A stretch of 64,000 nt of DNA. It comes from Fidelibacterota bacterium. Its GTDB lineage: Bacteria > Fidelibacterota > Marinisomatia > Marinisomatales > TCS55. The stretch is from positions 1-64,000 of the forward strand of contig JAERSH010000018.1 in assembly GCA_016845785.1 (NCBI GenBank), read 5' to 3'. How positions within the stretch are numbered: the first letter of the stretch is position 1; every line of letters begins with the position of its first letter. Positions 1 to 64,000 of this stretch are shown piece after piece. Under the pieces are notes generated by a model. The model was given only the letters and a program-made list of their open reading frames with translations. It was not told where the DNA came from and did not search any database. The position numbers were made by a program, and so were the translations under genes.

Positions 1-225
1 AAAGAGTATATGGATCGGCCGCAAAAAATAATTGAAATAGAATTTGATTATTCAACAGTCAATTTGCCAAAAGGGACTTATGAGGTGATTCCTTATTTTA
101 TTATCGAGCGGGATGATATTCCGAAAACTATTTTAGATGTACTTGACCAAGGATATGATTCGTTTACAGAAACATATTTTAAATATCCATTTTATCGGAC
201 CGGAGGTAAACTGGTTGTAGAATAG
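1..225 (+). CDS. C-terminal part of an exported protein, paralogue of the next gene (5' end outside window)
   Basis: The reading frame is open from base 1 (AAA GAG TAT, then the first ATG at 10), so the start most likely lies upstream and only about 74 residues are seen. The end reads YPFYRTGGKLVVE, and an internal stretch LPKGTYEVIPYFIIERDDIP matches FPKGELTVVPYVVLIRNDIP of the following gene, whose end is YPLKRTGGKLIID. The two genes are therefore tandem paralogues, 3 nt apart and presumably co-transcribed. No enzymatic motif is visible. The alternative, a free 71-residue protein from the ATG at 10, is less likely because the homology begins in mid-domain. Confidence 0.65.
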   Translation, partial: KEYMDRPQKIIEIEFDYSTVNLPKGTYEVIPYFIIERDDIPKTILDVLDQGYDSFTETYFKYPFYRTGGKLVVE

Positions 226-228
226 TCT

Positions 229-1062
229 ATGAAATGGATCATTTCAATTGGACTTTTATGTTTATTCACCTGTACTGAAAATCCATTTTCTGATGGGGAC
301 AATATCCCCGAACGGCGAATTTACGGCAAAGTTATTCTGGAACATGGGGCAGATAATGGTGATGCGTTTGTTTGGCTGGAGGGAACAGAACTCATTACCC
401 AAACAGATGTGGATGGCCATTTTGAAATAAAACTCCCCACCCCGGGAGAAGGAGGCGATGGCACCATTGTTGCGGGGAAGTATAACCTGTTTGTATATCT
501 GGCCAATTATGAATTGACTTCAGTACCGATTGTATTCAAAAATGGTGAAATTGCGCCCAATCAAAAATCCGTTAAAATCGATGGCGAATTGACCAGTGAC
601 CTTCAGGTTAATAATATATTCACTATCCATTCCGATATAGAAACAGTGGTCACGGATACTAGTGGAACTGATTCTGTTATTGTAAACGTTACCATGGTCC
701 CTCATGTGAATAATGTGAAAATTAGAAGTTTTGTTCATCAGGTACCTCAAGGGCCCACGATACGGACGGGATATTTAATTTTTGATGAGGAGAACTCATT
801 GATTGAGTCATTTAATTTAGACGAGGCCAATATCTGGGAAGAAGTGGTGATGTTCCCCAGAACGAACTGGGAGGCCAAACTTCCCACCTATCTCTCTCAG
901 TTTCCCAAAGGGGAATTAACGGTGGTGCCCTATGTGGTATTGATTAGAAATGATATCCCCGAACCATTGATGGAAATGACCGGATCTCACTATACCTTTT
1001 TCAATAAGGAATTCATTCAATATCCTTTGAAGCGAACCGGAGGAAAATTGATTATAGACTAA
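229..1062 (+). CDS. Lipoprotein with carboxypeptidase-regulatory-like N-terminal domain
   Basis: A protein of 277 residues. The N-terminus MKWIISIGLLCLFTC is a short lipoprotein signal with Cys15 as the likely lipidated residue. Residues about 30-100 (RIYGKVILEHGADNGDAFVW, then TQTDVDGHFEIKLP and GKYNLFVYLANY) have the look of a carboxypeptidase-regulatory-like or CNA-B beta-sandwich, in which a valuable-G-x-F strand pattern is common. The C-terminal third resembles the end of the preceding truncated gene. It lies 3 nt after that gene. Probably anchored in the outer membrane or periplasm; the function is unknown. Confidence 0.75.
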   Translation: MKWIISIGLLCLFTCTENPFSDGDNIPERRIYGKVILEHGADNGDAFVWLEGTELITQTDVDGHFEIKLPTPGEGGDGTIVAGKYNLFVYLANYELTSVPIVFKNGEIAPNQKSVKIDGELTSDLQVNNIFTIHSDIETVVTDTSGTDSVIVNVTMVPHVNNVKIRSFVHQVPQGPTIRTGYLIFDEENSLIESFNLDEANIWEEVVMFPRTNWEAKLPTYLSQFPKGELTVVPYVVLIRNDIPEPLMEMTGSHYTFFNKEFIQYPLKRTGGKLIID

Positions 1063-1087
1063 TTTATTGATAAACAATAAATATTTA

Positions 1088-1115
1088 TTGATATTTAATT
1101 GATTTTTGTGATAAA
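1088..1115 (+). promoter_or_regulatory. Candidate promoter for the DUF2975/HTH pair
   Basis: TTGATA at 1088-1093 and GATAAA at 1110-1115 are spaced by 16 bp in an AT-rich 84-bp gap upstream of the gene at 1147. This is a by-eye match to -35/-10 elements only; such matches are frequent in AT-rich DNA. Confidence 0.3.
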
Positions 1116-1146
1116 ATCAGCCCCGTTTTATTAAAGGATCAGGGCT

Positions 1147-1776
1147 ATGTCAGGACAACAAGTTCATCTATTTGTAAAAATAACCGATTGGATCATCACA
1201 GCAATCACTGCATTGTTGACCCTGTATATCGTCTATCGATTTTTAATGTTGCTTTCTGGCCCTGTATTGGGCATAACAGATCCATCCACACAATTATTAT
1301 ATCCCATTCATTTTAATGTAGAAGAAGAAGGGGTTGCCGAATTTTCAGGACGTGAACTTCCGGTAAAAATTAAAGAGGCAAAGGCTCTGGCCCTCATTGA
1401 ATCCACAGCGCCAGAATGGCTCTTGATTCCTGTTAAATTGATTCGGTTCAGTCTCATGGGTTTTATCATCTGGATATTATTGTTATTGCGTCAATTGATT
1501 CGATCAGTAAAAAGGGGAGATCCATTTAATCGAAAAAATGGTATGCGGCTGCGTTGGATTGGCATTTCAATCCTTGTCATCGGTGTCTTTGATTTTTTAC
1601 ACGATATTTTGCTTAATCTGTTTATTACGCCAAGACTTTCATTTGAGTCCATTGTGCCCGAATCTTCCATTCATTTCAACTTAAGTATGATATTGGTGGC
1701 CATGGTGATCATCGTGATTGGTGAAGCATTTCGAATTGGAGCTGAAATGAAAGAAGAACAGGAGCTCACTATATAA
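1147..1776 (+). CDS. DUF2975-type membrane protein
   Basis: A protein of 209 residues with four predicted membrane segments: about 14-40, 95-115 (LIRFSLMGFIIWILLLLRQ), 135-160 (WIGISILVIGVFDFL) and 175-197 (LSMILVAMVIIVIGEAF). The motif SVKRGDPFNRKNGMRLRWIG between helices 2 and 3 is typical of DUF2975. Members of this family are usually followed by a small XRE/YozG-type helix-turn-helix gene, and here one overlaps by one base (TAATG). The pair probably forms a membrane-linked regulatory unit, but no ligand or target is known from the sequence. Confidence 0.85.
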   Translation: MSGQQVHLFVKITDWIITAITALLTLYIVYRFLMLLSGPVLGITDPSTQLLYPIHFNVEEEGVAEFSGRELPVKIKEAKALALIESTAPEWLLIPVKLIRFSLMGFIIWILLLLRQLIRSVKRGDPFNRKNGMRLRWIGISILVIGVFDFLHDILLNLFITPRLSFESIVPESSIHFNLSMILVAMVIIVIGEAFRIGAEMKEEQELTI

Positions 1777-2000
1777 TGGGTATCCGAGTCAATTTGGATG
1801 TCATGATGGCGAAAGCGAAAATATCTTTGGGCGAATTGGCCGAACGGGTGGGCATTACGCAGGCGAATCTCTCTATTTTAAAAACAGAAAAAGCAAAAGC
1901 AGTTCGGTTTTCTACACTAGAAAAAATTTGTGAAGAATTGAATTGTCAACCCGGGGATATCCTGGAATATGAGCCGGATGAAAAAATTGAAAATAATTGA
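1776..2000 (+). CDS. Small XRE-family (YozG-like) transcriptional regulator
   Basis: A 74-residue protein that is almost entirely one helix-turn-helix domain. Residues 16-45 (SLGELAERVGITQANLSILK) form the HTH, followed by RFSTLEKICEELNCQPGDIL, the usual end of HTH_26/Cro-C1 regulators of the YozG type. It overlaps the stop codon of the DUF2975 gene by one base, so translation is probably coupled. The partner gene suggests that it controls the pair itself or a nearby membrane function; no operator can be assigned from the sequence. Confidence 0.88.
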   Translation: MGIRVNLDVMMAKAKISLGELAERVGITQANLSILKTEKAKAVRFSTLEKICEELNCQPGDILEYEPDEKIENN

Positions 2001-2078
2001 CAACTTTAGAAACTTTTTTACGTCTAAGGCATCAAACGTCTTGGGTATGATTTTAACACAAAAGGGCAGGAGTCTATC

Positions 2079-2792
2079 ATGTTAGGAACCATGATTAATG
2101 TAATCACCGCACCAGGTGAAACCATCGGCAATATTATAAAAGAATTCAATTGGAAGCAGGCACTCATGCCAATGGCTTTGCTCATGGTATTGGCCGCACT
2201 TTCAGGCTTTATACTTTCTGATCAAATTGCGGATCTTCAGTGGGAGCAAATTGAAAAAAGTATCAGCAACAATTCAAATATTCCTGAAGAACAAAAAGAA
2301 CAAATTTTATCCAGTCAGTATGATCGAGTTTATTCAAAATCGGGCGCATCCGCTATTTTCACTTATGTGAGCATGGCCATTTCATGGCCCATTCGAATTG
2401 CTTTTTGGGCACTGTTTGCCATGCTGGCTGCAAATTTATTTTTAGGGGGCGGGGGAACCTACGGCCAAGTATTTACATTGACGTCATTTGCATATATGCC
2501 GTCGGTCGTAGAGTATATTATCAAAGTCCCTATTCAATACATCACCGATAACATTATGATCTATACAGGATTAGGTGTTTTGGGTATCGGTGAACAAGGG
2601 GAGTTTCTCAATAGCTTCTTGGCCGGGATAGACCTTTTCGCTTTTTGGCGTGTCTTTTTGGTGGCCGTAGGTATGGGCATTCTCTATAACAAATCAACAA
2701 AAACAGCCCTGATTGCCATGTCCGCGTTATGGATTTTTGGATTGGTTGTTTTTGCCGGCATGGGATCGTTCTTTGCCGGACTAGGTGGATAA
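2079..2792 (+). CDS. Yip1-domain integral membrane protein
   Basis: A protein of 237 residues with about five membrane segments, beginning with the MINVITAPGETIGNIIKEFN motif seen at the start of bacterial Yip1-family proteins. Helices lie near 29-48, 88-120 (ISWPIRIAFWALFAMLAANL), 128-145, 180-200 and 208-232. The family is common in bacteria but has no firm function. It is placed 14 nt before the TolC-like gene and has an AGGAG site at 2068-2072, so it may be the first gene of the MacAB-TolC-like operon. The role in that operon is unknown. Confidence 0.75.
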   Translation: MLGTMINVITAPGETIGNIIKEFNWKQALMPMALLMVLAALSGFILSDQIADLQWEQIEKSISNNSNIPEEQKEQILSSQYDRVYSKSGASAIFTYVSMAISWPIRIAFWALFAMLAANLFLGGGGTYGQVFTLTSFAYMPSVVEYIIKVPIQYITDNIMIYTGLGVLGIGEQGEFLNSFLAGIDLFAFWRVFLVAVGMGILYNKSTKTALIAMSALWIFGLVVFAGMGSFFAGLGG

Positions 2793-2806
2793 GAAAGGAA
2801 AAAACT

Positions 2807-4123
2807 ATTTTAAAACGAATATTGATACTGCTGCCCTTTGCAATGGGGTTCAGCCAATCCTATTCATTGGATGAGGCAATCAAAGTTGCTTTAAACAATA
2901 AGGAAGCGCTGAAAGCATCTGCTATGGATTTAGAGTCTTCTCGGCAGAGTGTAAAGGGATCATACAGCAGCATTTTGCCCTCCATCCGGTTCTCGGGAAG
3001 TGTGAGTGAATCACGCTTCCCGACCCAAACCGGAGGTTATAACGAATCGTCGGGTGAAATATTGACGGGCAGTGTAAATAGTATTACCAGTGCCGGATCT
3101 AGTATTTCACTCTCACAAAATATATATGATGGTGGTGTGTGGTGGAATACAATCCGCCAGGCAAAGAATAGTTATCGAATATCCGAAGAGTTTGATCGTC
3201 AAGTCAAATCCAACATTATTCGAAATGTCCATTCTGCTTATTTCAATTACTTGAAAGCATCACAACTATTAGACGTAGCCCGTTCAAACCTCATGAGTTC
3301 TCAACAACAGTTGGCATTGGCTCAGCAAAAATATGAATTGGGTTCAGCCAAAAAAACAGATCTGTTGAAGGCGGAAGTTCGATTTGGTCAATCCCGAATT
3401 GATGTGGTGAATAATGATGCAGCCCTTCAAAGTGCATATCTGACACTGAAAAATGCCATGGGACTCATGAATTCGGACCAAGATTTCACTATTCAGGATG
3501 TAGAGCGCCCATTAGAAATGGTACCCGAGTTTGATACAGGATTTGAATTGGTGCAAAAATTCAATCCGAGTGTCAAAGCAAAGCAGTATCAAATCACGGG
3601 AGCAAAAATTGGACATAAAATTGCGAAGGGCGCTCGATTGCCCAATATTTCTGCCAACGCCTCCATGTCCGGTAGTGCAGATAATTTGGGTGATGCCGTT
3701 TCCAATAGCTATAATGATCAAAAGCGTTCCAGTACGGGGTTTTCCATATCCATACCTATTTTTAGTGGAAACAGTATTTCTACCCGTATCCAAAAAGCAA
3801 AAATTGCTGTGGATAAACAGGAGTCTGAATATTTAACCCAATTACAGGATTTATCAGTTCAGCTTCAAGGATACTTGGATCAATTGAATAATTATCAGGA
3901 AATCATACCCATTAATGAAACCGTGCTTGAATCTGCAGAAGAAGATCTGAAATTAGCACAGGTGCGCTATACACAAGGATCTACAACCATATTAGAAGTA
4001 TTGGATGCGCAGGTTTCAGTGGTACGTGCTCGGTCATCTTTGATTCGCACAACATATGATGCATATATACAACAAGCCAATCTAAAGGCCCTTCTGGGCA
4101 CGCTGGATTCAGCAAATAATTAG
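2807..4123 (+). CDS. TolC-family outer membrane efflux protein (start codon ATT)
   Basis: TolC-type outer membrane channel of 439 residues, with paired helical hairpins ([20 protein letters not shown] near the start; [40 protein letters not shown] near the end). No ATG or GTG gives a signal peptide here. The best start is ATT at 2807, with AAAGGAA at 2794-2800 as the ribosome site, giving [18 protein letters not shown] as a signal peptide. TTG at 2822 is the alternative but would remove the positively charged end. An in-frame ATG at 2729 lies inside the preceding gene and encodes unlikely sequence. It forms the outer-membrane part of a tripartite exporter with the next four genes. Confidence 0.88.
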
Positions 4124-4134
4124 AGGAGAAAACA

Positions 4135-5490
4135 GTGGCTAAATCAACATTAACTAAAAAGAAAAAATGGCTCATCTTTGGCGGGGGAGGTGTCCTATTG
4201 GTCGTTATGATCGTTGCCAGTTTAGGCAAGGACAATACAGATGCCATTAAAGTAGAAACAGAAAAAGTCAGCCTTCAGACGGTAATTCATAAAGTCAATG
4301 CCAGTGGAAAAATTAAACCGGAAACAGAAGTAAAAATTTCTGCTACCTCATCTGCATGGATTGATTCTATTACCGTAAACGAAGGTGACCACGTGGTAAA
4401 AGGTCAGCATTTGATTACATTAGATCGAAAGCAACTTTTGGCCAATTACAATTCAACAGCATCATCCGTTCGTTCTGCAGAAGCGAGAGTCAAACAAGAG
4501 CTAGCATCCAAGAAGCGGATTGAAAATATGTATGAACAAAACCTGGCATCAGATCAAGAATTGGAAGCGGTGGAAGCATCCTACCAGATTGCTAAAAGTT
4601 CATTAGAGCAAGCCAAGTCATCTTTAGAATCACGTAAAGACGATTTAGACAAGGCTCGGATTGTGGCGCCCCAAGACGGCATTGTGACTGCCGTAAATAA
4701 AGAAGTGGGTGAAATGGCTGTCGGGGGCATGTTCCAAGCAGAAGTGCTCATGATCATTGCCGACCTCAACCGTATGGAAGTCATTGTAGATGTAAATGAA
4801 AATGATGTGGTGTCTGTCAATCTTGGGGATACTACAGAGATTGAAATTGATGCATTCCAAGACACCATGTTTTATGGTGTGGTAAGCGAAATAGCACACA
4901 TGGCCCAAACATCATCTATGGGATCTGCAGAACAGGTCACCAATTTTGAAGTGAAGATCCGGATCATTGATGTGCCTGGTGGTATTCGACCCGGTATGAG
5001 CGCCACTGCCAATATTATTACGGATAAAAAAATGGATGTGTTGGCTATTCCTATTCAAAGTTTAACTGTGCGACCCGAGGGATCTGAAAAATCCAAATTT
5101 GGAAAAGGGAAGAAACCATCCGGTAACCAAGAAGGTGATAAAAAGCCTAAAGCCAAGAAAATGGAAGAATTGGTATTTATCGTCGCAGATAAGCCCGGCG
5201 GCGTTCTGAGAGATGGAAAAATGTCAGAATGGGATGAAAAGAAGGGGAAAAAATCCAAAGCACCGAAAGATGGTCAAGTGGTTCATATTCGTCCTGTAAC
5301 GGTGGGTATTTCATCTGAAACCCATTACGAAGTATTAGATGGTCTATCAGAAGGGGATGAAATTGTGATCGGATCATATCGTGCCATCAGTAAAGACTTG
5401 GCCCACAACAAAGCAGTGACAACGGGCAAGGATGGCGAAGGGTCAAAATCAGGATTTTCCGTTTCCATTCAGACCACTAAATCGGAATAA
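4135..5490 (+). CDS. MacA/HlyD-family periplasmic adaptor protein with Lys-rich insert
   Basis: Periplasmic adaptor of 451 residues; GTG start at 4135 behind GAGGAG. A membrane anchor at about 13-32 follows KKKKW. The biotinyl-lipoyl half-motifs flank a coiled-coil hairpin (about 95-165), and the beta-barrel continues with [12 protein letters not shown]. MacA carries substrate through the periplasm between the MacB-like permeases and TolC. Between about residues 315 and 380 there is an unusual, very Lys-rich insert ([30 protein letters not shown]) within the membrane-proximal domain. The ATPase gene follows by 2 nt. Confidence 0.92.
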
Positions 5491-5492
5491 AT

Positions 5493-6197
5493 ATGGCTGA
5501 CCTTATTTCCCTTTCTGGGATCAAACGCCATTATGATGTGGGTGGTGAAGTGGTCCGTGCCCTCGATGGTGTCGATCTCACCATTCAACAGAATGAATAT
5601 ATTTCTATTATGGGACCATCCGGTTCCGGTAAATCCACCCTCATGAATATGATTGGCTGTTTAGATACGCCTACAGAAGGGGTGTACGAATTTGAAGGTG
5701 AATTGGTCCATGAGATGGATGATAATCAATTGGCATCCATTCGGAATCGAAAGATTGGCTTTGTATTTCAAACCTTTAACCTTCTACCCAAAGCTACCGC
5801 TCTTCGGAATGTAGAAGTCCCGCTTATCTATGCAAATATCTCCAGAGCCGAGCGGATTGAACGAGCAAAAAAAGCATTAATCGCTGTGGGACTAGAAGAA
5901 CGGATGCACCACAAACCGAACGAATTATCCGGCGGTCAGCGTCAGCGTGTGGCCATTGCGAGAGCGTTAGTCAATGATCCATCTATCATATTGGCTGATG
6001 AACCTACAGGAAACCTCGATTCCAAAAGTGGCGTGGAGATTATGAAGATTTTAGACAAGCTTCACAATAATGGCAACACCATCATTTTGGTGACCCACGA
6101 AGAATATATTGCAGATCATGCAGAACGAACGATTAATCTATTCGATGGAAAAATTAAAGATGACATTCGATCATCGAAACGAAAAGTTGGGTCTTAA
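5493..6197 (+). CDS. MacB/LolD-type ABC transporter ATP-binding protein
   Basis: A 234-residue ATPase of the MacB/LolD/FtsE class, with Walker [11 protein letters not shown]-loop FQTFNLLP, signature [15 protein letters not shown], Walker [13 protein letters not shown] and H-loop VTHE. It energises the two permeases that follow. Separate ATPase and permease genes differ from E. coli MacB, in which both are fused. The substrate cannot be read from the sequence; macrolides, peptides, haem or lipoproteins are all possible in the family. Confidence 0.95.
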
Positions 6198-6246
6198 AGA
6201 GAGAAATGGGTTCTAACTTAATACAGCAGGCAAGGAAGTTTGCCTT

Positions 6247-7464
6247 ATGCTAGGCCTATTCTGGGAAAACCTCCGGATATCTCTTGGTTCAATTTTTGCC
6301 AATAAGACCCGATCAATTCTCACCGCATTGGGGATTGTAATTGGTGTACTATCCGTCACATTGATGGGTACCCTCATCTCTGGATTAGATAAAACCTTTG
6401 AAAAAAGTATGGCCGGTTTCCGTAGTGACGTTCTCATGATCAGTCGGATGGAATGGTTTAGTGGTGATACGGATTGGTGGGAGATGCGAAACCGACCTCG
6501 TATTCGCGAAGAGTATGCTGATAAATTGTTGGAACGATCTCAATTTGTAGAAGCAGTTGCCCCCGTTTCAGAAAGAGGCGGGAGTATCATGCGAGGCGAC
6601 AAGCGAATTGATTCAAGATTTTTCGGGACAACACCTAACTATTTGCAAACCAATATTTCAGCTGAGGTAGAAAATGGCCGATTCTTCACCGATGGTGAAA
6701 ATCGTTCCGGTGCCCGTGTTCTGGTAATTGGCGGTGATGTGGCAGATGCACTTTTCCCCGATGAAGATCCCATTGATAAATATGTAAAAATTGGAAACTA
6801 TAAGTTTCGCGTCATTGGTGTCCTGAAAAAGATGGGAAAATTTATGGGTCTATTCAGCATGGATAATCAGGCCACCATGCCATTGGGCACCTATAAACGG
6901 CTTTATGCTCGTCGCGGTTGGATGAACCTTCGGGTGAAAGTGAATACGAAAGATGTGGATTCGGCCAGAGAAGAAGTCCGGGGAATCTTTCGCCAATTGA
7001 GACGATTGAAACCGGCGGAAAAAGACGATTTTGGTATCAATCAATCCTCCACCTTAGAAGCCCAATATAAAGCCATCAAATTGGCCATTGGGGGTACAGG
7101 CATTTTTATTACGGCGCTTTCCTTGATTGTAGGTGGGATTGGGATTATGAATATCATGTTTGTTTCCGTAAAGGAGCGAACGAGAGAGATTGGGGTGCGA
7201 AAAGCCCTAGGCGCTACCCAAACCATGATATTAGGTCAATTTCTCATGGAGGCGGTTATGATTTGCCTCATTGCTGGATTGGTGGGGATGGGGATGGCCT
7301 ATGGATTGAGTTTGGTCATTAATAAATTTTTCCCTTCAGCCATGCCCATTGGACTGGCCGTCGGATCTATTCTGCTCAGTGTCATTATTGGAGTGGTGTC
7401 TGGTCTAGTGCCATCATATCGAGCGGCGCGCTTAGATCCTATTGACGCATTACGGTACGAATAA
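6247..7464 (+). CDS. MacB-like ABC transporter permease, first copy
   Basis: A 405-residue MacB/FtsX-type permease: N-terminal helix at about 20-45 after SIFANKTRSILTALGIVIGV, a periplasmic MacB_PCD domain to about residue 270, then three membrane helices (GIFITALSLIVGGIGIMNIM, MEAVMICLIAGLVGMGMAYG, GSILLSVIIGVVSGLVPSYRAARLDP). VKERTREIGVRKALGATQ is the cytosolic motif typical of the family. It overlaps the next permease by one base (TAATG), suggesting tightly coupled synthesis of two unlike subunits. Confidence 0.93.
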   Translation: MLGLFWENLRISLGSIFANKTRSILTALGIVIGVLSVTLMGTLISGLDKTFEKSMAGFRSDVLMISRMEWFSGDTDWWEMRNRPRIREEYADKLLERSQFVEAVAPVSERGGSIMRGDKRIDSRFFGTTPNYLQTNISAEVENGRFFTDGENRSGARVLVIGGDVADALFPDEDPIDKYVKIGNYKFRVIGVLKKMGKFMGLFSMDNQATMPLGTYKRLYARRGWMNLRVKVNTKDVDSAREEVRGIFRQLRRLKPAEKDDFGINQSSTLEAQYKAIKLAIGGTGIFITALSLIVGGIGIMNIMFVSVKERTREIGVRKALGATQTMILGQFLMEAVMICLIAGLVGMGMAYGLSLVINKFFPSAMPIGLAVGSILLSVIIGVVSGLVPSYRAARLDPIDALRYE

Positions 7465-8720
7465 TGGCAAATCTATCTCATATTAAAAGTACAATACGCG
7501 AAAGTTTTCGCATGGCCATTGAAGCCATTCGGCAAAATAAACTCCGTTCTATTTTGACATTGCTTGGAATATCCATTGGTGTTTTCTCGGTGATTGGTGT
7601 TATGACCGCCATTCGCACATTAGAATCCTCAGTGAATTCTCAATTGGATATTTTGGGGACCAATACCTTTACGATTCAGAAGACGCCGGCGATACAAATT
7701 CATGGCCCCGGTGGCAATCGGAAGATTCGTCAAAGAAAAAATATCACCTACGAACAATTTGAGACCATAAAAAGACGAGCAACGTTACCCTTGAGAGTCA
7801 GTGTCGTTGATGGAACTAGTGAACGGAATATTCGCTATAAGGATAAATCCTTAAAACGATCGACTGAATTGGCAGGGGCAGATGAATGGGTGCTCCGATC
7901 ATACAGTACCTATTTATCCGATGGTCGAAATTTCACACCGGATGATATTCGATTCGCCCGTAATGTGACCATAGTTGGTCCTGATATTGTAGATATTTTA
8001 TTTCCTTTTGAAGACCCGATTGGTAAAGCCATTAAGATACGAGGAATTGATTACACCGTCATTGGTGTGACTGAACGTAAAGGGCAAGCTTTTGGCCAAA
8101 GCCAGGACAATTTTATTGTTATCCCAATATCCGTATATATCCAACGCTTTTCTAATAAATGGACATCTTTAGGTATTGTCTTTGAAGCTGAATCACCTGA
8201 ACTCTATGATAAAACCATGGATGAAGCCATTGGCCTAATGCGCGTAATCCGAAAGGTACCCGTTGGAGAAGAAAATGATTTTTCAATCATATCCAATGAA
8301 GAACTCATGGAAACCTTTGCAGGATTCACGGGCGGCATCAAACTATTCGCTGGTGCAGTTAGTGTCATTGCCCTACTCGTGGCTGGAATCGGCATTATGA
8401 ATATTATGCTCGTTTCCGTAACGGAGCGGATTAAAGAAATTGGGATTCGAAAAGCAATTGGTGCCACCAAACGTGACATACTTACTCAGTTTCTCATGGA
8501 AGCCATATTCTTAAGCCAGTTTGGTGGAGTTGTCGGTGTCATCTTGGGAATTGCAGGGGGGAATTTGGTTGCGGTCTTACTCAAAGTCCCTGCAGTGGTC
8601 CCTATGGATTGGGCATTTTATGGTATGGCAGTCTGCTCGTTTATTGGGATTGGGTTTGGGATTTACCCTGCTTACAGAGCTGCGAATCTGGATCCGATTG
8701 AATCGTTGAGATTTGAATAG
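7464..8720 (+). CDS. MacB-like ABC transporter permease, second copy
   Basis: A 418-residue paralogue of the preceding permease with the same order: helix 1 (NKLRSILTLLGISIGVFSVI), MacB_PCD periplasmic domain, then three C-terminal helices with VTERIKEIGIRKAIGATKRD and PAYRAANLDPIESLRFE at the end. The two permeases are clearly related but diverged, so a heterodimer with one ATPase dimer is likely. It is the last gene of the operon; an 85-bp AT-rich gap without an obvious strong hairpin follows. Confidence 0.93.
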   Translation: MANLSHIKSTIRESFRMAIEAIRQNKLRSILTLLGISIGVFSVIGVMTAIRTLESSVNSQLDILGTNTFTIQKTPAIQIHGPGGNRKIRQRKNITYEQFETIKRRATLPLRVSVVDGTSERNIRYKDKSLKRSTELAGADEWVLRSYSTYLSDGRNFTPDDIRFARNVTIVGPDIVDILFPFEDPIGKAIKIRGIDYTVIGVTERKGQAFGQSQDNFIVIPISVYIQRFSNKWTSLGIVFEAESPELYDKTMDEAIGLMRVIRKVPVGEENDFSIISNEELMETFAGFTGGIKLFAGAVSVIALLVAGIGIMNIMLVSVTERIKEIGIRKAIGATKRDILTQFLMEAIFLSQFGGVVGVILGIAGGNLVAVLLKVPAVVPMDWAFYGMAVCSFIGIGFGIYPAYRAANLDPIESLRFE

Positions 8721-8805
8721 AATCTTTTTCTTGATTTCCTAAATAATTAGCGAGTAACATTAGGTTATGAAACTCGAACCAATTTATATAGAGAAATCTT
8801 AATAT

Positions 8806-10143
8806 ATGAAAAATGGATCGATCCTTCAATACCAACTATTTGGGTGTGAGAATTCATTCATTAAAATTGTTATTTCTTTATGTTTTATTTTAATGGTTTC
8901 TTGTGAAAAAGAATCCATCGCTGAAAAAAAAGATACTATACCACCAGCTTTAAGTATTAACTCACCATTGCCAGGTAAAACAGTTAGAGGCATTGTATTA
9001 ATCGAAGCGAGAACGGATGATGATTCGGAAATTTCTCTCATGGAAGTAACTATACATGATTCTCTGCATTTTTCAAAAAGAGTTCCACCTTTTGATTTTA
9101 ATTGGAATACGTTGGGGCTGTATAATAAAGAATATGAAATCAAAATACGATCGACCGATTTTTCAAATAATTCTACGGCAAAATCTGTAAGTGTACATCT
9201 ATATAATAAACCTGGTGATTATTATCCAGTTGATATAGTAAAGTACCAAATTTTTGGATTTGAAGTTGAAAGACCATTCATCTATTTGGTTGCAGGAGTG
9301 GAAGGATTATGGCGAAAAAAATATATAAATGCTGATGCATCTTGGGAATATTTAGGTTTTGCTAAAAAAGAAGGGGGCTCACCCATGGTTGACCTATCTG
9401 TCAATGGGGATAGTCTTCTGGCAGCAGATAATGAAACACATTTTTGGTACAGTGATGATAGTGGAAAAAACTGGAAGAATACCCGGTTAAATAATTTTGG
9501 TTATTTATGGGATTTGGAGAGGTCTCCCCATGATACAAAAATAATTATTTCAATTGTTGAGGGTAAATATTTATTTAAATCAATTGATAATGGGCGCTCG
9601 TGGAATATGTTTTTTAAGACTAATGCCCGAATGGGCGGATTGGGTCAAATCTTTTGGCATCCTTACAAAAAAGGTGAATTTTGGGCTATGGGGTTTGATG
9701 GATTTAATAGTAAAGGAATTATGGCTGGTTTTACTAATAATGGTGATGAATTAAAATCGGAACTCGATTTTAAAAGTGATTTTTACCCAGAAATTAAAGA
9801 TGCCCTATATATGGTATTTAATAGCAACAATTCAGAGGTATTTTATACATTGGCACCAAGAGGAGAAATTTACAAAACTGAAAATGGAGGCCTATCTTGG
9901 CAATTATTAATTAATAGTAACAACTTTTTTTCTTCTATCATAGAAGACCCTCGATATTCTGACAGTTATTTCCTTTTCGGTCCGAGTAAAATATTTTATT
10001 CGAAAGATGGCTTAAAGACCATCGAATTAATAAAAACATTGGCCTCATCGATAGTCACACCATTGATCGAAGATGATAAGATATTTTACGCCACTGCTTA
10101 CGGTGTGGAATTTTTATATTTGGATAATTTAATCAATCAATAA
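8806..10143 (+). CDS. Lipoprotein with Ig-like domain and Asp-box (BNR/YCF48-like) repeats
   Basis: A protein of 445 residues. SLCFILMVSC is a lipobox with Cys33; the long stretch before it suggests that the true start may lie downstream, but no better ATG is seen. Residues about 45-130 (PPALSINSPLPGKTVRGIVL) form a bacterial Ig-like domain. The rest has Asp-box motifs at about 215 (SDDSGKNW), 258 (SIDNGRSW) and 358 (TENGGLSW), as in sialidase-type or YCF48 beta-propellers. It is visibly more AT-rich than its neighbours and stands alone, possibly acquired. Likely extracellular binding protein; the target is unknown. Confidence 0.75.
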   Translation: MKNGSILQYQLFGCENSFIKIVISLCFILMVSCEKESIAEKKDTIPPALSINSPLPGKTVRGIVLIEARTDDDSEISLMEVTIHDSLHFSKRVPPFDFNWNTLGLYNKEYEIKIRSTDFSNNSTAKSVSVHLYNKPGDYYPVDIVKYQIFGFEVERPFIYLVAGVEGLWRKKYINADASWEYLGFAKKEGGSPMVDLSVNGDSLLAADNETHFWYSDDSGKNWKNTRLNNFGYLWDLERSPHDTKIIISIVEGKYLFKSIDNGRSWNMFFKTNARMGGLGQIFWHPYKKGEFWAMGFDGFNSKGIMAGFTNNGDELKSELDFKSDFYPEIKDALYMVFNSNNSEVFYTLAPRGEIYKTENGGLSWQLLINSNNFFSSIIEDPRYSDSYFLFGPSKIFYSKDGLKTIELIKTLASSIVTPLIEDDKIFYATAYGVEFLYLDNLINQ

Positions 10144-10286
10144 AGCACCGGAGAGAATATATAAATTTCTTCTACGCTTCTTGTAAGGGGATATACCTAA
10201 TCCTAAATTCCACATCTATTTTTCATTCAATTATTTTATGTTAAACACAGGGTATAGGATTGCGGGGTCTCGGTTGTTTTTCACTG

Positions 10287-10320
10287 CCGCCCAACCACTG
10301 TCCCCTGTTGAAATGGGCGG
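10287..10320 (+). promoter_or_regulatory. Inverted repeat just upstream of kdsB
   Basis: CCGCCC at 10287-10292 pairs with GGGCGG at 10315-10320, nine bases before the kdsB ATG. The right arm takes the place where a ribosome binding site would be, and no other good site is seen. The 186-bp gap before kdsB otherwise holds AT-rich sequence with nothing recognisable. A leader hairpin affecting translation is possible but not proven. Confidence 0.35.
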
Positions 10321-10329
10321 GTGTGTTTT

Positions 10330-11028
10330 ATGCATGTAATTGGCGTCATTCCGGCCCGACTAAATTCTACGCGATTTCCGAAAAAAATTCTTCATCCGAT
10401 TCAAGAAAAGCCCATGGTCGTTCACGTCTATGAACAGGCAAAAAAAGCCACATCATTGGATGACGTCATTGTAGCCATTGATGCAGAAGAAACGGCAGAA
10501 GCATTAAAACCATTTAAAGTAAAAACAATCATGACTGCTGTGGAACATGCCTCAGGTACAGATCGAATTTTTGAAGCGGTGCAAGATATGGATGCAGATG
10601 TGGTGGTGAATATTCAAGGGGATGAACCCACGATTGATCCGGATTTGATTGATGCGTTGGTAAGCCAATTTGAAGGCGGGGATGTTCAAATGGCCACGGC
10701 AGCGGGGAAGGATATGGACGCCAAAAAGCTAACCGATGTGAATACCGTAAAAGTCCTCCTCGATGGGGATGGATATGCCGTAAATTTCCGACGTAAACCG
10801 GTGGCGGCTGAAGCTGGTGGGTACTATCATCACATGGGCATTTATGCTTATACCAAGGCTGCACTTGAAAAATTTACAAACCTGCCGCCCTCAGAAAATG
10901 AGCAAAAGTTGAAACTGGAACAGTACAGGGCCTTGGATAACGACATTAAGATTAAGGTAATTTTAACGGACAAAGTGAATAAGGGTATTGATACAATGGA
11001 CGATTTAAAACAGTTTGAGGCACAATAA
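10330..11028 (+). CDS. kdsB: 3-deoxy-manno-octulosonate cytidylyltransferase (CMP-Kdo synthetase)
   Basis: Activates Kdo with CTP to give CMP-Kdo for the lipopolysaccharide inner core. The N-terminus MHVIGVIPARLNSTRFPKK carries the nucleotide-binding IPARxxSxRFPxK motif, and NIQGDEPTIDPD the metal-binding Asp. KPVAAEAGGYYHHMGIYAYT and LEQYRAL are also typical. Length 232 residues, slightly short of the usual 245-250. I start at the ATG at 10330; a GTG at 10321 would add three residues and is less likely. The stop codon abuts the pyrG ATG directly. Confidence 0.95.
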   Translation: MHVIGVIPARLNSTRFPKKILHPIQEKPMVVHVYEQAKKATSLDDVIVAIDAEETAEALKPFKVKTIMTAVEHASGTDRIFEAVQDMDADVVVNIQGDEPTIDPDLIDALVSQFEGGDVQMATAAGKDMDAKKLTDVNTVKVLLDGDGYAVNFRRKPVAAEAGGYYHHMGIYAYTKAALEKFTNLPPSENEQKLKLEQYRALDNDIKIKVILTDKVNKGIDTMDDLKQFEAQ

Positions 11029-12653
<1,625 letters not shown>

Positions 12654-12654
<1 letters not shown>

Positions 12655-13466
12655 TGGGTAAAAGGATCAGAATTAACAATATTACTTTTGGTGATGGCAG
12701 CCTGCCGGTCATTGCTGGACCCTGCGTCATCGAATCTAGAGATCATAGCTTAAAAATGGCAGAATCCATTCGATCCATTACGGATCGTTTGGGCATTTCA
12801 TTCATTTTTAAAAGTTCATTTGATAAGGCCAATAGATCAGCTACCGGTTCTTACCGTGGACCGGATATGGATGAAGGATTACAAATTCTTGCCGATGTTA
12901 AAAAAGAAGTGGGTGTCCCCGTATTGACAGATGTCCATTTACCGGATCAATGCGCCACAGTGGCTGAAGTGGCAGATGTATTACAAATCCCGGCCTTTCT
13001 ATGTCGTCAAACAGATTTGTTAGTGGCCGCCGGCGAAACAGGCAAAACCATAAATATTAAAAAAGGCCAGTTTCTGGCACCGGGCAAAATGGCCCACGCG
13101 GCAGAAAAAGTAGCCTCGACTGGCAATGAAAATATATTATTGACCGAACGAGGATCTTCCTTCGGTTATGGACTTGTATCGGACCTGACGGCCATACCCA
13201 CCATGCAATCCTCCGGATATCCGGTGATTTTCGATGCCACCCATTCTGCCCAAGTGCCCGGTGGCGAAGCTACCACCGGCGGCCAGCGTGAAATGATACC
13301 AACATTAGCAAAAGCAGCCGTTGCTGCCGGATGTGACGGCCTATTTATGGAAGTTCATGACAACCCTACAGACGCTAAATCTGATGCAGCCACCCAATGG
13401 CCATTGGATCAATTGGAAGCATTATTGATTACACTTCAAAATGTCCATAAAGCGGTGAGAGAATGA
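12654..13466 (+). CDS. kdsA: 2-dehydro-3-deoxyphosphooctonate aldolase (Kdo-8-P synthase)
   Basis: Condenses phosphoenolpyruvate with arabinose 5-phosphate to Kdo-8-phosphate. Family motifs: VIAGPCVIESRDHSLKMAES, FKSSFDKANRS, TERGSSFGYGLVSD, FDATHSAQVPGG and GLFMEVHDNP. No Cys is seen at the metal position: the N-terminal residue in FGDGSLPVIAGPCVIE aligns with the conserved GPC, which both metal and non-metal forms share. Length 270. GTG start overlapping the pyrG stop by one base. The next gene overlaps by 4 nt. Confidence 0.95.
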
Positions 13467-13996
13467 GTTACGACATTCAAAAAGTAAAAATGATCATTTC
13501 TGATGTAGATGGCGTCTGGACGGATGGGGCAATTTATAAAGGAAATGACGGTATCGAGCTCAAACGCTTTTGCGTCACCGATGGTGCAGGTGTGGCAATC
13601 GTCCGTGCGGCAGGTATTGAACTGGCGCTTATCTCCGGTAGAAAATCGGAAGCGACGGCTGAACGGGCATCTGAATTAAAAATTGAAGATGTGTATAATG
13701 GCACCCTTAATAAAATTCCACCTTATGAAGCATTGAAGTCCAAATACAATTTAACTGATGATGAAATTGCTTATATCGGCGATGATATGATTGACATTCC
13801 TGTAATGGAGTTGGTGGGTGTGCCCATTGCCACGGAGAATGCATCACAAATGTGTAAGTCCGTTGCAGTTCATGTGACAAAGAATCCGGGCGGTCATGGT
13901 GCATTTAGAGAAGCAGTAGAATGGATTCTCACGGAACAAGGTCGGTTGGATCAAGTCTTGATTGCTCTGAGAGAAAAGGTCCAAAATCAACAGTGA
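13463..13996 (+). CDS. kdsC: Kdo-8-phosphate phosphatase (HAD family)
   Basis: Removes phosphate from Kdo-8-P to give Kdo. A small 177-residue HAD protein without a cap domain, as in KdsC/YrbI. MIISDVDGVWTDGAIY supplies the nucleophile Asp14 and acid/base Asp16; LALISGRKSEA is motif II; IAYIGDDMIDIPVM is motif IV. VTKNPGGHGAFREAVEWIL is the typical C-terminal KdsC tail. It overlaps kdsA by 4 nt and the lptC GTG by 4 nt, so the cluster is translated as one unit. Confidence 0.95.
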   Translation: MSYDIQKVKMIISDVDGVWTDGAIYKGNDGIELKRFCVTDGAGVAIVRAAGIELALISGRKSEATAERASELKIEDVYNGTLNKIPPYEALKSKYNLTDDEIAYIGDDMIDIPVMELVGVPIATENASQMCKSVAVHVTKNPGGHGAFREAVEWILTEQGRLDQVLIALREKVQNQQ

Positions 13997-14523
13997 GAAC
14001 GATCCTTTTTCTATTGGTATTCATCCTAGGCTGCGAAGCTGTGGAGGAAAAACGATCGGGTAAATCTCGTGAAGGTCGTCCTGATGCAGAAAGTTGGGAT
14101 GCCACCATCACCCTCACCAACCAAGGGGCTAAGCGAGCTGTTATTCGTTCAGGCCATTTAGAGAATTATGATGAGCGGCAGTACATCCTTCTAGATCAAA
14201 ATGTAGATGCAGATTTCTTCAATGCAGAGGAGGTGTATACCACTAACTTGAAATCCAAAATTGCTGAAATTGAAGAAGATCGAGATTACATGATTGCCAT
14301 TGGGGATGTGGTGGTGGTCTCCGATAGTGGCGTCACTTTATTTACCGATACCTTATCATGGGATAATTTAAAAGAACGAGTCTTTACCGATGATCGAGTC
14401 ATATTTATCACCGAAGATCAAGATACCCTTTACGGCATTGGATTTGAATCGGATGTGGAATTAAAAAATTGGAAAATATTGAAACCAACTGGTGTTTTTC
14501 ACGAGGATGAAGATGAAAGATAG
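13993..14523 (+). CDS. lptC: LptC-like LPS export protein, apparently a lipoprotein
   Basis: Periplasmic component passing lipopolysaccharide from LptBFG to LptA. I start at GTG 13993 (GTGA overlap with the kdsC stop), giving VRTILFLLVFILGC with a lipobox Cys14. An upstream in-frame ATG at 13921 would lie within kdsC and put 25 odd residues before the signal. The later part (VIRSGHLENYDERQYILLDQ, KIAEIEEDRDYMIAIGDVVV, LFTDTLSWD, YGIGFESD) follows the beta-jellyroll repeats of LptC/OstA. Sequence identity within this family is low; location between kdsC and lptB strongly supports the call. Usual LptC proteins have a membrane anchor instead of a lipid. Confidence 0.82.
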   Translation: MRTILFLLVFILGCEAVEEKRSGKSREGRPDAESWDATITLTNQGAKRAVIRSGHLENYDERQYILLDQNVDADFFNAEEVYTTNLKSKIAEIEEDRDYMIAIGDVVVVSDSGVTLFTDTLSWDNLKERVFTDDRVIFITEDQDTLYGIGFESDVELKNWKILKPTGVFHEDEDER

Positions 14524-15247
14524 TCATCAGCAACTCAGCGCCAAAGGATTGCATAAACGGTACGGCAAACGATGGGTCGTCCGGGATGTTGACTTGGATG
14601 TGAATAAAGGTGAAATTGTGGGTTTGTTGGGTCCAAACGGCGCAGGAAAGACCACCACATTCTATATGATCACGGGGATGATTAAACCCACCAAAGGCCA
14701 TATTTTTCTCGATGATAAAAATATCACAGAACGTGCCATGTATCAGCGAAGTCGATCAGGAATTGGATACTTATCACAAGAGCCATCCATTTTTGGAAAG
14801 CTTTCCGTAGAAGACAATCTCCGCCTTGTATTAGAAATGACAAATCTATCCAAAGAGGAACAAGCTGAAAAGGTAGAAAAATTATTGGATGATCTCTCCA
14901 TTCAGCATATCCGAAAAAATAAAGGGAGTAATTTATCAGGTGGAGAAAGACGGCGTGTAGAAATCTCCCGTACCTTGGCTATCGATCCGGATTTTATTCT
15001 GTTGGATGAACCATTTGCCGGGGTGGATCCCATTGCAGTAGAAGATATTCAATCCATCGTCCATTCACTAAAAGAACGAAATATTGGCGTATTGATTACA
15101 GATCATAATGTGCGGGAAACACTCTCTATTACGGACCGATCTTACCTATTGTTCGATGGTAAAATTTTAAAATCAGGCACATCAGAATTTTTGGCTAATG
15201 ATGAAGAAGCGCGGCGGTTGTATTTGGGAGAACGATTTACCCTATAA
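14513..15247 (+). CDS. lptB: LPS export ABC transporter ATP-binding protein
   Basis: ATPase driving LPS extraction from the inner membrane with LptF and LptG (not in this window). Walker A GPNGAGKTTTFY, Q-loop YLSQEPSIFGKLSVEDN (the LptB-type Q-loop), signature LSGGERRRVEISRTL, Walker B FILLDEPFAGVDPIAVEDI and H-loop ITDHNVRET are all as in LptB. The start is ATG 14513, which has GAGG at 14503-14506 at good spacing; ATG 14507 is possible. It overlaps lptC by 11 nt and rpoN by 1 nt. Confidence 0.95.
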   Translation: MKDSHQQLSAKGLHKRYGKRWVVRDVDLDVNKGEIVGLLGPNGAGKTTTFYMITGMIKPTKGHIFLDDKNITERAMYQRSRSGIGYLSQEPSIFGKLSVEDNLRLVLEMTNLSKEEQAEKVEKLLDDLSIQHIRKNKGSNLSGGERRRVEISRTLAIDPDFILLDEPFAGVDPIAVEDIQSIVHSLKERNIGVLITDHNVRETLSITDRSYLLFDGKILKSGTSEFLANDEEARRLYLGERFTL

Positions 15248-16593
15248 TGCCCCGGTTAAAACAGAGTCAATCATTACGACAAACCCTTTCGCCCCAACAG
15301 GTGATTCAGGCCAGCATCCTTCAGTTAAACATTTCTAACCTTGAAGAAAAAATACTCAATGAATTAGAAAGCAATCCTGTATTAGAACAGGCTGAATCGG
15401 ATGAGGATGAAGAAGCAGTTGAATCGGAAGCAGAAGTAGATTTTGAAGAAGACCCGGATGAATATGAACCGGCCAATATTTATGATAATACCCAATCCAC
15501 AGATCGGGAAATTCCCGTGGCTGAGCGGGTTGATTTCGTGGAGGGGTTGGTCCGCCAATTGGATGGGTTCAATATGGCAAATTGGGAACATGATATTGCA
15601 GAAGAAATCCTCTGGAATTTGGATGAAAATGGATATTTAGCTGTGGATACAATTTTGATTGCAGACCGGTATAATCAAACCAATGAAGCGGTGGTGAGTG
15701 TGTTGCAAAAAGTACAGCAATTGGATCCGCCGGGGATTGCTGCACGAGATCTTCAAGATTGTTTATTAATTCAATTGAGAGGGAAAGAGCAGACTATCGC
15801 TTACCAAATTGTTTCAGAATATTTTGATGATTTTGCCAATCATCGGTATGATAGTCTCCAGAAAAAATTGGAGATAGATAAAGATTTATTGGGTGAAATT
15901 ATTGATGAAATCACAACGCTAAACCCACGCCCCGGTGAAGGGAAAATCGGTACGGGAACGGAGACGGTCATCCCAGATTTATTGGCCGTTCAACAAGATG
16001 GCGCATGGAAAGTCATTGTGAACGATTCGTGGATTCCTGATCTAAATCTGAGTAATGAATATGTGGCCATGTTGGGTCAGAAGGATCTCTCTCGAGATAC
16101 ACAAAAATATTTGAAAGAAAAATTTGATTCTGCTTCATGGTTTATTCAAGCCATCCAGCAGCGCCGCCATACATTGACAGCTGTCATGGAGACCATCATA
16201 GAAAAACAGCCATCATTTTTTGAAGGAAAGATCGATACATTAATTCCCATGAAGCTGCAGGATATTGCAGAAGAAATAAATATGGATATTTCTACCATTA
16301 GCCGCTCCACACGAGGGAAATATGTGGATACGCCTTATGGCATCTTCGAACTCAAATCATTTTTCACCGAAGGCTATACCTTAGAAAGTGGTGAATCGGT
16401 CAGCACAAAAGCCATCAAAGATTTATTGAAGCAATTGATTGATAAAGAAGATAAAAGTACACCGTTAACGGATACTGAATTGGCAAACCAACTTAAAGAC
16501 GGGGGCTTTCCCGTGGCACGGCGAACCGTGGCCAAATATAGAGAACAATTACATTTTCCTGTCGCTCGATTACGGCGACAGCTCACCCATTAA
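15247..16593 (+). CDS. rpoN: RNA polymerase sigma-54 factor
   Basis: Sigma-54 of 448 residues, with Gln/Leu-rich region I at the start (LKQSQSLRQTLSPQQVIQAS), an acidic region II (about 45-75), the core-binding domain, and the C-terminal RpoN box ARRTVAKYRE, a perfect copy of the consensus, just before the end. The lptB-rpoN order is conserved in many Gram-negatives. It directs transcription of promoters needing AAA+ enhancer-binding proteins; none of those is in this window. TAATG overlap with lptB. Confidence 0.97.
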   Translation: MPRLKQSQSLRQTLSPQQVIQASILQLNISNLEEKILNELESNPVLEQAESDEDEEAVESEAEVDFEEDPDEYEPANIYDNTQSTDREIPVAERVDFVEGLVRQLDGFNMANWEHDIAEEILWNLDENGYLAVDTILIADRYNQTNEAVVSVLQKVQQLDPPGIAARDLQDCLLIQLRGKEQTIAYQIVSEYFDDFANHRYDSLQKKLEIDKDLLGEIIDEITTLNPRPGEGKIGTGTETVIPDLLAVQQDGAWKVIVNDSWIPDLNLSNEYVAMLGQKDLSRDTQKYLKEKFDSASWFIQAIQQRRHTLTAVMETIIEKQPSFFEGKIDTLIPMKLQDIAEEINMDISTISRSTRGKYVDTPYGIFELKSFFTEGYTLESGESVSTKAIKDLLKQLIDKEDKSTPLTDTELANQLKDGGFPVARRTVAKYREQLHFPVARLRRQLTH

Positions 16594-16607
16594 ATCATAG
16601 GGGAATT

Positions 16608-17573
16608 ATGAAATACAAACGAATAATCATTGGAGATCAAGAGGTGAAAGTGCCTTCGTTGTCTTTGGGCGGATTGCCCATTGCAGGGCTTGCATTGGTC
16701 CTGTGGCTCCTATCAGGCATTTATGTTGTGGGACCGGATGAGGTTGGCGTCGTCCAAACCTTTGGAAAATATTCAAGAGCCGCACAGTCCGGTTTGAATT
16801 ACCATTTTCCATATCCAATTGAAACCGTATCCACACCGAAGGTTACAGAAGTAAAACGGATTGAAATTGGATTCCGTACCGTAGGGAAAAATCAATATCA
16901 AACCATTGAACGAGAAAGCCTCATGCTTACCGGTGATGAAAATATCGTTGATGCTGAAATGATCGTTCAGTATCGAATCAAGGATCCGGTGGCATACACT
17001 TTCAATTTCATTAAACCGGAATTGACTGTTCGTGAAGCATCAGAAGCATCACTCCGTACGGTAGTGGGCCGTCATAATATTGACGAAGCACTCACTTCAG
17101 GAAAATTCATGATTCAAGAGGAGACAAAGGCCTTAATCCAAAATATTTTGGATAAATACAATACCGGTATTTTGGTCGTTGCGGTGCAACTCCAAGATGT
17201 GAGCCCACCCCAACAGGTGATAGCTGCATTTAAAGATGTAGCATCCGCGAAGGAAGATAAAAACCGAATGATCAATCAGGCCGAAGGTTATCGAAATGAT
17301 GTGATTCCGAAAGCCCGCGGTGAAGCCCAAGCGCAGATCCGTGAAGCAGAAGGGTATAAAAAAGCAAGAATCGCTCGTGCCGAAGGTGATGTAGCCAAAT
17401 TCAGCGCTGTCTTGAAAGAATACCGAAAAGCGAAAGGCGTTACAGAAACACGGATGTATTTAGAAACGGTAGAAGACATTCTTCAGAATACAGAAAAGAT
17501 TATTGTCCCAGATGGTGAAGGAAATGGCAACTTGATTAATCTTCTGAATCTGAATGCAAAGGGGGAGAAATAG
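16608..17573 (+). CDS. hflK: HflK, SPFH-domain regulator of FtsH protease
   Basis: A 321-residue membrane protein: one N-terminal helix (about 23-43, LPIAGLALVLWLLSGIYVVG) followed by the band-7/SPFH domain starting GPDEVGVVQTFGKYSRAAQSG, a helical region rich in Glu, Ala and Lys (AEGYRNDVIPKARGEAQAQI), and a short tail. HflK and HflC form the large periplasmic cage around FtsH. The usual long Gly/Pro-rich cytosolic N-terminus of proteobacterial HflK is absent. The hflC gene follows by 2 nt. Confidence 0.92.
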   Translation: MKYKRIIIGDQEVKVPSLSLGGLPIAGLALVLWLLSGIYVVGPDEVGVVQTFGKYSRAAQSGLNYHFPYPIETVSTPKVTEVKRIEIGFRTVGKNQYQTIERESLMLTGDENIVDAEMIVQYRIKDPVAYTFNFIKPELTVREASEASLRTVVGRHNIDEALTSGKFMIQEETKALIQNILDKYNTGILVVAVQLQDVSPPQQVIAAFKDVASAKEDKNRMINQAEGYRNDVIPKARGEAQAQIREAEGYKKARIARAEGDVAKFSAVLKEYRKAKGVTETRMYLETVEDILQNTEKIIVPDGEGNGNLINLLNLNAKGEK

Positions 17574-17575
17574 TC

Positions 17576-18424
17576 ATGAAAAAGTTTATGTTAATTATCG
17601 GAGTGCTCATTGTCTTTTTGGGATTCACATCCATATTTGTGGTGGATGAAAGGGAGCAGGTAGTCATACTTCAATTCGGTAAACCAGTGCGAACCATTAG
17701 TGAACCGGGTCTGAATATGAAGGTGCCGTTTCCTATTCAGGACAAAGTGGTATTTGATGACCGATTATTAGAATACGATTCACCCCCAGAAGAAATCCTA
17801 AGTAAAGATAAAAAATCACTCATTGTAGATAACTATGTCCGGTGGAAAATTGTCGATCCACTGCAATTCCTTAAAACAGTACAAGCCATTCCCACTGCCT
17901 TAAGTCGGATGGATGATATTGTCTATTCTGAATTGCGCCGTGAATTAGGGACCCATGACATGGATGAAATCATTACGGATAATCGGGAAGCCATTATGGA
18001 AGTGGTGACCCAAGCCAGTAATGCAGCCACCATGGATTATGGTATCTCAGTCATTGATGTTCGCATTCGCCGTGTGGATTTACCCACAGAGAATGAAGAA
18101 TCCATTTATGCTCGGATGGAAGCGGAACGGAAACGGCAAGCCAATAAATTCCGTTCTGAAGGGGAAGAAGAAGCGCAAAAGATTCGCGCCGCAACGGATA
18201 AAGATAAAACCATCATTCTCGCTGATGCCTATAAAGAAGCGGAACGGGTTCGAGGTGAAGGGGATGCAAAAGCAGTAGAAGTATATGCCGATGCCTATTC
18301 TGCCGATCCAAAATTCTACGAATTCGTTCGAACGCTTGATGCATATAAAAAAGTGATTGATGATAAAACCACGTTGGTCCTGCCATCTGATTCTCGTTTA
18401 TTCAAACTATTAATGGATAAATAA
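17576..18424 (+). CDS. hflC: HflC, SPFH-domain regulator of FtsH protease
   Basis: A 282-residue partner of HflK. One membrane helix (about 4-24), then the SPFH domain VVDEREQVVILQFGKPVRTI and EPGLNMKVPFP, the motif RRVDLP.ENEESIYARMEAER and the SADPKFYEFVRTLDAYKK region typical of HflC. It stands directly before hslV, so two quality-control systems, FtsH control and HslUV, are in one transcript. Confidence 0.95.
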   Translation: MKKFMLIIGVLIVFLGFTSIFVVDEREQVVILQFGKPVRTISEPGLNMKVPFPIQDKVVFDDRLLEYDSPPEEILSKDKKSLIVDNYVRWKIVDPLQFLKTVQAIPTALSRMDDIVYSELRRELGTHDMDEIITDNREAIMEVVTQASNAATMDYGISVIDVRIRRVDLPTENEESIYARMEAERKRQANKFRSEGEEEAQKIRAATDKDKTIILADAYKEAERVRGEGDAKAVEVYADAYSADPKFYEFVRTLDAYKKVIDDKTTLVLPSDSRLFKLLMDK

Positions 18425-18970
18425 ATGGATATCAAAATTCGTTCTACCACCATTTTGGGTGTTCGAAAAAAAGGGATGGTGGCCTTAGGCGGTGACGGCC
18501 AAGTAACATTTGGTGATATGGCTTTTAAACAAAAAGCAGTAAAGGTCAGAAAATTCGAAACGGAAAAAGGTATCATTCTGGGGGGATTTGCAGGTGCCGC
18601 CGCCGATGCACTGACGCTCTTCGAAAAGTTTGAATCCAAACTGGATGAATATGAAGGAGATTTAACCCGTGCTGTGGTGGAGTTGGCCAAGGAATGGCGT
18701 ATGGATAAGTACCTTCGCAATCTGGAAGCATTGTTGGCCCTCATGGATAAACGGAATGCTTTTATCGTTTCTGGGGATGGAAATGTCATCCAACCTGACG
18801 GACCAATTGTTGCAATCGGTTCTGGTGGAGGATTTGCCCAAGCGGCAGCGACGGCTTATTTAAAAAGCACAACATATTCTGCAAAAAAAGTGGTAGAAAA
18901 ATCACTCCAAATTGCAGCAGATCTATGTATCTATACCAATGATGCTATCACGGTGCTTGAGGACAAATGA
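18425..18970 (+). CDS. hslV: ATP-dependent protease peptidase subunit HslV
   Basis: Proteolytic N-terminal-nucleophile subunit of the HslUV protease, 181 residues. The translated start MDIKIRS precedes TTILGVRKKG; the Thr-Thr pair at 8-9 aligns with TTIVSVR of E. coli HslV, so residues 1-7 must be removed to free the catalytic Thr8. ALGGDGQVTFGDMAFK and AIGSGGGFAQAAATA are family motifs. It begins immediately after the hflC stop and overlaps hslU by 4 nt. Confidence 0.96.
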   Translation: MDIKIRSTTILGVRKKGMVALGGDGQVTFGDMAFKQKAVKVRKFETEKGIILGGFAGAAADALTLFEKFESKLDEYEGDLTRAVVELAKEWRMDKYLRNLEALLALMDKRNAFIVSGDGNVIQPDGPIVAIGSGGGFAQAAATAYLKSTTYSAKKVVEKSLQIAADLCIYTNDAITVLEDK

Positions 18971-20304
18971 GCAATTTGACACCCAAAGAAATTGTATCAG
19001 AATTAGATCGATATATTGTAGCCCAAGATAGTGCTAAGCGGGCTGTTGCCATTGCATTGAGAAATCGATGGAGACGCCAGCAAGTTGCGGGAGATATGCG
19101 AAATGAAATCGTGCCCAACAATATCATCCTCATTGGGCCCACTGGTGTGGGTAAAACAGAAATATCCCGTCGGTTAGCCAAACTGGCCAAAGCACCTTTT
19201 GTGAAAGTAGAAGCAAGCAAATTTACAGAAGTAGGATATGTGGGCCGAGATGTTGAATCTATAGTGAGAGATCTCACCGATGTGGCCATGTCCATCGTGA
19301 AGCGTGAAAAACAGACTGAAGTACAGGCGTTGGCAGAAACGCTGGCAGAAGAACGGATATTAGATTCACTTTTTCCAATTGATGGAACCCATAAGCGAAC
19401 TGAAGCCGAAGAAGCACGTCATGAAAAAACGAGAGAACGATTAAGGAAGAAACTTCAAAATGGTGATTTTGAAGATCGAGATATTGAAATCGACGTAACG
19501 GAAGAAGCAGGCCCCATGATGCAGGTTGTCGGTCCGTTGGGCGGTGATGATCTGGGCATGAATATCAAAGAGATGCTCTCTAACGTCATGCCGGGGCAGA
19601 AAAAACGTAGAAAGATGCCCGTTTCCGAAGCGCGAAATATTCTCAATGATATGGAAGCGGATAGTCTCATGGATCAAGATGAATTGGTGCGCATGGCCAA
19701 AGACAGGGTCGAAAATAATGGCATTGTATTCTTGGATGAAATTGACAAAATCGTTGATGAGGGCAGTGGAGGATCCGGCCCGGATGTAAGCCGTGAAGGT
19801 GTGCAGCGAGATTTGTTACCGATTGTTGAAGGAAGCCGAGTGCCTACAAAGTATGGCATGGTAAAAACAGATCATATCCTGTTTATTGCTGCCGGCGCTT
19901 TCCATGTATCATCTCCATCAGATATGATTCCGGAATTGCAAGGTCGATTTCCAATTCGTGTTGAAATGGATAAACTGACTGTGAATGATTTTGTAAAAAT
20001 ATTAAAGCATCCGGAATCGTCGTTAATTAAACAGTATATGGCTCTTTTGGGTGCAGAAAATGTTACACTCAAATTTGATACAGATGCGATTCGCGCCATT
20101 GCGAAGATTGCTGCAGAGGTGAACTCCAAAATGGAAAATATCGGTGCACGCCGATTGCATACTGTCATGACAACATTATTGGATGACTATATGTTTGATG
20201 AATCCAGTGGACGGAAAAAGACCATTACCATTACCAAAAAATTAGTGGATAAAAAATTAAAGGATATTGCTGAGGATCAAGACCTGAGTAAATACATTCT
20301 ATAA
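18967..20304 (+). CDS. hslU: HslU ATPase, unfoldase of the HslUV protease
   Basis: AAA+ unfoldase of 445 residues. The N-terminus LTPKEIVSELDRYIVAQDSA is characteristic; Walker A GPTGVGKTEISRRLAK, pore loop TEVGYVGRDVES, Walker B GIVFLDEIDKIVDEG, and sensor-2 ENIGARRLHTVMT. The C-terminal tail EDQDLSKYIL matches the conserved peptide that inserts into HslV. The I-domain lies at about 110-240. Overlap with hslV indicates coupled translation. Confidence 0.97.
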   Translation: MSNLTPKEIVSELDRYIVAQDSAKRAVAIALRNRWRRQQVAGDMRNEIVPNNIILIGPTGVGKTEISRRLAKLAKAPFVKVEASKFTEVGYVGRDVESIVRDLTDVAMSIVKREKQTEVQALAETLAEERILDSLFPIDGTHKRTEAEEARHEKTRERLRKKLQNGDFEDRDIEIDVTEEAGPMMQVVGPLGGDDLGMNIKEMLSNVMPGQKKRRKMPVSEARNILNDMEADSLMDQDELVRMAKDRVENNGIVFLDEIDKIVDEGSGGSGPDVSREGVQRDLLPIVEGSRVPTKYGMVKTDHILFIAAGAFHVSSPSDMIPELQGRFPIRVEMDKLTVNDFVKILKHPESSLIKQYMALLGAENVTLKFDTDAIRAIAKIAAEVNSKMENIGARRLHTVMTTLLDDYMFDESSGRKKTITITKKLVDKKLKDIAEDQDLSKYIL

Positions 20305-21234
<930 letters not shown>

Positions 21235-21247
21235 CTTTCTTGATCGA

Positions 21248-22228
21248 ATGACCGATTCAGAACTCAAATCAATCGCAGCCAATATCCTTCGGGAAGAAGG
21301 GCAAGAGCTGATGAATGCAGCCGATCGCATTCCTGAGCCTATGGCTCAAGTCTGTGAAATAATTGCCAATCATCCCGGAAAGGTAGTGATCTGTGGTATG
21401 GGGAAATCAGGACTGATTGCTCAAAAAATCGCCGCAACATTATGCAGCATTGGAAATAAAGCAGTCTTTCTTCATGCGGCAGAAGCAGTCCATGGCGATT
21501 TAGGCATTTATGCTCCCGGCGATCCAACGATCGTTATTTCCAAAAGCGGTGCCACAGAAGAAATGGTACGATTGATTCCCATATTAAAAGAATTCAATTC
21601 TCCATTAATTGGTATTCTCGGGAATTTAAAATCACCCTTAGCTGACCAGATGGATGTGGTATTGGATGCATCCGTTTCAAAAGAAGCAGATCCACTGGGC
21701 ATCGTGCCCACATCGAGCACCACATTAACATTGGCAATAGGAGATGCCCTTGCAGCTGTACTGATGAGTCACCGTGGATTTGACCATGAGGATTTTGCCA
21801 AACTGCATCCGGCCGGAGATTTAGGAAGACGATTACGGCTTACCGTCGAAAAAATTATGCAGCCCATTCAAAATGTGGCCACGGTTCATTTAAAAGATAA
21901 GCTGAGAAAAGTCGTGATCGAAATGACAGAGAAGCCCCAAGGTGCAGCCCTTGTTATGGATGGAGACAGTACTCTTTTGGGCATTGTAACCGAGGGTGAT
22001 TTAAGACGATGTTTAGCTGAAAATGGTGATATTGATCAAACGACAGTTAGTGAAGTCATGACAGAAAATCCAGTGTCGATCAATCTGGAAGCGCCACTAA
22101 AAGATGCGGTTACATTAATGGAAGATCGGGAATCACAGATATCTGTTCTACCTGTGGTAAATGGAAATGGAAAGTCCTGTGCCGGTTTACTCCGTCTCCA
22201 TGACGTGTATCAGACGCGGCTTTTCTAA
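21248..22228 (+). CDS. kdsD: Arabinose-5-phosphate isomerase (KdsD/KpsF/GutQ family)
   Basis: Converts ribulose 5-phosphate to arabinose 5-phosphate, the first step to Kdo. The N-terminal SIS domain has VVICGMGKSGLIAQKIAATL, HAAEAVHGDLG and the phosphosugar-binding SKSGATEEM; KLHPAGDLGRRL follows. Two CBS domains occupy about 205-320 (VMDGDSTLLGIVTEGDLRRC). I start at ATG 21248 (326 residues); a TTG at 21218 inside argF would add ten residues with no support. With kdsA, B and C the whole route to CMP-Kdo is encoded within 12 kb. Confidence 0.94.
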   Translation: MTDSELKSIAANILREEGQELMNAADRIPEPMAQVCEIIANHPGKVVICGMGKSGLIAQKIAATLCSIGNKAVFLHAAEAVHGDLGIYAPGDPTIVISKSGATEEMVRLIPILKEFNSPLIGILGNLKSPLADQMDVVLDASVSKEADPLGIVPTSSTTLTLAIGDALAAVLMSHRGFDHEDFAKLHPAGDLGRRLRLTVEKIMQPIQNVATVHLKDKLRKVVIEMTEKPQGAALVMDGDSTLLGIVTEGDLRRCLAENGDIDQTTVSEVMTENPVSINLEAPLKDAVTLMEDRESQISVLPVVNGNGKSCAGLLRLHDVYQTRLF

Positions 22229-22229
22229 T

Positions 22230-23033
22230 TTATTTATATGATTCCCACCGGACTTCATATGTTCGGTAGGAGACTTCATCATCCTCGGTTAAGGGGATAA
22301 CCATCCGAAATTCACTGATTGTCCCGGGCTCCATAGCCGTATCTGATCGGATGCCAGTGTAATATTTTTGATTTTGACCGGTGACAAATATAGAGTCTTG
22401 TCTAATTAATTCAGTGGTAGGGGACCAAAGATTTGCAATCACTCGCACAAAATCTGCCCGTTTTGATCCCATATTTTTTAGCGTCCCGGTAATCTCTTCT
22501 CGATCTGGGAATGCATTGACAAAAGGCTCTGAAACCAATTCAACTTTGGCGATGGGTGGAAGATCTTCAGTGATATTGATCACACGATCCCGCTCAATCA
22601 TTAGCTGTCCAATGGTTGTTTGAACAATTATGCCTAGATCGTCCTCTTCAATAATTTCGCCATTGACGATGGTACCATTTTGCAATTCAATACGGTGACG
22701 AAGTTGAGGGACTTTGATTAAGTTCAATAATTCTTCATCAATGGTAGGCATGGCGCCTTTGCCTTCTTCATATATGGCAATAACCTGTTTTAAAGAATCC
22801 ATTTGTTGATTCAATTGGTCAATACTGGATTGCAATTGAAAGAAAGGATCTCCCGGTTCCAATTTATCTGCTTTTTCTTTCAATGGCCGAATATCGGGTA
22901 AAGGCTTTTGGATGGTATCTGCAGGCGTCGTTTCTTCAATGGCCACGGCTGCCGTTGTATCTACCAAAACTGAGTCCGCCTCCTGGCCAAAAATAACAGT
23001 CGAAAAAGTGATGAATATGATTCGTTTAATCAT
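22230..23033 (-). CDS. Exported protein with coiled coil, LSm-like segment and FxLYD-type domain
   Basis: A 267-residue protein; the start at 23033 gives MIKRIIFITFSTVIFGQEA, a plausible signal peptide, while earlier in-frame ATGs would put 22 polar residues before it. An acidic Thr/Pro-rich linker is followed by a coiled coil (FFQLQSSIDQLNQQMDSLKQ). RIELQNGTIVNGEIIEEDDL then GQLMIERDRVINI resembles a small beta-barrel seen in envelope proteins. The end (TGTLKNMGSKRADFVRVIAN and MEPGTISEFRMVIP) matches the FxLYD domain. It overlaps the upstream HEAT lipoprotein gene by 8 nt. Function unknown. Confidence 0.75.
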   Translation of the reverse strand: MIKRIIFITFSTVIFGQEADSVLVDTTAAVAIEETTPADTIQKPLPDIRPLKEKADKLEPGDPFFQLQSSIDQLNQQMDSLKQVIAIYEEGKGAMPTIDEELLNLIKVPQLRHRIELQNGTIVNGEIIEEDDLGIIVQTTIGQLMIERDRVINITEDLPPIAKVELVSEPFVNAFPDREEITGTLKNMGSKRADFVRVIANLWSPTTELIRQDSIFVTGQNQKYYTGIRSDTAMEPGTISEFRMVIPLTEDDEVSYRTYEVRWESYK

Positions 23034-24162
23034 TAACAGCTTCTGCGTTTTGGTGGGCTTCGAAAGTCCGCCGTTTGATTTCTTGCGCATACTGATCATA
23101 TTGCCCCAAGTCTCTCACTGTCTGGATGACGGCATCGTGTAATTTATATTGTTCATAATCAGATAAAATAGGCATAATGGAAGGGATAACTGTTTCATCG
23201 CTCACATCGGCCAGTTTGCCGATTGCTTTTGTACGAATGTCTAAGGGATAATCATCATTCATGGCCACTTCCAACACGGCTCTACGAATTTCTGGATCAT
23301 CAAATTCACCCAAAGCCTCCAGCAAGGTGTTGAGCATTTGATAATATTCGTCCTTACCGCTGCGATAGGTTTGAAGGAGGGCCAAAACTAGATTTTCTTC
23401 TTTCACCCCCCGCATGGTATTCAGTGCAAAATCCTTCACTTCCAAATTAGTTTCAGGATCATTTAATAATTCGGCAAATGCGCCTGCCACTTGGCTCGGA
23501 TCTTTTTTGCCGAGGATTTCTACCGCACGATTTCGTATCCCCAAGTTCACATTGGGGTCACGGGAAATTTGTGTCAGAATTGGCACCACCTCATCCGTAC
23601 CTAAAGCACCAAGGGTTTCTGTTAGCAATTTTTCTGTTCGATTGAAATTATTTCGACTCACTTCATATAAATCAAGTAATGCCAGAACCTGATCTTTGGT
23701 CCGTACTTTATTAAGATTTTGCACCAATGCCATTTGCAATGTATTGGTCTTTTCCTCCACCTTATTCATGGCATTCACCATGGCATCGGCGGCTCTGGGA
23801 TCATCTCGGAATTCAGCCAACAATTCAATGGATGCAATCATAAAAGAAACATCGAGTGCGGCCGCATCACCTACAGTTTCTGATAATGCATTGAGCGCTG
23901 TAGGGTGTTGGGTTTCTGCCAATGCTTTTCCCGCAGCCATACGAACGTCAAACGGTTGATTGGAATCATTATAAATGGCAATCATTTCTTCAAGTGCTTG
24001 GAGTTTACCTTCGCTAAAAGCAGTGCTGAGGTTTTCGATTAACTCATAAGAAATATCATCACTGGCGCTCTTTTTCCCGGGCCAAAACTTTTTAATCATC
24101 GAACACCCATCAATCCACAAGATGGATGTCAAGAGTAGTAGGATGAGGCTATGACGTTTCAT
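23026..24162 (-). CDS. HEAT-repeat lipoprotein
   Basis: A 378-residue protein whose N-terminus MKRHSLILLLLTSILWIDGC is a lipoprotein signal with Cys20. The remainder is a run of about nine HEAT repeats of 35-40 residues, with recurring D-x-R-A-x-A motifs such as QPFDVRMAAGKALAET, LGIRNRAVEILGKKD and YPLDIRTKAIGKLAD. HEAT arrays act as protein-binding scaffolds. The gene overlaps the LpxH-like gene before it by 14 nt and the FxLYD gene after it by 8 nt, so the three are one operon. Confidence 0.85.
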   Translation of the reverse strand: MKRHSLILLLLTSILWIDGCSMIKKFWPGKKSASDDISYELIENLSTAFSEGKLQALEEMIAIYNDSNQPFDVRMAAGKALAETQHPTALNALSETVGDAAALDVSFMIASIELLAEFRDDPRAADAMVNAMNKVEEKTNTLQMALVQNLNKVRTKDQVLALLDLYEVSRNNFNRTEKLLTETLGALGTDEVVPILTQISRDPNVNLGIRNRAVEILGKKDPSQVAGAFAELLNDPETNLEVKDFALNTMRGVKEENLVLALLQTYRSGKDEYYQMLNTLLEALGEFDDPEIRRAVLEVAMNDDYPLDIRTKAIGKLADVSDETVIPSIMPILSDYEQYKLHDAVIQTVRDLGQYDQYAQEIKRRTFEAHQNAEAVND

Positions 24163-24895
24163 GATCTTTCCAAAAATGTAGTTTTAGATCCTGGCCATCA
24201 AATTTTGCATAGGAAAAAAAGCTTAACCAGTCTCCAAGAATCAACAATTTACCACCGGTTAAGGGTAATTCCTTTGCTTGGTGATAATGGCCCGTAACAA
24301 AATAATCATATCCATCCTTAAACCTTTCATTGGCATGAATAGACATTTCATCCGCAATTTTATTATTATAAGCATCTGAATGCTCATAATGCTCACCTTT
24401 TTTAGATACCCATCGTGCAAAAGCGTAGCCAATCCGGGGATGAATCCAACGATAAGACCAAATAAATAACCGAGACCGAATGAATCCCCTTAAGAGTCTA
24501 TAGCCCCGATCCCAGGATAAATAACCATCCCCATGCGTGACAAAAAATCGTTTTCCATTCATATTGAATTCAGTATCAGTGAAATAGGTGTAATCAAATA
24601 ATGTATCCGTGATGAAATCCTGTACCCAATAATCATGATTCCCCAATACATAATGGACCTTTACCCCTGATTCACGAAGTTTCAGTATTTCATGATAAAA
24701 GGGGACGAATACTTTTGGGATCACATCCTTGTATTCAAAGTAGAAGTCGAAGAGGTCGCCATTGATAATTAATGTCCCACCCGTTTCCTTGACGTGACGA
24801 ATGAAACGGAATAAGATATCTTGGCGCCGAACCTCAGATTCTGATCTTTCTAACATCAAATGGATGTCGGAAATAAAATAGACGGGCAAATCCAT
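24149..24895 (-). CDS. UDP-2,3-diacylglucosamine diphosphatase-like metallophosphoesterase (LpxH-like)
   Basis: A 248-residue calcineurin-type metallophosphoesterase. All five metal motifs are present: YFISDIHLM, INGDLFDFYFEY, VLGNHDYW, FVTHGDG and VTGHYHQAKE. The GDLFDFW/Y-like and HGDGYLSWD stretches are those of the LpxH/LpxG branch, which cleaves UDP-diacylglucosamine to lipid X in lipid A synthesis. Nearby Kdo genes support a role in LPS synthesis, but a close relative acting on other substrates cannot be excluded. First gene of the minus-strand operon; divergent from the gene at 25032. Confidence 0.85.
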   Translation of the reverse strand: MDLPVYFISDIHLMLERSESEVRRQDILFRFIRHVKETGGTLIINGDLFDFYFEYKDVIPKVFVPFYHEILKLRESGVKVHYVLGNHDYWVQDFITDTLFDYTYFTDTEFNMNGKRFFVTHGDGYLSWDRGYRLLRGFIRSRLFIWSYRWIHPRIGYAFARWVSKKGEHYEHSDAYNNKIADEMSIHANERFKDGYDYFVTGHYHQAKELPLTGGKLLILGDWLSFFSYAKFDGQDLKLHFWKDHETS

Positions 24896-24934
24896 AGCAG
24901 ATAAACTAATGGTTTCACGAGGGGTCAGTCAATC

Positions 24935-24954
24935 CTGAAACGAGAAAATTTCAG
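24935..24954. promoter_or_regulatory. Inverted repeat CTGAAA-N8-TTTCAG in a divergent intergenic region
   Basis: The 136-bp gap between the LpxH-like gene (minus) and the protease/barrel gene (plus) must contain promoters for both. CTGAAA at 24935-24940 and TTTCAG at 24949-24954 form a symmetric site. The rest is AT-rich with runs of T. An operator is possible; there is no second copy to support it. Confidence 0.25.
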
Positions 24955-25031
24955 ATTAATTTTTTTAACGTTTTTTCAGGTTAATCGTCGAAATTCAGGA
25001 ACTATCGATTTAAATTCGACTTTATAAAGAC

Positions 25032-28000
25032 ATGAAACGAATTCTTTTCATCATCACTCTTTGCGCAGCATCCCTGCTGTCCGCCCAATCTTTTGGACAA
25101 AATAAGGTTCAATATCGGGAATTTGATTGGGAATTCATCTCATCCCCCCATTTTGACGTTTATTATTATGGTGATGAAATTGAATTGGCCAACTTTACCA
25201 TGGAAGCGGCCATTAAAGCCTACGAACAAATTGGTAAGCACTTGAGATGGACATTAAAAAAACGTGTATCCATCATTGTTTATCATTCCCATAATGAATT
25301 TCAGCAGAATAATGTTGTGGGTGTATATATGCAGGAGGGCATCGGCGGTGTAACCGAACTCTTTAAAAATCGTGTGGTGCTTCCCTTTGAAGGGGATTAT
25401 GAAGCATTTCGTCACGTGCTTCACCATGAATTGGTTCATGCCATGATTAATGATTTAATCTATGGTGGGCGGATGCAAAATGTAGTATCCAATCGTATTC
25501 AATTGGTATTGCCCCTTTGGGTGAATGAAGGCTTATCCGAATACCTTTCCATGAATTGGGATACTGAAGCAGATATGATCATCCGGGATTTGGCCATTAA
25601 CGAACGGATTCCCACCATCCGTGAACTAGAATTCTTTTTGGCTTATAAAGGTGGCCAATCGGTTTGGCGATTTATTGCATCGAAATATGGTCGTGAAAAG
25701 ATTGGTGAAGTATTTCAATCCATGAAACGATATGGAAATGCTGAAAAAGGATTTGAAGATGCATTGGGGATGGACTTTGAAGAGCTGACGGAACAGTGGC
25801 ACAAATATATTAAGCAAGAATATTTCCCCGATGTGGCTGGCCGAGATGAAGTAAAGGATATCGCTAAACGATTAACTGATCATAAAAAAGCCGGAAATTT
25901 CTATAATGTATCTCCAACCGTTTCTCCTGATGGCAGTAAGATTGCTGTGCTATCCGATCGATCGGGGTACATGGATATTTATATTTTGGATGCAGTTACG
26001 GGTAAAAAGAATAAGCGATTGGTAAAGGGAAGCCGCTCAATCAATTTTGAAGAATTGAAATTCCTCCAACCCGGGATTAGTTGGTCCCCTGATAGTAAAC
26101 AAATTGTGATTGCGGCAAAAGCAGGCGCCACCGATGCACTATATTTGATAGATGTAGAAACTGAAAAACAGGAAAAAATACCATTTAAACTGGATGGAGT
26201 TTTTACTGCTTCATGGAGCCCAGATGGTGAAAGTTTGGCATTTGTAGGAAATGAAGGTGGTGCAAGCGACATTTATGTTTATCATATTCCATCAAAAGAA
26301 TTAACCAACGTTACCGACGATATTTATTCCGACACTGAACCTTCATGGAGCCCTGATGGAAATAAGATTGCTTTTATTTCAGACCGGGGTAGTCGGAAAA
26401 ATGGTAAAAATACGACAGCAAAGGATATGATTGATCATTCCTATGATCAGAGTAATGTGTATACCATCGATGTAAACACATCCTCAATTGAACAAATCAC
26501 GGATACAGAATTCGATGAGAATTATCCCATTTTTTCCAACACAGAAAATGTGATCTTTTATACGGGCGATTACAACGGCACCTGGAATTTGTTTCGACAT
26601 GATTTAGATACAGGAGAGAGTACAGTCGTAACAAACCTCTTAACTGGATTATTCCAATTAAGTCTTACGAAGGATGATGGATCCATGGTATTCTCGGGCT
26701 ATTCCGGTTTGGGGTGGGATGTGTATCGGATGAATAATCCCTTAAATCTGGAAGCCACAGAAGTAGCACCGACCAATTATATATTAAATCGAGAAGAAAC
26801 CGATAAAGAAGAATTGGTGGATTTGCGTAAGCATAAACGTCAGGGTGCATCAGCCAATGTATCAGATTATTCCAATTATATTTTCGCTTGGGAGTTTGAA
26901 CACTATAATGATCAGGACCGTGAACAGGAGCCCGTGACGGTAAAAATTGACTCTTCCCGGATTACAGATGAAGGCGATTATATTCCTCAAGCTTATAAAA
27001 CCAAATTCAGTTTGGATGTGGCCCAAGGTACGTTGGGGTACAATAATGTATTTGGCCACCAGGGATTGCTCGTTTTCTATTTTAGTGATTTGATGGGCGA
27101 TCATCAAATTTCTTTGGCTATGGAATCGCAAATTTCATTGACCAACAGTGATTACTTTTTGAATTATGGGTTCTTGAAGCAGCGGATGAATTACTATTTC
27201 ACTTTGTTTCACCAAGCGGATTTCTTCTTTGCAGGATATGGTACGAATGAAATCGGTGTTTTAACAGAAATGACCGCACGGATGCGCCATTTTGGTGTGG
27301 CCGCCGTTGCGTCTCGACCCATCAATCGTTTCCATCGGATCGATGCAGGAATTGTATTTCATAATTTGGATTACAAACTATTTCAGATTGATCCAATTCT
27401 AAGACAAAATACCATCATGAATGATGATGGGTTTATTGCTGCCAACCCAACGTTGAGCTATATCTATGATAATTCTGTAAATGGATACACGGGCCCCATT
27501 GATGGATTTCGACAAAATACCACCTTAGAACTGAGTCCTGCCATGGGTGATAAGGGTATCTCCTTTCAAAAGTTGAAAGTGGATATGAGAAAATACCATA
27601 TGATCAACAGAGATTATTCCTTTGCAGGCCGTGTGTATTTTGGGACTAGCACCGGAAAGAATCCTCAAAAGTATTTTCTGGGTGGGATGCAAAACTGGCT
27701 GTTGGGCACCGGTGTTACAGATGGCAATAAAGACTCTGATACAAATGAAGCTCGGTGGCGGAATGTAATCCTGGATAGTGAGAATCAATCACTGCTTCAG
27801 GATATTTATTTTTCTGAATTTGCCTATCCGCTTCGAGGCGCTCGATTCTCTGAGCGATTTGGGACGAATGTGGTGTTAACCAATTTGGAATTTCGATTTC
27901 CATTGATTCAATATTTGGCATTGGGATTTCCATTTAAAATGGTTTTAGGAAATATACGCGGCCATGTATTTATGGATATCGGTGCCGCTTGGGATGACCA

Positions 28001-28202
28001 ACGGGAATTCTCAGATTTTGCTTATCTACAGGCCAAATATGGAAATGATCTTCCGGATAAATTTTCACCATGGGTACGCTCAATTGGATACGGTATCAAA
28101 TTACCTATTTTTATGATGTGGCGCATTGAAGCGGCCTACGATTGGACGGATAGTGGCCTCTCAAAACCACAATGGTATCTATCCATTGGATATGATTGGT
28201 AA
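25032..28202 (+). CDS. Outer-membrane fusion: peptidase-MA-like domain, PD40 beta-propeller and Omp85-like barrel
   Basis: A 1056-residue protein with signal peptide MKRILFIITLCAASLLSAQ. Residues about 35-270 form a gluzincin-like zinc peptidase domain: HHELVHAM at about 131-138 and, downstream, WVNEGLSEYLS, giving HExxH plus a third ligand Glu. Residues about 285-580 carry TolB/PD40 propeller blades (VSPTVSPDGSKIAVLSDRSG, ASWSPDGESLAFVGNEGG, PSWSPDGNKIAFISDRGS). The last 400 residues are beta-barrel-like, ending in TDSGLSKPQWYLSIGYDW, a bacterial surface antigen (D15) type end. The substrate of the protease, if active, is unknown. Confidence 0.88.
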   Translation: MKRILFIITLCAASLLSAQSFGQNKVQYREFDWEFISSPHFDVYYYGDEIELANFTMEAAIKAYEQIGKHLRWTLKKRVSIIVYHSHNEFQQNNVVGVYMQEGIGGVTELFKNRVVLPFEGDYEAFRHVLHHELVHAMINDLIYGGRMQNVVSNRIQLVLPLWVNEGLSEYLSMNWDTEADMIIRDLAINERIPTIRELEFFLAYKGGQSVWRFIASKYGREKIGEVFQSMKRYGNAEKGFEDALGMDFEELTEQWHKYIKQEYFPDVAGRDEVKDIAKRLTDHKKAGNFYNVSPTVSPDGSKIAVLSDRSGYMDIYILDAVTGKKNKRLVKGSRSINFEELKFLQPGISWSPDSKQIVIAAKAGATDALYLIDVETEKQEKIPFKLDGVFTASWSPDGESLAFVGNEGGASDIYVYHIPSKELTNVTDDIYSDTEPSWSPDGNKIAFISDRGSRKNGKNTTAKDMIDHSYDQSNVYTIDVNTSSIEQITDTEFDENYPIFSNTENVIFYTGDYNGTWNLFRHDLDTGESTVVTNLLTGLFQLSLTKDDGSMVFSGYSGLGWDVYRMNNPLNLEATEVAPTNYILNREETDKEELVDLRKHKRQGASANVSDYSNYIFAWEFEHYNDQDREQEPVTVKIDSSRITDEGDYIPQAYKTKFSLDVAQGTLGYNNVFGHQGLLVFYFSDLMGDHQISLAMESQISLTNSDYFLNYGFLKQRMNYYFTLFHQADFFFAGYGTNEIGVLTEMTARMRHFGVAAVASRPINRFHRIDAGIVFHNLDYKLFQIDPILRQNTIMNDDGFIAANPTLSYIYDNSVNGYTGPIDGFRQNTTLELSPAMGDKGISFQKLKVDMRKYHMINRDYSFAGRVYFGTSTGKNPQKYFLGGMQNWLLGTGVTDGNKDSDTNEARWRNVILDSENQSLLQDIYFSEFAYPLRGARFSERFGTNVVLTNLEFRFPLIQYLALGFPFKMVLGNIRGHVFMDIGAAWDDQREFSDFAYLQAKYGNDLPDKFSPWVRSIGYGIKLPIFMMWRIEAAYDWTDSGLSKPQWYLSIGYDW

Positions 28203-28221
28203 AAAAATACCTTAATTGGTT

Positions 28222-28260
28222 AAAACGTAATTATGTAAAAATAAATCAATTACGTTTTAA
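28222..28260 (+). terminator. Probable transcription terminator after the protease/barrel gene
   Basis: Arms at 28222-28233 (TAAAACGTAATT) and 28249-28260 form a perfect 12-bp stem with a 15-nt AT-rich loop, 20 bp after the stop codon at 28202. The stem has only two G-C pairs, so termination may be weak. Confidence 0.5.
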
Positions 28261-28354
28261 ATAATTATTTATCAGTTATTTTCCCTACCTGGCAAATGGA
28301 ATATGTGATTCCCCTTGATTCTGGTCGGTACCGTTTTCAATTTCTCACCCATAA

Positions 28355-30843
<2,489 letters not shown>

Positions 30844-30844
30844 T

Positions 30845-31780
30845 TTGAAACGGTTAATCACTCTATTGTTCATTGGATTCAGCTTTGGCCAAACGGTGAG
30901 CTTTATGCGGTTCTATGCCAACGACCAAAACTTTATGGCCGATGATCGCATGATGGCGTCCATGCGATTTGGTCAACCCCACATTCAAGTATTTTACAAT
31001 GATCAAAAGCAGGCTATAATTATAGAACGTATCAACGCAAAAGGAGATGTGTCGGCTCGAGAATATTTTGAATATGGTGAAAGAGATAAAATACAACGAC
31101 AGTTCTTTTTAAATGCCGATCAACGGCCGGACAGTCTGATTCAATTTGGGATGGATGAACCGTGGTCCATTGAGTTCCGAAAGGCATTACCTCAAAAGGT
31201 TCGACATTATTATACGGATCAAGAATCTAAGTTTATACTCAACACTTCTGATCAAATTGAATCCATACGGTTTCAAAACCTAAATGGCATTCAATACGGC
31301 CAAATTGATTTTATTTATGATCATTTGGGATTTTTAAAAGGCGAAGTGTGGACATCCATTCCTGATAATAGGATCATTCGGCGATACGCTTATGCCATCG
31401 ATATGCTGACGGGAAAGAAAGAGATTTGGGAATATGATTCAAGTGGACAGGAAATAAGTCACGTAGCCCTGACGCGGCCACCGGCAGAACGACTCTATAA
31501 AACACCACCACCGCGAACGGGTAACCAACTAGACGAAATATCAATTATTCTGGAAGATATTCGAGAGAAAGATCTCAAAATTCCATTCGATGTTTTTATC
31601 CCGAAAACAGATCATGATCTTATGGTGTTAACCAATGGCGACAGTTTATTGGTCAATGTGATAGACATTGGCAATCAACGAGTGACATTTCAAATTGTTG
31701 GTGAACCAGATACGTTGATTATGCCCAAATTCCGTGTGGAATCTATCACCTCTAAGTATGGTGAACGCATTTTCCCTTAA
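30845..31780 (+). CDS. Exported protein of unknown function
   Basis: A 311-residue protein, TTG start one base after the tgt stop. MKRLITLLFIGFSFGQ is a clear signal peptide. The body contains repeated YxxxG-type strands with aromatic residues (SAREYFEYGERDKIQRQFFL, YGQIDFIYDHLGFLKGEVWT, LTGKKEIWEYDSSGQEISHV), like the tandem beta-hairpins of YD/MORN-like repeats. The final 60 residues (LMVLTNGDSLLVNVIDIGNQ) resemble the small beta-barrel segment found in the FxLYD protein at 22230. No catalytic motif was found. Confidence 0.7.
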   Translation: MKRLITLLFIGFSFGQTVSFMRFYANDQNFMADDRMMASMRFGQPHIQVFYNDQKQAIIIERINAKGDVSAREYFEYGERDKIQRQFFLNADQRPDSLIQFGMDEPWSIEFRKALPQKVRHYYTDQESKFILNTSDQIESIRFQNLNGIQYGQIDFIYDHLGFLKGEVWTSIPDNRIIRRYAYAIDMLTGKKEIWEYDSSGQEISHVALTRPPAERLYKTPPPRTGNQLDEISIILEDIREKDLKIPFDVFIPKTDHDLMVLTNGDSLLVNVIDIGNQRVTFQIVGEPDTLIMPKFRVESITSKYGERIFP

Positions 31781-31843
31781 CTTGCATTGCGATAACCACA
31801 TGGGGTAAATTAACCGATTCATAACCACATACCTGAGACTCGA

Positions 31844-32614
31844 ATGACATTTTTAAAATCCTCAACAATCATCGGTTTCTTTTTAACCACCATTGGATGG
31901 GCTCAATCCTATCCGCCACCTACTACGCTTGTGACAGTCCCATCTGCAGGTACGCTTGTTCGCGGCAGTTATGCCATGCAAATGCGCGTTCAAAAGGGGG
32001 GGGGACTTACATCATCCCTCAGTGTGGGCATTACAGATCGTTTCCAATTTGGCCTTTCTTTTGGCTCAGCCAATTTAATTGGTGATGATAGCTTAGTTTG
32101 GTATCCTCGTCCTGAAGCCAACCTTAAGTATCGACTAATTGATGAAACGGAATCCATGCCGGGATTATCCATTGGGGTGGATACACAAGGCCAAGGGAAT
32201 TATAATCCCGCTGATACCCTTATGCGCTATGATGTAAAAGCCATGGGACTCTATGCCGCCGCCAGTAAGAATTGGGTGACGCCATTGGGGAATTTGGGCG
32301 TTCACATGGGGACGAATTATAATTTCGCCGAAGTGAATGATGGCGATAAGGATGTGAATTATTTTTTCGGACTTGATATGGAATTCAATCCAGAACTATC
32401 CCTATTACTAGAGTATAATGCAGCATTGAATGAGAATGACATGACAGCAAAAACCATAGCCATTGCCAGAGGTGGTTATTTGAATGCTGGCATCCGTTGG
32501 ACATTTGTAGAGCGGCTGCACCTTGAAATGAATTTTAATAATCTCCTATTTGATGATGATAAGGTGGATTATTTCAAACGAGAATTAAAGATTACCTATA
32601 TCGAATATTTCTAA
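31844..32614 (+). CDS. Putative outer-membrane beta-barrel protein with a G9 tract
   Basis: A 256-residue protein with signal peptide MTFLKSSTIIGFFLTTIGWAQ. The rest consists of alternating amphipathic strands (LTSSLSVGITDRFQFGLSFG, LSIGVDTQGQGNYNP, GLYAAASKNWVTPLGNLGVH) ending in KRELKITYIEYF with a C-terminal Phe, as in outer-membrane barrels. Nine consecutive G bases (31996-32004) lie in codons for Lys-Gly-Gly-Gly, an unusually long homopolymer for this window. It overlaps the next gene by one base (TAATG). Confidence 0.7.
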   Translation: MTFLKSSTIIGFFLTTIGWAQSYPPPTTLVTVPSAGTLVRGSYAMQMRVQKGGGLTSSLSVGITDRFQFGLSFGSANLIGDDSLVWYPRPEANLKYRLIDETESMPGLSIGVDTQGQGNYNPADTLMRYDVKAMGLYAAASKNWVTPLGNLGVHMGTNYNFAEVNDGDKDVNYFFGLDMEFNPELSLLLEYNAALNENDMTAKTIAIARGGYLNAGIRWTFVERLHLEMNFNNLLFDDDKVDYFKRELKITYIEYF

Positions 32615-33378
32615 TGGCTAAACGAGGACTGGTCATCTGCGTATGGATAGCCATCCTGTTTGGTCAATCCAATTTAGAAAAGGGTCATTTTGCCTATGAA
32701 CGGCGGGCAGAAGGAAGCGTTGAAGATAAAGCGAATCCTAAGTTTCTAAATGAGGCAATTCATTATTATTTACTCGCATTGAAAGAATCTCAATCGGAGG
32801 CCGACGCCGCTATGGGATTAATGAAATCCTATTATTATAAAGGCAAATTTGCAGTGGATAATGAAGCCGAACAAAAAGCGGTCTTTAATGAAGCCAAACA
32901 ATTGGCCTCCATTTATATCAACAGATATCCCGATCGAATGGATATTTTATATTGGTATCTTACCAATCTCGGCAGTTGGGCAGAAGTGTATGGCATCTTA
33001 GCCGCTGCTCGGGAGGGTGTGGCTGACCAAATGAAAATCCATGCCTTAAAAATTATTGAAATGGATCCACATTACGAAGATGGCGGTGGATACTTCATCC
33101 TCGGTGTGGTCCATTATAAATCACCTTACATTCCATTTTTTCTATCTTGGCCGGACAACGATGAAGCGGTAAAATGGTTGGAAAAATCAGTAAATACGGG
33201 AAAAGGGAAACCGGTTCAAGTTGTGTATCTTGCTCAGGCATTGATTAAAGACGGTCAAAAAGAAAGGGCAATCGCACTTCTAAATAGTATCGCAAAAATG
33301 ACGCCATCTAAGGATGACCCTTTGGGTGATTGGGAACAAATCAAAAAGGCGAAGGCATTGTTAAAGGAATTTGAATAA
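32614..33378 (+). CDS. Exported TPR-type protein
   Basis: A 254-residue, mostly helical protein with an N-terminal signal (RGLVICVWIAILFGQSN). Helical pairs such as FLNEAIHYYLLALKESQSEA, QKAVFNEAKQLASIYINRYP and AVKWLEKSVNTGKGKPVQVV have tetratricopeptide-repeat character, similar in layout to TatT-type TRAP-associated proteins. The overlap with the barrel gene upstream suggests that the two products act together at the envelope; a partner substrate-binding protein is not seen. Confidence 0.7.
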   Translation: MAKRGLVICVWIAILFGQSNLEKGHFAYERRAEGSVEDKANPKFLNEAIHYYLLALKESQSEADAAMGLMKSYYYKGKFAVDNEAEQKAVFNEAKQLASIYINRYPDRMDILYWYLTNLGSWAEVYGILAAAREGVADQMKIHALKIIEMDPHYEDGGGYFILGVVHYKSPYIPFFLSWPDNDEAVKWLEKSVNTGKGKPVQVVYLAQALIKDGQKERAIALLNSIAKMTPSKDDPLGDWEQIKKAKALLKEFE

Positions 33379-33383
33379 ATAAA

Positions 33384-33929
33384 ATGTCTGATTTGAAGGA
33401 AACACGATTATCATCTGAGCAAAAATTTTCAGGACGGTTAATTGATTTATATTTGGATCAGGTTAAGCTTCCCAATGGTGAAACCAGTACGCGAGAGTGG
33501 ATTGATCATCCCGGCGCCGTCTGCCTCATTCCCATTCTACCTGATGGAAATATTTGTCTCATCCGTCAATATCGCTATGGACCGGGAGCGGAGTTTATTG
33601 AAATTCCTGCGGGCAAATTGGATGCAGATGAAGATCCACTAGATTGTGCCCATCGTGAATTGGAAGAAGAAACAGGATACCGTGCCAATAAACTAACTTT
33701 CTTAACGAATATTCATCCGGCGATAGGGTTTTCAAATGAAAAAATGTGGATGTATTTAGCTGAAGACCTAGTGGAATCAATAACCAATTTAGATCAAGAT
33801 GAATTTTTAGAATTGCTACCCACACCTCTAGAAGATGCAATGAATTGGGTTTGGTCTGGAAAGATTACCGATGTAAAAACAATTATCGGTATTTTATGGG
33901 CAGAAAAACTACTTAGAAAACAACATTAA
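33384..33929 (+). CDS. Nudix hydrolase, ADP-ribose pyrophosphatase-like
   Basis: A 181-residue Nudix protein. The Nudix box is complete: G-KLDADE-D-P-LDCAHRELEEETG, with the REL-EE-TG core at about 92-98. RQYRYGPGAEFIEIPAG upstream is typical of ADP-ribose/ADP-sugar pyrophosphatases (NudF-like). The C-terminus LEDAMNWVWSGKITDVKTII fits as well. It hydrolyses nucleoside diphosphate sugars; the exact substrate is not determined. It converges with the hydrolase gene on the minus strand, overlapping by 4 nt. Confidence 0.92.
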   Translation: MSDLKETRLSSEQKFSGRLIDLYLDQVKLPNGETSTREWIDHPGAVCLIPILPDGNICLIRQYRYGPGAEFIEIPAGKLDADEDPLDCAHRELEEETGYRANKLTFLTNIHPAIGFSNEKMWMYLAEDLVESITNLDQDEFLELLPTPLEDAMNWVWSGKITDVKTIIGILWAEKLLRKQH

Positions 33930-34843
33930 TTATTCTGATAGTATTGTAAGATAGATTTTAGCCATTCATTCGGATGATCCATCTGGCAGAAGTGGCCTGT
34001 ATTTGGCATTGTAGTAAGGGTGGCTTTTGGGCATATATCTACCATTAATTTCTCTGCAATTGATATGGGTGCAACATTATCCAATTCTCCCCAACAAATA
34101 TGAATTGGGGTTTCCGTTTCTTTTAGGGCGGGCAGCCATCGGCTATTTTGGTATCGATATCGGTCATTGATATATTGAATCAATCTGTGGCCAATTTTAT
34201 TTCCATTCCCGGCACGAAAAGCGGTCCACATTGTTTTAACTTCGATCTCTTCCATTTTGTCATTCCCATTGGCACTATAGACTTGTTGCTTAAATGTCCT
34301 ATAACGTGAAATCCTCGATAGAAAAGGGCCAAAGATGGGATTCAGCATTAGTTTCTGAAGTATGCGAAGTTCAGAAAGTTCAATGACCATACCACCATTG
34401 GTAAATGTGATGGATTGGAAACCATCCGAAAACCAATTGCCAATTTTATATTCATTTGCAAGTGCTGCCAACTCTGTAGCCACACTATCGCCCATATCAT
34501 GGGCGATGAGATGTCCGCCTTTTATGCCAAAGGATTGCCACACATCAAGTGCAATCTGAGCCTGTTCCATTAAATTGTAATGGTGATTGATTGGTTTATC
34601 ACTTGATCCAAACCCCAAGAAATCAAAAAGAATGATACGGTCGAAATGAGACTGCAACCCATCAATCACCTGATGATAAGAGTAGGATGATTCAGGAAAA
34701 CCATGGAGGAGAAGTAATGTTTTATCAGAACTGGCATGATCATCTCCAACCTGCTTGCAAAACACCTCATAGGCACCAAATTGAACAGAGCGCATTTCTC
34801 CTGATTTCTGCCATAAAGCCATTAGACTTTTCATTTTTTCCAT
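33926..34843 (-). CDS. Alpha/beta hydrolase resembling MEST/PEG1 and epoxide hydrolases
   Basis: A 305-residue alpha/beta hydrolase. LLLLHGFPESSYSYHQVIDG gives the oxyanion region; FDFLGFGSSDKPINHHYNLM follows. The nucleophile elbow IAHDMGDSVA has Asp, as in haloalkane dehalogenases and epoxide hydrolases, not Ser. HFDRIILFDFLGFGSSDKP, FTNGGM, LIQYINDRYRY and MPNTGHFCQMDHP line up, by my recollection, with vertebrate MEST (HDYGD elbow, LDFLGFGFSDKP). The catalytic His is in GHF. The start could also be ATG at 34834 or 34822. It is divergent from queG with 34 bp between start codons. Confidence 0.85.
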   Translation of the reverse strand: MEKMKSLMALWQKSGEMRSVQFGAYEVFCKQVGDDHASSDKTLLLLHGFPESSYSYHQVIDGLQSHFDRIILFDFLGFGSSDKPINHHYNLMEQAQIALDVWQSFGIKGGHLIAHDMGDSVATELAALANEYKIGNWFSDGFQSITFTNGGMVIELSELRILQKLMLNPIFGPFLSRISRYRTFKQQVYSANGNDKMEEIEVKTMWTAFRAGNGNKIGHRLIQYINDRYRYQNSRWLPALKETETPIHICWGELDNVAPISIAEKLMVDICPKATLTTMPNTGHFCQMDHPNEWLKSILQYYQNN

Positions 34844-34877
34844 GCCGGTAATTTACAGGTCATTTTTATATTCCTAA

Positions 34878-35801
34878 ATGGGAAAGCCCGTATCTATAGA
34901 GATCAAAGCACAGGCCCAAGCATTGGGTTTCCAAAAAGTGGGTATTTCAAAAGCGGAAGCAACCCCAAAAGCAAAAAGTGATTTAAATGATTGGCTAAGC
35001 GCAGGAGGCCATGCTTCCATGGCGTGGGTGGAAAAACGGAAAAATGAACGGGGAGATATTCACACTTATTTTCCTGAAGCCAAGTCTGTCATTTCTGTAG
35101 GAATGAATTATTATTCTGGCCATACCCAACGAGATTTAAAATCTGATTTCAAATTCAGCAATTATGCATGGGGTGACGATTATCATGATGTATTGAAAAA
35201 ACGACTATTTCAATTGTTAGGCTGGATAAAGGGAGAAAATCCAGAGGTAGAAGGAATCGTCTGTGTGGATACTTCCCCGGTTATGGATAAAGTATGGGCA
35301 CAAAAGGCAGGTTTAGGCTGGCAGGGAAAACATACCAATTTGATTACAAGAGACTATGGCAGTTGGTTATTCCTTGGCGAATTGATTCTAAATGTGGAGT
35401 TGGAATATGATCCACCATTTGATGAAGATCTCTGTGGTTCATGTACGGCCTGTATTGATGCTTGCCCTACGGATGCGATTCAATCCTATAAAATTGAATC
35501 AGAAAAATGTATATCCTATCGATCTATCGAACATCGTGGACCATTTTCTGATGGAAACGAGGAATTAGATGGGTGGATTTATGGCTGTGATATTTGTCAG
35601 GACGTATGTCCATGGAACCATAAATTTTCTCAAAAATCAGATGAAAAGGCCTTTCAACCCCGCCCAGAAATAATCAATTGGACAGATGAAGATTGGCAGC
35701 AATTAGATGAAGATGAGTTTCGTAAATTGTTTAAAGGGTCGGCGGTAAAACGGACTAAGTTTTCGGGATTAAACAGAAATATTAGCCAAAATTCAAAGTA
35801 G
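34878..35801 (+). CDS. queG: Epoxyqueuosine reductase
   Basis: Cobalamin-dependent iron-sulfur enzyme that reduces epoxyqueuosine to queuosine in tRNA. The [4Fe-4S] ligands are in CGSCTACIDACPTDAI and CDICQDVCPWNHKF, preceded by DTSPVMDKVWAQKAGLGWQGKH, the typical QueG stretch with the catalytic Asp. At 307 residues it lacks the C-terminal HEAT-like extension of the 379-residue E. coli protein, as many bacterial QueG do. tgt is encoded 4 kb upstream. Confidence 0.95.
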   Translation: MGKPVSIEIKAQAQALGFQKVGISKAEATPKAKSDLNDWLSAGGHASMAWVEKRKNERGDIHTYFPEAKSVISVGMNYYSGHTQRDLKSDFKFSNYAWGDDYHDVLKKRLFQLLGWIKGENPEVEGIVCVDTSPVMDKVWAQKAGLGWQGKHTNLITRDYGSWLFLGELILNVELEYDPPFDEDLCGSCTACIDACPTDAIQSYKIESEKCISYRSIEHRGPFSDGNEELDGWIYGCDICQDVCPWNHKFSQKSDEKAFQPRPEIINWTDEDWQQLDEDEFRKLFKGSAVKRTKFSGLNRNISQNSK

Positions 35802-35857
35802 CGGCGTAAGAGCGCAGAATGCTGTATCTCTACAAAAATAAATAAAGGAATATCATA

Positions 35858-36520
35858 ATGACAAAAGTAGGCGTGTTAATATCGGGTTGTGGTGTAAATG
35901 ATGGTGCAGAAATTCATGAAACGGTCATCACCATGTTGGCATTGGATCGAGCCGGTGTAGAGATGGTGCTTATGGCACCCAATATTGATCAAATGCATGT
36001 GGTTAACCATTACACAGGCCAGGAGATGGATGAATTTCGTAATGTTTTGGTAGAATCGGCACGAATTGCCAGAGGTGATATTAAAGATATGGCCGAAGTA
36101 ACGGGCAACGATGTTGATGCGTTGATTATTCCAGGTGGATTCGGAGTAGCCAAAAATTTATGTGACTATGCAATGGCGGGTCCCGAATGTTCCATTAATC
36201 CCGATGTATATCGATTGGTGACAGAAGTTCATCTTCTACAAAAGCCCATCGGTGCTATTTGTATCGCACCAGCCATGATGGCGAAAATCCTTGGAGAACA
36301 GGATGAATCGGCAGAAATGACCATCGGATCTGATGAAATGACGGCTAATGACATTCAAGCCATGGGGAGTACGCATGTAACCTGCCCCGTAACTGAAATG
36401 ATTGTGGATGAGGAAAAGAAACTGGTGACTACGCCAGCCTATATGGAGGCCCAATCGATTAAAGAGGCGGCTGAAGGCATAGAAAAGTTAGTGGCACAAA
36501 TATTGTCAATGGTTGGATGA
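35858..36520 (+). CDS. elbB: ElbB-like glyoxalase (DJ-1/PfpI superfamily)
   Basis: A 220-residue class I amidotransferase-like protein. VGVLISGCGVNDGAEIHETV opens the protein, and the nucleophile elbow is PIGAICIAPAMMAKILG with Cys about 138. IIPGGFGVAKNLCDYA and HVTCPVTEMIVDEEKKLVTT match ElbB, an isoprenoid-linked glyoxalase in E. coli. An AAGGAA ribosome site precedes it. The Rieske gene overlaps its stop by 4 nt. Confidence 0.92.
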   Translation: MTKVGVLISGCGVNDGAEIHETVITMLALDRAGVEMVLMAPNIDQMHVVNHYTGQEMDEFRNVLVESARIARGDIKDMAEVTGNDVDALIIPGGFGVAKNLCDYAMAGPECSINPDVYRLVTEVHLLQKPIGAICIAPAMMAKILGEQDESAEMTIGSDEMTANDIQAMGSTHVTCPVTEMIVDEEKKLVTTPAYMEAQSIKEAAEGIEKLVAQILSMVG

Positions 36521-36813
36521 GGAAAATTGCAGAATTAAAAGATATCCCTGATGGCGGGAGCAAACTGGTAATGGTAGAAGATACCCCAGTAGCTTTATTT
36601 AATATAAAAGGGGAAGTTCATGCCTGGGATAATCGATGCCCTCATCGAGGGGCATCATTAGCTGATGGAAATATTTCAGATTCAATAATCCAATGCAAAT
36701 TCCATTTATGGGAATTTGATGTAGAAACGGCCTGTGCTGTAGCCAATCCAGAATTAAAGGTGAAAACTTTTTCGGTGACGGTGGAAGAAGGAGAAATTTT
36801 TATCGACGATTGA
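36517..36813 (+). CDS. Stand-alone Rieske [2Fe-2S] protein
   Basis: A 98-residue Rieske ferredoxin. The cluster ligands are CPHRGASL and CKFHLWEFD (C-x-H and C-x2-H). Family members of this size serve as electron carriers for dioxygenases or nitrite-reductase-like systems, but no oxygenase is encoded nearby. It overlaps elbB by 4 nt (ATGA) and converges with the minus-strand gene ending at 36800, overlapping by 14 nt. Confidence 0.93.
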   Translation: MRKIAELKDIPDGGSKLVMVEDTPVALFNIKGEVHAWDNRCPHRGASLADGNISDSIIQCKFHLWEFDVETACAVANPELKVKTFSVTVEEGEIFIDD

Positions 36814-37717
36814 CGTCTATCGACCCCAGGCCCACACTTATATCGAGAAAAACCGTTGGCCGTTCATCTTGCCAATCTTCGGTTAAGTAATACTTCCCCT
36901 TTTTAACGAAGTCATCAAAATCTACTGATGATAAAAAATTGTGATGCACCTTGGCTTTTACATTGACATTCTCCGGCAGAACAAGATCCAATGAACCCAT
37001 GCCAACTTCTATATCTATTTCCACATCTTGAGTAATTTCGCCCCGATAATCAATATCGGCTGAACCCATACCCACCTCAATATCCACTTCTCGTGTATTC
37101 AGGTTCCCTAAACCTTCAGCGGTAAATTCACCCAATCCTGTGTCAATCCTCAGAAAATCACAAGTTTCGGAATTAGGCGTATTCATGGTGACATTCATGG
37201 ATCCAAGACCACATTCGATGATGACTCGAGATAATGTGAGATCAGTAAAATCCACATCGGCTTCTCCGATACCAAAATCCAGATCGAACTCAATAGGAAT
37301 GTTTTCTGGAACTGAGAAGTCTAATTCGTTTTCAAACTCAGCAAGTGGCTTTCCAGGCCGGTTAAATTCTAAATCAAAATCATATTGGTTATCACGATCA
37401 GTCCGGATTGATAAAATACCTCTTCCAATTCGTTCTGTGTAATCAATCTCAGGGTCAACTTTATTGGGATAATAGAAGATTTCACCCTTGATAACCTTTG
37501 GTTTTAAACTGGCATCTACAGATAATTCGCCAACGCCATAATCAATATTCACTTCCAATTCGTCTACATTGCCTACTTTATATTGATAATGGTCACGAAC
37601 CCAATCTCCCGTTTGATCTGTTCCTTTATCTTTTTGAGACAATTCAGAAAGAGGCGATTGTGCTTGTGAAAGTGTGAAGAAAAGGAGAAGAGATGTTATT
37701 GTGGTTAAGTGTTTCAT
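36800..37717 (-). CDS. Secreted toast-rack/LiaF-like beta-solenoid protein
   Basis: A 305-residue protein; the start at 37717 gives MKHLTTITSLLLFFTLSQAQS, a typical signal peptide, and an ATG at 37765 would lie inside the previous gene. The body shows repeated beta-strand units with a glycine turn, for example VNIDYGVGELSVDASLKP, FDLDFGIGEADVDFTDLTLS, IIECGLGSMNVTMNT, IDTGLGEFTAEGLG, VDIEVGMGSADIDYRG and IDIEVGMGSLDLVLP. This is the pattern of toast_rack/DUF2154 domains. Last gene of the ECF-controlled operon, 1 bp after the preceding stop. Confidence 0.8.
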   Translation of the reverse strand: MKHLTTITSLLLFFTLSQAQSPLSELSQKDKGTDQTGDWVRDHYQYKVGNVDELEVNIDYGVGELSVDASLKPKVIKGEIFYYPNKVDPEIDYTERIGRGILSIRTDRDNQYDFDLEFNRPGKPLAEFENELDFSVPENIPIEFDLDFGIGEADVDFTDLTLSRVIIECGLGSMNVTMNTPNSETCDFLRIDTGLGEFTAEGLGNLNTREVDIEVGMGSADIDYRGEITQDVEIDIEVGMGSLDLVLPENVNVKAKVHHNFLSSVDFDDFVKKGKYYLTEDWQDERPTVFLDISVGLGSIDVNRR

Positions 37718-37718
37718 A

Positions 37719-39533
37719 TTAAAATGTGTGGTTGAAACGAATCGTTGTTTGAAACGGGCCATCATGGTCCAAAGGTTTTGAAATATTGATCATCCAATCA
37801 AATTCATGCCAATCGCCATGGCCAATGCCTATACCGGCAGATGAGATGGCTGTTTTTGGATCGTCCGAAATCCAACCGGTTCCCCATGATGAATCATCCC
37901 ATGCTCGCCCTCCATTGGCAAAAAATGAAATGAGCCAATCCCCATCAGTAAATTCAGGCGTAAGATAAAGGGCGAGGTTTAGGAGCGCCATTTGATTTCC
38001 CTGTTGTACTTTATAGGGTTGCGCTTCAACTGAACCCAGTCCGCCCACATTAAATAATCGATGGGCTGACAATTCTTGTCCGCCTGATCCAGCCATAAAC
38101 CGAGATCGAAATACGAGTCCTTCAGAAAATTCCCAATTAAATACCAAAAGTGCTAAATTCCGTCGAATCGCTTTACCATAATCCATACTGAATACTGTAG
38201 ATGAATCACCATCAGATTGGATGTATTCAGATTGAATATATAGGGCTGCGCCGTTTGAAAGTGGCGTATAATTTTGCGACCTTGCCATGAGAGATATTTC
38301 CGTGTAATTTACATTCTTTTGATCCAATTGAAGGGTCGGCCTTAGGAGCCGTTTCTTTTCAAAAAGGCTGGTCATATTCCAAATGGGCAACGTGTCTTGT
38401 TCCGCTGAAACAAATCGGGTCTTAATGCGAATATTTTTAAATATATTAAATCCAAAACCCGTTTCCCATCCCGATTCATCCCATCGGTCGTAAAAATCTT
38501 GACGCGCCAAAAAATTCGCCCATCCATTTTCTTCTTGGGGCAGGCGATATCCATCATCAGTTCGAGATTCTTTGAACAGGCTGGCAAAAAGCAAAAAATT
38601 CTGATTTTCAAAAAAACTTTTTTCAAAGGTTGTTCTCCCGATGTAGTCTGGGGCAAACCCTTTTCTCCATCGGACACCTGCAGACCAACTCAAACGAAAA
38701 TCGGATTTAGAACTACGATCCCACTGTTCGTTGAAGGGTGTAAAAATAAGTCCTTCGTTCCTATTATATCTAAATACGGGGCGTTCAGGATGAATCCAAC
38801 TTTCTCTGGATCGATCAGATTTTCGATGCATATCAAATTCAGTGGTACCCTGAATGGCATCTTCTTTATCCGTTTCGCGATAAATGAGGCCTTCAGATAA
38901 GTTATTCTCGATAATTTTTCCATTCACAGTACTTTTAGGGTCTCGATATACATTGCCGCCAATTGTAATAATTTCTCCATTGAGGATGCTGCCACTTTTT
39001 AAAAAGGCATCGCCACCAAACAGAGACACTTTTCCATTAATTGTACCATGAACAATTAAGTCGCCACCAACGATTCGCATATTTGTTTTTGAAACCGTTC
39101 CTGAATCAACAGTCACATCTTCCCGAAATGTAAATTCATCAGAAGATAGTTCTTCAATTTGCGCATCAATATTCTCTACGGGGCTAGGCTCTTTTTCAAC
39201 CGTTTTGGTTGTATCCTGAAACCCTTCCAATGGCGCCATGGGTGCTAGGGGAGCCATGGGTTCTAAAGGGGCCATCTTTTCTAATGGTTGCATTGGTTTT
39301 GAGAAGTGATTATTATTGTCAGTGAGTTCATCAATGACGTCTACGGCAGTTCCGACGCCCATTTCAACACCTTCAACTGCAGCTTCTACACCGACACCAA
39401 TACCTTCCGCCGCTGATTCTAATCCATCACCAACTGCTTCTATAACACCATCGACAGCATCTTCAACATCATCTGATCCCTGGGCAAAACCCAAGGTCAA
39501 TATGGTCAATAGTATGGATAATAAATTTTTCAT
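37719..39533 (-). CDS. Polymer-forming (bactofilin-like) domain fused to an outer-membrane barrel
   Basis: A 604-residue protein. Signal MKNLLSILLTILTLGFAQG, then an Ala/Gly/Val-rich acidic helix-like stretch with repeated EAVEG/AAEGIGVG units, a Pro/Met/Leu-rich linker (PLEKMAPLEPMAPLAPMAPL), and a short right-handed helix (MRIVGGDLIVHGTINGKVSL, GSILNGEIITIGGNVY) like bactofilin or polymer-forming cytoskeletal domains. The C-terminal half is a barrel ending in PFQTTIRFNHTF. It may link a solenoid to an outer-membrane pore. Function unknown; four bases separate it from the TSGG gene before it. Confidence 0.75.
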   Translation of the reverse strand: MKNLLSILLTILTLGFAQGSDDVEDAVDGVIEAVGDGLESAAEGIGVGVEAAVEGVEMGVGTAVDVIDELTDNNNHFSKPMQPLEKMAPLEPMAPLAPMAPLEGFQDTTKTVEKEPSPVENIDAQIEELSSDEFTFREDVTVDSGTVSKTNMRIVGGDLIVHGTINGKVSLFGGDAFLKSGSILNGEIITIGGNVYRDPKSTVNGKIIENNLSEGLIYRETDKEDAIQGTTEFDMHRKSDRSRESWIHPERPVFRYNRNEGLIFTPFNEQWDRSSKSDFRLSWSAGVRWRKGFAPDYIGRTTFEKSFFENQNFLLFASLFKESRTDDGYRLPQEENGWANFLARQDFYDRWDESGWETGFGFNIFKNIRIKTRFVSAEQDTLPIWNMTSLFEKKRLLRPTLQLDQKNVNYTEISLMARSQNYTPLSNGAALYIQSEYIQSDGDSSTVFSMDYGKAIRRNLALLVFNWEFSEGLVFRSRFMAGSGGQELSAHRLFNVGGLGSVEAQPYKVQQGNQMALLNLALYLTPEFTDGDWLISFFANGGRAWDDSSWGTGWISDDPKTAISSAGIGIGHGDWHEFDWMINISKPLDHDGPFQTTIRFNHTF

Positions 39534-39536
39534 GTT

Positions 39537-40790
39537 TTAATCCTTTTCAATTGTAATTGAATCGTGACTTGTTTTCAAGGTCACAGAAAAGGTTCCCCCA
39601 TTCACTTGACCATTCCCATATACATCCCCATCATCCAATTTAATTTCTAGAGGAATTTCAGAATCGATGGCACCAGAAGATCTACGATTCAGTACTGTTG
39701 CTTCAATATTTGCGGGAAAATCTTTTGGCAGCGATAACTCAATTTTTCCACCACTAGTTTTTAAGCTGATCTCATGATCTTTAAATGAGCGATCCCAAAT
39801 TTTCTCAATTTCGATACGGCCACCGCTTGTACGGCCGAATACATGTCCTTTAACCATATCTCCGATTATATTGCCGCCGGATGTTTTAACATCCACATGG
39901 CCATTCACGCGATTGAATTTGATATTGCCACCAGAAGTTTCTCCATCAAAATCACCTTGAATACCATCAGCTTCAATACTGCCACCGGATGTATGTACGC
40001 GCACATCCCCTTTCACATCTTCGATATCAATATCCCCACCAGAAGTCCGGCCATAAATTTTGGATCCTTCAATTTCTTTAAATTCAATTTCACCGCCACT
40101 GGTGTGCATATCAACTTCAGCCCGACAATTGATGACTTCCACATCTCCGCCTGATGTGGTGCCTTCAAATTTCCCATCCGAATGATAAATTTCTATATTC
40201 CCTCCCGAGGTTTTTATATTGGCAACACCTTCTACTTTTTCTAAAGTGATATCTCCTCCGGAAGTTTTGCCCGTCAATCGTCCAATCAAATCATTGACTT
40301 CAATATCACCACCACTGGTTTTTAAACTGGCTTCGCCAATAAGGTGACCTAGATCAATATCACCACCGGATGTATTCAGACTAAGGTTATAATCGGTTGG
40401 GACAATGATTTCATAGGAGAATCCAACGATAGATCGATTTCTTTTATTTCGCTTACGCTCGAACCGAATATAACCTTCACCGGATTTGGCTACTTCTGGA
40501 CGGCCCACGTCACTAAACACCTTTTTAGCATTTGATTGGGAGCGGGCTTTAATTTTCATTCGTTCAACAATGGTAACAGTTGATGTCGGTTGTCCTTCGA
40601 TTGATATATCACCGGTAACACGATGAAATTCAACAACACGGTTATTGCCTGTCGCTTTGTCCACATCAAACTCAAAGGTCGTTTTGGCAACATACCAATT
40701 TTTGGCCACCTTATCGAAGGACTCAAAGGATTCATATAAATCCTGTCCTTGAATTGTACAGACGAATAGAAAGGGTAAAAATAATCTCAT
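39537..40790 (-). CDS. DUF4097-like protein with twelve TSGG repeats
   Basis: A 417-residue exported protein (signal MRLFLPFLFVCTIQGQ). From about residue 140 to 350 there are twelve TSGG motifs about 18-25 residues apart (for example KTSGGDIEV, KTSGGDITL, HTSGGEIEF, RTSGGDIDI, ETSGGNIKF), each followed by an I/V-x-hydrophobic strand. The repeated turn-strand pattern fits a parallel beta-helix of the DUF4097 adhesin-like family. It overlaps the anti-sigma gene by 4 nt (ATGA). It may be a surface or periplasmic sensor under control of the ECF sigma factor. Confidence 0.85.
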   Translation of the reverse strand: MRLFLPFLFVCTIQGQDLYESFESFDKVAKNWYVAKTTFEFDVDKATGNNRVVEFHRVTGDISIEGQPTSTVTIVERMKIKARSQSNAKKVFSDVGRPEVAKSGEGYIRFERKRNKRNRSIVGFSYEIIVPTDYNLSLNTSGGDIDLGHLIGEASLKTSGGDIEVNDLIGRLTGKTSGGDITLEKVEGVANIKTSGGNIEIYHSDGKFEGTTSGGDVEVINCRAEVDMHTSGGEIEFKEIEGSKIYGRTSGGDIDIEDVKGDVRVHTSGGSIEADGIQGDFDGETSGGNIKFNRVNGHVDVKTSGGNIIGDMVKGHVFGRTSGGRIEIEKIWDRSFKDHEISLKTSGGKIELSLPKDFPANIEATVLNRRSSGAIDSEIPLEIKLDDGDVYGNGQVNGGTFSVTLKTSHDSITIEKD

Positions 40791-41758
40791 GGTCTCACCT
40801 CTATGGCTATGTCTTCAGATAAATAGCTGATTTCATCCATTACCTGGGACGCACGTTCGCGAATAAATTCATTTTCATCCATAAGACTCACCACACGGAG
40901 TGCAGGTACAATGTCTGCGGATGGACTATTGGCTAGGATAGAAAGTGCGCCCATACGGACAGCTTCATTTTCATCTTCTAATAAAATTTTTAAACTGGCA
41001 TCCCGGATGGTTTTATCAGTCTCGAATTCAGATAACAATGCCAGCGCTTTCAGGCGAACCCCCACATTGGTTTCAGTTAAAACAGAAGAAACGAGAACCA
41101 ATTTTTTATTATCGTGAGTGGGAACATTTTCTAATAAGTTGACGGCCTTTAACCGCTTTCCTGGATTTGTGTCATTCAACAATAAATAATAGAGAATTTG
41201 TTGAATCGTTTCATCATTGGAGCCACCGGAAACATCTACATTTTTTTTGGTCTCAACTGCCAAGCGAATATTATTATCCTCGGATTTTTCAAATTGTACA
41301 TCCGAAAGGGAACCCTCTTGAATCAAGCCCATAATTGCCGCAGAAGAGAAACCGTTGTTCGGTTGGATGTCCTGAACAGGATTAACCGATAAAAATCGAC
41401 CCATAACAAAGGCAACAACCACATAGGTTGCCACTGCCCATACCGGCTGACGGGGAGAAAGCGTAGCTGAAAAAATATCCTGAATCTTTTCAAGGAATGG
41501 GGCTGGAGATTTGACCGAATCCATTTGACGAACACGTGCTCGTAAAAGATTGCGTTGGCCCTGGAGCAGTGCTTCATCAGGTTTGAAGGACAGAGATTTT
41601 TCTGTTAATGATAATGTGTTACTTAATTTGGCCACATATCGTTTGAGTTCTGAATTGGATTCCATGTTGGATTCAAATGCATCCTTTTCTTCAGTGGTCA
41701 TGGCATCCATGACGTAGAGCGTAGCCTGTTCTTTTAGATTATTTTGGATATTAGACAT
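40787..41758 (-). CDS. Putative anti-sigma factor with HEAT repeats
   Basis: A 323-residue protein. Residues 1-45 (LKEQATLYVMDAMTTEEKDA then FESNMESNSELKRYV) resemble the cytosolic zinc-type or RskA-type anti-sigma N-terminus, without the classic HxxxCxxC motif. One membrane helix lies at about 105-121 (PVWAVATYVVVAFVMGRFLS). The periplasmic part from about 180 carries HEAT repeats (KRLKAVNLLENVPTHD, VGVRLKALALLSEFET, EAVRMGALSILANSPS). It overlaps the sigma gene by 8 nt. HEAT repeats in the sensory part of an anti-sigma factor are unusual. Confidence 0.78.
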   Translation of the reverse strand: MSNIQNNLKEQATLYVMDAMTTEEKDAFESNMESNSELKRYVAKLSNTLSLTEKSLSFKPDEALLQGQRNLLRARVRQMDSVKSPAPFLEKIQDIFSATLSPRQPVWAVATYVVVAFVMGRFLSVNPVQDIQPNNGFSSAAIMGLIQEGSLSDVQFEKSEDNNIRLAVETKKNVDVSGGSNDETIQQILYYLLLNDTNPGKRLKAVNLLENVPTHDNKKLVLVSSVLTETNVGVRLKALALLSEFETDKTIRDASLKILLEDENEAVRMGALSILANSPSADIVPALRVVSLMDENEFIRERASQVMDEISYLSEDIAIEVRP

Positions 41759-42305
41759 ATTGATAGTCTTTCAGTTCAGTTCTGAGTTTTTCCATGGCGC
41801 GAAATAGGTATTTTTTTACGGTACCTTCACCGATACCCATTATACCGGAAATTTCTCGAATTTTTAGCTGTTGCATATGTTTAAGTAAAAAGGCCGTACG
41901 CTGTTTGTCAGGAAGGGAATCTGCAGCTGATTTCACCGCTTGAATAATTTCTGACTTCGCGGAATCATCATGTGGTTCCTCAGATAATTGCATCAATGGA
42001 TCTGATCCATCTTCGAGCGCTTCCTGAATTGGCATTTTATTTTGCTTACGCTTCATATTATAAAAAGTGTTAACTGTAATGCGATAGAGCCAGGTATAAA
42101 AAGCACTTTGAAAACGAAATTTGCCTATATGTTTATACGCTTTAATAAACACCTCTTGGTAAAGGTCTTCGGCGTCATATTTATTTTGTGTCAGTTGGTA
42201 TGCCAGTGTCATAATCTTTTCATCGTGCATAGCCACAAGTTGGTGAAACGCTTCGGAATCTCCTGCCTGGGCTAAATGTATTAATTGTCTGATATCGTTC
42301 TTCAA
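41751..42305 (-). CDS. ECF RNA polymerase sigma factor
   Basis: A 184-residue group 4 sigma factor. Region 2: LVAMHDEKIMTLAYQLTQNK, AEDLYQEVFIKAYKHIGKFR and YTWLYRITVNTFYNMKRK. Region 4: LPDKQRTAFLLKHMQQLKIR and GIMGIGEGTVKKYLFRAMEK. First gene of a five-gene operon of envelope proteins (37-42 kb); such factors normally direct their own operon. No clear autoregulated promoter was read upstream. The anti-sigma gene overlaps by 8 nt. Confidence 0.95.
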   Translation of the reverse strand: MKNDIRQLIHLAQAGDSEAFHQLVAMHDEKIMTLAYQLTQNKYDAEDLYQEVFIKAYKHIGKFRFQSAFYTWLYRITVNTFYNMKRKQNKMPIQEALEDGSDPLMQLSEEPHDDSAKSEIIQAVKSAADSLPDKQRTAFLLKHMQQLKIREISGIMGIGEGTVKKYLFRAMEKLRTELKDYQYV

Positions 42306-42394
42306 GATTTTCAGTCGTCACACGGGGTATGACACAACTTTATAGAAATGGTTGTCATTGGATTTTAAATTTTATTTAAATGAAATAATAGAAA

Positions 42395-42446
42395 TAAAAA
42401 AGCCCCGTTTATCCATTGTTATGAAACAAGAATAGAGGGGCTTTTT
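42395..42446 (-). terminator. Transcription terminator after mdh
   Basis: AAAAAGCCCC at 42396-42405 pairs with GGGGCTTTTT at 42437-42446, across a 31-nt AT-rich loop. Read on the minus strand the hairpin is followed by a run of T. It is 22 bp beyond the mdh stop codon and also separates mdh from the ECF operon. Confidence 0.8.
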
Positions 42447-42467
42447 AATGGTTGATTCAGGTTTATT

Positions 42468-43433
<966 letters not shown>

Positions 43434-43470
43434 TCATTTGAAATTAATACTTCTAATCTATCCATAAATA

Positions 43471-43504
43471 AAAAACCCTGTTCCACAGAGTAGAACAGGG
43501 TTTA
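43471..43504 (-). terminator. Transcription terminator after rpmA
   Basis: AAACCCTGTTC at 43474-43484 pairs perfectly with GAACAGGGTTT at 43494-43504 (11-bp stem, 9-nt loop); on the minus strand the tail is T-rich. It ends the rng-rplU-rpmA transcript 25 bp after the rpmA stop. Confidence 0.85.
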
Positions 43505-43528
43505 ATTACGGATGAAATGAGATGGATG

Positions 43529-43783
43529 TTATCCGTTAATCACGCTGACAGTTTTGCGGTCTCTGCCTTTTCGGGCAAACTTAACCACACCATCAGCAGT
43601 GGCAAATAACGTATCATCTCCACCACGACGTACATTGACGCCTGGGTGAATTTTTGTACCGCGCTGTTTTAATATAATGCCGCCAGCAAGGATAGCTTGT
43701 CCATCATTCACTTTTACGCCAAGCCGTTTGGCATTTGAATCCCGGCCATTCTTAGAACTACCGACACCTTTCTTATGTGCCAT
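43529..43783 (-). CDS. rpmA: 50S ribosomal protein L27
   Basis: The 84-residue protein begins [20 protein letters not shown], exactly the mature L27 sequence with no cleaved N-terminal peptide of the type seen in Firmicutes. AHKKG reaches towards the peptidyl transferase centre. [15 protein letters not shown] is conserved. It follows rplU by 2 nt in the standard L21-L27 pair. Confidence 0.98.
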
Positions 43784-43785
43784 AC

Positions 43786-44160
43786 TTAACCTTCCTTTTC
43801 TTCAGCTGGTTTCGCTTTTTTCTTTGGTGCAGCTTTCTTTTTTGCTGCAGATGCTGATATTGAATCAATCTGAACCAAAGAATAATCTTGTCTATGGCCG
43901 TTTTTACGGCGATAGCCTTTACGACGTTTTTTCTTAAAAACGATTACTTTACGGTCACGACCATGATCCAGCACAGTGCCAGACACGGACATACCTTTAA
44001 TGGTTGGTTTCCCAACCTGAACTTTTTTACCGTCGTCGGCCAAAAGGACGTCTTCAAACTTAACCTTTTTGCCGGCTTCTGTCTCAAGAAGTGCCACTTT
44101 AATCTGGTCACCCTCTGCGACGCGGTATTGTTTTCCTGCTATATTAACGATTGCAAACAT
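43786..44160 (-). CDS. rplU: 50S ribosomal protein L21
   Basis: L21 of 124 residues; the natural start is [18 protein letters not shown] at 44160, 12 bases inside a longer open frame. [15 protein letters not shown] is the rRNA-binding loop. About 20 residues beyond the usual end form a Lys/Ala/Pro-rich tail ([17 protein letters not shown]), a common kind of C-terminal addition. Located directly upstream of rpmA and downstream of rng. Confidence 0.96.
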
Positions 44161-44186
44161 TTTTACTCCCAAAAAAGCCCGGAAAT

Positions 44187-45761
44187 TTAACCATTATCAT
44201 GCTTGTGTTCAACACCTACGTGCTCAATTTCTTCTTGACCATTTTTGGTATTTAGAAATCGGAATTCATCTCGGGCGATCCTTGGGTTCCCCTCGATAGA
44301 AATGTATGTGAAGTTTTGCCACATGAGTCCGCGAAGGGCTTTTTTATTGTCCTTCAAAAATTCAGCAATCTCGGGATGTAGCTCCAATTTAAGTTTTAAA
44401 CTGCGATGTTTCGATTTATAACGGCGGAGCCAATGGTCGATTCGGGTGATTAATGTCTCTCGGGACATGATTCGGCCTGCACCATGACAGGTGGGGCACT
44501 CTTCACTCATAGAATCCAATAGGCTTAATCGAATCCGTTGCCGTGTCATTTCTAATAAACCGAATTCAGAAATGGGAGAAACGGCCACTTTGGCGCGATC
44601 TTTTTTCAACTCCTTCCTTAATTCGTAATATACTTTGCGTCGGTTCGATTCTTCCCGCATATCGATAAAATCAATAACAACCAGTCCGGAAAGGTCTCTC
44701 AAACGAAGCTGGCGAGCCACTTCTTTACAGGTCTCCAGATTGATCTTTAATGAATTTTCTTCATGATTTTTCTTGCCGACAAATCGGCCGCTATTTACAT
44801 CCACCACGACCATGGCTTCTGTCTTTTCAATAATGAGATAGGCACCACTTTTCAGCCAAACCTTGGGTCGAAGGAGTTTATCCAGCTCATTTTCTACACC
44901 CATACTTTCAAAAAGCGGCTGTTTTAATTTATAATGTTCCAACCGATTCGCCATATTGGGGGAGACATCCTCCAAATAGCTTTGGAGTTTGCGGTATAAT
45001 TTTTTCGAATCGATTACAATTTTGCTGATATCAGGCGTAAAAAGATCACGAATAACACTGGAAGCCGTTTCCAAATCTTCATATACGAGGGCTGCACCTT
45101 TCGCGCGATCGCTTTTGGCCTGCAGCTTTTTCCAATTTTCCACCAGCATATTGAAATCATTTTGGATCAGTTCTTCACTTTTGCCTTCTGCAACGGTACG
45201 AACGATTACACCCATTTCCTTATCTTTTAAGGAGGAAACAATCTTTTTCAATCTGCGCCGTTCGTATTTATCCCAGATTTTTTTGGATATACCGATATAT
45301 TTTGCATTAGGGACTAAAACAAGTAATCGGCCCGGAAGGGCAATTTCGGTGGTGACGCGAGGACCTTTTCCTGCAAAGGCTTCTTTGATGACCTGGACAT
45401 ATATATCCTGCCCAGTTTTCAAATCTACGCTTATGTTATCCTGGAATCTTCGCCGATTTTTTGGATGACCATATTTACCTTTTTGGCCATTGGATGATCG
45501 TCGATCCCTATCATCTATATCCGCTAGATAAGCGGGGTTTTCTATCTCAGAAAAGGGGAGAAATGCATTGATATCATAACCGATATCGACAAAGGCCGCC
45601 TGCATGCCGGGGAGGACATTTTCAACCTGTCCTTTATATATATTCCCGACCATGCGATGTCGGTCCTGCTTCTCGACGTACACTTCTACAAGTGTGCCAT
45701 CCTCAATGATGGCAATACGAGATTCTCCCATACTTTCGCTGATATAAATCTCTTTCTTCAT
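44187..45761 (-). CDS. rng: Ribonuclease G
   Basis: Single-strand endoribonuclease of the RNase E/G family, 524 residues. An S1 domain (GNIYKGQVENVLPGMQAAFV) is followed by the catalytic DNase I-like domain with VVVDVNSGRFVG and VVIDFIDMREESNRR, whose Asp residues bind magnesium. ECPTCHGAGRI supplies the zinc-link CPxC. Absence of a long disordered C-terminal half marks it as RNase G rather than E. It leads the rng-rplU-rpmA transcript. Confidence 0.95.
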   Translation of the reverse strand: MKKEIYISESMGESRIAIIEDGTLVEVYVEKQDRHRMVGNIYKGQVENVLPGMQAAFVDIGYDINAFLPFSEIENPAYLADIDDRDRRSSNGQKGKYGHPKNRRRFQDNISVDLKTGQDIYVQVIKEAFAGKGPRVTTEIALPGRLLVLVPNAKYIGISKKIWDKYERRRLKKIVSSLKDKEMGVIVRTVAEGKSEELIQNDFNMLVENWKKLQAKSDRAKGAALVYEDLETASSVIRDLFTPDISKIVIDSKKLYRKLQSYLEDVSPNMANRLEHYKLKQPLFESMGVENELDKLLRPKVWLKSGAYLIIEKTEAMVVVDVNSGRFVGKKNHEENSLKINLETCKEVARQLRLRDLSGLVVIDFIDMREESNRRKVYYELRKELKKDRAKVAVSPISEFGLLEMTRQRIRLSLLDSMSEECPTCHGAGRIMSRETLITRIDHWLRRYKSKHRSLKLKLELHPEIAEFLKDNKKALRGLMWQNFTYISIEGNPRIARDEFRFLNTKNGQEEIEHVGVEHKHDNG

Positions 45762-46126
45762 ATTCTAACTCCCAAGATTTATCAACTGTGGGTTACTGTT
45801 ATTTAGGATGGAAGACGAAGGGAAGGAGGCAGTCGGCCCTTCAGCCGAGGTAGAACGCTACAGAAAAATTTGTTTTATCTTCTGAAGGCTGAAAAATTTT
45901 TTAATTGTCGTGCGTGGGTCTAGAATCAGACCGTAAAAACTTTTTGGATTTGCACCTTCAATTCATCTACATCCGATAGGGAAACTACGGCAAGTGCTCT
46001 GGCAGACCAAGGAATATCACACGTTGACATATTCATTGAATCCCAATGATAAATACACCTAATTTTGCTGCGTCGTGATTTGCGCCCTATTGCCGCGACA
46101 TGAAATAATGGTGCTAAAAAGGACTG
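45762..46126 (+). promoter_or_regulatory. Structured 5' leader region of metH (part shared with rng upstream region)
   Basis: The 414-bp gap between the divergent rng and metH genes contains several local hairpins: TCGGC/GCCGA (45833-45848), GTAG-AACG-CTAC (45850-45861) and GGTCT/AGACC (45917-45932). TTCAGCC at 45840-45846 can also pair with GGCTGAA at 45887-45893, which is followed by a T-rich run. Together with the terminator just before metH this looks like a regulatory leader. I could not match it to SAM, SAH or cobalamin riboswitch consensus sequences. Confidence 0.4.
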
Positions 46127-46156
46127 AAACCCCGACTTTAGCGCCGGGGTTTTTTA
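46127..46156 (+). terminator. Intrinsic terminator or attenuator 20 nt upstream of metH
   Basis: AAACCCCG at 46127-46134 pairs with CGGGGTTT at 46145-46152, followed by further T residues. It points along the plus strand into metH, whose ATG is at 46176. GGTGCTAAA at 46110-46118 can instead pair with TTTAGCGCC at 46137-46145 (one G-U pair), which reaches into the right arm, so an antiterminator is possible. Alternative: terminator of an unannotated small RNA. Confidence 0.7.
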
Positions 46157-46175
46157 TTTTCAGTAAGAAAGAAAA

Positions 46176-49100
46176 ATGATTAGAGAATTATTAAAAGAAA
46201 AAATATTGGTACTGGATGGTGCTATGGGCACCATGGTACAGTCCTATAACTTGACGGAAAATGACTTCCGAGGCGATCGGTTTAAAGATCACGAGAAAGA
46301 TCTCAAGGGGAATAATGATTTTCTGTGTCTGACTCGTCCAGAAGTGGTTGGAGAAATCCATAAAGCCTATTTTGATGCAGGGGCGGATATTGTGGAAACC
46401 AATACTTTTAATGCCAATGCCATTTCACAATTGGATTATGGAACAGAAGATCTTTCTTACGAGATCAATGTAGAAGCAGCGAAAATTGCAAAATCTGTGG
46501 CGAAATCATATTCTGATAAACCACGATTTGTGGCCGGCGCGCTTGGACCCACAAACCGTACAGCATCTTTAAGTCCGGATGTGAATAATCCCGGATTTCG
46601 TAATACAAACTTTGATGAATTGAAGACCGCCTATTTTGATCAGGCCAAAGGGTTGCTGGATGGGGGTGTCGATTTATTTTTAGTGGAAACCGTTTTTGAT
46701 ACCCTGAATTGTAAAGCCGCCCTTTATGCCATCAGAGAATTACTCGAAGACAGAAATGTAGATATACCCATATTCGTTTCAGGAACGATTACGGATGCAA
46801 GTGGAAGAACTCTCTCTGGGCAAACAGTAGAAGCCTTTTGGCATTCGATCCGTCATGCAGATCTTGTGGCAGTCGGTCTCAATTGTGCATTGGGCGCTGA
46901 TCAAATGCGACCGTGGTTAAGTGAACTCTCCAACGCTGCGGATATTAATGTATTTGCCTATCCAAATGCGGGTCTTCCCAATGAGTTCGGTGAATATGAC
47001 CAATCACCGGAAGCCATGGCAGCAGTCATAAAAGAATTTGGGGAAAGCGGATTGGTCAATATGGTGGGTGGGTGCTGTGGTACTACGCCAGACCATATCC
47101 GAGCCATTGCTGAAACCGTTAATGGTATTCAGCCAAGAACTATCCCTGAAATTGAACACCTAACCAAATTAAGTGGGTTAGAGCCCGTAACGATTCGTCC
47201 TGAGAGCAATTTTGTCAATGTGGGTGAACGAACGAATGTAACAGGATCTGCCAAATTCAAGCGTCTTATTAAAGAAGACAATTATGAAGAAGCATTATCT
47301 GTGGCAAGGCAGCAGATAGAAAACGGCGCCCAAATTATCGATGTGAATATGGATGAAGGACTTCTTGACTCTGAACAAGCCATGGAAATTTTCCTGCGGT
47401 TAATCGCGGCAGAACCGGACATTGCAAAAGTTCCTGTCATGGTTGATTCCTCCAAATGGACGGTGTTAGAGACGGGACTAAAAAACCTTCAAGGGAAAGG
47501 GATTGTCAATTCCATATCCATGAAAGAAGGAGAAGCTGAATTTATACGTCAAGCTAACATTATAAAGAAATATGGTGCAGCCGTGATCGTGATGGCTTTT
47601 GATGAAAAGGGGCAAGCTGATTCCTATGACCGAAAGGTGGAAATCTGTACACGGGCATATACAATATTAACTGACCGGGTTGGCTTCCCACCGGAAGATA
47701 TCATTTTTGATCCGAATATTTTTGCCGTGGCCACAGGGATTGAAGAACACAATGAATACGGAAAAGCATTTATTGATGCTGCAAAGACCATCAAAGAAAC
47801 CCTTCCAAGGGTCCATATTAGTGGTGGTGTATCCAATTTATCATTTTCATTCCGTGGGAATAATGGTGTGAGAGAAGCCATGCATTCCGCCTTTTTGTAT
47901 CATGCCATTCAGGCGGGGATGGATATGGGGATTGTGAATGCAGGACAGCTCACCGTTTACGATGATATTGCGCCGGATTTGAAGGAACGCGTTGAAGATG
48001 TCCTTTTCAATCGTCGGGATGATGGAACGGAAAGATTGGTAGAAATTGCCGAAGAATATCGCGGTGTGAAGCGATCAGAGGTGAAGGATCTCTCCTGGCG
48101 AGAAAATACCGTTGAAGCGCGGTTAAGCCATGCGTTGGTAGAAGGCATCATTGATTATATTGATGAAGATACAGAAGAAGCGCGGCAACAATATGACCGC
48201 CCGATTCATGTGATCGAAGGTCCCCTCATGGATGGTATGAATGTGGTGGGAGATTTATTCGGTTCCGGAAAAATGTTTCTGCCTCAAGTGGTGAAGTCAG
48301 CCCGAGTCATGAAAAAAGCGGTGGCCCATTTGATTCCTTTTATTGAAAAAGAAAAAGATGAATTGGGACTCACGGGCAAGTCCAATGGCAAAATTGTAAT
48401 GGCCACTGTAAAAGGGGATGTCCACGATATTGGTAAAAATATCGTTGGTGTGGTCTTAGGCTGCAACGGATATGATATTGTGGATTTGGGTGTCATGGTG
48501 CCTTCCGATAAAATTTTATCCACAGCCAAAGATGAAGAGGCAGATATTATCGGTCTCTCCGGATTAATCACCCCCAGTCTGGATGAAATGGTTCATGTGG
48601 CATCTGAAATGGAACGATTGAATTTTGACATTCCATTATTAATAGGTGGCGCCACCACAAGTCGAAAACATACGGCGGTCAAAATTGAAGAAAATTATTC
48701 CGGTCCATCCATTCATGTGATTGATGCATCTCGAGCCGTGGGCGTGGTGAGTAAACTCATGAATGAAAATGAAAAAGATTCATTTGTTGATGAAATCCGA
48801 AATGATTTTCAAAAAATCCGAGACACACGTGCCCAAAAAGCAACCAAACCATCTCTTTCAATTGAAGCAGCTCGAAACAGAAAATTTCAAATCAATTGGG
48901 ATGAATATGCACCACCAAAACCCAATATGGAAGGTATCAAAGTTTTTGAAAATTATCCATTGAGTGAATTGGTGGATTATATCGATTGGTCTCCATTTTT
49001 TCATGCGTGGGAATTAAAAGGTGTTTATCCTCGGATACTTGAGGACAAAGTGGTCGGAGAGGAAGCCAGAAAATTATTGAATGATGGGAAGGCTCTTTTA

Positions 49101-49706
49101 AATCGAATTATTTCAGAAAAATCACTCACCGCCAAAGGCGTGATTGGGATTCATCCTGCATATGCATTGAATGAATCTGTGATGGTAGATGATGTCACAT
49201 TCAATTTTCCTCGACAAACTGTAGATAAAGGTGCCAATGCTACCAATTACTCCTTGGCAGACTTTGTTGCGCCTAAAAATGATTTTATCGGCACGTTCGC
49301 GGTGACCACCGGTCATGGGTTGGAATCCATCGTAAAAGAATTTGAAGATGAACATGATGATTATAATGCGATTATGGCAAAAGTATTGGCAGACCGATTG
49401 GCAGAAGCATTTGCTGAACGATTGCATGAACGGGTTCGAAAAGAATTCTGGGGTTATGCTGCAGATGAATCTTTGGATAATGAAAAATTGATCAAAGAAT
49501 CGTATCGTGGCATTCGTCCAGCGCCGGGATATCCCGCCTGTCCTGATCATGCTGAGAAGGATAAAATTTGGAAATTGCTCAATGTGGAAGAAAATACAGG
49601 CATATCTCTGACTGAAAGTAGAGCCATGTATCCGGCTGCATCTGTAAGTGGATGGTACTTCTCTCATCCCGAATCACGATATTTTTCTGTGAGTAAAGAA
49701 GATTAA
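46176..49706 (+). CDS. metH: Cobalamin-dependent methionine synthase
   Basis: Transfers the methyl group of methyltetrahydrofolate to homocysteine through cobalamin. At 1176 residues all four modules are present: homocysteine-binding barrel [20 protein letters not shown] with zinc motif [12 protein letters not shown]; pterin-binding domain ([18 protein letters not shown]); B12 cap and B12-binding domain with [20 protein letters not shown] (DxHxxG His); and the S-adenosylmethionine reactivation domain ending [21 protein letters not shown] terminator-like hairpin lies just upstream. The next gene starts at the following base. Confidence 0.97.
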
Positions 49707-50369
49707 ATGATTGCCCAATCCACATTTGATTTTCTTACAGAACTAAAGCAAAACAACAATCGGGAATGGTATCACGCCAACAAAGATCGATTCAAGGATG
49801 CACAACAAAATTTTATCGATTTTGTTGCCATGCTCCTATTCCGCATTTCAGAATTTGATGCAAATATGATTGGGACGGAACCGAAAGATTGTTTATTTCG
49901 CATCTATCGGGATATCCGTTTTTCTAAAGATAAAACACCCTACAAAACATGGTTTAGCGCCAGTATGAATCCCGGTGGACGAAAGCGAATGGGCGCCGGA
50001 TATTATATTACTGTGAATCCGGAAGGGTCATATCTGGCTGGAGGCGTTTGGCATCCGGATAAGGATACATTAACTGCCATTCGTGAATATATAGTGGCCT
50101 GGCCCAATCAATTTGAATCCATTGTGAATGACAATGGATTTAGGCAAACATTTGGTGAATTAGGCGGAGATCGTCTAAAAGTAGCGCCAAAGGGATATCC
50201 CAAGGATCATCCACAAATCGAATGGCTAAAGTATAAAGACTTTATTGTGAGTCGATCGATTCCCAATTCTCAATTTCAATCCGATCGAATTTTTGATTTT
50301 GCCTTTGGTGGTTATCACCAAATGGCGGATTTTATCGCTTTCTTGAGAAAAGCGAACAATCAATCATAA
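49707..50369 (+). CDS. DUF2461 protein
   Basis: A 220-residue DUF2461 protein: STFDFLTELKQNNNREWYHA then NKDRFKDAQQNFIDFVAML at the N-terminus, FRIYRDIRFSKDKTPYKTWF in the middle and KYKDFIVSRSIPN towards the end. The family is widespread and without established function. It begins directly after the metH stop and probably reads from the same transcript; a functional tie with methionine synthesis is not known. Confidence 0.9.
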   Translation: MIAQSTFDFLTELKQNNNREWYHANKDRFKDAQQNFIDFVAMLLFRISEFDANMIGTEPKDCLFRIYRDIRFSKDKTPYKTWFSASMNPGGRKRMGAGYYITVNPEGSYLAGGVWHPDKDTLTAIREYIVAWPNQFESIVNDNGFRQTFGELGGDRLKVAPKGYPKDHPQIEWLKYKDFIVSRSIPNSQFQSDRIFDFAFGGYHQMADFIAFLRKANNQS

Positions 50370-50741
50370 TCGCTTAATTCGTTCTTTACCCCCAAGGATC
50401 ATCAGCGGCATAATGGATGCCAAAAAGATAATATGATACCATGCGGGCATGGCATCCCAATAACTAATTTGGACCACAACAGCAAAGACAAAGTTTAATA
50501 CAGCACTGGCTTTAATCCACTTGAGATGATCTGATGCGGCGATAAGCCCAACAATGTATCCTGCAGCCACAGAACATATAAAAGTGAGAACCAAACTGGC
50601 TAAAACCATAGCGGTGGTTTGTGGAATCATGTTTTCAAATTGACCGGGGAATGCACCCATGAGAATGGGAACAAGTATGACATTACACAGGACGCCCCAG
50701 CTGAGCCATCCTGAAATGACGGCTAAAATATTTCGAACCAT
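50364..50741 (-). CDS. Small integral membrane protein with four helices
   Basis: A 125-residue membrane protein with hydrophobic segments at about 4-26 (ILAVISGWLSWGVLCNVILV), 42-68 (TAMVLASLVLTFICSVAAGY), 80-100 and 100-118 (IIFLASIMPLMILGG). It overlaps the DUF2461 gene end by 6 nt on the opposite strand. A good AGGT-type site precedes the ATG. No recognised family or active residues. Confidence 0.65.
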   Translation of the reverse strand: MVRNILAVISGWLSWGVLCNVILVPILMGAFPGQFENMIPQTTAMVLASLVLTFICSVAAGYIVGLIAASDHLKWIKASAVLNFVFAVVVQISYWDAMPAWYHIIFLASIMPLMILGGKERIKRL

Positions 50742-50819
50742 TTTACCTCCAATTGATTAGGTCAATTTAACCCATAAAAATAAAGGGGTGGAAAGATAGA
50801 TTTTCCTAACTTTTGGGCC

Positions 50820-51602
50820 ATGAATTCTGATTTAAAACTAGCAAAAGATGCCGCCATTGAAGCGGGCGCAATTATTTTAAACTATTATAAAGCGGATTAT
50901 GAAATCAAAGATAAAGGGTATCATAATCCGGTCACCACGGCGGACTATGCCGCTGACACGAGATTGAAAGAGATTCTCACAGAAGCCCGACCCGATTACG
51001 GATGGCTTTCGGAAGAAACAGTGGATTCTCCCAAGCGATTAACCAAAGAACGTGTTTGGGTAGTAGATCCATTGGATGGCACCAAAGAATTCGTGGAAGG
51101 TGTACCCAACTTTGTGGTGAGCGTGGCATTGGTGGAAAATGGCGTACCTTTTGTTGGCGTTTTATTTAATCCGGTCACGAAAGAAATATTTACCGCTGCC
51201 AAAGGAGAAGGAGCCTTCCTTAATGATGAGTCGATACAATGTGCCACCAAGGATGATGTGGGAGAAATGGTCATCCTAAATAGTCGTTCTGAAACACGCC
51301 GTGGATTGTGGTCACCTTATGATGGCACTTTTGGAGAATTACGCGCAGTTGGATCCGTGGCCTATAAACTGGGACTCACTGCAGCAGGAAAAGCCGACAT
51401 TTTTGCATCGCTCCGCCCCAAGAATGAGTGGGATATCTGCGCCGGGAATTGCATCATGAATGAAGCGGGCGGAAAACTTATCGATTTAAATAATGAACAA
51501 AGACTGTATAATCAGAAAAATACCTTAATTTCTCCCGGTTTAGTCGCCGGTGAAATCAATGCTGTAGATAAGACTTATAAAATTTTGACAGGAATAAATT
51601 AA
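50820..51602 (+). CDS. Inositol monophosphatase/CysQ-family phosphatase
   Basis: A 260-residue phosphatase. Metal motifs: WLSEETVDS (acidic Glu), WVVDPLDGTKEFVEGVPNFVVS (DPLDGT) and EWDICAGNCIMNEAGG (WD-x-AAG type). This set is shared by 3'(2'),5'-bisphosphate nucleotidase (CysQ) and inositol monophosphatase. DPLDGTKEF and VGVLFNPVTKEIFTA lean to CysQ, which clears PAP from sulfate assimilation, but the sequence alone does not decide. It stands two bases before thyX. Confidence 0.88.
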   Translation: MNSDLKLAKDAAIEAGAIILNYYKADYEIKDKGYHNPVTTADYAADTRLKEILTEARPDYGWLSEETVDSPKRLTKERVWVVDPLDGTKEFVEGVPNFVVSVALVENGVPFVGVLFNPVTKEIFTAAKGEGAFLNDESIQCATKDDVGEMVILNSRSETRRGLWSPYDGTFGELRAVGSVAYKLGLTAAGKADIFASLRPKNEWDICAGNCIMNEAGGKLIDLNNEQRLYNQKNTLISPGLVAGEINAVDKTYKILTGIN

Positions 51603-51603
51603 A

Positions 51604-52563
51604 ATGACACAAATACCAGAAGACGCAATTAAATGTTTAGATAAGGGATTTGTCCGCCTCGTGGATTCCATGGGCGGGGATGATGCCATCGTGCAGGCCG
51701 CACGAGTCAGTTACGGAAAAGGAACTTCCAAAGTTTCGCAAGACCGGGGACTCATTCGCTATCTCATGCGCCACCGCCATTCTACACCCTTTGAAATGGT
51801 GGAATTCAAATTTCATTGCAAAATGCCCATTTTTGTTGCTCGTCAATGGGTGCGTCATCGGACCGCAAACATTAACGAATATTCACTTCGTTACTCTGAA
51901 GCCAGAGATGAATTTTATTATCCCGATCCGGACCATATTGAATTTCAAAGTGCATTGAATAAGCAAGGTCGTGGCGGAGAAGTCCCAGCAGAATTGAAAC
52001 AAAAAGTTCAAGATTATTTCAAAGAAATTTCCGAACGATCTTTCGCCATTTATTCCGAATTGAATGAAGCAGGTGTGGCCCGTGAATTGGCTCGTTCTAT
52101 TTTGCCCGTGAATTTGTACACCGAATGGTATTGGAAGAACGATCTTCATAACTTGCTTCACTTTATCGGACTTCGATCTGACAGCCATGCACAATATGAA
52201 ATTCGTGTATTCTCCGATGCTATGGCCGAATCGGTGAAAGCGGTGGCCCCATTCGCTTGGGAAGCCTATCAGGATTATGTGGTAAAAGGCATGCGATTTT
52301 CTCGAGTGGAACAAAGTTTGTTAGAACGGACACTTCCTGATCGCGTGATTGATGATATTAACGAAGATGTGGCTTATCAGCTTACGGCAACACTCCATCA
52401 TAACAAGCCCAGAGAAGATGCTGATTTATATCCGCTATATCAAAAACAAGGCGGTTCTGATTCGGAAGCAGATTTCAAACTGAAATGGGATTCCGGCGAG
52501 ATTGAGATTGGGAATGTGCGGGAACTCCGAGAATTCAAAGAAAAGCTGCTCTCACTAAAATAA
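51604..52563 (+). CDS. thyX: FAD-dependent thymidylate synthase
   Basis: Flavin-dependent dTMP synthase. The signature RHR-x7-S is RHRTANINEYSLRYSEARDE. DSMGGDDAIVQAARVSYGKG and FYYPDPDHIEF are also family-typical. At 319 residues it is longer than the common 220-250-residue form because of a C-terminal extension of about 70 residues with acidic segments. The window contains no thyA. It takes methylenetetrahydrofolate as carbon donor, so folate carbon links it loosely to metH. Confidence 0.94.
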   Translation: MTQIPEDAIKCLDKGFVRLVDSMGGDDAIVQAARVSYGKGTSKVSQDRGLIRYLMRHRHSTPFEMVEFKFHCKMPIFVARQWVRHRTANINEYSLRYSEARDEFYYPDPDHIEFQSALNKQGRGGEVPAELKQKVQDYFKEISERSFAIYSELNEAGVARELARSILPVNLYTEWYWKNDLHNLLHFIGLRSDSHAQYEIRVFSDAMAESVKAVAPFAWEAYQDYVVKGMRFSRVEQSLLERTLPDRVIDDINEDVAYQLTATLHHNKPREDADLYPLYQKQGGSDSEADFKLKWDSGEIEIGNVRELREFKEKLLSLK

Positions 52564-52594
52564 TATTAGAGTGTTAAAGTGTATATGTGTTCCT

Positions 52595-52631
52595 GTGTTC
52601 ACGACCGATCTTCACTTAAATACGTGAACAC
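52595..52631. repeat. Inverted repeat between thyX and radC
   Basis: GTGTTCACG at 52595-52603 and CGTGAACAC at 52623-52631 form a perfect 9-bp stem. A third related unit, GAACAC, follows inside the start of radC. It is a small intergenic palindrome without a long T-tail, so a REP-like unit or weak terminator. Confidence 0.45.
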
Positions 52632-52637
52632 GCAAAC

Positions 52638-53315
52638 ATGAACACTTCCAACAATGACGGTCATCGCCAGCGACTTCGGGACAAATTTTTAAAGTCCGGT
52701 CTCGATGGATTCCACGATTACGAAATCATTGAACTCCTACTCACTTTGGGTACACCCCGAAAAGATTGCAAACAGCCAGCCAAAGATGCATTAAAAAAAT
52801 TCGGTTCACTAAATGGCGTTCTTGAAGCATCTCCCACCGAACTGAAATCCATTAAGGGAATCGGGGACAATAATGTATTCGGACTCAAAATTGCTCAAGC
52901 CGTTTCCCGCCGTTATTTAGCGGATAGGATTATTGATAAAGATTTTGTCCGATCTGCCGATGAAGTGATGGATTATTTGAAACATAATCTCCGAGATAAA
53001 AGCAAAGAATTGTTTTTGGTGATTTATCTCAATGGGCGAAATCAAATTCTGAATATGGAAGAACTCTTTGAAGGTACCCTTTCCACATCGGCGGTATACC
53101 CAAGAGAAGTGGTGAAGCGAGCTTTGGATAATGATGCAGCGGCATTGGTGTTCGTCCATAACCATCCCAGCGGAAATCCCAACCCGAGCCAGGATGATTT
53201 AACCATCACAAAGAAATTAGTTGAAGCTGCAAAATCCATTGAAGTGTCGGTTCATGATCATCTTATCATCGCCGGGAATGATGTGTATTCTTTCGCAGAC
53301 CATGGGTTATTATAA
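52638..53315 (+). CDS. radC: RadC-family JAB-domain protein
   Basis: A 225-residue protein of the RadC (UPF0758) family. An N-terminal helix-hairpin-helix-like part (ELLLTLGTPRKDCKQPAKDA and IKGIGDNNVFGLK) precedes the JAB/MPN metalloprotease-like core with VFVHNHPSGNPNPSQDD, the H-x-H-x7-S-x2-D pattern. Despite its name the role in DNA repair is doubtful. The preceding gap contains an inverted repeat and the following one a stronger inverted repeat. Confidence 0.93.
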   Translation: MNTSNNDGHRQRLRDKFLKSGLDGFHDYEIIELLLTLGTPRKDCKQPAKDALKKFGSLNGVLEASPTELKSIKGIGDNNVFGLKIAQAVSRRYLADRIIDKDFVRSADEVMDYLKHNLRDKSKELFLVIYLNGRNQILNMEELFEGTLSTSAVYPREVVKRALDNDAAALVFVHNHPSGNPNPSQDDLTITKKLVEAAKSIEVSVHDHLIIAGNDVYSFADHGLL

Positions 53316-53317
53316 TT

Positions 53318-53375
53318 GCCACAGAGTGCACAGAGAATTTTTAATTATCTCCGCGTTCTCTGTGAACTCTGTGGC
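53318..53375. repeat. Palindromic repeat unit (CCACAGAG type) between radC and the E1 gene
   Basis: GCCACAGAG-TG-CACAGAGAA (53318-53337) pairs with TTCTCTGTG-AA-CTCTGTGGC (53356-53375), so 18 of 20 positions are symmetric, around a T/A-rich loop. It begins 3 bp after the radC stop and ends 8 bp before the next ATG. Units of this sort recur between genes in many genomes. It may also act as a terminator. Confidence 0.7.
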
Positions 53376-53383
53376 TAAATAAC

Positions 53384-55597
53384 ATGTCACTCTTTAACAG
53401 AGCTGAAGTCATCGATGCCAATTTCACATCATTCGTGAAAGCAGGCAAACTTCCCCCAGCCCGGACGAACCTACTCCTGTCCCAAACCAATATAAAAACG
53501 GCGGAACTCATTTCCATTTTTGAATCCCAAGTGCTGAGCCGTCACATGGATCTGAAAGCGCGACTCCTGAAAGATGAAGGAAAATGCTTCTATACCATCG
53601 GCAGTTCCGGCCATGAAGGAAACGCGGTGTTTGGGCATGTTTTCCCTTACACGGATATGGCCTTTCTCCATTATCGCAGCGGACCGTTTTTCATTCAGCG
53701 ATCCAAACAAGTCCCCGGGAGCACGCCTATTTATGATATGGCCCTGTCTTTCATGGCATCGTCGGAAGATCCCATCAGTGGCGGTCGCCATAAAGTGTTG
53801 GGGAGTAAAGCATTAAACATCCCACCCCAGACAAGCACCATTGCCAGTCATTTGCCAAAAGCGGTGGGCACAGCTTTTTCCATCGATCGTGCAAAAGATC
53901 TGGATATTCAAGATCGGGAGCTGAAGGGAAACAGCATTGTACTCTGCAGTTTTGGGGATGCCAGTGCCAACCACGCCACTGCATTGAGTGCTTTCAATAC
54001 GGCCAGTTGGGTCACAGCCCAAGGTGGTCATGTGCCCATTATTTTTATTTGTGAAGACAATGGCACGGGCATTTCCGTCCCCACCGATGACAAATGGATC
54101 GAGCAAAATTTCAACAATCGCCGTGGATTGGATTACATCCAAACTGATGGACTGCATCTTATTGATCTTATGATCAAATCTCGAAGAGCCGATCACGATT
54201 GCAGGATCAACCGGTCGCCCATTTTTCTCCATATGAAAACGGTGCGACTCATGGGCCACGCCGGCTCTGATGTAGAAGTGGGATACAAAACACTCTCCGA
54301 CATTGAAGAGACGGAATTCAACGATCCACTCTTGCATTCGGCTCGGATTCTCATGGAAAATCAATGTCTGTCTGCAGATGAAATTTTATCACTGTATGAA
54401 TCTGCACGGGAACAAGTGAACCATATTTTTGATGCAGCGACATTACGGCCAAAACTGGAAACAGCCGATGAAGTGATGGCATCCATCACTGCCAGTGATT
54501 CAAATCGAACCGCACCTAAACATCCCACAAAAAAAGCACGGGAATCCCTTTTTGGAAAAGAATTCAAACGGATGGATCAGCCCCAGCACATGGCAAAACT
54601 CATCAATTATGCCTTGTCCGACATTATGCTCCGATACGACAATACATTGGTTTACGGCGAAGACGTGGCCCAAAAGGGTGGTGTCTATCATGTGACGGCA
54701 GACCTGTATAAACAATTCGGAATTCGCCGTGTGTTTAACAGTCCCTTGGATGAAACGTCTATCATCGGGTTTGGGGTCGGTTTTGGCCATAATGGATTTG
54801 TTCCTATTCCGGAGATCCAGTTCTTGGCCTATCTCCACAATGCAGAAGATCAACTTCGTGGAGAAGCGGCAACATTACCTTTTTTCAGTGAAGGACAATT
54901 CACCAATCCCATGGTGCTTCGTGTGCCGGGGCTCGCCTATCAAAAAGGCTTCGGTGGCCATTACCATAATGACAATTCACTGGCGATTTTTCGGGATATT
55001 CCCGGTGTGGTTTTAGCCGTCCCATCCAATGGTGCCGATGCAGTGAAGATGCTCCGGACTGCCGTAAGAGAAGCACATGAAAACGGTCGCGTGGTTGTTT
55101 TCGTGGAGCCCATCGCTTTATACATGACAAAAGATCTCCACGAGCCCAAAGACGGACAATGGAATTTCAAATATCCGGCTGTGAAGGATGAGATTCCTGT
55201 GGGAGAGTTTGGGGAGTACGGGAAAGGGAAAGCACTCACTATTATCACCTATGGGAATGGGTTGTACTTGTCACTCCAAGCTCGAAAGGAGATCGAGAAA
55301 AACCTGAAGAAAAAGATCAAAGTGATCGATCTGCGGTGGCTGTCGGATATCAATATACCCAAGATTTTGAAAGCAATTGGCACGTGTGAAAATGTCCTGA
55401 TCGTGGATGAATGCCGCCGTACCGGTTGTCATGGAGAAGGACTCTTGTCCCGATTGGTGAGTGAATCTAAAAAGCCATTAAACGTAAGGCTTCATGCTGC
55501 AGAAGATAGTTTTATCTCATTGGGCGTGGCGGCTACGGCTACACTCCCCAGTAAAGAATCCATCATCGAAAATGCACTGGAGATGGTGAATGCCTAA
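53384..55597 (+). CDS. 2-oxoacid dehydrogenase E1, alpha and beta subunits fused
   Basis: A 737-residue thiamine diphosphate enzyme. The alpha half (to about 365) has GSSGHEGNAVFGHVFPYTDM, the TPP/Mg motif SFGDASANHATALSAFNTAS and ICEDNGTGISVPTDD. A linker near 370-400 (Ser/Thr/Lys-rich) leads into the beta half from about 403 (MAKLINYALSDIMLRYDNTL, GEDVAQKGGVYHVTADLYKQ, ECRRTGCHGEGLL). The fusion is like the branched-chain 2-oxoacid dehydrogenase E1 of some Bacteroidetes. Its E2 partner is not encoded here. It overlaps the FabD-like gene by 8 nt. Confidence 0.88.
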   Translation: MSLFNRAEVIDANFTSFVKAGKLPPARTNLLLSQTNIKTAELISIFESQVLSRHMDLKARLLKDEGKCFYTIGSSGHEGNAVFGHVFPYTDMAFLHYRSGPFFIQRSKQVPGSTPIYDMALSFMASSEDPISGGRHKVLGSKALNIPPQTSTIASHLPKAVGTAFSIDRAKDLDIQDRELKGNSIVLCSFGDASANHATALSAFNTASWVTAQGGHVPIIFICEDNGTGISVPTDDKWIEQNFNNRRGLDYIQTDGLHLIDLMIKSRRADHDCRINRSPIFLHMKTVRLMGHAGSDVEVGYKTLSDIEETEFNDPLLHSARILMENQCLSADEILSLYESAREQVNHIFDAATLRPKLETADEVMASITASDSNRTAPKHPTKKARESLFGKEFKRMDQPQHMAKLINYALSDIMLRYDNTLVYGEDVAQKGGVYHVTADLYKQFGIRRVFNSPLDETSIIGFGVGFGHNGFVPIPEIQFLAYLHNAEDQLRGEAATLPFFSEGQFTNPMVLRVPGLAYQKGFGGHYHNDNSLAIFRDIPGVVLAVPSNGADAVKMLRTAVREAHENGRVVVFVEPIALYMTKDLHEPKDGQWNFKYPAVKDEIPVGEFGEYGKGKALTIITYGNGLYLSLQARKEIEKNLKKKIKVIDLRWLSDINIPKILKAIGTCENVLIVDECRRTGCHGEGLLSRLVSESKKPLNVRLHAAEDSFISLGVAATATLPSKESIIENALEMVNA

Positions 55598-56603
55598 ACA
55601 ACGCATCGTTGTCATTTGCCCCGGGCGGGGGACCTACACCCGCGAAACTTCCGGTTATCTCAAAACTCACGGTACACCGGCCCAAGACCAAATCAAATGG
55701 ATGGATGCCCAACGCAAATCCGCAGGACTTCCCAAGCTCACTGAATTAGACACACAACCATTTAAAGCGAAAATCCACATGGCAGGGGAACATGCGTCAC
55801 CGCTCATTTATGCCTGCAGTTTATCAGACTTTCTTTCTATCGATCAGAACAAATACGAGATCGTCGCCATCACGGGGAATTCCATGGGGTGGTATATCGC
55901 CCTTGCTTTGGGCGGCGCACTGACTCATGAAAATGCTTACAATCTGATTGACACCATGGGCGCCATGATGAAAGACGGTGTCATCGACGGACAGATAATA
56001 TATCCCATCATGGATGAAAATTGGCAAGTGGACGAAAACAGAAAAGAACTGGTTTTGACAGAGATAGAAAATGCTGGTGCTCATGTATCTATTCACCTTG
56101 GGGGATATTTGGTCATCGGCGGCGAACAAAGTGCATTAGACACCTTGCTGAAAAAATTACCCACAGACGATAAGTATCCGTTTCAACTTCCATTTCATGC
56201 TGCCTTTCATACGCCACTTATGAAAGAAGTATCAACAAAAGGAAAATCGGAATTACCGTCATCTTTATTCCAAAAACCGATGATACCATTGGTGGACGGG
56301 CGGGGGCAGATTTGGTCACCTTTTTCCACGGACCTGGTAGAATTACATGAGTATACATTGGGATATCAGGTAATGAAACCTTACGATTTTTCATCAGCGG
56401 TTACAGTTGCCATGAAAGAATTTTGTCCCGATAAATTGGTGTTGTTAGGCCCCGGGAATACTTTGGGGGGATCCATCGGGCAGATCATGATCCAGAACAA
56501 TTGGTTAGATGTAGATTCCAAATCCGCATTTTCAAAACAGCAGCAATCCGACCCTTATCTAATCTCAATGGGGATTGAGGAACAGCGAGGATTAGTTGTC
56601 TAA
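55590..56603 (+). CDS. FabD-like acyltransferase with altered substrate-site residues
   Basis: A 337-residue acyltransferase-fold protein. The catalytic Ser98 lies in ITGNSMGWYIALAL (GHSxGE in FabD) and His207 in LPFHAAFHTPLMKEVS, the typical FHTPLM motif. The malonyl-binding Arg of FabD (in VRLRG) appears as Met in LIDTMGAMMKDG, and the oxyanion GQGSQ motif as PGRGTYT. The changes suggest transfer of a neutral acyl group rather than malonyl. Its start overlaps the E1 gene by 8 nt, so the two products probably work in one pathway. Confidence 0.8.
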   Translation: MPKQRIVVICPGRGTYTRETSGYLKTHGTPAQDQIKWMDAQRKSAGLPKLTELDTQPFKAKIHMAGEHASPLIYACSLSDFLSIDQNKYEIVAITGNSMGWYIALALGGALTHENAYNLIDTMGAMMKDGVIDGQIIYPIMDENWQVDENRKELVLTEIENAGAHVSIHLGGYLVIGGEQSALDTLLKKLPTDDKYPFQLPFHAAFHTPLMKEVSTKGKSELPSSLFQKPMIPLVDGRGQIWSPFSTDLVELHEYTLGYQVMKPYDFSSAVTVAMKEFCPDKLVLLGPGNTLGGSIGQIMIQNNWLDVDSKSAFSKQQQSDPYLISMGIEEQRGLVV

Positions 56604-56697
56604 TTATAAAAAAATATCTTTCCGTGCATTTCGTGTGTTTCGTAGTCCTAAATAGAAAAGAACACCGTAATTTCCACACCAATTTTAAAGGAAAACC

Positions 56698-57870
56698 ATG
56701 AAACAGCTTGGCCCCGACTTTTACAATATAACTGACCTTCTCACCGAAGAAGAGTTGCTGATCCAGCAAACAGCTTACGATTTCGTGAAAGCTGAATTTA
56801 TGCCCGTCATTAATGAACATTATGAGAAGGGCACCTTCCCCATGGAACTGGTCCCCAAACTGGGTGAACTGGGATTCATGGGATCATCCTTGCCGGAAGA
56901 GAGTGGTGGCGCCGGCGTGAGCAACGTAGCATATGGTCTTATTTTACATGAGTTAGAACGTGGCGATTCAGGACTTCGATCTTTTGCAAGTGTTCAGGGG
57001 GCTTTGGTCATGTATCCAATTCATGCTTATGGTTCGGATGAACAAAAAGCCAAGTGGCTCCCCGGATTGGGCTCCGGTGAAAAGATAGGCTGTTTCGGAC
57101 TTACGGAGCCGAACTTCGGCTCCAACCCCGGCGGTATGGCCACACGCTGCAAACGAGACGGCGATGACTGGGTTATTAACGGAAATAAAATGTGGATCAC
57201 CAATGGCACACTTGCAGATGTAGCCGTGGTTTGGGCTCGGGATGAAGAAGGAATCGTCCGTGGTTTTTTATTAGAAAAAGGGATGGACAGTTTCACATCT
57301 AGCGATATTCACGGAAAATTGAGTTTGAGAGCATCAGTTACATCCGAACTTTCTATGGCCAATGTAAGAGTACCCGATTCGGCGCGGCTCCCGAATATTG
57401 AAGGGTTGAAAGGACCCTTGGGTTGTCTGACTCAAGCACGGTACGGCATCTCTTGGGGAATGATCGGTGCAGCGGTGGACTGCTACAACACAGCACTAGA
57501 TTATGCCAAAGAGCGGAAACAATTCTCCAAGCCCATCGGTGGATATCAACTGACCCAGAAAAAATTAGCGGATATGGTAACACGCATCACCGAAGCACAG
57601 CTATTGTGTTATCGCTTGGGACGATTAAAAGATGAAGGCACCATGACTTTTCAGCAAGTATCCATGGCGAAGCGGAATAATTGTGAAATGGCGAGAGATA
57701 TCGCCCGCATGAGCCGTGAAATGTTAGGGGCCAACGGCGTCACGGAAGATTATTCGCCTATGCGACACATGGCCAATATTGAGTCCGTTTATACTTACGA
57801 AGGAACCCACGAGATGCATACCCTGATCTTGGGTCAGGATGTAACGGGTTTGGCCGCCTACGACTCATAA
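56698..57870 (+). CDS. gcdH: Acyl-CoA dehydrogenase of the glutaryl-CoA dehydrogenase type
   Basis: A 390-residue flavoprotein. CFGLTEPNFGSNPGGMATRC and MWITNGTLADVAVVWAR bind flavin and substrate; HGKLSLRASVTSELSMANVR and YSPMRHMANIESVYTYEGTH follow. The catalytic base is Glu368 in TYEGTHEMHTLILGQ, the position and context of glutaryl-CoA dehydrogenase. The enzyme oxidises and decarboxylates glutaryl-CoA to crotonyl-CoA in lysine breakdown. A 94-bp gap separates it from the acyltransferase gene; an AAAGGAAAA site precedes the ATG. Confidence 0.9.
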   Translation: MKQLGPDFYNITDLLTEEELLIQQTAYDFVKAEFMPVINEHYEKGTFPMELVPKLGELGFMGSSLPEESGGAGVSNVAYGLILHELERGDSGLRSFASVQGALVMYPIHAYGSDEQKAKWLPGLGSGEKIGCFGLTEPNFGSNPGGMATRCKRDGDDWVINGNKMWITNGTLADVAVVWARDEEGIVRGFLLEKGMDSFTSSDIHGKLSLRASVTSELSMANVRVPDSARLPNIEGLKGPLGCLTQARYGISWGMIGAAVDCYNTALDYAKERKQFSKPIGGYQLTQKKLADMVTRITEAQLLCYRLGRLKDEGTMTFQQVSMAKRNNCEMARDIARMSREMLGANGVTEDYSPMRHMANIESVYTYEGTHEMHTLILGQDVTGLAAYDS

Positions 57871-57890
57871 AAAATAAATTCGCCCCAAAT

Positions 57891-57921
57891 AAAAAAGCCC
57901 TGCAAATACAGGGCTTTTTTT
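57891..57921. terminator. Bidirectional terminator between gcdH and the minus-strand gene
   Basis: AAAAAAGCCCTG at 57891-57902 and CAGGGCTTTTTT at 57909-57920 form a 12-bp stem with a 6-nt loop. Poly-A and poly-T flanks allow termination in both directions: after gcdH (plus) and after the 57956-58315 gene (minus). Confidence 0.9.
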
Positions 57922-57955
57922 ATATAATGTAAATGATAAATGCTGGTGAGTAACT

Positions 57956-58315
57956 TTAATCAGAATTCCAATTCATAATGCCAGTTAATGCTGGTAATGA
58001 CCATAGTGTAAGTGGTAACAAACCACTCGGCATTTCCGCTACTGGAACTCCATAAAGTTCAAGTTTCATTATAAATCCAATAATAAACCAAATTACCATG
58101 GGAGCACATAAAACTACTGCTAATCGAGCTTGAGTTTGACCTTCAGTCATAAATGCTACATAAAGTAGATATATGGAAACAATTCCCAAATAGAGGAATA
58201 TTGAGAGATTCTCCATACTTCCGCCATTTGTTATGTAGCCACCAATTACTCCCATAAATAGATGCATTAATGCAAGAATTATAAGCCAAATTTTTGGTTT
58301 CATTATTTTATTCAT
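57956..58315 (-). CDS. Four-helix membrane protein under the shared leader (gene A)
   Basis: A 119-residue membrane protein with helices at about 9-27 (WLIILALMHLFMGVIGGYIT), 36-56 (LSIFLYLGIVSIYLLYVAFM), 65-86 (LAVVLCAPMVIWFIIGFIM) and 99-115. Length and four-helix layout resemble the proteins at 62132 and 63710, but no clear sequence match was seen between it and them. Its strong AGGAG site and 5' leader are nearly the same as those of the genes at 62132 and 62763, so all three are likely controlled together. Function unknown. Confidence 0.75.
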   Translation of the reverse strand: MNKIMKPKIWLIILALMHLFMGVIGGYITNGGSMENLSIFLYLGIVSIYLLYVAFMTEGQTQARLAVVLCAPMVIWFIIGFIMKLELYGVPVAEMPSGLLPLTLWSLPALTGIMNWNSD

Positions 58316-58400
58316 TTTCTTCTCCTTTTGGTTTGATTATCCCTTCATGGGATGGATAAATATAGAATTTTTCAAAAAAAAAAAAAAATAGCATTTTGAT
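58316..58400 (-). promoter_or_regulatory. Shared 5' leader, copy A
   Basis: Read on the minus strand: a 12-bp box ATCAAAATGCTA (58389-58400), 15 T residues (58374-58388 on the plus strand as A), GAAAAATTC, TATATT, then ATCCC-ATGAA-GGGAT hairpin and AGGAG. The same order occurs upstream of the genes at 62132 and 62763. Confidence 0.7.
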
Positions 58401-58416
58401 TGGCAAGAAAACCAAA

Positions 58417-58442
58417 GGGAAACCACTAAAGCAGTTTACGGG
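58417..58442. repeat. Degenerate copy of the left hairpin of the 110-bp cassette
   Basis: GGGAAACCACTAAAGCAGTT matches GGGAAACCACTAAAGTGGTT of the cassette at 62019 except for two bases. Only the left end is kept; the 24-bp central palindrome and the right hairpin are missing. It stands 16 bp from the shared leader box, as in the intact copy at 63593 (14 bp). Confidence 0.5.
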
Positions 58443-58504
58443 TAAGAAGTTGGTCTTTCATAGGCGAGCAATGAAAAGGGATTGCGTCCTACGGTTTGTA
58501 AACT

Positions 58505-59698
58505 TTATTTGATCGGATTCAAGTCAAGGACATTTTCATAGGTTAAAAGTTTGAGTGGTATTTCGGGATATTTATTTCTAAAAAAATCATATTTATAAGA
58601 TTTAAATAATTTGTCTGAAAATTTTACTTCGAACGCATTCTTTTCCTGAATGATAAAATCAACTTCCTGCTTTTTTTGGGTACGCCAGTATTTCATATCC
58701 CAATCGCTATCAAAATGATCGGCAAAAAGTCGGTACACATAGTTCTCTAAAAGTTCTCCACGGTCTTCTCTGATTAAAATGGGATCAAAATTTCCCATGA
58801 AAAAGTTGCGTAATCCTAAATCCTGGAAATAAGCTTTTTTCATTTTTCTTAATTCGGTCACTGCTGATTTATAAAAGGGATTGATTAATCCAATATGAAA
58901 TGATTTCTGCATTACGTAGAGATAGGCAGAAACGGTATCAGAGCTAATTTTAAGTGCGTTTCCTATAGCATTAACATTCATCAATTTTCCTGAATTCCTG
59001 GAAATAATAGATAAAATTTGCAGGTATGCTTTCGGGAGTTGCACCGATGCTTCCGTAATATCTTTTTTGATATATGCGGTAGCAATTTCTTTAAGTTTTG
59101 CCTTTTTTTGATTCAGAGTATGTGCCAAAACAACATCCGGATAACCACCGTATATAAGATATTCATCTAAAAGCGTTTTTAAATCATTAGTGAAGGATTT
59201 GGGAATTTCATGGGTATGGACGTATCGCGCCATTTCATCATAACCTTTGAAAATCAAAAATTCATTGAAGCTCATAGTCGGTAATTGAAAAATTCTTTTT
59301 CTCCCGGCCAATGAATCTTTGAATTTTTTATCAATATAAAATCCGGATGATCCGCTTACTATTAGTTTCATTTTTTCGTGATATAAATCGAACAAATGTT
59401 TGAGAAAATTTGATGGATCTTCTAAATATTGAATTTCATCTATCAGGAAAATATGTCGCTCACCTACAGGTATAGGCGGTGAAAAACGGAAAAGATTTGG
59501 TGGGTATTCATTGAGTTCAGAGAGTATCCGTTTATCTTCAAGTGAGAGCATCGTTGTTGCCTGGCCATTTTGTTCCAACGCCTGTTGGATTTGGTGTAGC
59601 AAAGTAGTTTTACCCGTTTGTTGCGCACCTTGAATTAAAGTAATCTCTTTTTCACGCGAATGTTCTAATATATCATTGAACAATAATCGTTTTTTCAT
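58505..59698 (-). CDS. AAA family ATPase with DUF4143 C-terminal domain
   Basis: A 397-residue ATPase. Walker A LIQGAQQTGKTTLLHQ, Walker B HIFLIDEIQYLEDPSNFL, then LIVSGSSGFYI and AGRKRIFQLPTMSFNEFLIF, the order of AAA_14 proteins. A winged-helix-like part and the DUF4143 end contain WRTQKKQEVDFII and NAFEVKF, the E-VDF/E-x-K pattern of a PD-(D/E)xK-like fold. Such genes spread horizontally and are common in mobile regions; biochemical function is unknown. Its upstream region has two near-identical palindromes and it lies between imperfect direct repeats. Confidence 0.9.
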   Translation of the reverse strand: MKKRLLFNDILEHSREKEITLIQGAQQTGKTTLLHQIQQALEQNGQATTMLSLEDKRILSELNEYPPNLFRFSPPIPVGERHIFLIDEIQYLEDPSNFLKHLFDLYHEKMKLIVSGSSGFYIDKKFKDSLAGRKRIFQLPTMSFNEFLIFKGYDEMARYVHTHEIPKSFTNDLKTLLDEYLIYGGYPDVVLAHTLNQKKAKLKEIATAYIKKDITEASVQLPKAYLQILSIISRNSGKLMNVNAIGNALKISSDTVSAYLYVMQKSFHIGLINPFYKSAVTELRKMKKAYFQDLGLRNFFMGNFDPILIREDRGELLENYVYRLFADHFDSDWDMKYWRTQKKQEVDFIIQEKNAFEVKFSDKLFKSYKYDFFRNKYPEIPLKLLTYENVLDLNPIK

Positions 59699-59719
59699 GG
59701 TATTCCCCTAAATAGAAAT

Positions 59720-59764
59720 GGAATAATATTCTAATAAAATTACTAAAAAATGGAATAATATTCC
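59720..59764. promoter_or_regulatory. Two GGAATAATATTCC palindromes upstream of the AAA ATPase gene
   Basis: GGAATAATATTCT at 59720-59732 and the perfect palindrome GGAATAATATTCC at 59752-59764 are 32 bp apart, three helical turns, and begin 22 bp upstream of the start codon. A further half-site, ATTATTCC, is near 59789-59796. The arrangement is that of a dimer-binding operator; the binding protein is not identified. Confidence 0.5.
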
Positions 59765-60050
59765 AATTATAATAATAAATAATAGAAAATTATTCCAACT
59801 ATTAAAAAGTTTCCCTAAAAAGTGTATATAATGATTCAATTTATCCCCTAAAAATTGTCAATATGTGTGACGTATAGCTCACAAAAAGGGAAAATGTAGC
59901 TCATAATACAACTAAAATGAGATACAAATAGATTAGTGGTGAGCTACAATACAAAGAATGATGAGCTATATCGGTCAGCAAGAAACGGGGATAGCGGCCT
60001 ACGATTCTTAATTTGTGTTATCCTTACAAAGGTTTTGAACCTTGGTAAGG
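59765..60050. other. Non-coding accessory segment, nested inverted repeat at 59873-59970
   Basis: No gene is seen between the AAA ATPase start and the Crp/Fnr gene end. The clearest structure is two pairs of arms: TATAGCTCA (59873-59881) with TGAGCTATA (59962-59970), and TGTAGCTCA (59895-59903) with TGAGCTACA (59940-59948). Both pairs centre at 59921.5 and the unit spacing is 22 bp on each side. The rest is AT-rich. Confidence 0.6.
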
Positions 60051-60668
60051 TTAAACCAAAATCTTAATCAAACCCCGTTTCAATTCTACTTGACCATCTT
60101 TTTCCATCTTCTTTAGGATTCTGGACACCACCACTCGCGCTGTGCCTAATTCGTTGGCCAATCCTTGATGGGTGATGCGTAAAGTGGATGCATTCGTTCG
60201 TTCTTTATATTGAGACAAATAATGGGCCAGCCGCACATCCACGGATTGAAAGCTCAAATCTTCCATGGCATTCATGAGTTCTGTGTATCGGTTCATAAAA
60301 GTCTGGATGATAAAACTATTCCAACTGTCGAATTTGATCTGCCATTCCCGCACCTTATCAATGGGTATCATATACATTTCCGAGTCCGACTCAGTCACCG
60401 CATTCACTTGGCTTTTCATATCACCAAAACTGGCCACGAGACTCATCATACAGGTTTCCCCAGGGGATATATAATAAACGAGAATTTCCCGATCCAAATC
60501 GAAGTCCTGCCGAAAAACGCGAATCGATCCTTTTGTGAGTAGGGGAATGACCTTCATGTATTTCCCTTGTTCCGCCAGAATTGTATCTTTCGGGACGGGG
60601 GCCAATTCAGCGGAACGATTTAGCTCCGCCATGAATGTTTTCTCAAATGGATAGAATGCCTTGCTCAT
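60051..60668 (-). CDS. Crp/Fnr-family transcriptional regulator
   Basis: A 205-residue regulator. The cyclic-nucleotide-binding-like domain spans about 20-130 (TILAEQGKYMKVIPLLTKGS, ILVYYISPGETCMMSLVASF) and the winged HTH about 145-205 (RITHQGLANELGTARVVVSR). No cluster of Cys like the FNR iron-sulfur ligands is present, so the signal is unknown. The recognition helix has V-V-V-S-R in place of the usual E-x-x-S-R. It is the last gene of a three-gene operon and overlaps the hydrolase gene by 4 nt. A GTAAC-N4-GTTAC palindrome lies at the operon start. Confidence 0.93.
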   Translation of the reverse strand: MSKAFYPFEKTFMAELNRSAELAPVPKDTILAEQGKYMKVIPLLTKGSIRVFRQDFDLDREILVYYISPGETCMMSLVASFGDMKSQVNAVTESDSEMYMIPIDKVREWQIKFDSWNSFIIQTFMNRYTELMNAMEDLSFQSVDVRLAHYLSQYKERTNASTLRITHQGLANELGTARVVVSRILKKMEKDGQVELKRGLIKILV

Positions 60669-61663
60669 GAGTTGGAATTTATTCTGAATATGTCTTGAAA
60701 AAACTTTAAATAAACGGGAAAAACATCATTATATACACCGGGATAATAGGTATTTGACGGATGCTGATATTGATTTTTATCTCTCTCAAAACTCTTGGGA
60801 TTGACCATCGGAATGGCCGACATGTGTTCACCTTCATATGTATATATTGAGATAGCATCGTTAGGATGTTTTTGATATAACGTATCAATTGCTTCATACG
60901 ATGATCCCAAAAAGCGATCTAATGTGCCTTGAGAGATGAGCGTGGGTGTTTTAATATCTCTTAATTCCTTTTTGACTCGGCCAGACAAAATAAGCGCAAT
61001 TACATTCAAAATACTTCTTGCCGAGACTTTATTTCCCCATCCACCCAGTGGTTCATCGGGGATAACCGGCCAAAAACAAAAGCTGTCCGGAAGATAGCAT
61101 GTAGATTCTTTTGGATGCTCCTGATATGCTTTGATAAAATTATTCCGGGTAATGAGATCTTTGATCGCATTCAATAAAATAAATCGTGTAAAGGATAAAG
61201 GCCATTTCGGTAATTCAAAACATGCTGGACTTTGTGAATAGACACATTGAACAGGATGACCGACATTTTCCAACTTTTTAGCGGCCATCATAGTTAAGGT
61301 CGCTGCCATGGATTCGCCAAATAATCCGATCTTTTCCGCGTCTAATTTATCATGACTTCTTGCGTAGGTCACTGCAGAGATAAAATCTTCAATCTGACCA
61401 TTTGGCGAAATATATCCTTTGGGTTTTCCGATGATGTTTTCAGAATCGCCTGATCCCCTATAGTCAATTAAGAGTGCACCGATCCCATTTTCAGCTAAAT
61501 CATTCCCAATGACTTGAAAACCAAAATCCTTTTGTGCTGCAGTTCCATGGCCACATATGACCAATGGACATAGCGTGTCACTTTGTGGAAGGAATAACCA
61601 TCCTGATATCTTTGAGCCGTGGGAATCAAAATGGACATTTTCAAACTGGATAGAATCACTCAT
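60665..61663 (-). CDS. Alpha/beta hydrolase (dienelactone/acyl-peptide hydrolase-like)
   Basis: A 332-residue serine hydrolase. VICGHGTAAQKDFGFQVIGN opens the fold; the nucleophile elbow is IGLFGESMAATLTMMAAKK (G-x-S-x-A in place of G-x-S-x-G); the acid lies in ISQGTLDRFLGSS and the His in YEGEHMSAIPM. IDYRGSGDSE near 70 is typical of DUF1100/BAAT-like hydrolases. Cytosolic, as no signal is seen. It follows the DUF2892 gene by 3 nt and overlaps the Crp/Fnr gene by 4 nt. Substrate unknown. Confidence 0.85.
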   Translation of the reverse strand: MSDSIQFENVHFDSHGSKISGWLFLPQSDTLCPLVICGHGTAAQKDFGFQVIGNDLAENGIGALLIDYRGSGDSENIIGKPKGYISPNGQIEDFISAVTYARSHDKLDAEKIGLFGESMAATLTMMAAKKLENVGHPVQCVYSQSPACFELPKWPLSFTRFILLNAIKDLITRNNFIKAYQEHPKESTCYLPDSFCFWPVIPDEPLGGWGNKVSARSILNVIALILSGRVKKELRDIKTPTLISQGTLDRFLGSSYEAIDTLYQKHPNDAISIYTYEGEHMSAIPMVNPKSFERDKNQYQHPSNTYYPGVYNDVFPVYLKFFQDIFRINSNS

Positions 61664-61666
61664 ATT

Positions 61667-61879
61667 TCAACTAAAATTCTGTACCGGTTCTGTATCGGGC
61701 ATAAGTTTATTCAGAATGAAATACACAGGGCAGAATTTAGTGAACGGACTCAATATCTGTAACACAGCCACAGCCCCGGCGAGATAGACCCATTCAATGC
61801 CGACTTGTAATGTGAGTACAACGCTTGTGCCGTAAAGTAATCCGACGATGCCGTCATGGGCTCTGATTTTTGCTTTCAT
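61667..61879 (-). CDS. DUF2892 small membrane protein
   Basis: A 70-residue protein with two membrane segments, VGLLYGTSVVLTLQVGIEWV and YLAGAVAVLQILSPFTKFCP. TKFCPVYFIL is the end motif typical of DUF2892 (the membrane part of YgaP-like rhodaneses). First gene of the operon with a hydrolase and Crp/Fnr regulator; AAAGGAAG precedes the ATG. The conserved Cys may react with sulfur or nitric-oxide species in relatives, but this is not shown here. Confidence 0.88.
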   Translation of the reverse strand: MKAKIRAHDGIVGLLYGTSVVLTLQVGIEWVYLAGAVAVLQILSPFTKFCPVYFILNKLMPDTEPVQNFS

Positions 61880-61943
61880 GGTTTTCTTCCTTTATTTAAT
61901 GAATGAACACAGGAAGTGTAAGCTGGAAGAAAGGAGAAGAACG

Positions 61944-61957
61944 GTAACTTTTGTTAC
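61944..61957. promoter_or_regulatory. Crp/Fnr-type palindrome GTAAC-N4-GTTAC
   Basis: The 14-bp site GTAACTTTTGTTAC has the 5-4-5 half-site architecture of Crp/Fnr operators. It is 65 bp upstream of the DUF2892-hydrolase-Crp/Fnr operon. A TACACT hexamer (minus strand, 61920-61915) could serve as -10, putting the palindrome near -42, the usual activating position for class II promoters. Confidence 0.6.
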
Positions 61958-61978
61958 AGTTCAGGAATATTTTGTGTA

Positions 61979-62006
61979 GTAGAGACGTAGCATGCTACGT
62001 CTCTAC
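61979..62006. repeat. 28-bp perfect palindrome centred on GCATGC, copy 1
   Basis: GTAGAGACGTAGCA followed by its exact reverse complement. An identical copy is at 62687-62714 and a related one at 62619-62646. It lies between the Crp/Fnr-operon operator and the 110-bp cassette. Confidence 0.85.
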
Positions 62007-62018
62007 ATTAATGGTTTA

Positions 62019-62128
62019 GGGAAACCACTAAAGTGGTTCGGGGTTCGTAGATTTAAATAACCCCCGGCTTAAGCCGGGGGTTATAGCAAAATGGAAAGTA
62101 TGAACCGCTTCAGCGGTTTAAAGAAATG
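62019..62128. repeat. 110-bp three-hairpin cassette, copy 1
   Basis: Left hairpin AACCACT-AA-AGTGGTT (62023-62038), a 24-bp perfect palindrome (62059-62082, CCCCCGGCTTAAGCCGGGGG core) and right hairpin AACCGCT-TC-AGCGGTT (62103-62118). It follows the gene at 62132 by 3 bp. The copy at 63593-63702 is the same length with about eight base changes and no gaps. Likely REP-like or terminator-type element. Confidence 0.9.
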
Positions 62129-62131
62129 TGC

Positions 62132-62527
62132 TTAGGCCTTGGATTTCGTATAAAGTAGGCCTGCAATGATTGGACCGAATACCATATTGGCTGTCGCCAT
62201 ATTTGCGCCAGGCTCAATAACGCCCGTGGCAAGGGTATAGATATTAATTAGAATGAATGGAACCCAAACCCAGACCTGCATTCTTCCAAATGAGTTTAAG
62301 TTCTCTCCCACAAATGAGGTTGCTGTCCAGTTCATCAAAGCGATTCCGAATACTGCAACGCCGAGCCACATGGATACGTTATTCATGTCGCCTGAGAATG
62401 ATTCATAACCAATTAATTCCAAAAACATTGCCCCGCCAAAAACAAGTCCGACGGTGAATGTTATAATATAGACAGCGTTGATTTTCAGCAGTAGCTGCAG
62501 TGTTAATCCGTTGCTTTTTGATTCCAT
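62132..62527 (-). CDS. Four-helix membrane protein, paralogue of the gene at 63710 (gene B)
   Basis: A 131-residue membrane protein with helices at about 12-38, 50-70 (MWLGVAVFGIALMNWTATSF), 82-102 (MQVWVWVPFILINIYTLATG) and 110-128. FVGENLNSFGRMQVWVW corresponds to YAGNNLKNFGMVAAAIWG of the 63710 protein, and both end in a Lys-Ser-Lys motif, so they are paralogues. It has the shared 5' leader with AGGAG, and the 110-bp cassette follows it by 3 bp. Function unknown. Confidence 0.8.
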   Translation of the reverse strand: MESKSNGLTLQLLLKINAVYIITFTVGLVFGGAMFLELIGYESFSGDMNNVSMWLGVAVFGIALMNWTATSFVGENLNSFGRMQVWVWVPFILINIYTLATGVIEPGANMATANMVFGPIIAGLLYTKSKA

Positions 62528-62610
62528 TATTTACTCCTATTGGTTTGATTATCCCTTCATGGGATGAATTAATATAGAATTTTTCAAAAAAAAAAAAATA
62601 GCATTTTGAT
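62528..62610 (-). promoter_or_regulatory. Shared 5' leader, copy B
   Basis: Box ATCAAAATGCTA on the minus strand (62599-62610), 13 T residues (62586-62598), GAAAAATTC, TATATT, the ATCCC-ATGAA-GGGAT hairpin and AGGAG before the ATG at 62527. Nearly identical to copy A, with two fewer bases in the homopolymer. Confidence 0.7.
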
Positions 62611-62618
62611 ATAGCTTT

Positions 62619-62646
62619 GTAGTCGCGAGGCATGCCTCGCCTCTAC
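62619..62646. repeat. GCATGC-centred near-palindrome, variant copy
   Basis: GTAGTCGCGAGGCA then TGCCTCGCCTCTAC: 28 bp, same ends and centre as the perfect palindromes at 61979 and 62687 but different arms. It lies next to the shared leader of gene B. Confidence 0.65.
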
Positions 62647-62686
62647 ACTAATATTATTTATAAAAAATAAAATTATGATTTATTGT

Positions 62687-62714
62687 GTAGAGACGTAGCA
62701 TGCTACGTCTCTAC
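62687..62714. repeat. 28-bp perfect palindrome centred on GCATGC, copy 2
   Basis: Identical to copy 1 at 61979-62006. It lies 49 bp after the stop of the YdhR-like lipoprotein gene. Confidence 0.85.
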
Positions 62715-62762
62715 ACCATCATTGCTATAAAACAATTATTTCATATGAGTGATTTTGCTGGG

Positions 62763-63491
62763 TCATTCCAACACACCAAACCCTTTATCGGATAAATTGG
62801 TGAAATTCGGATTATTGGCCAACGCACCGGCGTAGAGTTCACCACTCCGGTAGGCTTCGCAGGCTTCCTTGCTAGACCATGAATACACACCACCGTAAGT
62901 ATTATTTGCTTCATCAGAAAGCCACACTTTTTGAATGAGGCCCGGCAATGCAGCAAAATTGGATGCCACTTCATTGGCAACGCCCATAAAGTCATCGTGG
63001 GAAATACCTTCCAAATTAAAATTGACTACTTGAATGTAGGTGGGCGTTCCATCCATTAGATTGGCTGTTACAGCGCTTGGACCGGCCAATATGTCAAATC
63101 CCTTATCGTATAAATTTACAAAGTTGGGGTTGTTTGCTAGTGCGCCGGCATAGAGTTCTCCACCACGATATGCATCCAAATTGCCTTGGCCTTGCCAAGA
63201 ATAGACACCACCATAGGTATTATTCGCTTCATCGGACAACCATACTTTGGACACAAGTCCGGGCAGGGGTGCAAAATTCGGTGCCACTTCATTGGCCACA
63301 CCCATAAAATCATTATGGCCGATGCCTTCTAGATTAAAGTTCACCACTTGAATTGTATTGACACTCATGGTTGGTTTCTCCTTTGGTATTGTCGTAGTTG
63401 AGGAAGGTGCCGCACAGGATTGGAATATCAATAAGACTGTACTTAATAAAATAGATACAATCCCGACGGGTTTTTTGATTAAGTTAAACAT
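62763..63491 (-). CDS. Lipoprotein with two tandem YdhR-like dimeric alpha/beta-barrel domains (gene D)
   Basis: A 242-residue protein; start at 63491 (AGGAG upstream) gives MFNLIKKPVGIVSILLSTVL then LIFQSC with Cys26 lipidated. The two domains, about 46-137 and 152-242, each read QVVNFNLEGI...DFMGVANEVA, then PGL, KVWLSDEANNTYGGVYSW, and GELYAGALANNPNF, and agree at roughly four of five positions. YdhR-like proteins of about 100 residues are usually dimeric mono-oxygenase-fold proteins; here two copies in one chain could form the pseudo-dimer. Not known as lipoproteins. It shares the 5' leader with genes A and B. Confidence 0.85.
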   Translation of the reverse strand: MFNLIKKPVGIVSILLSTVLLIFQSCAAPSSTTTIPKEKPTMSVNTIQVVNFNLEGIGHNDFMGVANEVAPNFAPLPGLVSKVWLSDEANNTYGGVYSWQGQGNLDAYRGGELYAGALANNPNFVNLYDKGFDILAGPSAVTANLMDGTPTYIQVVNFNLEGISHDDFMGVANEVASNFAALPGLIQKVWLSDEANNTYGGVYSWSSKEACEAYRSGELYAGALANNPNFTNLSDKGFGVLE

Positions 63492-63578
63492 AAGTAACTC
63501 CTTATGGTTTGTTTTTCCCCCGCTTGCCAACCATAATATAGACAAAATTTTTCAAAAAAAAAAAAATAGCATTTTGAT
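63492..63578 (-). promoter_or_regulatory. Shared 5' leader, copy D
   Basis: Box ATCAAAATGCTA on the minus strand (63567-63578), 13 T residues (63554-63566), GAAAAATTTTGTC, TATATT, then AGGAG before the ATG at 63491. The ATCCC/GGGAT hairpin of copies A and B is replaced by unrelated sequence. Confidence 0.65.
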
Positions 63579-63592
63579 AAATATACAATTTT

Positions 63593-63702
63593 GGGATACC
63601 ACTAAAGTGGTTCTCGGTTCGTAGATTTAAATAACCCCCGGATTAAGCCGGGGGTTATAACAGAATGGTAAGAATGAACCGCTTCAGCGGTTTAAAGAAA
63701 TG
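63593..63702. repeat. 110-bp three-hairpin cassette, copy 2
   Basis: Same organisation as the copy at 62019-62128: left hairpin, central palindrome (63633-63656, one mismatch), right hairpin, about eight substitutions and no indels in 110 bp. It lies 7 bp after the stop of the gene at 63710 and 14 bp from the shared leader box of the lipoprotein gene. Confidence 0.9.
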
Positions 63703-63709
63703 TTTGTGC

Positions 63710-64000
63710 TTAATCTTTTGATTTGAAAAAGAACATCACTGCTATCGCGGCCATGACTATAGTCATTATTATATTTTGAATAACAAATGGATTATTACCT
63801 ACTGCATAGTGATAAGCATCGAGCCCAACGAATGCACCCCAAATCGCCGCCGCAACCATTCCAAAATTTTTCAAATTGTTGCCTGCATAAATCGGGACGA
63901 ACCAATGGATGGTGGCCATCGCCAACATGTTCATTCCCATATATGTGCCCATCATCAATAAGTCATTTGTAGGTGTAAAACCGAAGCCTTCCATCATCGC
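63710..64000 (-). CDS. Four-helix membrane protein, paralogue of the gene at 62132; 5' end beyond window (gene C)
   Basis: The frame is open to the window edge (Ala codon before two Met codons), and alignment with the protein at 62132 places these Met residues some 30 residues into the protein, so the start lies outside. Helices: about 14-34 (LLMMGTYMGMNMLAMATIHW), 45-65 (NFGMVAAAIWGAFVGLDAYH) and 73-90 (IIMTIVMAAIAVMFFF). IYAGNNLKNFG is shared with the paralogue. The 110-bp cassette follows. Function unknown. Confidence 0.75.
   Translation of the reverse strand, partial: AMMEGFGFTPTNDLLMMGTYMGMNMLAMATIHWFVPIYAGNNLKNFGMVAAAIWGAFVGLDAYHYAVGNNPFVIQNIIMTIVMAAIAVMFFFKSKD

Follow-up and report, generated by a model that had tools for sequence, protein, structure and literature searches.

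A putative promoter and 5′-UTR leader shared by changing small genes at a variable slot in Marinimicrobia

Introduction

Stem-loops at the 5′ terminus, of the type known from ompA, stabilise mRNA, and integron platforms express changing cassettes from one promoter. At the sabA gene of H. pylori, variants from T5 to T22 exist, and the length of the tract near the core promoter sets or grades output (PMC4081817). The locus described here recalls each of these systems in part. It belongs to a metagenome-assembled genome of an uncultured marine member of the Marinimicrobia (Neomarinimicrobiota; 2.16 Mb in 93 contigs), a placement based on named relatives of gene D, and the window, by which we mean the whole stretch of 64,000 nucleotides analysed, corresponds to positions 1-64000 of a 107-kb contig. 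A sequence-only reading of the window had pointed to one leader with a homopolymer tract in front of three genes (A, B and D) and had proposed a phase-variable regulon. Here we argue that the leader is probably a shared promoter and 5′-UTR module, which is reused for changing small genes in Marinimicrobia of this order, mostly at one variable slot. Since a literature search yielded no paper pairing Marinimicrobia with phase variation, a promoter family defined by an elastic spacer, a rigid 5′ UTR and a box that lends itself to testing would offer a useful entry point to an uncultured phylum.

Materials and Methods

Genome-wide statements are based on pattern and model searches in the single genome of the source species that was compared. 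The relatives comprised 245 genomes of the phylum, which were scanned with a pattern derived from the UTR. In one of the search patterns used for collecting leaders the spacing between hairpin and RBS was fixed.

Results and Discussion

Leader copies and the genes behind them

Inspection of the minus strand confirmed the proposed common order in A, B and D, consisting of the box ATCAAAATGCTA, a T tract, GAAAAATT, TATATT and AGGAG. Leader A (58316..58400) carries the box at 58400-58389, T15 at 58388-58374 and TATATT at 58364-58359, followed by the hairpin ATCCCATGAAGGGAT at 58353-58339, AGGAG at 58326-58322 and the ATG at 58315. Leader B (62528..62610) is arranged in the same way, with the box at 62610-62599, T13 at 62598-62586, TATATT at 62576-62571 and the hairpin at 62565-62551, then AGGAG and the ATG at 62527. 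Leader D (63492..63578) consists of the box at 63578-63567, T13 at 63566-63554 and TATATT at 63540-63535, and its UTR, ending in AGGAG and the ATG at 63491, is diverged and of equal length. The spacing is the only departure from the common order, as D reads GAAAAATT-TTGTC-TATATT with five bases in between, whereas A and B have a single base (GAAAAATT-C-TATATT). The tract lengths of 15, 13 and 13 were found exactly as reported.

Scanning the whole genome for the box followed by T7 yielded exactly four sites, all of them in this cluster and within 7 kb. The additional copy, leader E, has a tract of T11 and lies just past the end of the window (contig 64079-65239, box at contig 65239), where it is split by an insert. 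One half comprises the box, T11 and GAAA, and the other, at 64137-64076, comprises GAAAAATTT-TATATT, the hairpin and the RBS. The insert encodes an IS30-family transposase (NF033563, E 2.5e-89, above the cut-off), and the GAAA that flanks it on either side is suggestive of a target duplication. The ATCCC-N5-GGGAT hairpin, which had been noticed in A and B, is also present in E and is absent from D; searching for it gave two matches (A and B) compared to none expected.

The genes served by the four leaders, all on the minus strand, differ considerably. Gene A (57956..58315) encodes a membrane protein of 119 aa without Pfam or NCBIfam family, gene B (62132..62527) a membrane protein of 131 aa that is a distant homologue of E (25% identity), gene D (62763..63491) a lipoprotein-like protein with duplicated YdhR (PF08803) domains, and gene E (63710..64078, of which 63710..64000 lies in the window and the start codon at 64078 beyond it) a membrane protein of 122 aa. 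Proteins A, B and E are mutually 22 to 25% identical or unrelated, no relation of A to B and E being detectable, and D is unrelated to them. Leaders A and B are nevertheless identical at 74 of 82 positions. As the proteins behind these leaders are diverged or unrelated, simple gene duplication does not account for the pattern, and the leader has spread, or has been kept, separately from the genes.

Further genes on the minus strand of the cluster are without a leader copy, namely an AAA_14/DUF4143 ATPase (58505..59698) and a group encoding a YgaP-like transmembrane protein, an alpha/beta hydrolase and a Crp-family regulator (60051..61879). Upstream of the latter group a GTAAC-N4-GTTAC palindrome is located at window positions 61944-61957, which occurs once in 78 kb and is probably the regulator's own site. 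Two sets of intergenic repeats were also observed, both confined to this cluster within 78 kb. A palindromic repeat, GTAGAGACG...CGTCTCTAC, is present in three copies (window 61979-62006 and 62687-62714, contig 65316-65343), and palindromes resembling it sit before leaders in other genomes. The second set (CCACTAAAGTGG, CCCGG(C/A)TTAAGCCGGG and CCGCTTCAGCGG) is present in two copies at window positions 62025-62115 and 63599-63689.

Elastic and rigid parts of the leader family

Further copies were found outside this genome, the leader being present in other species, in additional genera of its family and in other families of the order. The UTR pattern detected 11 sites in the 245 genomes of the phylum, all inside the order, and the reversed control detected none. 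A sequence-only profile built from 13 leaders found extra copies in three genomes outside its building set (G021, G133 and G152; E 1e-8 to 1e-12). As far as its sequence defines it, the module consists of a near-palindromic box (AAAATGCTATTT), an elastic T-rich stretch, the -10-like TATATT, a fixed 43-nt run to the start codon, which often opens with a short hairpin, and AAACCAAAAGGAG.

The alignment of 15 copies is gapless from TATATT past AGGAG and the RBS, and 12 of 14 leaders, D among them, have 43 nt between TATATT and the ATG, the remaining two having 42 and 45 nt; part of this rigidity may be due to the way in which the copies were collected, as some of the patterns required consensus spacing and thereby biased the set. 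The distance between the box and TATATT ranges from 17 to 29 nt across leaders, and an elastic spacer set against a downstream part of almost constant length leads to clear experimental predictions. The cargo following the leader also varies and includes membrane proteins, the YdhR lipoprotein, DUF3303, a tautomerase and a further lipoprotein-like protein. Viral contigs were scanned as well, with zero leader copies.

The conserved -10, UTR and RBS at fixed spacing behind the tract also bear on the idea that the T tract is merely the U-tract of intrinsic terminators belonging to upstream genes. Several boxes do have palindromic repeats ahead of them on the same strand, as such terminators might, but no terminator-like stem abuts the tracts, the sole adjacent stem (AAAAT-GCT-ATTTT) being devoid of G-C pairs. 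We consider this explanation extremely improbable.

The T tract in this genome and in its relatives

Runs of A or T of at least 11 are restricted in the 2.16-Mb genome to the four leader tracts, all of which follow ATCAAAATGCTA; outside the cluster the longest run is 8 in the 70 kb examined. From Markov models of the flanking sequence, 5 to 36 runs of at least 11 would be expected per genome, scattered anywhere. Consequently, long runs are purged elsewhere and are kept, or were recently copied, in the cluster. The co-occurrence of tract and box in four copies is not due to chance.

The relatives present a different picture. The leaders measured in other genomes have, without exception, longest T runs of 4 to 9, and their T stretch is short or interrupted (TTTATTTTTTG, TTCTTTTTATTTTTTTT, TTATTATTATTTT, TTTCCCCCTTTTTTTT, T9A8, T6AT8 and T5AT9), so that a pure long repeat at the same promoter position was not found in related lineages. 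Long T tracts do occur in genomes of the family, none of them preceded by the box. In one relative (G020) many T tracts are found at contig ends (e.g., those of L066 and L078), where they adjoin sequencing-adapter sequence and represent an assembly contaminant. Among the leaders compared, T-richness is thus conserved and the long homopolymer is not; the pure tract is a feature of the source lineage, and what has been conserved as a device is not the T tract.

These findings divide the original proposal of a phase-variable regulon. A promoter-like leader shared by membrane proteins and a lipoprotein was borne out, whereas slippage fails as a general explanation, since a slippage-prone homopolymer is not what the relatives conserve. 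For the source species alone, the T stretch of each of the four copies would have turned pure (T11 to T15), with the slippage-prone repeat located between box and TATATT. Slippage could then alter the geometry of box and -10 and may grade expression as at sabA of H. pylori. By analogy with that precedent (PMC4081817), slipped-strand mispairing might act on A, B and D, and formerly on E, switching or grading each gene independently within single cells, a reading that is compatible with the shared promoter-leader. The restriction of long A/T runs to an equal promoter position and the differing lengths of the copies would be consistent with it. On the other hand, the short runs in the same leader of relatives argue against phase variation as the conserved function, the lengths come from a single genome of the species and homopolymer length in assemblies is error-prone, and apart from the lipoprotein the cargo includes no obvious surface antigen. 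Overall, we regard phase variation as unlikely.

Less doubtful, though still somewhat unlikely in our judgement, is neutral copying, by which the leader would have been duplicated or gene-converted along with the intergenic repeats, the pure tract being a functionless chance expansion copied four times. Copying of this kind would agree with the homology of B and E well upstream of the box, palindrome included, and with the concentration of four copies in one 7-kb repeat-rich cluster containing IS30. Yet a gapless leader has been kept before unrelated genes in other genera, and the rest of the genome is purged of homopolymers of such length; neutral copying therefore bears on the purity of the tract more than on the leader.

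Promoter type and 5′ hairpin

The shared promoter-leader reading was further examined with regard to promoter elements. TATATT matches the -10 hexamer TATAAT at 5 of 6 positions in all four copies. No sigma-70 -35 hexamer was detected 16 to 18 nt upstream at three leaders (threshold 9/12), and only T's occupy the expected -35 position. At these leaders, a -35 element whose distance the homopolymer could adjust is thus not recognisable. The lack of a sigma-70 hexamer pair at the three leaders points to activation via the box or the A/T tract. The near-palindromic box has its centre approximately 32 to 44 nt ahead of the point at which transcription is expected to begin, and the leader is probably activated through the box. 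Box and A/T tract fit an activator site or a contact of the polymerase alpha subunit, so that the missing -35 would be replaced by a regulator on the box or by alpha-subunit contacts to the A/T tract. The distance between box and -10 counts against the module, as it does not keep to helical phase in the way that is usual with a classical activator.

The local Crp-family regulator was considered as box binder and is disfavoured, as its own operon has a different palindrome and several leader-bearing slots are without a crp gene; binding in trans is conceivable.

RNA polymerase is predicted to start approximately 7 nt after TATATT, so that the mRNA would carry the hairpin at its 5′ end. If the start lies where the -10 predicts, this 5′-terminal stem-loop could protect the mRNA. 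Folding energies summed over the first bases of the UTR amounted to -73 compared to -19 in shuffles, none of the 400 shuffles being as low. The hairpin varies little and covariation is scant, with one compensatory change only, and the stem is absent in several relatives as well as in D.

The variable slot

In the majority of family members the leader stands at the opening of a variable slot. On one side the slot is bordered by an asparaginase/DUF1761 pair, or by a CDF transporter where the pair is missing, and on the other side, in most genomes, by an acyl-CoA dehydrogenase, which forms the conserved boundary in the window (56698..57870, plus strand). The same slot with differing cargo was found in nine genomes (G000, G024, G017, G021, G133, G152, G001, G010 and G055), three of which (G001, G055 and G133) show one side only due to a contig end. 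Copies outside the slot were detected in REDSEA-S14_B6/G114 and UBA6931/G031, and hence the leader is not strictly bound to the locus. A tie between the leader and DUF1761 was rejected, as two genomes (G013 and G020) carry DUF1761 without the leader. The G024 slot also contains a gene for a Fic/DOC-domain protein (L010:6858-7901), and a similar gene is present in the slot of G133.

A comparison of G001 and G010 (L030 and L020) is instructive with respect to gene turnover. Their leaders are near-identical, and G010 has an extra METSL gene inserted precisely between the leader and gene E, as if cargo had been exchanged at the repeated leader/RBS sequence. Homologous recombination would be the presumed route of this exchange. 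The slot illustrates how one promoter design is reused during turnover of gene content.

Comparison with known systems

Going beyond the shared module, one may picture a cargo-swapping slot run by a portable promoter-leader, in which the T-rich spacer, being elastic, serves as a tuning rod that links regulator box and -10 and has become, in the source species, a slippage-prone homopolymer setting the output of each copy independently. We offer this extended picture as speculation and consider it quite unlikely.

The resemblance to sabA of H. pylori lies in a long pure T tract by the core promoter (T13 to T17 being common there) and in several genes per genome with tracts placed similarly (PMC4081817). 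In contrast to sabA, the tracts described here belong to copies of a single leader that has a conserved box upstream, a sigma-70 -35 is not recognisable, and the tract is impure in relatives. With stabilisers of the ompA type the leader shares a predicted short stem-loop that lies at the mRNA 5′ terminus or close to it, before an unstructured RBS, but the stem comprises 5 pairs only, is missing in some copies and owes its terminal placement to a predicted start. No site-specific integrase was found among the slot genes (AAA/DUF4143, Crp, hydrolase, YgaP, YdhR, transmembrane proteins and IS30). As in an integron, a chromosomal slot of fixed position contains differing small genes that are served by one promoter design; unlike in an integron, each leader-using cargo gene of this genome has its own leader copy.
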